Source: Gemmatimonadota bacterium (GTDB lineage: Bacteria > Gemmatimonadota > Gemmatimonadetes > Longimicrobiales > RSA9). From it: a stretch of 33,360 nt of DNA. Below are positions 1 to 33,360 of the stretch, in pieces. Numbering within the stretch: the first letter of the stretch is position 1; each line of letters begins with the position of its first letter. The notes under the pieces are model-generated. The model searched no databases. It worked only from the letters and a program-made list of their open reading frames with translations, and had not been told where the DNA came from. Location: assembly GCA_017881445.1 (NCBI GenBank), contig JADGQX010000018.1:1-33360 (forward strand), read 5' to 3'. The translations under genes and the position numbers were made by a program.

Positions 1-17
1 GAAGCCGGGTCCTGAGC

Positions 18-57
18 GCCCCGTCGCCCCGTCGCCCCGTCGCCCCGTCGCCCCGTC
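18..57. repeat. Five perfect 8-bp tandem repeats (GCCCCGTC) just past the GH28 stop codon
   Basis: Five identical 8-bp units run without interruption and end five bases before the stop codon of the minus-strand GH28 gene. Read on the strand of that gene they give five runs of four G separated by CGAC, a strong G-quadruplex pattern in the 3' untranslated RNA. The same unit type recurs at 14585-14614 and 30254-30406. The window edge prevents seeing whether an inverted partner lies further left. Confidence 0.9.
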
Positions 58-61
58 GCCG

Positions 62-1450
62 CTAGTGAGCCGCGACCGGGAAAGGCACGAACTTGCCTTC
101 GCAGCTGTTGACGGGCGGGACCGAGCCCTGCGCGGCCGCGCCCGTCACCTTCACGTCCTCCCCGGCGGGGAGGAAGTTGACGGGGCCGGGCCCGAGTGTG
201 ACGTCGGCGTGGTTGGCCTTGACCTGGATGGCCGCGGGGTCGTCCAGGGTCACGCCATCGAAGGTGATGCCCAGTCGCCGCTGGGCGCTGTAGCCGTCCA
301 GCAACAGTTTACCCTTTCCCTGGATGCGCACCCCGCGCAGCGTGATGTCGCGGAAGTCGGGGAAGAGGCCCCGCGTCTCCTTCATGAACGAGTAATGCGT
401 GTCCATGTAGACCGGGTTCTTGGTGTCGCGGATGCAGACGTCCTGGTAGATGACGTCCCGCACCATGCCGCCGCGGGTCTCGTTGCTCTTGATGCGCAGC
501 CCGTTGTCGGCGCCGTCGATGCTGAGGTCGGTCACCCGGATCCGGTTCACGCCGCCGTTGGTCTCGCTGCCGATGGACATGCCGTGGCCGGCGTAGAAAT
601 GATTGTGCGAGACCGTGATGTTCCGGGCCGCATGGGCCGCGCCCTTGATGGCGACGTTGTCGTCGCCGGCGTGGATGAAGCTGCGGGTGATGGTCACGTT
701 CGTCGCGTTCTGCGGATCGATCCCGTCCGCGTTGCGCGCTGTGGCCGGCGACCAGACCTTCACGCCCCAGACCGTGAACCCGTTGCCGTCGCTGTAGAGC
801 ACGTGGAAGTTGGCCGAGTTGCGCAGGGTGATGCGGTAGAGGGTGAAGTCGTCGGCGCGCAGCAGGTGCATGAGGCGCGGCACGTTCTGGCTGCCGCCCG
901 CCCGCGCCTGCTCCGCCAGGTCCCACCACGAGACGTCCTTTCCCAGGACATGCGCCCAGCCGCGCCCATCGATCACGCCATCGCCCATGACCGCGGCGCC
1001 GCTCGCGTCCACCGCCGTGATGACCGGCTTGCAGCCATGACCCAGCTGGTCCACGGTGCCGCAGCGGCCGGGAGTCCCCGGCATGTCGTACACGCGCGGG
1101 TCCCGCGACGCGTACACGATGGCGCCGCGCTCCACCAGCAGCGTCACGCCTGCATGCAGCTCCAGCGGTCCCGTCAGGAACGCCCGCAGCGCGCCCTCGG
1201 GCGCCAGCCGCACCGCCTTCCCCCCCCCCTTGCCGCAGCCATCCAGCGCCTTCTGGATGCGCTCCGTGTCCAGGCGGCCCTCGTCGGCCTCCGCCACCGT
1301 GGAATCGCCCTGCGCCGCGAGTCGCGCCGTCAGCGTGGCGCACACCGGCGGGACCACCGGTTCGCGCACGTCCCGCGTGTCCTGCGCCCGCACCGGGGAC
1401 ACCGCGAACACCATCGCGCCGGTCACCACCAGCCCACGCAGAGTCCACAT
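62..1450 (-). CDS. GH28 polygalacturonase (exported)
   Basis: Hydrolyses alpha-1,4-galacturonosyl linkages of homogalacturonan or rhamnogalacturonan, probably in the periplasm or outside the cell. The start is placed at the ATG giving MWTLRGL, which directly begins a Sec signal peptide ending near VRAQ (about residue 23); an in-frame codon 12 residues upstream would only add a polar tail. The GH28 set is complete: N240-A-D242, D263-D264 in a GDD, H289 in GHG, R319-I-K321, with the 21-residue D-to-D spacing normal for the family. Length 462 aa is usual. It is the last gene of the minus-strand pectin operon, separated from the pectinesterase gene by a foldback element. Exo versus endo action cannot be told from the sequence. 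Confidence 0.93.
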   Translation of the reverse strand: MWTLRGLVVTGAMVFAVSPVRAQDTRDVREPVVPPVCATLTARLAAQGDSTVAEADEGRLDTERIQKALDGCGKGGGKAVRLAPEGALRAFLTGPLELHAGVTLLVERGAIVYASRDPRVYDMPGTPGRCGTVDQLGHGCKPVITAVDASGAAVMGDGVIDGRGWAHVLGKDVSWWDLAEQARAGGSQNVPRLMHLLRADDFTLYRITLRNSANFHVLYSDGNGFTVWGVKVWSPATARNADGIDPQNATNVTITRSFIHAGDDNVAIKGAAHAARNITVSHNHFYAGHGMSIGSETNGGVNRIRVTDLSIDGADNGLRIKSNETRGGMVRDVIYQDVCIRDTKNPVYMDTHYSFMKETRGLFPDFRDITLRGVRIQGKGKLLLDGYSAQRRLGITFDGVTLDDPAAIQVKANHADVTLGPGPVNFLPAGEDVKVTGAAAQGSVPPVNSCEGKFVPFPVAAH

Positions 1451-1480
1451 GTTGGTAGAACCTCGCAAATCAAAAGAAAA

Positions 1481-1703
1481 CAACAACTTCTATCTCACGC
1501 GAAGACGCAAAGACGCGAAGTCGGCGGGGCAGCGCCACCGGCGGGTCCGCCGGCGACCAGGCCGGGCAGCGATTCTGTATTTTGTTGTTTAACAACAACT
1601 TCAACATCCGTCGGCCGCCGGGTGTTGGCGGATGGACGGGCCGTCGCGGCCGCCCGGCTTCAAATCTTCGCGTTCCTTAGCGTCTTCGCGAGAAACGTTG
1701 TTG
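1481..1703. repeat. Foldback element with 38-40 bp inverted arms (period 8-9 bp) and palindromic core
   Basis: The left arm 1481-1520 and right arm 1666-1703 are imperfect reverse complements; both start from CAACAAC at the outside and then contain GCGAAGACGC-type units. The interior has a 17-bp palindrome, TTGTTGTT-T-AACAACAA, at 1582-1598, and a GC-rich block whose CCGCCGGCGACC at 1547-1558 recurs in the element at 23309-23482. It fills the gap between the pectinesterase and GH28 genes, so it would be transcribed through and may act as attenuator or RNA-processing hairpin. No gene is seen in 1451-1720. Confidence 0.85.
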
Positions 1704-1720
1704 ACGTTTCCAGCCAGCGA

Positions 1721-2839
1721 CTACTTCGGTTGCCAGCCGCCGAGCACTCGTTCCACCGTATACTCCCGTGCCTGTTCCTGGCTCAGCGTGCGCCGGCCTG
1801 GACCCGCGACGGCGCCGGGGCCGCGACTCCCATACTCGAGGAAGCGGGCGTCCTGCGGCTCGTACCAGATGCGGGTGCCGGAGGGGTCCACGGACGACAT
1901 GCGCGTCCAGCCCTCGCCGCCGATGTGGTCGTCCATCCAGCAGTCGATGTACACCACGGCGGAGGCGATGCCGGGCGTGGCCGAGGGGTGCCAGGGCCGC
2001 CCGAGGAAGACGGAGGCCGGGGCCATGGCCGGCGTCGCCTTCTTCAGCCGACTGTTCAGGAACAGGAAGCCGTAGCGCTCCTCGGTCGGTGTGCTGGCGG
2101 CGGTGACGTAGCCATTGTTGCTGGGCACGCCGCGGTCCAGCGACACGATGTCGCAGTCCTCGAAGACGACGCGGCCGGCGCCGAAGATGAAATCGACGTT
2201 GCCGCGGATGGTGCAGCCCTGGAAGTAGCTGCGGCCCGCATCGGGGAAGAGCGTGTCCTGGTAGCCGCTGAGCAGGCAGTCGCGGAAGCTGGCGCGGTCG
2301 CTGCCCACGCCCAGCGCCACCGCCAGCGCCTGGGCATTGGCGATCCGGGTGGGATCGTTGGCCGGCCTGGCGTAGTTGGCCGGGTAGTCGAAGCCGTTCT
2401 CGACCGTCATGTGCTCCAGCCGGAAGTCCGGCGCCACGACCTTGAGCGTCCAGCTCCCGCGCGTGCCCAGCGGCTGCCCGTCCGGTCCCTTCGTGTCCGC
2501 GGTCGCGTCCCAGGTCAGCACCGCGCCCTCGCGGCTCTCGCCCACGAAATGCACGCCCGGCCGGTCCACCAGCAGCTTCTCCCGGTAGCGGCCATTGTGG
2601 ATGGACACCACGTAGGGCACCCGCGCGGCCGTGGGCGCCACGGCCACCGCGCCCCCGATGCTGCGGAAGTGGGCGACGCCGTCCACCCGAGCCCCCTCCG
2701 TTCCCGAGTAGCCGGCGTCCACCACGGCATCGTAGGCGGGTGCGGTGGGAGCGCCCTGGGCGCGCAGCCCGGCGGGCGCGGCCGCCAGCATCGCGGCGCC
2801 GAGGAGCGCCAGCGTCCGGAGGCGGGCCGAGCCCCTCAT
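1721..2839 (-). CDS. Pectinesterase (CE8)
   Basis: Removes methyl esters from pectin, releasing methanol and pectate. The start is the ATG giving MRGSARLRT, which overlaps the upstream DUF4861 gene by four bases (ATGA) and begins a signal peptide ending near LRAQ (about residue 28). The right-handed beta-helix family signature is complete: Q194-D195 in GYQDTLFP, D216 in NVDFIFG, R281 and W283 in LGRPW; the 21-residue spacing of the two aspartates matches known CE8 enzymes. The protein is 372 aa. The methanol it releases gives a possible reason for the folate C1 genes at 19434-21856. The reading frame stays open far upstream, but that part is antisense-like shadow of the neighbouring gene. Confidence 0.95.
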   Translation of the reverse strand: MRGSARLRTLALLGAAMLAAAPAGLRAQGAPTAPAYDAVVDAGYSGTEGARVDGVAHFRSIGGAVAVAPTAARVPYVVSIHNGRYREKLLVDRPGVHFVGESREGAVLTWDATADTKGPDGQPLGTRGSWTLKVVAPDFRLEHMTVENGFDYPANYARPANDPTRIANAQALAVALGVGSDRASFRDCLLSGYQDTLFPDAGRSYFQGCTIRGNVDFIFGAGRVVFEDCDIVSLDRGVPSNNGYVTAASTPTEERYGFLFLNSRLKKATPAMAPASVFLGRPWHPSATPGIASAVVYIDCWMDDHIGGEGWTRMSSVDPSGTRIWYEPQDARFLEYGSRGPGAVAGPGRRTLSQEQAREYTVERVLGGWQPK

Positions 2840-4044
2840 CGCGCCGAGACGGCCGCGCCGCCCTCCACGCTCACGCGGATCGGCGCCTGCAGCCGCGCCG
2901 CCAGGTTGTCGAGGTGGCTCCACCAGTCCTGCGGCTGGCGGAAGTCGCCGCTCGCGGTCCAGCCCGCGCCGATCCAGTGCACGAGCGTCTCGCCCGGCTT
3001 CGCACCGGCGAGCGCGAAGAAGTGGTCGTCGCCGTCCTTCACGTCCAGCAGCCGCGAGCGGTCGAGCAGCAGGCCCAGCCCCAGCTCGCCGTGACCGCCG
3101 TCCTTCTTCTCCACCGGCTGCCAGGTGCTGATCCAGCTGTAGGGACCCGCCCGGTTCACGGAGCCGACCTGCCCTTCCGCGTGCTTCACGAAGCCGATGG
3201 CGTAGGTCAGCGGATCCGCGCCATCGGTGCGGAAGGTGGTCTCCTCGCGGAAGAGGTTCTGCCCCGCGTCCATGACGAAGCGACGCGTCTCCGAGACCTT
3301 GATTCCGCCCGCGTCGAAGGGGTCGTAGGTCAGCTCGAACACCGCCCGGATGGGGCCCCTGGCCAGCACCTTCCAGGACTTGAAGTTCTCCGCCCGGTAC
3401 ATCTTGCCGTTGCGCCAGATCGCATCCCCGCCCGCGCCCAGCGTCTCCCCCACGGTGTAGAAGTCGGCGCCCTCGCCCGTGTCCTTGTGATACAGGTCGT
3501 GGCCCTTGGCGTACCAGCGGTCCACGATCAGGTCGCGCGTGCGCTTGGGCCAGACGTCGATGCCGCTGGAGTGCAGGTTCTCGACCTTCCAGAGTCCCTG
3601 CCCGTAGATGCGGTAGGCGATGCGGTCGCTCTCCCAGGCGATGTCGTCCCGGTCGTCGATGTGGCGGGCGTATGCGCGCGCCTTGACGGGCGCCGACGGC
3701 GCCACGGGCTCGATGACGAAGGTGCGCGCCTGCGAGGGGAAGAAGCTGGCCAGCACCAGCAGCTCGTCCGTGGCGCCGTCCCCATCGTTGTCGATGGCCT
3801 GGACCGGCAGCTCCACGCCCGTGGCCGCGTCCAGCGCGCGCACGCGCGTCGCGTCCAGCCCCGGCAGCCGCTGCTTGAGCGCGCTCCAGGCGACCGCGAT
3901 CACCTCGTCCGCCCGCTCCAGGGTCGTCGGGTTCTCCGCCCGCACGGTCACGCGGGGGGAGGCCTTGGCGGTCGCGCGCTGCGCGGACACCGGGATGGAA
4001 GTCGCCGCCAGCAGCGCCGCCGCGCACAGCATCGTTTTCGTCAT
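2836..4044 (-). CDS. DUF4861 domain protein, exported, pectin-associated
   Basis: A 402-aa protein with a clear Sec signal (cleavage near PVSAQ, about residue 22). Sequence style, including the N-terminal segment with IDNDGDGATDELL and the later WPKRTRDLIVDRWY and GPIRAVFELTY stretches, matches what I know as DUF4861, a family found next to pectin and rhamnogalacturonan lyases in polysaccharide loci. No catalytic activity is established that I know of. A beta-sandwich that binds or trims uronic-acid oligosaccharides is a reasonable guess only. It overlaps the pectinesterase gene by four bases, so the two are translationally coupled, and it follows kduI after a 55-bp gap containing a (CCCTGG)n-like tract. 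Confidence 0.75.
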   Translation of the reverse strand: MTKTMLCAAALLAATSIPVSAQRATAKASPRVTVRAENPTTLERADEVIAVAWSALKQRLPGLDATRVRALDAATGVELPVQAIDNDGDGATDELLVLASFFPSQARTFVIEPVAPSAPVKARAYARHIDDRDDIAWESDRIAYRIYGQGLWKVENLHSSGIDVWPKRTRDLIVDRWYAKGHDLYHKDTGEGADFYTVGETLGAGGDAIWRNGKMYRAENFKSWKVLARGPIRAVFELTYDPFDAGGIKVSETRRFVMDAGQNLFREETTFRTDGADPLTYAIGFVKHAEGQVGSVNRAGPYSWISTWQPVEKKDGGHGELGLGLLLDRSRLLDVKDGDDHFFALAGAKPGETLVHWIGAGWTASGDFRQPQDWWSHLDNLAARLQAPIRVSVEGGAAVSAR

Positions 4045-4099
4045 ACCGTCCTCGGTTGTTTCGCCCTGGCCCTAGCCCTGGCCCTGCCGTTGATGCCGG
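4045..4099. repeat. Short intergenic CCCTGG/CCCTAG tandem tract
   Basis: The 55-bp gap between kduI and the DUF4861 gene contains about four consecutive 6-bp units (CCCTGG, CCCTAG, CCCTGG, CCCTGC) around 4063-4088. There is no inverted partner. It is another instance of the short-period tandem repeats that occupy the intergenic spaces of this locus. Confidence 0.6.
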
Positions 4100-4924
4100 T
4101 CACTGGAGGTCGTCCAGCGTCACCGCTTGCATATCGCCGAACGCCTGGTTCTCCCCGCCCATGGCCCAGCAGAAGGTGTAGGGCGCGGTGCCCACGCCGG
4201 CGTGGATCGACCAGCCGGGGGACAGCACGACTTCGCCCTCGCGCACGACCAGGTCCCGGGTCTCGGTGGGCTCGCCCATCATGTGGAAGACGAGCCCGTC
4301 CGCGGGCAGGCCGAAGTAGAGGTAGACCTCGGTGCGCCGGGCGTGCGTGTGCGGCGGGAAGGTGTTCCAGACGCTCCCCGGCTCCAGCGTGGTCACGCCC
4401 ATCACCAGCTGCGCCGTCCTCACGCCCTCGGGATGGAAGTAGCGCCGCAGCACCCGGCGGTTGGCGCCTTCCTGCGACCCCAACTCCGCCGTGAACACCT
4501 CGCCCGGCTTCACGTGCGCCGTGGGATGGTCCGCGTGCGCCGGGTAGCTGACCAGGTAGTAGCGCGCGGGACGCGCCGGGTCGTCGCTGGCGAAGATCAC
4601 CTCGCGGCTGCCCCGGCCCACGTAGAGGCCGTCGCGGTTGGCCATGGCGTGGACCTTCCCGTCCACGCCCACGCTTCCCGGCCCGCCGATGTTCACCACC
4701 CCGACCTCGCGCCGCTCCGTGAAGAACGCGGCCGCCAGCTCGGGCGGATTCGGCAGCAAGACCGGCTCCTTCGTGGGCACGACGCCGCCCAGGGCGACGC
4801 GGTCCAGGTCCACGAACCGGATCGTCGCCTCGCCCGCCAGCCAGAGGTCGTCCACCAGGAACGCCGCCCGCAGCTCGGCCGTGGTCATGCGCCGGGCTTC
4901 CGTCGGCGAAGGTATGTAGTGCAT
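4100..4924 (-). CDS. kduI: 5-keto-4-deoxyuronate isomerase KduI
   Basis: Isomerises 5-keto-4-deoxyuronate (DKI, from unsaturated galacturonate) to 2,5-diketo-3-deoxygluconate (DKII), the substrate of KduD, in the cytoplasm. The 274-aa length is normal. The cupin metal site is intact: H192, H194 and E199 within HTHARRTEVYLYF and H241 in GWSIHAG, with the spacing of the E. coli zinc ligands. The N-terminus MHYIPSPTEARRM and the GGENQAFGDM segment near the C-terminus are family-typical. It lies downstream of kduD in the same direction, with a 161-bp gap carrying a foldback repeat. Confidence 0.97.
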   Translation of the reverse strand: MHYIPSPTEARRMTTAELRAAFLVDDLWLAGEATIRFVDLDRVALGGVVPTKEPVLLPNPPELAAAFFTERREVGVVNIGGPGSVGVDGKVHAMANRDGLYVGRGSREVIFASDDPARPARYYLVSYPAHADHPTAHVKPGEVFTAELGSQEGANRRVLRRYFHPEGVRTAQLVMGVTTLEPGSVWNTFPPHTHARRTEVYLYFGLPADGLVFHMMGEPTETRDLVVREGEVVLSPGWSIHAGVGTAPYTFCWAMGGENQAFGDMQAVTLDDLQ

Positions 4925-4965
4925 GATGTCCAGTATCCTTCAGTTACGAGTGAGCCCCCTTTGAA

Positions 4966-5057
4966 CTCCTGCTTCTGCTCCTGCTTCCCCTGACCTCGGC
5001 CCAGTGCCGTGAGGGCACAGGGAGAAGGGAGGATAAGCAGGAGCAGGAGCAGAAGGG
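4966..5057. repeat. Foldback element with CTGCTTCTGCTC-type arms
   Basis: Left arm 4966-4991 is built of CTCCTGCTT/CTGCTC units and is answered by the inverted arm 5031-5057 (AGCAGGAGCAGGAGCAGAAG-type units). In the centre GTGCC (5004-5008) and GGCAC (5014-5018) form a perfect 5-bp stem with loop GTGAG. The element fills the gap between kduD (stop 5086) and kduI (start 4924), so it sits inside a transcript and could tune the kduD:kduI ratio or stabilise mRNA. No gene is visible in 4925-5085. Confidence 0.75.
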
Positions 5058-5085
5058 TGCATTCAGGGCGTCCTCCGGCTCCTCC

Positions 5086-5904
5086 TCACCTCGCCATCCA
5101 CCCTCCGTCCACCACCAGCACGTGCCCGTTCACGTAGTCGCTGGCGCGGGAGGCGAGGAATACGACGGCGCCGGCCAGGTCGGAGGGTTCGCCCCAGCGG
5201 CCGGCGGGGATGCGCGCCGTGATCTCCTGGAAGCGGACCGGATCCGCCCGGAGCGCCGTCGTGTTGTCGGTGGCCATGTAGCCGGGGGCGATGGCGTTCA
5301 CGTTGACGTTGTACTTCGCCCACTCGTTCGCCAGCGCCCTGGTCACCCCCGCCACGGCGTGCTTGCTGGCCGTGTAGCCCGGGACGGTGATCCCGCCACT
5401 GAAGGCGAGCAGCGACGCCGTGTTGATGATCTTCCCGCCGCCACGCTCGATCATCCCGCGCCCGATGCGCTGGGACAGGATGAACACGGCGTCGAGGTTG
5501 ACGCGCAGGACCAGGTCCCAGTCCTCCAGCGGATGATCCGCTGCGGGATGGCGGCGGATCGTGCCGGCGTTGTTGACCAGGATGTCGATGCCGCCCGTGA
5601 GCGCCTGGGCGCGGTCCGCCAGCTCCAGTACGGCATCGCGGTCCGAGAGGTCCGCTGCGAGGGCGTGGGCGCGGCCGCCCGCCTGCTGGATGGCCGCCAC
5701 CGTGGCATCCGCCTCGCCCGGGCTGAGGCCGGCGCAGACCACTTCCGCGCCCGCGCCCGCCAGCGCCTCGGCCATGCCCCGGCCCAGCCCCTGGCTGGCC
5801 CCGGTGACGAGGGCGCGCTTGCCTGTGAGGTCGAATAGCGCCGCGATCCCGGCTGCCGCCGGGCCTTTCGGGCCCGGGCCCGGGCCTGAAACGGATGTGC
5901 TCAT
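5086..5904 (-). CDS. kduD: 2-dehydro-3-deoxy-D-gluconate 5-dehydrogenase KduD (SDR)
   Basis: Reduces 2,5-diketo-3-deoxygluconate to KDG with NAD(P)H, following KduI. It is a classical short-chain dehydrogenase: cofactor motif TGASQGLG, NNAG, catalytic S164, Y177 and K181, and the C-terminal segment VNGHVLVVDGGWMAR typical of KduD. The ATG is fixed by a 4-bp ATGA overlap with the GH105 stop. This gives an unusual N-terminal extension of about 27 residues, encoded by a GGGCCC-rich palindromic tract (5868-5889, GPGPGP) before the normal LFDLTGK start of the family. 272 aa. E. coli KduD has been reported to act on other hexuronate intermediates, so a side role is possible. Confidence 0.94.
   Translation of the reverse strand: MSTSVSGPGPGPKGPAAAGIAALFDLTGKRALVTGASQGLGRGMAEALAGAGAEVVCAGLSPGEADATVAAIQQAGGRAHALAADLSDRDAVLELADRAQALTGGIDILVNNAGTIRRHPAADHPLEDWDLVLRVNLDAVFILSQRIGRGMIERGGGKIINTASLLAFSGGITVPGYTASKHAVAGVTRALANEWAKYNVNVNAIAPGYMATDNTTALRADPVRFQEITARIPAGRWGEPSDLAGAVVFLASRASDYVNGHVLVVDGGWMAR
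5868..5889. repeat. GGGCCC palindromic tract inside kduD
   Basis: A 22-bp almost self-complementary tract beginning TCGGGCCCGGGCCC encodes GPGPGP in the N-terminal extension of KduD. A copy matching 20 of 22 positions lies in the PL10 gene (17372-17393), and shorter forms lie in the GH105 gene (6986-7001) and the first GH28 gene (181-195). Confidence 0.75.
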
Positions 5905-7085
5905 CTGTTCAGCTCCAGCGCCGCCATGATGAAGGGGCCCACGCCCTTGTAGTCGTCGGCGACCACGGGCTCGCCGATGTAGTACTCGAACGAGCCGTTG
6001 CGCTGCTGCGCACCGCCCAGCCCGGCCACCGCGCAGACCCCGGTGAGCGACAGAGTGCTGTCCGCGTTCGTCCGCACCAGCTCCCGCACGAGGCCGTCGA
6101 AGCCGCGGCGGGCGACGTCCAGGTACTCCGCGGACAGCCAGCCGCGGTGCGCGCCCCTGGCCAGCGCGTACACGAACATGCTGGAGGCCGACGCCTCGCG
6201 GTAATTGCCCGCGCGCTCCGGCTGGTCCAGTACCTGGTACCAGAGCCCGGTCGCCGGGTCCTGCACCCGGGCGAGGGCCGGCGCCAGCTCTTGCAGCAGG
6301 GCGAGGACCCGGGCGCGCTCGGGGTGCGCCGCCGGCAGCACGTCCAGCACGTCGACGAGCGCCATGGCGTACCACCCCAGCGCGCGTCCCCAGAAGTTGG
6401 GTGAGACCCCCGTCTCCGGGTTCGCCCAGATCTGCCGACGGGCCTCGTCCCAGCCGTGCCAGTACAGCCCGGTGCGCGGGTCGTGCATGTGGCTCGCCGC
6501 CAGCAGGATCTGCCGGGCGACATCGTCGTACGCCGCCGGCTCGTCGAAGGCCCGGCCGTATCGAGCGTAGAACGGACCCGCCATGTAGATGCCGTCCAGC
6601 CACATCTGCTGGGGGTAGATCTGCTTGTGCCAGAACCCGCCCTCGCTCGTGCGCGGCATGCGGCGCAGCTGGTCCCGCAGCGTCGTCACCGCCGTGCGGT
6701 AGCGGGGCTCGCGCGTCCGCTCCCAGAGGGTGAGCGCGATGCCGCCCTCCTCGATCTGGTCCAGGCTCAGCTCGTCGCGGTTGTAGGTCAGGATCGTCCC
6801 ATCGGGCTGCACCAGCCGATCTACGTTGCGCTTCACGTAGCCGGCCAGTGCCGTGTCCTGCGTCTGCGTGGCCACCCGGTCGATGGCGTCCAGCACGACC
6901 CCCGCCGTGTAGTCCCACTTCGCGTGCACGACGGGCGACCGCCGGACGACCGAGTAGGCCATGCGCAGGGAGAGCGGCTGGTCCATCGGGCCCGGGGCCG
7001 AAAGAACTCTCCCGGACGAGCAGCCCGCGCACGCCAGGACGGCTGCGCCGACCAGCAGGCGGATGCTCCGGCGCCCGGAGGTCAT
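5901..7085 (-). CDS. GH105 unsaturated rhamnogalacturonyl hydrolase (lipoprotein)
   Basis: Cleaves the unsaturated galacturonyl residue from the non-reducing end of lyase-generated rhamnogalacturonan or pectin oligosaccharides (YteR/YesR family). The start overlaps the upstream GH28 stop by four bases. The N-terminus is a lipoprotein signal (hydrophobic stretch, then VLAC-AGC), so the enzyme is probably membrane-anchored in the periplasm. Family motifs in order: KWDYTAG, FWHKQIYPQQMWLDGIYM with the putative catalytic Asp, YWHGWDE, FWGRALGWYAMALVD. 394 aa, normal for GH105. Presence of this enzyme says rhamnogalacturonan I is also a substrate, which would yield rhamnose besides uronates. Confidence 0.92.
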   Translation of the reverse strand: MTSGRRSIRLLVGAAVLACAGCSSGRVLSAPGPMDQPLSLRMAYSVVRRSPVVHAKWDYTAGVVLDAIDRVATQTQDTALAGYVKRNVDRLVQPDGTILTYNRDELSLDQIEEGGIALTLWERTREPRYRTAVTTLRDQLRRMPRTSEGGFWHKQIYPQQMWLDGIYMAGPFYARYGRAFDEPAAYDDVARQILLAASHMHDPRTGLYWHGWDEARRQIWANPETGVSPNFWGRALGWYAMALVDVLDVLPAAHPERARVLALLQELAPALARVQDPATGLWYQVLDQPERAGNYREASASSMFVYALARGAHRGWLSAEYLDVARRGFDGLVRELVRTNADSTLSLTGVCAVAGLGGAQQRNGSFEYYIGEPVVADDYKGVGPFIMAALELNR

Positions 7086-8536
7086 TGCGTCGCCTGCGCG
7101 ACCAGCGGCTGACCGTTGATGGACGTGGACTCGACCACGAGCCCCTTCACGTTCTCGATGACGTTCGGCCGGGCCACGTTGTCGAAAGTGCAGCCCACGA
7201 CGCGCACGCCGCCGATGGGCGAGGTCGGGAAGCCCTTGAGGAAGAAGGCGTACTGGCTCTTCTTGCTGGTGACGCCGCGCAGCTCCACGTCGCGCACGAT
7301 CGGCTTGAAGGGGCCGTTCGGCCCTTCCTCGTAGTTGAAGTCGATGTCCAGCACGGCGACCTTGACCTCGCCCACGGTCACGTCCCGCATGTAAATCCGC
7401 TCCATGACCCCGCCGCGCATGGCGTTGGTCTTCAGCCGCAGCGCACGTTCCAGGTTCGGGCTGTCCATGCGGCACTTCTCGATGAAGATGTTGCGCGCGC
7501 CGCCCGAGATCTCGCTGCCGATGGACACGCCGCCGTGGCCGTCCTTCATGTTGCAGTTCCGGATGACCAGGTTCTCGCTGGGGACGTTGAGGCGCCGGCC
7601 ATCGGCGTTGCGCCCACTCTTGATGGCGATGCAGTCGTCGCCCGTGTTGAAGGTGCAGCCCTCGATCAGCACGTCCCGGCAGGACTCCGGGTCGCAGCCG
7701 TCGTTGTTGGGCCCGTGCGTGTCGATGCTCACGTTGCGCACCGTCACGTTCGTGCACAGCGTCGGGTGCAGCTCCCACATGGGCGAGCGCTTGATCGTGA
7801 TGCCCTCGATGAGCACGTTCTTGCAGCGGTAGGGCTCCACGAACGACGGCCGCAGCATGTCCTCGGGGCCGAACACGCGCTTCGAGACCGGGACGCCCTC
7901 CTCCGCCATCTGGAACAGCCGCTTGCGCGCCGGGATCTGGTTGGGCGCGCCCCTGGCGCCGAACGTGGCGTTCCCCTTCCACCCCCACCAGTGCGCCTCG
8001 TCCGCCTGCCCATCCAGCAGACCCGCGCCCGTCAGGGCGATGTTCTTCTCGCCGTATGCGTAGATCAGCGGAGACAGCCCCATCAGCTCCATGCCTTCGA
8101 AGCGCGTCAGCACCCGGGACAGGTAGGCGTTCGGGTCCGTGCTGAAGAGGATGGTCGCCCCCTGCACCACGTGCAGCTCGACGTTGCTCTTCAGGTGGAT
8201 CGGTCCGGTGAGGAACTTCCCCTCCGGGACGACGACGCGCCCGCCGCCCGCCCGGTGGCAGGCAGCGATCGCGTCCCGGAACGCCGCCGTGCAGTCGGCG
8301 ACGCCGTCGCCCACCGCGCCGTGCTTCGTCAGCAGGAAGTCGCGCCTGGGGAAGACCGGCGGGCGGATGCGCGCCAGGATCCCCGGCACCAGCTCCCAGC
8401 CGGTCGGCGCGAGCAGCGTGCCCAGCGGAGACGCCTCACCCCAGAGATCGCGGGCGAGCGTGGGCGCGAGGAGGGCGCCGGCGGCCCCGAAGGCCGCCGT
8501 GCGCAGGAAGTCACGGCGCGTGAAGTCGTTGGTCAT
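7082..8536 (-). CDS. GH28 polygalacturonase, Tat-exported
   Basis: Second GH28 enzyme of the operon, 484 aa. The N-terminus has a twin-arginine motif (RRDFLR, residues 7-12) followed by a hydrophobic stretch, so it is probably exported folded, unlike the Sec-dependent paralogue at 62-1450. Catalytic set complete: N277-x-D279, D300-D301 in GDD, H334 in GHG, R367-L-K369; spacings match the family. Probably exo-acting on oligogalacturonates or rhamnogalacturonan, by analogy with large GH28 proteins in such loci, but this is inference. It overlaps the GH105 gene by four bases and starts two bases after the FMN-dehydrogenase stop. Confidence 0.94.
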   Translation of the reverse strand: MTNDFTRRDFLRTAAFGAAGALLAPTLARDLWGEASPLGTLLAPTGWELVPGILARIRPPVFPRRDFLLTKHGAVGDGVADCTAAFRDAIAACHRAGGGRVVVPEGKFLTGPIHLKSNVELHVVQGATILFSTDPNAYLSRVLTRFEGMELMGLSPLIYAYGEKNIALTGAGLLDGQADEAHWWGWKGNATFGARGAPNQIPARKRLFQMAEEGVPVSKRVFGPEDMLRPSFVEPYRCKNVLIEGITIKRSPMWELHPTLCTNVTVRNVSIDTHGPNNDGCDPESCRDVLIEGCTFNTGDDCIAIKSGRNADGRRLNVPSENLVIRNCNMKDGHGGVSIGSEISGGARNIFIEKCRMDSPNLERALRLKTNAMRGGVMERIYMRDVTVGEVKVAVLDIDFNYEEGPNGPFKPIVRDVELRGVTSKKSQYAFFLKGFPTSPIGGVRVVGCTFDNVARPNVIENVKGLVVESTSINGQPLVAQATQ

Positions 8537-8538
8537 GG

Positions 8539-9636
8539 TCAGTCGGCGTCCCAGAGGACGCCCCGGTCGAGGGTGGCAAGGGAGGCGCGGCCTACGAGCG
8601 CCATGGCTATCTCCAGCTCGGCGCGCAGGATCTCGATGGCGTGGCGCACGCCTTCGGCGCCGGCCAGCCCGAGGCCCCAGAGGTAGGGACGGCCGATCAG
8701 CACGGCGTCCGCGCCCAGCGCGATCGCCTTGATGATGTCGGTGCCACGGCGGATGCCGCCGTCCACCAGCACCGGGATCCGGCGCTGGACTCGCGCGGCC
8801 ACCTCCGGCAGCGCGTCGATCGTTGCCGGCAGCGTGTCCAGGTTCCGGGCACCGTGATTCGAGACGATGATCCCCGCGACGCCCGCGTCCAGCGCGCGCG
8901 CGGCGTCGTCGCCCGTGAGAATCCCCTTGAGGATCACCGGGACCCGCGCCACGGAGCGCAGCCAGGCGACGTCGTCCCAGGTGAGCGCGGTGCGCTGCGG
9001 CGAGGCGAACGTGCGCACGCCCGTGCTGAAGTCGTGGGCGTGCGGCAGCTCGATCCCCGGCGGCAGGTGGAAGCCGGCGAGCCGCTGCCGGTCGCGCGCC
9101 CCGAGCGAGGCCGTGTCCACGGTCACGACCAGCGCACCGCAGCCTGCCGCCTCGACCCGCTCGACCAGCGCGTGCGTGACCTCGCGCTCGAGCTGCACGT
9201 AAAGCTGGAACCAGAGGCGGCCGGCGCTCGCGGCTCCCGCGGCGACGATCTCCTCGATCGGCACCGTGGTCTGCGTGCTGACCACGTACAGCGCGCCTGC
9301 CGCCGCCGCGCCGCGCGCCGTCGCCGCCTCGCCCTCCGGGTGCAGAAGCCGTTGGTAGGCGGTGGGCGCGAGCAGGATCGGGTGCGGCAGCTCCATGCCG
9401 CAGAGCGTCACCCGCGTGTCCACGGGTCCGAGCGGCTCGAGCACCCGGGGGCGCAGGCGGATGCGCTCGTAGGCCGTCCGGTTCCAGCGCAGCGTGACCT
9501 CGTCCGCCGCGCCGGAGTCCACGTACTCGAACGCCATCGCCGGCAGGTCCCGGCGCGCGAGCGCGTCGAGCTGCGGCAGGCTGACGATCCCGGCGAGCTG
9601 CGCCGCGGACAGCGGAGCGGGGTAGCTCCAGCTCAT
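8539..9636 (-). CDS. FMN-dependent alpha-hydroxy-acid dehydrogenase/oxidase (LldD/glycolate oxidase family)
   Basis: Oxidises an L-2-hydroxy acid to the 2-keto acid using FMN. Recognised by FQLYVQ, TVDTASLGARDR, ILKGI (FMN-contacting Lys), the SNHGARNLD segment with the catalytic His and substrate Arg, and VDGGIRRGTDIIKAIALGADAVLIGRP split over the C-terminal barrel. The usual HGGRQLD reads HGARNLD. The start is set at the ATG giving MSWSYPAPL because GGGGAGG lies five bases upstream; an ATG six codons earlier touches the ROK stop but lacks this site. 365 aa. In a locus that degrades rhamnogalacturonan, L-lactate from L-rhamnose is the most plausible substrate; glycolate or an aldonate cannot be excluded. 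Confidence 0.88.
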   Translation of the reverse strand: MSWSYPAPLSAAQLAGIVSLPQLDALARRDLPAMAFEYVDSGAADEVTLRWNRTAYERIRLRPRVLEPLGPVDTRVTLCGMELPHPILLAPTAYQRLLHPEGEAATARGAAAAGALYVVSTQTTVPIEEIVAAGAASAGRLWFQLYVQLEREVTHALVERVEAAGCGALVVTVDTASLGARDRQRLAGFHLPPGIELPHAHDFSTGVRTFASPQRTALTWDDVAWLRSVARVPVILKGILTGDDAARALDAGVAGIIVSNHGARNLDTLPATIDALPEVAARVQRRIPVLVDGGIRRGTDIIKAIALGADAVLIGRPYLWGLGLAGAEGVRHAIEILRAELEIAMALVGRASLATLDRGVLWDAD

Positions 9637-9653
9637 GGGCGCCTCCCCTGGCA

Positions 9654-10871
9654 TCAGGCCACCCGTGGGGCCGCGAACGCGCGCGCGGCCAGCAGCGCGA
9701 TGGCGCCGCGCAGGCGCGGGTACGTGTCCGGCTGCTCGGGCACGATGGGCGTGCGCGCGGCCGACTCGGTCAGCGCCCGCGACGCCACTTCCGCGCGCAC
9801 CAGCGGACCGATGCGGTCCCAGGCGGCCGTGATCTCGCCGCCCACCACGATGCGGGCCGGGTTGAGCGCGTTCACGATCTTCGCCAGGCCCAGCGCCAGG
9901 TAGTGGCCGGTCTCGTCCACGGCGGCGGCGGCGCGGGCGTCGCCCGAGCGCGCCCGCGCGATCACGTCCGTCACCGTCAGGGCGCTGGTCTGCAGCTGCT
10001 GCCGCAGCGCCGCCGGCGACTGCCGCTCCCCCAGGTAACGCGACAGCAGCGCCAGGTTCGACGTGTACGCCTCCCAGCAGCCCCGGGCCCCGCACAGGCA
10101 TTCAGGCCCGTCGGGGTCGATGGGAATGTGGCCGAACTCCCCCGCCGTATCGTCGTGACCCCGCACGATCTCGCCGTTCACCACCAGCCCCGCTCCCACG
10201 CCATCGGAGACCGTCACGTACACGAAGTTGCTCACTTCGCTGCCGCGCGGGCTCAGCCACACCTGCGAGAGCGCGCACGCGATGGGCGCGTTCTCGATCA
10301 TCACCCGCAGTCCCGTCCGCGCCGCCAGCGCATCCCGCACGTTCACGTTGCGCCAGCCCAGCTGCGGCGCGTTCAACACCACGCCCGTGCGCCGGTCCAC
10401 CATCCCCGGCACCACCAGCCCGATCCCCTCGCAGGTGGCCGCCGCACCGTGCGTCCGCAGCAGCCGCTCCGCCCGCAGCGCCAGCTCCTCCACCAGCTCC
10501 CCGGGCTCCACCAGCGTGTCGAAGCTCTCCAGCGCCAGAGGCGTCCCGGCGAAGTCCGACAGCATCACGTACGTCAGGCTGAAGCGCACGTCCACCGCCA
10601 CCACGAACCGGTCGTGCGTGCGCACCCACAGCATCATCGGCCGGCGGCCCCGGGGCGCGTCCACCGTCACGCCCTCCACCACCGAGCCCTCCGCGATCAG
10701 CTCGTTCACCAGCGACGTCACCAGCCCCCGCCCCACCTCCAACCGCCGGGCCAGATCCGCCCGCGAGATCGGCTGGTGCTCCCGCACCAGGTTCAACGCG
10801 ATCTGACGGTTGATCTCCCTCGGCGTCGAGCGCGTCGCCCGCCGGAAATTCCGCGTGTCGATCTTCCTCAA
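9654..10871 (-). CDS. ROK-family transcriptional regulator 1
   Basis: NagC/XylR-like repressor: an N-terminal winged helix (ISRADLARRLEVGRGLVTSL, about residues 30-50) joined to a ROK sugar-kinase-like domain with the zinc motif CLCGARGCWE. I prefer a TTG start at 10871 (LRKIDTRNF), preceded by AAGGGG at seven-base spacing and matching the start MRKIDTLNF of the paralogue at 30458-31678; a GTG eight codons upstream (10895) is the alternative. 405 aa. First gene of the pectin operon and divergent from uxaC, so it probably controls both and itself. The ligand is likely a uronate or KDG derivative (inference). It shares 40 consecutive identical bases with the paralogue around the helix-turn-helix. 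Confidence 0.9.
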   Translation of the reverse strand: MRKIDTRNFRRATRSTPREINRQIALNLVREHQPISRADLARRLEVGRGLVTSLVNELIAEGSVVEGVTVDAPRGRRPMMLWVRTHDRFVVAVDVRFSLTYVMLSDFAGTPLALESFDTLVEPGELVEELALRAERLLRTHGAAATCEGIGLVVPGMVDRRTGVVLNAPQLGWRNVNVRDALAARTGLRVMIENAPIACALSQVWLSPRGSEVSNFVYVTVSDGVGAGLVVNGEIVRGHDDTAGEFGHIPIDPDGPECLCGARGCWEAYTSNLALLSRYLGERQSPAALRQQLQTSALTVTDVIARARSGDARAAAAVDETGHYLALGLAKIVNALNPARIVVGGEITAAWDRIGPLVRAEVASRALTESAARTPIVPEQPDTYPRLRGAIALLAARAFAAPRVA

Positions 10872-10913
10872 AAGCCAGCCCCTTGGAGCGGGCACGCGCC
10901 AGGAAAACTGCTA

Positions 10914-10947
10914 TTCACCACAGAGGACACGGAGGACACGGAGGACA
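10914..10947. repeat. Solo arm of the ACCACAGAGGACAC-type foldback repeat
   Basis: The stretch starting TTCACCACAGAGGACACGG continues with two further ACACGGAGG-like 9-bp units. It is clearly related to the arms at 24783-24812 and 24880-24912, but no inverted partner is found within the gap, so it looks like a decayed or half copy. It lies in the leader of ROK regulator 1. Confidence 0.8.
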
Positions 10948-11088
10948 GATCAGTTGTGTTCATGCCGGGCGCCCTCCTCGTCCCCCCGACCCTCGACTGC
11001 CTCACAGCCTCGACTGCCTCGCGGTCTCCGGCTGCGCACCCCGCCCCGAACCCTCCAAACCTTGCACTCGCCCCTCGCGCTCGCCACA

Positions 11089-11109
11089 TTTGTTTGAACT
11101 CTTAACAAA
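11089..11109. promoter_or_regulatory. Candidate operator: TTTGTT-N9-AACAAA inverted repeat
   Basis: A 6-bp perfect inverted repeat with nine-base spacer, the only A/T-rich dyad in the divergent region, lying between the ROK regulator and uxaC. A related GTTTGGCGAACAAA stands at 31704-31717 upstream of ROK regulator 2. A symmetric site of this size suits a dimeric ROK repressor. No binding data; assignment is inference. Confidence 0.4.
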
Positions 11110-11296
11110 ATCGGCGCGCACCTGCGCCGGCGCAAGATCCGGGCGGGTGGGCGCGCCCGGGTGGAGGCAGAGGCGGGGCGGGAGGCCGGGGCGCGCAGGA
11201 GCCGGTTGACGGCGGAGGGGCAGCTCCGGAAAATGGCGTAGCGGCGCCTGGTGCGCTGGAAGTTGCGTGCGCGTGTGGCGCGGCGGCCGCAGTTTG

Positions 11297-11318
11297 TTTA
11301 GACTGCGATCAAATTCGG
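11297..11318 (+). promoter_or_regulatory. uxaC upstream motif (TTAGACTG..CGAT..TTCGG)
   Basis: TTTAGACTGCGATCAAATTCGG-like sequence directly before the uxaC ribosome-binding site (CGGAGAG). Nearly the same arrangement, with a 2-bp insertion, occurs before the MFS transporter gene at 31855-31878. TAGACT could be a -10 box, or the whole could be a shared regulator site. Confidence 0.45.
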
Positions 11319-11327
11319 AGAGCGTCC

Positions 11328-12827
11328 ATGGGAGTGGCCAGCCAGACCGAGAGCGCGAGGGCGCGGACAGTGAGCCTCGATCGAGACGACCTGGAGCTGC
11401 ACGAGGACCGGTTCTTCGACCCGGATCCGTCGATTCGCAGCGTCGCCCGGCTGCTGTACGAGGAGACGCGGGATCTGCCGCTGATCTGCCCGCACGGCCA
11501 CGTGGAGCCGCGCATGCTGGCGGAGAACCAGCCGTTTCCGGAGCCGACGGCGCTGATCGTGATCCCGGACCACTACATCTTCCGGATGCTGTACTCGCGG
11601 GGCATTCCCCTGGAGTCGCTGGGGGTGCCGTCGCGGGACGGAACGGTGGTGGAGCAGGACCCGCGGAAGATCTGGCAGCTCTTCGCGGAGAACTTCTACC
11701 TGTTCCGGGGGACGCCGTCGGGCGTGTGGCTAGCGCACGAGCTGCACGAGGTATTCGGCGTGCGCCGGAGGCTGAGCGCTCGCACGGCGCAGGCGATTTA
11801 CGACGAGATCGCGGAGAAGCTGGCGTCGCCGGAGTTCCGGCCGCGGGCGCTCTTCGAGCGCTTCAACATCGAGGTGCTGACCACCACGGACGCGGCGACG
11901 GACACGCTGGACCACCACCGTGCGATCCGTGAGTCGGGCTGGAAGGGGACGGTGCTGCCGGCGTTCCGACCGGATGCGGTGCTGCGCATTGCGACGCCGG
12001 CGTGGAACGCGGAGATCGAGGCACTGGCGACGCTGCATGGCTCGCCGATCGCGGAGTACGAGGAGTTCATCGTGGCGCTGGAGGGACGGCGGGCGTTCTT
12101 CCGGTCGATGGGCGCGACCTCGACGGATCACGGCGTGGTGGAGCCGCACACCGAGCGGCTGCCCATCGCGATCGCGGAGGCGCTCTTCCAGAAGGCGCGG
12201 ATTGGTCGGGCGACGCCGGAGGACCAGCGTCGCTTCGAGGCCCACATGCTGATGGAGATGGCGCGCATGTCGGTGGAGGACGGGCTGGTGATGCAGATCC
12301 ACGCCGGCTCCTTCCGCGACCACAACGACCAGGTCTTCACGCGCTTCGGCATGGACAAGGGTGCGGACATCCCGCTGGCCACGGAGTACACGCGCAACCT
12401 GCGCGCGCTGCTGAACGCCTACGGCAACGACCCGCGGCTGATGCTGGTGCTGTTCACGCTGGACGAGTCCACCTACGCCCGCGAGCTGGCGCCGCTGGCG
12501 GGGCATTACCCGGCGCTGCGCCTGGGGCCGCCCTGGTGGTTCCACGACTCGCCCCAGGGCATGACGCGCTTCCGCGAGGCGACGACGGAGACCGCGGGCA
12601 TCTACAACACCGCCGGCTTCAATGACGACACGCGGGCGTTCTGCTCGATTCCCGCGCGCCACGACCTGAACCGCCGGCTGGACGCCAACTTCCTGGCGGG
12701 GCTGGTGGCGCGGCACATGGTGGACGTGGGCGACGCGCTGGAGATGGCCCGGGCGCTGGCCTACGACCTGGTGCGTGAGACCTACCGCCTGGAGGGCGTG
12801 GCCGGACGCGGCGCGCGGGGAGCCTGA
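11328..12827 (+). CDS. uxaC: Uronate isomerase UxaC
   Basis: Converts D-galacturonate to D-tagaturonate and D-glucuronate to D-fructuronate. It belongs to the amidohydrolase-fold family: [11 protein letters not shown] near residue 52 holds the first metal histidines, [13 protein letters not shown] follows the third strand region, and [21 protein letters not shown] and [17 protein letters not shown] are typical of the family. 499 aa, normal or slightly long. The ATG is preceded by CGGAGAG at suitable distance. Its stop overlaps the eda start by one base (TGATG), so uxaC-eda-kdgK form one coupled operon. It is divergent from ROK regulator 1, its probable repressor. Confidence 0.97.
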
Positions 12828-13480
12828 TGGCGTCGCTGGGCACCGCCGCCATCGTCGAGCGGCTGCGGGCCGCCCGCATCGTCCCCGTGCTGGTGATCGA
12901 GGACGCGCTGGACGCCGCGCCGCTGGCCGGGGCCCTGACCACGGGCGGGCTGCCGATCGCGGAGGTGACGTTCCGCACCGCCGCCGCGGGCGAGGCGCTG
13001 CGCCGCATGACGGGCGAGAACCCCGACATCCTCGTCGGCGCCGGCACCGTGCTCACGCCCACGCAGGCGGCGGAGGCGGTGGACGCGGGGGCGAAGTTCA
13101 TCGTCGCCCCGGGCTTCGGCCCCGCCATCGTGGACTGGTGCCTCGACTGCGGCGTGCCCGTCTTCCCGGGCGTCTGCACGCCCACGGAAGTCGAGATGGC
13201 GCTTGCCCGCGGGCTGACCACCCTGAAGTTCTTCCCCGCCGAGCCGGCCGGCGGGATCGCCTACCTGGAGGCGATCGCGGCGCCGTACGGCATGGTCGAG
13301 TTCATTCCCACGGGTGGCATCAATGCCGCGAACATCGGCCCGTACCTCGCTTTCCGGAAGGTCGTGGCCTGCGGCGGCTCGTGGATGGCACCGGCGAAGT
13401 GGATCGCGGGCAAGCAGTTCGACCGGATCCGCGACGAGACGCGGGCCGCGGTGGCGGCCGTGACCGGAGGCGTGCGGTGA
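12827..13480 (+). CDS. eda: KDPG aldolase Eda
   Basis: Cleaves 2-keto-3-deoxy-6-phosphogluconate to pyruvate and glyceraldehyde-3-phosphate, the last step of uronate breakdown here. The class I aldolase motifs are intact: E46 in AEVTFRT, GAGTVLT, the Schiff-base lysine K134 in TLKFFPAE, and TGGINAANI in the phosphate-binding region. These positions agree with E. coli E45 and K133. 217 aa. It overlaps uxaC by one base and kdgK by four (GTGA). Confidence 0.96.
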
Positions 13481-14526
13481 CCCGTGTCGTGACGTTCGGC
13501 GAGGTCATGCTGCGGCTGAAAGCGCCGGGGATGGAGCGCCTCTTCCAGTCACCCGCGCTGGAGGCCACCTTCGGCGGCGCCGAGGCCAACGTCGCCGTGT
13601 CGCTGGCCCAGTTCGGCGTGCCGGTCTCCTTCGTGACGGCGCTGCCGGCCAACCCGGTGGGCGACGCCTGCATCCGCGAGCTGCGGGGCTTCGGCGTGGA
13701 CACGTCGCACATCCGGCGCGCGGGCGACCGCATCGGCGTCTACTACCTGGACCCGGGCGCGAACCAGCGGGCCTCGAAGGTCACGTACGACCGGAGCGGC
13801 TCCTCCATCGCCACGGCGAAGCCGGGCGACTTCGACTGGGACCGGGTGCTCGAGGGCGCGGGCTGGTTCCACGTGACGGGCGTCACCCCCGCCATCAGCG
13901 CGAGCACGGCCGCCCTGGCGCTGGAGGGCGCGCGCCGGGCGCGGGAGAAGGCGCTCACCGTCTCCTGCGACTACAACTACCGTAAGAACCTGTGGAAGTG
14001 GGGCAAGGCGGCGCCGGAGGTCATGCGCGAGCTGGTGGCCCTGGTGGACGTGGGCATCGCCAACGAGGAGGATTGCCAGCAGGCGCTGGGCATCGATGCC
14101 GGCGGCGTGGACGTGCATTCGGGCGAGCTGGACACGGCCCGCTACCAGGCGCTGGCCGCGCGCGTGCTGGAGCAGTTCCCCAACCTGAAGAAGCAGGTGA
14201 TCACGCTGCGCGAGAGCCGCAGCGCCGACCACAACGGCTGGGGCGCGTGCCTGCACAACGGCCGCGAGTTCCTGCTCGGCCGCCACTACGAGATCACCGA
14301 CATCGTGGACCGCGTCGGCGGCGGCGATTCCTTTGCCGCCGGGCTGATCTACGGCCTGCTCGCCTACGGCGACGGGGCGAACGGGGCGACCGACGCCCGC
14401 GCGCTCGAGTTCGCCACTGCCGCCTCCTGCCTGAAGCACTCCATCCCCGGCGACTACAACCGGGTCTCCGTCGCCGAGGTGGAGGGGCTCATGAAGGGCG
14501 ACGCCAGCGGCCGCGTCCAACGGTAG
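13477..14526 (+). CDS. kdgK: 2-keto-3-deoxygluconate kinase KdgK (PfkB family)
   Basis: Phosphorylates KDG to KDPG, feeding Eda. The GTG start overlaps the eda stop by four bases and gives [14 protein letters not shown], a family-typical beginning. PfkB signatures: [15 protein letters not shown] near residue 33 and [12 protein letters not shown] with catalytic D284. The [18 protein letters not shown] segment is like that of KDG kinases. 349 aa, slightly long, with an NYRKNLW insertion region shared with the second kinase at 24946-26028. Its operon position after uxaC-eda strongly supports the substrate. Confidence 0.94.
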
Positions 14527-14584
14527 CCGAATGACGTCTGATGCAGCGCCCGCCGGAGTCGCAGGGTCGCCGGGAGGTTGCGGA

Positions 14585-14614
14585 GCCCCGTCGCCCCATC
14601 CCCCCATCGCCCCA
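14585..14614. repeat. CCCC(A/G)TCG tandem tract in the convergent gap, G-quadruplex-prone
   Basis: The 88-bp gap between the convergent kdgK and actP-like genes contains four CCCC runs spaced by GTCG, ATCC and ATCG, ending exactly at the actP-like stop codon. On the actP strand this gives four G runs right after the stop. It is related to the tracts at 18-57 and 30254-30406. Confidence 0.8.
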
Positions 14615-16177
14615 TCAGCCGTTGACGGCCCGCTCCGCGCCCAGCCCGGTGTTCGCCCGCACCAGCAGCTCGTTGTAGCGCTGCTCCGCCGCCGGCTCCC
14701 GCGTGAGCAGCGTGGCCACGACCGCGCCCAGGAAGCCGATCGGGATGCTGAGGATGCCGGGGTTCTCCAGCGGGAAGACCGCCCGTTCGGCGCCGCGCAC
14801 GCCCGGGCCGAGCAGGATCAGCACGATGGAGGCGACCAGGCCGCAGGCGAGCCCGCTGACCGCGCCCGCCGTGTTGAAGCGGCGCCAGAAGAGCGAGAGC
14901 ACGATGACGGGCAGGTTCGCGGACGCGGCCACCGCGAAGGCGAGTCCCACCAGGAAGGCCACGTTGGCCTTCGGCCCCAGCACGATGGCGATGGCGATGG
15001 CGATGGCGCCCACCACGAACGCCGTGATGCGGGCGACGCGCACCTCCTCGCCCGGCGAGCGCTCGGTCCCGCGGTGAATGACGTTGGTGTAGAAATCGTG
15101 GGCGAACGATGTGGACGCGCTGATGGTCAGCCCGGCCACCACGGCCAGGATGGTGGCGAAGGCGACCGCCGAGATGAAGGCGAAGAAGACGTCGCCGGCC
15201 ACGGCCTGCGCCAGCAGCGGCGCGCTCATGTTGACGCCGCCGTGGCTGTCGATGAAGTCCCGGCCCACGATGGTGGCCGCGCCGAAGCCCAGGAACGTGG
15301 TCATGATGTAGAAGCCGCCGATCAGCACCATGGCCCAGACCACGCTGATGCGCGCCGTCTTCGCGTCGGGCACGGTATAGAAGCGGACCAGGATGTGGGG
15401 CAGGCCGGCGGTGCCGAGGATGAGCGCGAGCCCCAGGGAGATGAGGTCGAGCGCGCCGTACGGCGGCTTGTAGCGCAGCCCCGGCTGGAGGAAGTTCTTC
15501 GTGACCTCCACGCCCTTGTCGTGGTACGTCACCCGGGTGACGGCATCGAAGAAGGCGCCGAGATCGAAATGGAAGTGGGCCAGCACCAGGACGCTCAGCA
15601 GGATCGTGCCGCCCATGAGCAGCACGGCCTTGACGATCTGTACCCAGGTCGTGGCGAGCATGCCGCCGAAGACCACGTACACGATCATGAGCACGCCCAC
15701 GCCCACCACCGCGCCGTGGAAGGTGACGCCGGAGCCCTTCAGCAGCAGGCTGACCAGCGCGCCCGCGCCCACCATCTGCGCGATCATGTAGAACGTGCTC
15801 ACGGTGAGCGTGCTGAGCGCGGCCATGGCGCGGACAGGGCGAGGATTCAGGCGGTAGGCCAGCACGTCCGCCATGGTGTACTTGCCCGCGTTGCGCAGGG
15901 GCTCCGCCACCACGAAGAGCACGGTGAGGTAGGCCACCAGCCAGCCGACCGAGTACATGAAGCCGTCGTAGCCCTGGAAGGCGATCAGGCCCGCGATGCC
16001 CAGGAACGAGGCCGCGCTCATGTAGTCGCCCGCCACGGCAATGCCGTTCTGCCAGCCCGTGACCCGGCGGCTGGCGGCGAAGTAGGCGCTGGCGCCCTTC
16101 GAGCGACCCGAGGCCCAGTAGGTGATCGCCAGCGTCACCGCGATGAAGAGGAGGAACATCAGCAGCGGAGTCGACAT
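14615..16177 (-). CDS. Sodium:solute symporter, ActP (acetate/monocarboxylate) type
   Basis: A 520-aa inner-membrane protein with about 13 hydrophobic segments. ActP-like features: [29 protein letters not shown] (split by position, residues about 36-64), the [13 protein letters not shown] stretch, and [19 protein letters not shown]. It follows the DUF485 gene by three bases, the usual yjcH-actP arrangement. In E. coli ActP imports acetate and glycolate; here acetate from O-acetylated pectin, or lactate/pyruvate, would fit the context, which is inference. Convergent with kdgK. Confidence 0.9.
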
Positions 16178-16180
16178 GGC

Positions 16181-16642
16181 TCAGCGCCCTCCTCTCTGTA
16201 CGTCCAGCTCCGCCAGCACTTCGCGCGACATGCCGTCGAAGCGCGCCGCGACCCGGACGTACACGAACGCCAGCAGCCAGGCCATGAAGAACTGGGACAG
16301 CGCGAAGAGGTAGGCCAGGTTCACCGGCCCGATCACGCGGCGGTCCATGAAGCGCGGGAAGTACCCTACGGAGACCGGCAGGGCGAAATAGTAGACCACG
16401 TAGAACACGGTCGCGGCGCTGACGAAGCGCACCTTCCTGGCGATCAAGCGCCGGAAGGCCGGCATGGCGGCGACCCGGTCCCAGTCGGCCAGGGGGGCGT
16501 CCTCGTCCGCGGTCCGCTCGTGGGCGGGGTGCGCGGCCAGCGGGGCGACATCGGTCCAGCCGCCCACCACGGGCGTGAGGTCCCGCTCTTCCTCGGGCGG
16601 CTCGGAGGGCACCTGGTCGGGAGGGCTGCCGTCCCTGTTCAT
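16181..16642 (-). CDS. DUF485 membrane protein, partner of the ActP-like symporter
   Basis: 153 aa with a polar, acidic N-terminal region of about 65 residues and two hydrophobic segments (around FVSAATVFYVVYYFALPVSV and LSQFFMAWLLAFVYVRVA). This is the YjcH/DUF485 pattern; such proteins are encoded before acetate symporters and probably assist them. The ATG at 16642 (MNRDGSPPDQ) is chosen; the frame is open further upstream only across the divergent promoter region. The N-terminal tail is longer than in E. coli YjcH. It is divergent from the PL10 gene with 102 bp between starts. Confidence 0.85.
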   Translation of the reverse strand: MNRDGSPPDQVPSEPPEEERDLTPVVGGWTDVAPLAAHPAHERTADEDAPLADWDRVAAMPAFRRLIARKVRFVSAATVFYVVYYFALPVSVGYFPRFMDRRVIGPVNLAYLFALSQFFMAWLLAFVYVRVAARFDGMSREVLAELDVQRGGR

Positions 16643-16744
16643 GACTCGATCCCGGTGGACGGTGGTGTACACGATGCGGAGGCGCGCGGCGGCGCCCATG
16701 CTCGCGCCGGCGCGACGCCGCGACAAGCCCCCGGGGACGACCGC
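16643..16744. promoter_or_regulatory. Divergent promoter gap between DUF485 and PL10 genes
   Basis: 102 bp that must hold promoters in both directions. It is GC-rich, with GTGTACAC (16665-16672), a short perfect palindrome, as the only site-like feature. No clear -35/-10 pair was found. Confidence 0.35.
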
Positions 16745-18145
16745 ATGCGCGGGCGCCGCCGCGCGGGCGCCCTGGCGGCCCTGCTGCTGGCCCTCGCGGC
16801 CGGAGCCGCCGCCGCCCAGCAGAAATCGCCGATGGACTCCATCTCGAAGCTGCCCGGCACCGCCGCCGAGCGGAACACCACCAGCATGCTCGCGCCCGGG
16901 CGCCTGGCCGCGCTGTCGCACGCGCAGCGCGCCGCCTGGCGGCGCTACCTGGCCCGCTCCCGCGAGCTGCACGCCCGCGACAGCGCGGCCATGGACGCGG
17001 AGCTGCGCGCCCTGGGGCGGACGCGCATGGTGCAGGCACCCTACACGCACTACTTCGTGGTCGAGTCGTACATGCGCGACGACTGGTTCCGCGGCGACTC
17101 GGCGCGCGCGCTGGCGGAGAACCTGCTGAGCTGGCAGACCCCCGCCGGCGGCTGGTCCAAGCACGTGGACATGCGCCTGCGCGCGCGCGGCCCCGGCGAG
17201 AGCTGGTACGGCGAGAGCGACGAGTGGCACTACATCGGCACCTTCGACAACGACGCCACCACCACGCAGCTGCGGATACTGGGCGGCGTGGCGGTGGCGG
17301 CGGTGGGCCGGCGTGTGGATGCCGTTCCGAATCCGAATCCGAGCCCGAATCCGAATCCGGCCGTTGCCGTGTCGGGCCCGGGTCCGGGCCCGAGAAACCC
17401 CGGCGCTGGTGAGTTCGCGGGAGCCTTCCTGCGCGGCCTCCGCTACGTCTTCGACGCCCAGTACCCCAACGGCTGCTTCCCCCAGGTCTACCCGCTGCAG
17501 GGCGGCTACCACGACGCCGTGACCTTCAACGACAACGTCGCCGTGAACGCGCTGTCGTTGCTGCGCGACGTGGCGGACGGCGAGTACGGCTTCGTGCCCG
17601 CGGCGATGCGGCGGCAGGCGGCTGCGGCCTTCGGGCGCGGCATCGATTGCGTGCTGCGCAGCCAGGTGGTGGTGCAGGGCGTGCCCACGGTCTGGGGGCA
17701 GCAGCACGACCCGCTCACGCTGCGCCCCGCGCCCGCGCGCAGCTACGAGCTGGCGGGACTGGCCGGACGCGAGAGTGCCTGGCTGCTCGAGTTCCTCATG
17801 GCGCTGCCCGCGCCCTCGCCGAGGGTGGTGGCCGCCGTCCATGCCGGCGCCGCCTGGTTGCGGGCGCACGAGATCCGCGACTCCGTCTACGGCGCCGACC
17901 AGGTGCTGAAGACCAGTCCCGGTGCCGGCCCCATCTGGGCGCGCAACACCGAGATCGCGACCATGCGCCCGATCTTCGCCAACCGCGACGGCGTGTTGCT
18001 CTACGACTGGAACCGGCTGACCGACCGCAGGAGCGGCTATGGCTGGTTCGGCACCGAACCCGCGCGGACGCTGCGCGCATACGATGATTGGGCGCGGGAG
18101 CATCCCCTGCCCGCGCTGTCCCGAGATCCGAGGATGATACGATGA
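16745..18145 (+). CDS. PL10 pectate lyase with Pro-rich insertion
   Basis: Cleaves polygalacturonate by calcium-dependent beta-elimination, giving the unsaturated ends used by GH105/GH88 and then KduI/KduD. The start MRGRRRAG leads into a Sec signal ending near AAAAQ (residue 24). PL10 hallmarks in order: GGWSKH, GTFDNDATTTQ, YPNGCFPQVYP, TFNDNVAVN, WGQQHDPLTL, ARSYELAGLAGRES, WARNTEIATMRP, GYGWFG. 466 aa. Residues about 195-217 are an odd insertion, NPNPSPNPNP followed by SGPGPGPR, encoded by five 6-bp CCGAAT-like repeats (17327-17356) and a GGGCCC tract. Its stop overlaps the uxaE start by four bases. Confidence 0.93.
   Translation: MRGRRRAGALAALLLALAAGAAAAQQKSPMDSISKLPGTAAERNTTSMLAPGRLAALSHAQRAAWRRYLARSRELHARDSAAMDAELRALGRTRMVQAPYTHYFVVESYMRDDWFRGDSARALAENLLSWQTPAGGWSKHVDMRLRARGPGESWYGESDEWHYIGTFDNDATTTQLRILGGVAVAAVGRRVDAVPNPNPSPNPNPAVAVSGPGPGPRNPGAGEFAGAFLRGLRYVFDAQYPNGCFPQVYPLQGGYHDAVTFNDNVAVNALSLLRDVADGEYGFVPAAMRRQAAAAFGRGIDCVLRSQVVVQGVPTVWGQQHDPLTLRPAPARSYELAGLAGRESAWLLEFLMALPAPSPRVVAAVHAGAAWLRAHEIRDSVYGADQVLKTSPGAGPIWARNTEIATMRPIFANRDGVLLYDWNRLTDRRSGYGWFGTEPARTLRAYDDWAREHPLPALSRDPRMIR
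17327..17356. repeat. In-frame CCGAAT 6-bp tandem repeat inside the PL10 gene
   Basis: Five units (CCGAAT twice, CCGAGC, CCGAAT twice) encode NPNPSPNPNP within the catalytic domain of the lyase. Directly after it comes the GGGCCC palindromic tract 17372-17393. Both are in frame, so the protein stays open. Confidence 0.85.
17372..17393. repeat. GGGCCC palindromic tract inside the PL10 gene
   Basis: A 22-bp tract beginning TCGGGCCCGGGTCC encodes SGPGPGPR directly after the NPNP repeat. It is related to the tract at 5868-5889 and, like it, keeps the reading frame. Confidence 0.75.
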
Positions 18146-19410
18146 GTCCGTCCGAGCCCCGCCTCCGCCTGTCGCGCTTCTCTCTCGGCGTGGGCGACCG
18201 CTTCGCCCACCAGGCCCGGGCGCAGCTGCAAGCATTCGTGACGGCCGCGGAGCACGGCCTCGAGATCGTGCCCGTGTGGAACAAGTCGAACCGCGAGCAT
18301 ACTATCGTCGGGTCATGCCCCGGCAGCGTGCTCGAGGCCGCCCGCGTCGCCGTCGAGGAGCTGGGCTGGAAGCGACCCTTCCACGTGGACGCCGACCACA
18401 TCAACCTCGGCACGGTGGACACGTTCCTCCCGTCCAGCGACTTCTTCACCCTGGACGTGGCGGACTACATCGGCCGGCCGGCCGCACCGGAGGCCGTGGA
18501 CGCCTTCGTCGCCCGACATCCCGAGCTGCTGCGGAGCACGCTTCTGCCCGGCATGGACGCGGCCATCGGCATCTCGCGCGACGCGCTCGGGCGCATCGCC
18601 GACAAGTACCTGTTCGCGGTGCAGGAGGCGGGTCGCATATACCGCCACATCGAGGCGGCCAAGGGTCGCGGGCGCTTCGTCACGGAAGTCTCGATGGACG
18701 AGACCGACGCGCCACAGGTGCCGGCCGAGCTGCTCGTGATCCTGGCCGCGCTGGCCGACGAGGGCGTCCCCGCCCAGACCATCGCACCCAAGTTCACGGG
18801 CCGCTTCAACAAGGGCGTGGACTACGTCGGGGATCCCGCCCGGTTCGAGATGGAGTTCCGGGCCGACATCGCGGTCATCGCCCACGCGGTGATGGCCTAC
18901 GGACTGCCGGACGAGCTGAAGCTCAGCGTCCATTCCGGCAGCGACAAGTTCTCCATCTATCCCGCCATCCACCGCGCGCTGCGCGACTCCGGCGCCGGCG
19001 TGCACGTGAAGACCGCCGGCACCACCTGGCTGGAGGAGTGCATCGGCCTGGCGGAGCATGGCGGCGCCGGGCTGGCCCTGGCCAGGGAGATCTACGCCGA
19101 GGCCTTCGCCCATCGCGACGAGCTGTGTGCGCCCTACGCCTCGGTCATCGACATCGATCCCGCCCTGCTGCCCGACCCCCGGGCCGTCGCCTGCTGGACC
19201 TCGCAGCAGTACGTGAACGCCCTGCGCCACGACCAGAGCTGCCCCGGCTACAATCCCAGCCTGCGCCAGCTGATCCACGTGGGCTACAAGGTCGCGGCCC
19301 GCATGGGCGATCGTTACCTGGACATGCTGGTCGAGTGCGAGGACAGCATCGCGCGCAACGTGACCGGCAACCTGTTCGACCGGCACATCGTCCCGATCTT
19401 TCTTGGCTGA
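18142..19410 (+). CDS. uxaE: Tagaturonate epimerase UxaE
   Basis: Epimerises D-tagaturonate to D-fructuronate, so that galacturonate joins the glucuronate branch, as described for the Thermotoga hexuronate pathway. Recognised by the whole-protein pattern, with landmarks PVWNKSNREHTIVGS, FHVDADHINLGTVD, APKFTGRFNKGVDYVGD, LSVHSGSDKFSIYP and HVKTAGTTWLEE. 422 aa, slightly shorter than some members. The ATG overlaps the PL10 stop by four bases (ATGA), which couples extracellular cleavage to the epimerase. With UxaC but without UxaA/UxaB in the window, this enzyme decides the fate of galacturonate. Confidence 0.85.
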   Translation: MSPSEPRLRLSRFSLGVGDRFAHQARAQLQAFVTAAEHGLEIVPVWNKSNREHTIVGSCPGSVLEAARVAVEELGWKRPFHVDADHINLGTVDTFLPSSDFFTLDVADYIGRPAAPEAVDAFVARHPELLRSTLLPGMDAAIGISRDALGRIADKYLFAVQEAGRIYRHIEAAKGRGRFVTEVSMDETDAPQVPAELLVILAALADEGVPAQTIAPKFTGRFNKGVDYVGDPARFEMEFRADIAVIAHAVMAYGLPDELKLSVHSGSDKFSIYPAIHRALRDSGAGVHVKTAGTTWLEECIGLAEHGGAGLALAREIYAEAFAHRDELCAPYASVIDIDPALLPDPRAVACWTSQQYVNALRHDQSCPGYNPSLRQLIHVGYKVAARMGDRYLDMLVECEDSIARNVTGNLFDRHIVPIFLG

Positions 19411-19433
19411 GGTCGCGGACATAATATGACTTG

Positions 19434-21020
19434 ATGAGCCAGAACCTTCTCCGGGCCGCGCTCGCACGCCGCGAGTTCCTGTGCACCGCCGAGCTGGTGC
19501 TGGGCCGGGACCACGCCACCCACGAGGCCGAGCGCTTCGTGGAGGAGGCCGCCCGGGGCCAGGCCATCCGCGTCATCAGCGTCACGGACCTGCCGGGCGG
19601 CCACCCGGCGCTGCCGCCCGAGGCCTTCGTGGCCGCCATCGCGGAACGGGGGCTGACGCCTATCGCCCACCTGACGGGCAAGGACGGGAATCGCTCACTG
19701 CTGGAGGGGCGCCTGCACGCCCTGGCGCGCCTGGGCGTCGAGAACGTGCTGGCCCTGACGGGCGACGCGCAGCGCGAGGCCTTCGGTGGCCTGGGCAAGC
19801 CGGTCCACGACCTGGACTCGGTGCTGATCCTGCGCCTGATCGCGGCACTGCGGGAGGGGCTGCACTACCGGGTGGGCACGCGCAGCGCGGAGAGCGCGCC
19901 CTTCGATTTCTTCCCCGGCGCCGTAGTGAATCCGTTCAAGGTGCGGGAGCCGGACCTGATGATGCAGCTCTACAAGCTGGAGCTGAAGATCGCGGCCGGC
20001 GCCGCCTTCATCATCCCCCAGATCGGCTTCGACCTGCGCAAGCTGGTCGAGCTGCGGCAGTACATGGTGCGGGAGGGTCTGGACCACGTTCCGGTGCTGG
20101 CCAACCTCTACGTGGCCACGGCGAAGATCGCGCGCCTGATGCAGGCGGGCGAGGTGGCGGGGTGCGTGGTGCCGGACGAGCTGGTCCGCCGGCTGGAGGG
20201 GGAGAAGAAGCCCCAGAGGCTGGAGCGGGCGGCGCTCATGCTCGCCGCCGTGCGCGAGCTGGGCTTCGCCGGGGCCCACATCGGGGGCTATGGCCTGGTC
20301 TACGCCGACTACCTGAAGATCCTGGAGCGCGCGGACGAGATCGGCGGCGCCTGGCGCGGTCGCATGGACGAGCTGACGTTCCCCTATCCCGGCGGGTTCT
20401 ACCTGCTGCCCCGGGGCGACGACGGGCTGAGCGACCCGGCGGCCCCCTATCAGCTCGCGCCCGCGCGCACGGGGGCGTCGCTGCTGCAGCGCGTCTCGCG
20501 GCTGGCGCACCGGCACATCATCGGCAGCGGCTCCGTGGGCTCGCGCTTTCTGACGCCGCGCATCAAGCCGGCCGCGGACGCCGCCGGCCCGGGCGATGCC
20601 GACCAGGCCTGGCGCCACGGCGTCTGGCCGCGGCTGCTGGCGCCCTCCACCGTGTACCGCCATTCCGTGCTGGGCTGCGTGGACTGCGGTGACTGCATCC
20701 AGGACCACCTGTCCTACGCGGGCTGCTCCATGCACTACTGCTACAAGGAGTTGCGCAACGGTCCCTGCGGCGGCGCGCGCCCGGATGGCAGCTGCGAGGT
20801 GCACCCCGACCGGCCCTGTCTCTGGGGACTGGTCTACGAGGCCACGCGCGCCGCGGGCGAAGACCCGCGCCGGTTCGCCCACGTGCTGATCCCGCCCCGG
20901 GACTGGCGGCTGAGCGGTACCAACGCGCTGGCCAACCGCTACGCCGACATCGACAACGTGCCACGCCGCATCGAGCTGGACCCGGCCCGCGGCCCGGCCG
21001 AACTGCCCAAGGAGTCGTGA
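19434..21020 (+). CDS. Methylenetetrahydrofolate reductase with MetV-type C-terminal cysteine domain
   Basis: Interconverts methylene- and methyl-tetrahydrofolate. Residues about 1-300 form the MetF TIM barrel, with the folate/FAD motif HLTGKDGNRSLLEGRL and NVLALTGD; residues about 415-470 hold a cysteine-rich zinc-ribbon-like region (CVDCGDC from C415, then GCSMHYC, NGPCGG, SCEV, RPCLW) as in MetV-associated reductases of acetogens and demethylating bacteria. The ATG at 19434 is used; a TTG just before would add one residue. 528 aa, longer than housekeeping MetF. It is followed by a methyltransferase gene with a 4-bp overlap or two-base gap, so the two probably act together. Its presence in a pectin operon is unexpected. 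Confidence 0.85.
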   Translation: MSQNLLRAALARREFLCTAELVLGRDHATHEAERFVEEAARGQAIRVISVTDLPGGHPALPPEAFVAAIAERGLTPIAHLTGKDGNRSLLEGRLHALARLGVENVLALTGDAQREAFGGLGKPVHDLDSVLILRLIAALREGLHYRVGTRSAESAPFDFFPGAVVNPFKVREPDLMMQLYKLELKIAAGAAFIIPQIGFDLRKLVELRQYMVREGLDHVPVLANLYVATAKIARLMQAGEVAGCVVPDELVRRLEGEKKPQRLERAALMLAAVRELGFAGAHIGGYGLVYADYLKILERADEIGGAWRGRMDELTFPYPGGFYLLPRGDDGLSDPAAPYQLAPARTGASLLQRVSRLAHRHIIGSGSVGSRFLTPRIKPAADAAGPGDADQAWRHGVWPRLLAPSTVYRHSVLGCVDCGDCIQDHLSYAGCSMHYCYKELRNGPCGGARPDGSCEVHPDRPCLWGLVYEATRAAGEDPRRFAHVLIPPRDWRLSGTNALANRYADIDNVPRRIELDPARGPAELPKES

Positions 21021-21022
21021 CG

Positions 21023-21856
21023 ATGCTGGTGATAGGCGAGCTCATCAACTGCACGCGCAAGCGCGTGGGCGCGGCCGCGGAGGCCCGCGACGCCGCGGTC
21101 ATCCGCGAGGTGGCGCAGAAGCAGGCGGCGGGCGGTGCCCACATGCTGGACGTCAACGGCGGCATTCCCGGCCGGGAGCCGGAGACGCTCAGCTGGCTGG
21201 TGCAGGTGGTGCAGGAGGTCGTCGACCTGCCGCTCTGCCTGGACAGCTCCGACCCCGAAGCGTTCCGCGCAGCCCTGCCGCTCTGCCGCCAGCGCCCCGT
21301 GATCAGCTCCATCACCGAGGAGCCGGAGCGCTTCGGCCGGGTGCTGCCGCTGGTCAAGGAATACGGCGCCGGGGTCGTCGCGCTGGCCATGGGCCCGGAC
21401 AGCACGCCCAGCGGGGTCGACGACCGGGTGGACAACGCATCCCGCCTGGTGGACATGCTCACGGCGGAAGGCGTCCCGCTGGCCGACATCTACATCGACC
21501 CCTGCGTGCTTCCCATCAGCGTGGGCTCCGAGCAGGGCCCGGCGGTGGCCGACGCCATTACCCGGCTGATCGCGCGCTACCCCGGCGTGCACACCACGGC
21601 GGGGCTGAGCAACGTTTCCTTCGGCCTGCCCATGCGCAGGCTGCTGAACCAGGCGTACCTGCTGCTGCTGATTTCCCGGGGCCTCGACTCCGCCATCGTC
21701 GATCCCACCGACCGGCAGCTCATGGCCATGGTGCGGGCGGCGGCCGCGCTCATGGGCCAGGACGACTTCTGCAGCGACTACATCGGCGCGTTCCGCGAGG
21801 GCAGGCTCGACATCGCGCCGGCCGCCGCGCCCGCGCCGGCGGCGCCCGTGGCGTAG
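21023..21856 (+). CDS. Pterin-dependent methyltransferase, AcsE/MtgA-like (methyl-THF:corrinoid)
   Basis: Single pterin-binding TIM barrel, 277 aa, of the family that moves a methyl group between methyl-tetrahydrofolate and a corrinoid protein. Visible motifs: LDVNGG, LPLCLDSSD with D74, YIDPCVLPISV with D159, and LSNVSFGLP with N197. At the place of the pterin-contacting Asn96 of Moorella AcsE this protein has S95. The ATG at 21023 is chosen for AAGGAG eight bases upstream; a GTG at 21017 overlapping the reductase stop is possible. The C-terminus ends in an Ala/Pro tail. No corrinoid protein or substrate methyltransferase lies in the window. Confidence 0.82.
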   Translation: MLVIGELINCTRKRVGAAAEARDAAVIREVAQKQAAGGAHMLDVNGGIPGREPETLSWLVQVVQEVVDLPLCLDSSDPEAFRAALPLCRQRPVISSITEEPERFGRVLPLVKEYGAGVVALAMGPDSTPSGVDDRVDNASRLVDMLTAEGVPLADIYIDPCVLPISVGSEQGPAVADAITRLIARYPGVHTTAGLSNVSFGLPMRRLLNQAYLLLLISRGLDSAIVDPTDRQLMAMVRAAAALMGQDDFCSDYIGAFREGRLDIAPAAAPAPAAPVA

Positions 21857-21889
21857 CGCGGACCGCACATACCATTGGATCGGAAAATC

Positions 21890-23299
<1,410 letters not shown>

Positions 23300-23308
23300 G
23301 AACCAAGT

Positions 23309-23482
23309 CTTACCGCCGAGGACGCCGAGGACGCCGAGAACGGCCGCCGAGAACTGCCCTTAATGGGTTCAACAGCCCTGCGTCCGCGTGCCGCCCGGGG
23401 GGTGCCGCCGGCGACCCGGGGCCGCCCGGTAGAAACAACAAAAAGGTGTTGCCTCGGCGTCCTCGGCGTTCTCGGCGGTAAG
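23309..23482. repeat. Foldback element with 31-bp ACCGCCGAGGACGCCGAGG arms
   Basis: Arms 23309-23339 and 23452-23482 are reverse complements with a single mismatch; each carries about three 9-bp ACGCCGAGG units and an outer CTTACCGCC end. The interior shares CCGCCGGCGACC (23405-23416) and an AAACAACAAAA tract with the element at 1481-1703. It fills the gnd-larA gap (23300-23505) and ends 23 bases before the LarA start, so it could affect translation of that gene. No coding sequence is seen in the gap. Confidence 0.92.
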
Positions 23483-23505
23483 ATGTGGTTTTCAGTTGGA
23501 GGCGT

Positions 23506-24771
23506 ATGGATGTGATTGGCAAAGGCTCGCTCGAGGTATCGCTCTCGGATGCCGAGGTGCGCGATATCCTCGCGGGGGCGCTGGCGGAGCTGCCCGTCGA
23601 TGGCAAGCGCGTGCTGGTGCTCATCCCCGACCACACGCGCCACGCGCCCATCCCCCTGTTCTTCCGCATCCTGGGCGAGCTGCTCCAGCCCCGCGTCAGG
23701 GCGCTGGACTACCTGGTGGCGACGGGCACCCACGCGCCCATGGAGCCGGAGCGGATCTACCGCCACGTGGGCATCAGCGCGCAGGAGCACCGGACGCTCT
23801 ACCCGAAGGTCCACTTCTTCAACCATGAGCACCTCAACCCGGATGCCCTCGCCACCATCGGCACCCTCGAGAGCGGCGAGGTCGGGCGGCTGACCAATGG
23901 GCTCTTCTCGCAGGACATCCCCATCACCATCAACCGCATGGCGGTGGAGTACGACCAGATCCTGATCGTCTCGCCCGTCGTGCCCCACGAGGCCATGGGT
24001 TTCGCCGGGGGCAACAAGTACTTCTTCCCCGGCATTGCCGGCCTCGACCTGGTCCAGACCTTCCACTGGCTCGCGGCCGTCATCACCAACCCCGTGGTCA
24101 ACGGCGTCAAGGACACACCCACGCGCCGGGTCATCGACCGCGCCGCGGAGTTCCTGCAGACGCCGCGCGTCTGCTTCGCCTTCGCCGTGGACCGGCGCCA
24201 CGAGCTCGCCTGCCTCTTCGCCGGCGAGCCCAGGGAGTCCTGGTCCCGCGCCGCCGACTACTCGGCCCGGCTCCACATCGCGTACCTGGACCGACCCTAC
24301 GGGCGGATCCTCGGCCTCACGCCGCCGATCTACGAGGAGATCTGGGTCGCCGGCAAAGCCATGTACAAGCTCGAGCCCGTCGTCGCCGAGGGGGGCGAGC
24401 TGGTCATCCACGGCGGCCACATCCGCGAGATCTCCTTCGTCCATGGCCGCGAGATCGAGCGCATCGGCTATCACGTGCGCGACTACTTCCTGGAGCAATG
24501 GGACCGGTTCGCCCACGAGCCCAAGCTCATCATGGCGCACTCCACGAACGTGAAGGGCATCGGCACTTTCAGCGGGGGGGTCGAGCGGCCGAGAGTCACG
24601 GTCACCCTGGCGACGTCGATTCCGCGTGCCACCTGCGACCGCATCAACCTCGCCTACCGCGACCTCGCCTCCATCGACATCGACGAGTGGCGCCAGGATC
24701 CCGATACCCTGGTGGTCGAGGAAGCCGGCCAGGTCCTCTACCGCCTCGGCCCCGCGCCCGCGGTCACATGA
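23506..24771 (+). CDS. LarA-family nickel-pincer 2-hydroxy-acid racemase/epimerase
   Basis: 421 aa. LarA enzymes use the nickel-pincer nucleotide to racemise or epimerise 2-hydroxy acids. Motifs: PDHTRHAP, GTHAPM with H76, then PHEAMGFAGGNKYFFPGIAG with H161 and K171, and H187; the spacing H161-K171-H187 equals that of H174, K184 (cofactor-linked lysine) and H200 of Lactiplantibacillus LarA. The usual SGGRK reads AGGNK, so this is a divergent subgroup. LarA homologues include a D-gluconate 2-epimerase, and gluconate and mannonate are C2 epimers. With gnd and a sugar kinase on either side, an aldonate epimerase is favoured over lactate racemase (inference). The ATG follows GGAGG at a short three-base spacing; GTG two codons on is possible. 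Confidence 0.85.
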   Translation: MDVIGKGSLEVSLSDAEVRDILAGALAELPVDGKRVLVLIPDHTRHAPIPLFFRILGELLQPRVRALDYLVATGTHAPMEPERIYRHVGISAQEHRTLYPKVHFFNHEHLNPDALATIGTLESGEVGRLTNGLFSQDIPITINRMAVEYDQILIVSPVVPHEAMGFAGGNKYFFPGIAGLDLVQTFHWLAAVITNPVVNGVKDTPTRRVIDRAAEFLQTPRVCFAFAVDRRHELACLFAGEPRESWSRAADYSARLHIAYLDRPYGRILGLTPPIYEEIWVAGKAMYKLEPVVAEGGELVIHGGHIREISFVHGREIERIGYHVRDYFLEQWDRFAHEPKLIMAHSTNVKGIGTFSGGVERPRVTVTLATSIPRATCDRINLAYRDLASIDIDEWRQDPDTLVVEEAGQVLYRLGPAPAVT

Positions 24772-24782
24772 ACGTCAACTTC

Positions 24783-24912
24783 ATTTCACCACAGAGTCAC
24801 AGAGGACACAGAGAACGGATGTTGTTGTTGTTAAACAACAAAACGGAATCCAGCGGCGTTCCTGTCGCTTTCGGCACGCCACTCCGTGTCCTCTGTGGCT
24901 CTGTGGTGAAAT
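24783..24912. repeat. Foldback element with ACCACAGAG-type arms and TTGTTGTT-A-AACAACAA core
   Basis: Left arm from 24783 and right arm ending 24912 are reverse complements over about 30 bp with two mismatches; each holds ACCACAGAG and CACAGAGGACAC units. The centre 24825-24841 is a 17-bp palindrome that is the exact reverse complement of the one at 1582-1598. It fills the gap between the LarA gene and the second kinase gene (24772-24945), about 30 bases before the kinase start. Confidence 0.92.
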
Positions 24913-24945
24913 AGCCTTTCAAGTCCTGGACAAGGGCAAACGAAC

Positions 24946-26028
24946 ATGACCAACGGTCTCGTCATCCCTCCGCAGGGTGGGCTCGACTTCGCCAGTATCG
25001 GCGCGCTCGTCCACCGCCTCGACCCCGGCATCGTGCCCTTCCGCAAGGCCACGCACTGCCAGATCCACGTCAGCGGCGGCGAGTTCAACGTCGCGGCCAA
25101 CCTGGCCGACTGCTTCCGCATGAACACGGCGATCGTCACCGCCATGGTGGACTATCCCATCGGCGACCTCATCGCCGAGCGCGTCCGTGCCATGGGCGTG
25201 CGCCCCTTCTACAAGCGCTTCCAGCACAACGGCGTGAACGGCCCCAACATGGCCACCGTCTACAGCGACCGCGGCTTCGGCGCCCGCGCTCCCGTCGTCT
25301 TCTACAACCGCTGCAACGAGGCCGGCGCCCTGCTCGAGCCGGGCGACTTCGATTGGGGCGACATCTTCGGCGGCGGCATCCGCTGGTTCCACAGCGGCGG
25401 CATATTCGCCTCCCTCTCCGAAACCACCGGCGAGCTCATCATCGAGGGCATGAAAGCCGCCCGCGCCGCCGGCGCCATCACCAGCTTCGACCTCAACTTC
25501 CGCGAGAAGCTCTGGGCCATCTGGGGCGGCCAGCAGAAGGCCGTCCAGATCGTCCGCCGCATCGTCGAGAACGTGGACGTCCTCATCGGCAACGAGGAGG
25601 ACCTGCAGAAGGGCCTCGGCATTCCCGGCCCCGAAGTCGCCGCGAAGTCCTGGCTCGATCCCAGCGTCTTCTTCGGCATGATCGACCAGGTCGTGGCCAG
25701 GCACCCCAACGTGAAGGCGGTTGCGACCACGCTGCGCGAGGTCCACTCCACCTCCCGCCACAGCTGGAGCGCCGTCGCCTGGGTCGACGGCAGGACCTAC
25801 CAGGCGCCCACCGCCGAGCTCGATGTCATCGACCGCGTCGGAGGAGGCGACGGCTTCGCCTCCGGCTTCATCTACGGCCTCCTCACCGGCGAGACCGCCG
25901 AGCAGGCCGTCCGCCTCGGCTGGGCCCACGGCGCACTCCTCACCACCTTCCCCGGCGACACCTCCATGGCCACCGTGGAACAGGTGCGCGCCTTCGCCAC
26001 CGGCGGCTCCGCCCGTATCCAGCGCTGA
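24946..26028 (+). CDS. PfkB-family sugar kinase, KDG-kinase-like, substrate unassigned
   Basis: 360 aa. PfkB signatures: SGGEFNVAANLADC near residue 43 and DRVGGGDGFASGFIYG with catalytic D302. It resembles the KdgK at 13477-14526 in layout, including NFREKLWAIWGG versus [12 protein letters not shown] and VLIGNEEDLQKGLGI, so both belong to one subfamily, but the substrate loop differs (RAPVVFYNR versus RASKVTYDR) and the N-terminus is about 30 residues longer. Since a dedicated KDG kinase is already present, a different acid sugar is likely; gluconate would connect the LarA homologue to Gnd. Last gene of its operon, ending in a strong hairpin that overlaps the stop codon. Confidence 0.85.
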   Translation: MTNGLVIPPQGGLDFASIGALVHRLDPGIVPFRKATHCQIHVSGGEFNVAANLADCFRMNTAIVTAMVDYPIGDLIAERVRAMGVRPFYKRFQHNGVNGPNMATVYSDRGFGARAPVVFYNRCNEAGALLEPGDFDWGDIFGGGIRWFHSGGIFASLSETTGELIIEGMKAARAAGAITSFDLNFREKLWAIWGGQQKAVQIVRRIVENVDVLIGNEEDLQKGLGIPGPEVAAKSWLDPSVFFGMIDQVVARHPNVKAVATTLREVHSTSRHSWSAVAWVDGRTYQAPTAELDVIDRVGGGDGFASGFIYGLLTGETAEQAVRLGWAHGALLTTFPGDTSMATVEQVRAFATGGSARIQR

Positions 26029-26052
26029 AACCTCCGCGCCCGCGGAGGTTTC
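26027..26052 (+). terminator. Perfect 12-bp stem hairpin at the end of the uxaE-kinase operon
   Basis: GAAACCTCCGCG, a two-base centre, then CGCGGAGGTTTC. The stem begins inside the kinase stop codon. No T-run follows, so it is an intrinsic-like terminator without U-tract or a 3'-end stabilising hairpin. Confidence 0.75.
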
Positions 26053-26357
26053 ACTCGCGCTCGCCCTCGACCGCGCCGGACAGTCTCCGGCGCCCCGCCT
26101 TCGTTCCCGGGCGTCCGTACCGTGCCGGGCAACTGATGAGCGCGAGCACGTCCGTTCACGGCGCTTCGCGGGTGTCCCTCAGAATGCCTCCTCCCGCCCT
26201 CATTTCTCCCCGATTTTGTACGTTGGCCGAACATTCAAGTGATTGGCGGATGGGAACTTGATCCGGGGCGCCGACGGTATGATCCTTGAAAAACGCGTGC
26301 ACGGGCGCGGCCCGAGCAGGGCAGGGAACGGGTTGTCGCGGGAGCGGGAGGCGGACG
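26053..26357. other. Gene-free stretch before the TonB-plug gene
   Basis: About 305 bp without a supported gene. It contains CCGGA-CAGTC-TCCGG, a small hairpin, near 26078-26092, and an A/T-richer patch (GATTTTGTACG...GAACATTCAAGTG, 26213-26241) that is the likely promoter area for the plug lipoprotein gene. No clear -35/-10 pair is assigned. Confidence 0.4.
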
Positions 26358-26831
26358 ATGCCGAGTTACGAGGGTGGGGTCAGGGCGGGGTCGATCGTGT
26401 TGCTGGGGCTGGGGCTGGCGCTGGCGGGCTGCTGGAACGGGCCGGCGGAGTCGCCCGTGCCGGAGGGGGCGGCGCATCCCTCCAGGACGGGGGGCACGAC
26501 CAGCGCGGGGTACGGCGTCGTCGCTGACACGATGGACTGGAAGGACATGACGCCGGCCACGGTGCAGGACCTGCTGGTGGCGCGGTTCCCGGGCGTGGAG
26601 GTCATCGGCGCCGGGGCCGGGGCGTCGGTGCGGGTGCGGGGCTCGACGTCGCTCGTGGGCAACAACGAGCCGCTCTACGTCGTGGACGGCATGCCGGTGA
26701 GCGGCGTCTACGGCATCAATCCGCGGGATGTGGCGCGCATCGAGGTGCTGAAGGACGCGGGCTCGACGGCGGCCTACGGCATCCGTGGCGCCAACGGCGT
26801 GATCCTGATCACGACCAAGCGCGCCCCCTGA
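26358..26831 (+). CDS. Small lipoprotein consisting of an isolated TonB-receptor plug domain
   Basis: 157 aa. The ATG at 26358 has GGGAGG six bases upstream. The signal ends in a lipobox, LALAGC, so the mature protein starts at a lipidated Cys. The rest is one plug domain of SusC type: DLLVARFPGVEV, VRVRGSTSLVGNNEPLYVVDG, then IEVLKDAGSTAAYGIRGANGVILITTK. No beta-barrel follows. Standalone plugs are seen in Bacteroidota and Gemmatimonadota relatives, but their role is unknown to me; it might bind or gate a barrel receptor encoded elsewhere. Convergent with GH88, sharing a terminator-like hairpin. Confidence 0.85.
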   Translation: MPSYEGGVRAGSIVLLGLGLALAGCWNGPAESPVPEGAAHPSRTGGTTSAGYGVVADTMDWKDMTPATVQDLLVARFPGVEVIGAGAGASVRVRGSTSLVGNNEPLYVVDGMPVSGVYGINPRDVARIEVLKDAGSTAAYGIRGANGVILITTKRAP

Positions 26832-26860
26832 GGCGGATTTCCGCCCGCCCTCAGGGCGCG
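26821..26860. terminator. Bidirectional hairpin between convergent plug and GH88 genes
   Basis: CCCTGAGG (26826-26833) pairs with CCTCAGGG (26849-26856), with GCGC flanks and an inner CGG-ATTT-CCG. Both stop codons lie in the structure. No T-run on either side. Confidence 0.6.
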
Positions 26861-28155
26861 ACCCCGAGGAGCGTGCGCGGGCGCAGGCCGCGCAGCTCGA
26901 GGTAGCGCATCAGCGCCTCGACGAAGTAGTAGTCGGCGTAAACGATGGACACGTCCACCTCGCTGCCGGCCGGCCGGTGTCCTGTGACGTGCAGCAGCAG
27001 CGCCTCGCTCCCGACGGGGGCGAAGTACGCGGGCGAGACGAGGGTCGTGAGGGTGCGCTCGGCGGCGGCGCGGTAGCCGGCGCCGGCGGCACCGGGCACG
27101 CGGGCTGACAGCTCGAGCAGCCCGGATGTCGCGATGGCCGCCGCCGACGCGTCGCGCAGCGCGGGCCCGCCCGGGCAGCCCGGCCCCTGGAAATCCCAGC
27201 AGGGCACTCCGTCCGGCGGCAGGTGCGCCACGAAATAGTCGGCGATCAGGCGCGCGCCCGACCGTAGCGGGGCGCTGGCCGGCGTTTCCCGCGCGGCCAT
27301 GGTGAAGCCGTACAGCAGCCAGGCCTCTCCCCGCGACCACGTGCTCGAGTCGGCGTAGCCCTGGACCGTGAAGCGCTCCAGCGCCAGACCCGTGGCCGTG
27401 TCGAACGACACCACGTGGAACGAGCCGCCATCCGGTCGCACGTGGTTGGCCAGCGTCGTGGCCGCGTGTCGCCGGGCCATGCCCGCCCACGACGCGGGGC
27501 CGCCGGGGCGGGCCCCCCAGAAGAGCAGCTCCAGGTTCATCATGTTGTCCGCGATGACCGGGAACGGCCGGCTCGGCCCCATCCCGTTCCAGGAGCGAGT
27601 GGCGCCGATCTTCCCGTTGAACCGCTCCGCCAGCCGTCGCGCCGCCTCCAGCGCCGTCGCGCGGTAGCGTTCCTCGCCCGTCAGCCGGTACGCCTTCGCG
27701 TTCGTGTTGAAGAACTGGAAGCCGAGGTCGTGGGAAACGGGCGTGCGGAAGATCGCCGGCAGCGGCGCCGTCCAGCGCTCGGCCTGCGCGCGCAGCGCCG
27801 CGCTCCCCGTCTGCTCGTACAGCGACCAGAGCGTCCCGGCGAAGAAGCCGCTGGTCCACTCGCTCACGTCCGTCGTGGTCCAGGGGCCGGCCGCCTTGCT
27901 CGAGCGCGGGAATCCGAGCGCCGGGTCCAGCCTCTGCGCCGCCCGCAGGTAGCGGGCGCCGGCGCTGTCGAGCGCGGCCAGCGCCAGCGTGTCCAGCTGT
28001 GTCACGGGCACGCCCGTGTGGGCCGCGGGCACGGGCGCCCGCGACGGCCCCCGCCCGGCCCCGGCGCAGGCCGCCAGCGCGAACGCGCCCGCGAGCGCCA
28101 GCGCCCGCGTGCTCGAATGCTCCAATCTGCTATGGCTTCCGCACATGCCCGTCAT
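26851..28155 (-). CDS. GH88 unsaturated glucuronyl/galacturonyl hydrolase (lipoprotein)
   Basis: Removes 4,5-unsaturated uronic acid from lyase products, giving DKI for KduI. GH88 landmarks: GFFAGTLWSLYEQTG, SHDLGFQFFNTNAKAYRLTG with the first active-site Asp, IADNMMNLELLFWGA with the second, and GYADSSTWSRGEAWLLYGF. 434 aa from the ATG giving MTGMCGSHS; an ATG three codons later is equally possible. The signal has the lipobox LAAC. Its start lies only 12 bp from the divergent Uma2 gene, leaving no room for separate promoters outside the coding regions. GH105 at 5901-7085 is a different family, so the locus has two unsaturated-uronyl hydrolases. Confidence 0.9.
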   Translation of the reverse strand: MTGMCGSHSRLEHSSTRALALAGAFALAACAGAGRGPSRAPVPAAHTGVPVTQLDTLALAALDSAGARYLRAAQRLDPALGFPRSSKAAGPWTTTDVSEWTSGFFAGTLWSLYEQTGSAALRAQAERWTAPLPAIFRTPVSHDLGFQFFNTNAKAYRLTGEERYRATALEAARRLAERFNGKIGATRSWNGMGPSRPFPVIADNMMNLELLFWGARPGGPASWAGMARRHAATTLANHVRPDGGSFHVVSFDTATGLALERFTVQGYADSSTWSRGEAWLLYGFTMAARETPASAPLRSGARLIADYFVAHLPPDGVPCWDFQGPGCPGGPALRDASAAAIATSGLLELSARVPGAAGAGYRAAAERTLTTLVSPAYFAPVGSEALLLHVTGHRPAGSEVDVSIVYADYYFVEALMRYLELRGLRPRTLLGVAP

Positions 28156-28167
28156 TATCGTGGTCCC

Positions 28168-28725
28168 ATGGCGCACCGTGATCCCGTGGCTCCGCTGCTG
28201 TCGGTCGAGGCGTACGCGCGCCTCCCCGACGATCCCCGCTGGCGCGACGAGCTGTCGCGTGGCAGGCTCGTGCGCGAACCCGGCCCGGGGCACGAGCATG
28301 GCCGCATACAGGTGCGGCTCGGCGGCCGGCTCGAACGCTTCGTCGCGGAGCAGCAGCTCGGCTATGTCACCGTCGAGAGCGGCTTCGTCCTGGAGCGCGA
28401 CCCCGACACCGTGCGCGGTCCCGATGTGGCCTTCGTCGCCCGCGAGCGTTACGGCGACCGGCTCCCCACCCGCTGGCCCGAGTTCGCCCCCGACCTCGCG
28501 GTCGAGATCCTCTCGCCCTCCGACCGGCTCTCGCGCATGGTCGAGAAGGTGGCGCAGTACCTGGGAGCCGGCACGCGCCTGGTCTGGCTCATCGATCCCG
28601 CCGAGCGCATCGCTGTAATCTACCGCTCCGCGACGGCCGTGCGCGTGCTGCGCGAGGACGAGGAGCTGGAAGGCGAGGACGTCGTTCCCGGCTTCCGCTG
28701 CCCACTGGCCGAGCTGCTGGACTGA
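28168..28725 (+). CDS. Uma2-family (DUF820) PD-(D/E)XK nuclease-like protein
   Basis: 185 aa with the Uma2 pattern: LSVEAYARLPDDP start, GPDVAFV carrying the Asp, LAVEILSPSD carrying the Glu, then EKVAQYLGAGTRLVWLIDP. The family has a restriction-endonuclease-like fold and is abundant in cyanobacteria and many soil bacteria; the function is unknown, possibly linked to mobile DNA. The ATG giving MAHRDPVAP is chosen over an upstream in-frame ATG that would run into the GH88 start. It is the only gene here not tied to pectin and its end abuts the truncated GH2 gene, which suggests insertion. Confidence 0.85.
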   Translation: MAHRDPVAPLLSVEAYARLPDDPRWRDELSRGRLVREPGPGHEHGRIQVRLGGRLERFVAEQQLGYVTVESGFVLERDPDTVRGPDVAFVARERYGDRLPTRWPEFAPDLAVEILSPSDRLSRMVEKVAQYLGAGTRLVWLIDPAERIAVIYRSATAVRVLREDEELEGEDVVPGFRCPLAELLD

Positions 28726-30191
28726 GGGTGGCCGGCCGTCTCCGGCCGCTCGACGGCATCGCCGCGCCAGCCGGACCCGAGGGTCTCCTCGACGACGTCC
28801 ACGATGCCGGCGGCGCCGGCGTAGCCCCGGAAGACCGTGAGCCGGCCCGGGTCCAGGGCGTGCGCCAGGGCGCTCAGTGACCGGATGAAGGCGTTCAGGC
28901 GTACCGTGTCGTCGCCGCCCGGCCGGTCCGGCTGCCGGTCCACTTCGTCGCCCAGAGACCAGGCGATGATGCTGGGGTGATTGAAGTTCTGGCGGATCTG
29001 CTCCTCCAGCAGGCGCCGGGTGTTGGCCTGCCACCCGTCGTCGCCCACGCCGCCCCGGCACCAGGGCAGCCCGTCCCAGAGCAGCAGTCCCAACTCGTCC
29101 GCGGCGCGGTAGACCGTGGGCGGGTGCGGGTGGTGTGCCAGCCGGACGAAGTTGTTGCCCGCGGCGCTGATCGCCGCCAGCGCCTGCCGTCGCGCCGCGT
29201 CCCCCGCCGCGCCCGGCCGGCCGTCCTCCCGCCAGCGGGTGCCCCGGATCGCCAGCGGCTCGCCGTTCAGGAAGAACGCGCCGCCGGCCCTGAGCTGGTA
29301 CCAGCGGAAGCCGAAGCGGTCGCTCATCTCGTCCACGCGCTTCCCGTCCGCCAGCAGCCGCACGCGCGCCGTGTACAGCGCGGGCGACGCCGTGGACCAC
29401 AGCTTCGGCGCCTTCACCGGCGGCATCTCGATGGTGACCGTGCGCGTTCCGCCGGGGGTCGACGCCGCCTGCGTCCTGCGGGCGACGATGGCGCCGCCGG
29501 GCGCCACGATCGTGGCTTCCACCGCGTAGTCCGCCGGCGCCCCGGCTGCCACCAGCTCGACCGCGAGAACCGCCCGGGCGCTGGGGGCGGTCACGTCCGG
29601 CGTCAGGATGCGCAGCGCGGTCAGCCGCGTGGCCGGCACCACGTTCAGCACCACGTCCCGCGTGATGCCGCCGGCCGGGGCGAAGCAGGCCGCGGGCGAG
29701 GGAATGAGCTGGGGGGCGGGGCCGTTGTCCACGCGCACGTCCAGGCGGTTCGTGCCGCCCGGTCGCAGCAGCGGCGTCAGCTCCACGTCGAATTCGATGC
29801 CACCGCCCTCGTGGCCGCCCGCCCGCACGCCGTTGACGTAGACGTCCGTGACGAGGTTCGCGCCCTCGAAGTGCAGCAGGTAGCTGGCCCCCGCCGTGTC
29901 GCCCACCGTGACGTCGCTGCGATACCAGCCCGCGTCCCGCCGCTGGGCGCCGGCGGCGGCGCCCTCGGAGTTCCAGCCGTGGGGCAGGTCCACCCCCGTC
30001 CAGGCGCCCGCGGGATAGGTGGCCAGCGCCGCCGGCTCGCGCGCCTTCGCCTGCAGGTAGAGCCAGCCGCGGTCCAGGTCGTAGCTCGCCCGCCCGCCGC
30101 CCGGCGCCCGGGCGTACACCGGCGCCTGGGCGCGGAGCCCGCCCGCCGCCAACAGAAGGCCCCCGGCCAGCGCAGCGATGCGACTGCTCAT
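28620..30191 (-). CDS. GH2-family glycosidase, C-terminally truncated (probable pseudogene)
   Basis: The frame opens with a signal peptide (ending near LRAQ) and reads as a GH2 sugar-binding domain (DVYVNGVRAGGHEGG, FDVELTPLL), an immunoglobulin-like domain, and the start of the catalytic barrel up to IIAWSLGDE. There the acid/base Glu is E416, but the preceding invariant Asn of GH2 is D415. The barrel stops soon after: the nucleophile Glu half is absent, and the last 35 codons run antisense to the Uma2 gene as Ser/Arg-rich sequence. Family members are usually 800 aa or more; this frame is 523. Substrate of the ancestor (beta-galactoside or beta-glucuronide from pectin side chains) is unknown. 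Confidence 0.7.
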   Translation of the reverse strand: MSSRIAALAGGLLLAAGGLRAQAPVYARAPGGGRASYDLDRGWLYLQAKAREPAALATYPAGAWTGVDLPHGWNSEGAAAGAQRRDAGWYRSDVTVGDTAGASYLLHFEGANLVTDVYVNGVRAGGHEGGGIEFDVELTPLLRPGGTNRLDVRVDNGPAPQLIPSPAACFAPAGGITRDVVLNVVPATRLTALRILTPDVTAPSARAVLAVELVAAGAPADYAVEATIVAPGGAIVARRTQAASTPGGTRTVTIEMPPVKAPKLWSTASPALYTARVRLLADGKRVDEMSDRFGFRWYQLRAGGAFFLNGEPLAIRGTRWREDGRPGAAGDAARRQALAAISAAGNNFVRLAHHPHPPTVYRAADELGLLLWDGLPWCRGGVGDDGWQANTRRLLEEQIRQNFNHPSIIAWSLGDEVDRQPDRPGGDDTVRLNAFIRSLSALAHALDPGRLTVFRGYAGAAGIVDVVEETLGSGWRGDAVERPETAGHPQSSSSASGQRKPGTTSSPSSSSSSRSTRTAVAER

Positions 30192-30457
30192 GCTTCTTCG
30201 CTCCGGTGTCGAGATCCCCGCAAGGGGCGGTCTAATGATGGGGACTGGCTCACGTCGGGGCGATGGGGAGATCGGGGGATGGGGAGATGGGGCGACCCGG
30301 CGTCCCCTCGCGCCATCCGGACCCGAGGCGGCGTCGCCGGCGCGGTAATCGCGGGCGCCTTACCGACCGGTCCCCCGATCCCCCCATCGCCCCATCCCCC
30401 CATCGGCGGGCGCCCGGAAGTCCGAGGCCTGCGGACGCTGGAGGACGCCCGCGGACG
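30192..30457. repeat. Foldback element with GATGGGGAG / CCCCATC arms
   Basis: This 266-bp gap holds a G-rich left arm (about 30254-30296, units GATGGGG spaced by AG or CG) and a C-rich inverted right arm (about 30369-30406, units CCCCATCG/CCCCATCC). The arms can pair imperfectly, and each alone has at least four runs of four or more G/C, so either a long hairpin or quadruplex is possible. It lies between the GH2 gene start and the ROK regulator 2 stop. No coding sequence is supported there. Confidence 0.8.
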
Positions 30458-31678
30458 CTACGCCACCTGGGGCGCGGCGAAGATCGGCGCCGCCACCAGC
30501 GCGATGGCGCCGCGCAGCCGCGGATTGGGCGAGACGGGCTGCGGCAGCAGGGGGGTGGCGGCAGCCATCGCCGTGAGGGCGCGCCGGCCGACCTCCTCCC
30601 GCAGCAGCGGCTCGATGATGTCCCAGGCGGCCGTGATCTCGCCGCCCACGTAGATGCGTGCCGGGTTCAGGGCGCTCACGATCATGGAGACCCCCAGCCC
30701 CAGCCAGCGCCCGGTCTCCGTGATCGCCGCCAGCGCCTTCGCGTCGCCGGTGCGGGCGCGGTTGATCAGGTCGCCCACGGTCAGTCCCGCGTCGATCAGC
30801 CGCTGTCGCGTGGCGGGCGCGGCCAGCTCCAGCCCCAGGTAGCGGGCCAGCGTCGCCAGGTTCGAGGTGTGCGCCTCCAGGCAGCCCCGCGCCCCGCACA
30901 GGCAGCGGGGGCCATCCGGCATCAGCGGGATGTGACCGAACTCGCCCGCCGTGTTGCTGTGCCCACGCACGATCTGGCCGTTCACCACCACCCCCGCCCC
31001 CACGCCGTCGAATACGGTCAGGTACACGAAGTCGCCGCTGGCTTCCTCCGCCCGCTTGCCCAGCCACATCTGCGCCAGGGCGCAGGCGATCGGGCCGTTC
31101 TCGATCTGCACCGGCAGCCCCGTCGCCTCCGCCAGCGGCCGCCGGACCTCCACGTCCCGCCAGCCCAGCTGCGGCGAGTTCAGCAGCCGCCCCGTCGCGT
31201 GATCCACCATCCCCGGGATCACCAGGCCGATCCCCTCGCAGCGCGACTTCATTCCGTGCGCGTCCAGAACCCGCCGGATGCGCGAGGCCAGCTCCGACAC
31301 CAGCGCCGCCGGCTGCAGCGGCGTCGTGAAGGTCTCCAGCGCCATCTGCGTTCCCGCGATGTCGCTCAGCGCCAGCGAGGTCCGGCTCAGCCGCACGTCC
31401 ACCGCCACCACCAGGCGGTCCCGCACCCGCACCCAGAGCATCTTCGGGCGCCGGCCCCGCGGCACGTCCACCGTCTGCCCCTCGTACAGCAGACCGTCGC
31501 CCAGCAGCTCCGTGATCAGCGACGTGACCATGCCCCGCCCGATCTCCATGCGGCGCGCCAGGTCCGCCCGCGAGATCGGCTGGTGCTCCCGCACCAGGTT
31601 CAGCGCGATCTGGCGATTCACGTCCCGGGGAGTGGACCGCGTCGCCAGCTTGAAATTGAGCGTATCGATCTTGCGCAT
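30458..31678 (-). CDS. ROK-family transcriptional regulator 2
   Basis: 406-aa paralogue of ROK regulator 1 with the same architecture: helix-turn-helix (ISRADLARRMEIGRGMVTSL) and ROK domain with CLCGARGCLE. The ATG giving MRKIDTLNF is chosen; the frame is open 39 codons further up, but that part lies in the divergent promoter region. The recognition helices of the two paralogues are almost the same, so they probably read similar operators. Divergent from the ExuT-like transporter gene, which it likely represses, in parallel to regulator 1 and uxaC. A site resembling the candidate operator, GTTTGGCGAACAAA, lies at 31704-31717. Confidence 0.9.
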   Translation of the reverse strand: MRKIDTLNFKLATRSTPRDVNRQIALNLVREHQPISRADLARRMEIGRGMVTSLITELLGDGLLYEGQTVDVPRGRRPKMLWVRVRDRLVVAVDVRLSRTSLALSDIAGTQMALETFTTPLQPAALVSELASRIRRVLDAHGMKSRCEGIGLVIPGMVDHATGRLLNSPQLGWRDVEVRRPLAEATGLPVQIENGPIACALAQMWLGKRAEEASGDFVYLTVFDGVGAGVVVNGQIVRGHSNTAGEFGHIPLMPDGPRCLCGARGCLEAHTSNLATLARYLGLELAAPATRQRLIDAGLTVGDLINRARTGDAKALAAITETGRWLGLGVSMIVSALNPARIYVGGEITAAWDIIEPLLREEVGRRALTAMAAATPLLPQPVSPNPRLRGAIALVAAPIFAAPQVA

Positions 31679-31832
31679 GGCACCGTCGCGGCGAGATATG
31701 TCGGTTTGGCGAACAAAAGTCGTCGTCTCGCGCCCCTGCCGCAAGGGTGTTGCTGCACTGCCGCTTGCGCACCCCGACCCGCGTTCGGCGGCCACCCTCT
31801 GCCGCCCCAGCCGGAAGCGCTGGAGCCAGCCG

Positions 31833-31878
31833 TTGCGGGCGGCCCGGGGTCGCGGTTAGACTGTGCGATATTGTTCGG
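31833..31878 (+). promoter_or_regulatory. Candidate promoter of the MFS transporter gene
   Basis: TTGCGG (31833-31838), 18 bases, then TAGACT (31857-31862) resemble a sigma-70 promoter. TTAGACTG-TG-CGAT-ATTG-TTCGG (31856-31878) is shared with the region just before uxaC, so it may include a common regulator site. Confidence 0.45.
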
Positions 31879-31933
31879 TTCCGGAGCAAAATCACGCCTG
31901 CCGGGTCACGATGCCGGGGAGTCCGGAGGGGCG

Positions 31934-33298
31934 ATGTCGCAGACGAGCGTGGAAACCCAGGGCGGGGCACCGGCAAACCCTGCGGCGCGCTCCGCGAGCG
32001 CGGGCGCAGCGGACTTCTCGCTGGAGGCGGCGCCCCGGTTCGGCTACCGCTGGACGATCTGCGCGCTGCTGTTCTTCGCGACCACGATCAACTACATCGA
32101 CCGGCAGGTCATCGGGATTCTGGGGCCCACGCTGCGGTTGGAGCTGGGGTGGAGCACGCAGCAGTTCGGCGACGTGGTGTCGTGGTTCCAGTTCGCGTAC
32201 GGCATTGGCTTCCTGGGCGTGGGCCGGCTGCTGGACCGCATCGGGGTGAAGAAAGGCTTCGCCCTGGCGATCGCCACCTGGAGCCTGGCTGCCATGAGCC
32301 ACGCCCTGGCCACGACCGCTGTGGGCTTCTCCCTGGCGCGGGCGGCGCTGGGACTGGGCGAATCGGCGAACTTCCCGGCTTCCATCAAGGCCGTGGCGGA
32401 GTGGTTCCCCAAGAAGGAGCGGGCCTTCGCCACCGGTATCTTCAACGCGGGCAGCAACGTGGGCGCGATCGTGGCGCCCATCGTGGTGCCCATCATCACG
32501 CTGACGCTAGGCTGGCGCTACGCCTTCCTCTTTACCGGCCTGCTGGTGGTGATCTGGCTGATCGCCTGGTGGCGGATCTACTACGAGCCGGAGCGCCACC
32601 CGCGCATCACGCCGGCCGAGCTGGCCTACATCCGCAGTGACAGGGACGCGGACTCGGACGCGGAGGACGCCAAGGCCATGGTGCCGTGGTACCGGCTGCT
32701 GGCGCACCGGCAGGCGTGGGGCTTCATCATCGCCAAGTCCATGACCGATCCCGTCTGGTGGTTCTACCTCTTCTGGCTGCCGACCTTCCTGGACGCCCGC
32801 TACGGCATCAAGCTGTCGCACCTGGCGGCGCCCCTCGTCGTCTGCTACGTGACCGCCGACGTCGGCAGCATCTTCGGTGGCTGGCTTTCCGGCGCCATCA
32901 TCAAGCGCGGCCACACGGTCAACTACGGGCGCAAGGCTGCCATGATCGTCGCCGCCCTGGCCATCGTCCCGACCATGCTGGCGCCCCGCTCCGGGACCAT
33001 GTGGGGCGCCGTCGCCATCGTCAGCGTCGCCCTGGCCGCGCACCAGTGGTGGAGCGCCAACGTCTTCACCTGCGCCAGCGACATGTTCCCCCGCAGGACC
33101 GTCGCCTCCATCGTCAGCATCGGCGGCTTCGGCGGCGCCATGGCCGGCATGGCCTTCCAGCGCATCGTCGGCCGCCAGCTCCAGGCCAGCGGCAACAACT
33201 ACACGCCCATCTTCCTCTATTGCGGCCTGGCCTACGTCTCTGCCTGGCTCATCCTGCAGGCGCTGGCTCCCCGGCTCGAGGCCGTCAAGCTCGACTGA
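31934..33298 (+). CDS. MFS hexuronate transporter, ExuT-like (anion:cation symporter family)
   Basis: 454 aa with a polar N-terminal tail of about 38 residues and 12 predicted membrane segments. The first helix FFATTINYIDRQVIG and the RALLGLGESANFPASIKAVAEWF-like region (here starting ARAALGLGE) are typical of ExuT-type galacturonate/glucuronate transporters. The ATG has GGAGGGG a few bases upstream. It would bring free uronates to UxaC. Divergent from ROK regulator 2. After the stop, 33299-33360 is only a GGCGCCGG-rich tail with no gene. Confidence 0.9.
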   Translation: MSQTSVETQGGAPANPAARSASAGAADFSLEAAPRFGYRWTICALLFFATTINYIDRQVIGILGPTLRLELGWSTQQFGDVVSWFQFAYGIGFLGVGRLLDRIGVKKGFALAIATWSLAAMSHALATTAVGFSLARAALGLGESANFPASIKAVAEWFPKKERAFATGIFNAGSNVGAIVAPIVVPIITLTLGWRYAFLFTGLLVVIWLIAWWRIYYEPERHPRITPAELAYIRSDRDADSDAEDAKAMVPWYRLLAHRQAWGFIIAKSMTDPVWWFYLFWLPTFLDARYGIKLSHLAAPLVVCYVTADVGSIFGGWLSGAIIKRGHTVNYGRKAAMIVAALAIVPTMLAPRSGTMWGAVAIVSVALAAHQWWSANVFTCASDMFPRRTVASIVSIGGFGGAMAGMAFQRIVGRQLQASGNNYTPIFLYCGLAYVSAWLILQALAPRLEAVKLD

Positions 33299-33360
33299 CG
33301 GCGCGGCCGCCGCGGCGCCGGCCGGCGCCGGCGCCCTGGCCGAACCGCCTGCGGGCGCCG

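Follow-up and report, generated by a model that had tools for sequence, protein, structure and literature searches.

The two long foldback elements found in the window (the whole 33,360-nt stretch of DNA analysed here, from a Gemmatimonadota bacterium) are probably MITE-like, non-autonomous representatives of a family of tiny elements that in its complete form carries a GxxExxY gene (PF13366/TIGR04256, PD-(D/E)XK fold) between the arms. They would be gene-less copies of an apparently mobile and previously undescribed kind of element that is present in many phyla. Both window elements consist of two inverted arms with three tandem 8–9-nt iterons each, and correspond to the top two inverted repeats of the region in the inverted-repeat search, I1 (23301–23338 / 23453–23490; 38 nt, 92%) and I2 (24783–24813 / 24882–24912; 31 nt, 94%). 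The RNA folds reach -120.9 kcal/mol (z -8.7) for element 1 and -73.4 kcal/mol (z -10.3) for element 2, values that no shuffled sequence equals. The two foldbacks of the preliminary description are real and lie where it had placed them. The features of the window are the following:

23301–23490, no strand assigned: foldback element 1, G-type, gene-less (inverted repeat I1 and fold; one of 34 elements with G-type arms on both sides)
23301–23338, + strand: left arm of element 1, AACCAAGTCTTACC and three CGCCGAG iterons with a 9-nt period (from the sequence)
23453–23490, - strand: right arm of element 1, the left-arm site inverted (from the sequence and the inverted repeat)
24777–24918 (model match, weak flank; inverted repeat 24783–24912), no strand assigned: foldback element 2, A-type, gene-less (one of 27 elements with A-type arms on both sides)
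24783–24813, + strand: left arm of element 2, ATTTCACC and three CACAGAG iterons (from the sequence)
24882–24912, - strand: right arm of element 2, the left-arm site inverted (from the sequence)
10912–10947, + strand: A-type left arm standing alone, with part of the shared core (GATCAGTTGTGTT) after it

The extent given for element 1 includes the outer flank AACCAAGTCTTACC/GGTAAGATGTGGTT. No right arm was found for the solitary arm at 10912–10947, which is probably a decayed copy. The order of the genes is 6-phosphogluconate dehydrogenase, element 1, LarA-like, element 2 and PfkB kinase, with element 1 starting directly 3' of the stop codon of the dehydrogenase gene and element 2 placed a short way 3' of that of the LarA-like gene. 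When the insertion sites of the window were compared, the LarA-like gene was detected in one of 11 family relatives (47%). An Rfam covariance-model search of the window gave no matches.

At least 66 paired elements could be parsed in the fetched stretches of the genome, which bears out the initial view of one family of long foldbacks in many copies. Thirty-four of them are G-type, with CGCCGAG arms on both sides and the flank AACCACATCTTACC, and 27 are A-type, with CACAGAG-like arms on both sides and the flank TTTCACC. The other five (L031, L048, L049, L176 and L185) are hybrids in which the left arm is of the G-type and the right one of the A-type, perhaps recombinants between the two lineages. 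The length between the outer anchors ranges from 78 to 317 nt, and a core like GATCTGTTGTTGTTTAACAACAACAGATC is common to many elements. The motif CRCMGAGNNCRCMGAG has 206 matches in the genome against 9 for the reversed pattern, and the unit pairs CRCMGAGGACRCMGAG, with a GA linker, occur 88 times against none in the reversed control, a difference that is not due to chance. These pattern searches did better than a covariance model of the arms, which gave only 18 matches in the same genome because its first filter was loose. According to simple home-made gene calls, the median distance from the edge of an element to a stop codon is 15 nt (30 nt or less for 61 of the 73 adjacent stops), and the neighbouring genes are in tandem at 35 sites, convergent at 19 and divergent at 5. 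Several foldback families with differing words (CACAGAGGA, CAGCAGAGT and AACAGAGA) were seen in a relative, G029 (L196, L203, L208 and L215), where one foldback arm has grown to about nine iterons. Many contigs of this relative end in near-identical copies, which suggests recent amplification.

The gene that belongs to these arms is seen in copies where they stand farther apart. In one element of G029 the arms are placed about 600 bp from each other, and a GxxExxY gene is located exactly in the interval. A search with PF13366 found six genes in the genome of the window and more in its relatives, and inspection of the flanks revealed inverted arms around all six. Nearly all the GxxExxY genes of this genome and its relatives lie alone between inverted iteron arms, which are separated by tens of bases from the ends of the coding sequence. 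The copy on contig 413 (G000:C413, L253) has the ends CACCACATCCTACCGCCGAG...CTCGGCGGTGAGATGTGG, exactly the G-type ends of element 1, while the copies on contigs 198 and 78 have TTCACC(G/A)CAGAG ends, the end type of element 2, and the remaining three carry CGAAG words. Motif excess also goes with the gene: among the relatives in the order its median is 86 in genomes with GxxExxY and 13 in those without it (P 2e-8), and within two families the values are 92 and 17.5 (P 2e-4). Some GxxExxY frames (L253 and others) extend through the iteron arm before reaching a stop codon, and such read-through frames may explain database proteins with strings like RRPRRPR or TEDTEDTE. GxxExxY genes without arms of this kind were found on phage contigs (L355–L357), in Prevotella (L363) and in Treponema (L364). 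The GxxExxY gene of L354, an IMG/VR contig classed as viral, has ACAAAGA/ACGAAG iteron arms.

The same association extends far beyond the relatives of the genome. The exact 31-base A-type sequence is present in 74 stretches of named genomes from Deltaproteobacteria, Gammaproteobacteria, Betaproteobacteria, Acidobacteriota, Thermoanaerobaculia, Verrucomicrobiota, Fibrobacteres, Chloroflexi, a cyanobacterium, Gemmataceae, Sumerlaeota and others, in agreement with the earlier suspicion that the class is widespread; the arms are conserved and the interiors are not. Of 46 genomes of many phyla bearing this 31-base arm sequence, 35 have GxxExxY genes and 11 gave no match, though many are incomplete. 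Nearly all of the best 30 loci in these 46 genomes show inverted triple-iteron arms, with words that include CACCGAG, CGCAGAT, CGCAAAG, CACGAAG and CACGAAT. Fifty of 63 GxxExxY loci from many phyla, of which the cross-phylum ones were picked because their genomes carry the motif, lie above the 95% level of a null in which the upstream flank of one locus was matched with the downstream flank of another; the flanks were measured from the domain ends, since stop-to-stop ORF ends under-count because the ORFs extend into the arm. The iteron word follows the GxxExxY protein tree across phyla. With the words read by eye from the flanks, the last iteron base requires 1 change on this tree (shuffled mean 9.4, minimum 6), position 5 requires 8 (13.4 shuffled) and the whole word 33 (41.4 shuffled). 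Gene and word may co-track in this way merely through travelling together. In the openly accessible literature GxxExxY appeared in passing mentions only, and no paper linking it to repeats or mobility was found; a literature text search for the arm sequences returned nothing relevant. Two further arrangements were observed in distant hosts. In Chloroflexi (L107, L113 and L134) multi-spelling arms occur in direct arrays without inverted partners, and the gammaproteobacterial foldbacks L070, L079, L080, L097, L105 and L127 resemble bidirectional intrinsic terminators in having an A-run at their left border and a T-run at their right one.

Comparison of orthologous sites, occupied in one genome and empty in another, supports the probable mobility that had been supposed, both for gene-bearing copies in named isolates and for one foldback. 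A GxxExxY element is found in Bacteroides finegoldii between the stop codon of radA and the start of the next gene (an FAD gene), and the site is empty in Parabacteroides distasonis, where radA and the gene that follows it are 13 nt apart. In Sphingomonas parapaucimobilis another such element is placed between fabD and fabG, a site that is empty in S. paeninsulae and Rhizobium indigoferae (only about 30 nt). No target-site duplication is evident by eye at these two empty/filled pairs. Within genus g13, a foldback of G049 is missing from the corresponding intergenic site of five relatives. Other dispersed cassettes, e.g. GGGGCGCGATTCATCGCGCCC and GTCCGCCTTCGCGGACTC, were seen in G025 and G027 (L307, L312 and L319) where G049 has its foldback, together with a differently worded CGCGGAG arm at that place in the same intergenic regions. 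At a GxxExxY locus shared within one genus the flanks are 87% identical, the ORF is 68% identical and the arm words differ, indicating that the gene and both arms changed together.

According to the preliminary description, no change in one arm lacks its counterpart in the other, which was taken as a sign of selection for a long hairpin or of one arm being copied from its partner. In 23 aligned elements pairing is kept in 86% of the cells, but two-sided changes are confined to the columns that separate the G- and A-types, and in the linker pairs, which include 8 and 9 unpaired cells, no double change occurs. Within the G-type or the A-type the left/right identity at each position, whether in a unit, a linker or a flank, equals that obtained with shuffled right arms (for example, 0.15 against 0.15 for linker 1 of the G-type). 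The matched changes thus stand as a difference between the two types; within types the arms of the 66 elements vary independently, and five hybrids combine unlike arms. Selection for base pairing loses its basis with covariation restricted to type-diagnostic columns, and covariation as proof of RNA structure was rejected. Nor is ongoing arm-to-arm copying seen within types, yet the words shift jointly in both arms over long times. This independent variation indicates that the arms are two separately drifting copies of one site and not a stem held by pairing. They are complementary because they are inverted and of the same type, and as the words differ from lineage to lineage, a pair of examples that look unrelated will seem perfectly concerted. 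Two lineages of iteron ends therefore replace the concerted-change reading.

The complete form of the element comprises an inverted arm, one GxxExxY gene (about 125 aa) and a second inverted arm, about 450–500 bp in total, with each arm spanning about 30–40 nt and containing three tandem 8–9-nt iterons. The GxxExxY protein is predicted to adopt the PD-(D/E)XK fold, and the nearest solved structures are the Cas4 protein SSO0001 and other nucleases of the class (E 1.6e-3, probability 1.00). The catalytic E, D and ExK are near-invariant in these proteins. Each iteron word may be the recognition site of one element lineage, which would explain why the arms differ between lineages and match within an element. 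In the most economical reading, each GxxExxY protein would bind its own iterons at the two ends and cut the DNA there or at an extruded cruciform, after which repair or copying would spread both the gene-bearing copies and, in trans, the gene-less ones; the GxxExxY nuclease would then be the agent that moves the elements. A broader proposal, held tentatively and with slightly less than even confidence, is that GxxExxY proteins are the enzymes of unrecognised, phylum-spanning mobile elements of about 0.5 kb, in which a lone PD-(D/E)XK nuclease recognises tandem iterons and spreads gene-less foldbacks to hundreds of sites, the IVP/S23 elements (including rRNA intervening sequences) being a sister branch.

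A different role for the gene is suggested by the PF05635 four-helix-bundle "23S IVP" genes, abundant in the same genomes (seven in the genome of the window). In the relatives (L324–L353) these genes are flanked by inverted arms, built of tandem 7-nt iterons whose words are specific to the element (GGGGAAT, AGTGCCT, CGGTTAT and AGTCCTA), and most of 27 such loci lie above the null. Similar arms around unrelated genes mean that the architecture is wider than GxxExxY, which might itself be cargo. In that case the arms would define a more general mobile class that relies on the replication or repair of the host, or on some unknown factor, to move, and that takes either GxxExxY or four-helix-bundle proteins as its cargo, in the manner of 23S rRNA intervening sequences. 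The intervening sequence of Coxiella, a selfish element of 428 nt whose origin is unclear and whose terminal inverted repeats enclose an S23 ORF and form a 28-bp stem (PMC4990558), agrees with such an arrangement. However, the word classes are protein-specific (CRCNRAG-like 8–9-mers for GxxExxY and other 7-mers for IVP), which suits recognition by the encoded protein, and the cargo explanation is considered unlikely, though far from negligible.

The other alternatives leave the gene aside. Long 3' UTR hairpins, acting as terminators or mRNA stabilisers and kept by base-pairing selection, would suit the very stable folds, the short distances to stop codons, the few divergent sites and the terminator-like A-/T-run borders of some gammaproteobacterial copies, but such a structural RNA is hard to reconcile with linkers devoid of compensatory change, the independence of the arms within types, the tolerated hybrids, the partnerless direct arm arrays of L107 and L134, and the identical ends that flank GxxExxY genes; it is judged quite improbable. 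The conserved tandem iterons, and arms that vary as separate sites, could also be taken as sites to which a chromosome-organising or global regulatory protein of the IHF/HU type binds, as proposed for similar repeats of Geobacter metallireducens, whose published classes have the same layout (PMC2700814). This is very improbable in view of the differing words within one genome, each matching a gene-bearing element, the presence or absence of elements between relatives, and the agreement of the word with the GxxExxY phylogeny across phyla. Hardly any weight is left for REP/REPIN elements mobilised by a RAYT (a Y1 HUH transposase), the kind of partner first envisaged: the many copies and the intergenic palindromes beside stop codons are as in that system, but no Y1 transposase was found in the genome of the window (99.6% complete) or in the motif-rich G002 and G004, and the motif is absent from the flanks of 20 Y1 loci in relatives. 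The RAYT link was rejected on these grounds, with the reservation that a distant Y1 could be missed, and the partner is a gene of the GxxExxY nuclease family instead.

If the GxxExxY reading is true, abundant cross-phylum intergenic foldbacks, seen in databases as spurious proteins, would gain a gene partner and the GxxExxY family a function, and a testable route would be available to the old question of the origin of rRNA intervening sequences. It would also provide a second system, beside RAYT/REPIN and with a different enzyme chemistry, linking a tiny nuclease gene to palindromes that occur by the hundred at gene 3' ends. Both systems combine many short, palindromic, non-autonomous repeats with a few nuclease genes bordered by the same repeats, and both prefer the 3' ends of genes; in the elements described here, however, the enzyme is PD-(D/E)XK-like and not Y1 HUH, and the ends are triple iterons instead of single palindromes with a 4-nt tag. 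Classical DDE MITEs likewise are gene-less copies with the terminal inverted repeats of gene-bearing copies in the same genome, but here the gene between the ends is GxxExxY and not a DDE transposase, and the by-eye comparison of the two empty/filled pairs showed no evident target-site duplication. The 23S rRNA intervening sequences share a small ORF between terminal inverted repeats and a sporadic, horizontally spread distribution, and the IVP genes of these genomes also have tandem-iteron arms. The elements studied here differ from them in their gene (GxxExxY), in iteron words unlike those of IVP and in their intergenic position; the two of the window lie between protein genes, not inside a 23S rRNA gene, and are without an S23/IVP ORF. 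The nearest published description is that of the "class 2 global regulator binding sites" of Geobacter metallireducens (Aklujkar et al. 2009; PMC2700814), which that paper takes to be confined to the one genome and to be possible sites for IHF/HU; it recognises no gene partner, mobility or cross-phylum spread. According to the same paper, class 2 sites have three tandem TCTCCGTS[Y] repeats, the reverse complement of the CACGGAGA-like unit, and are mostly paired on opposite strands at a variable distance, a layout shared by the elements of the window, while the class 3 sites, with five tandem heptamers, resemble the IVP-type arms.
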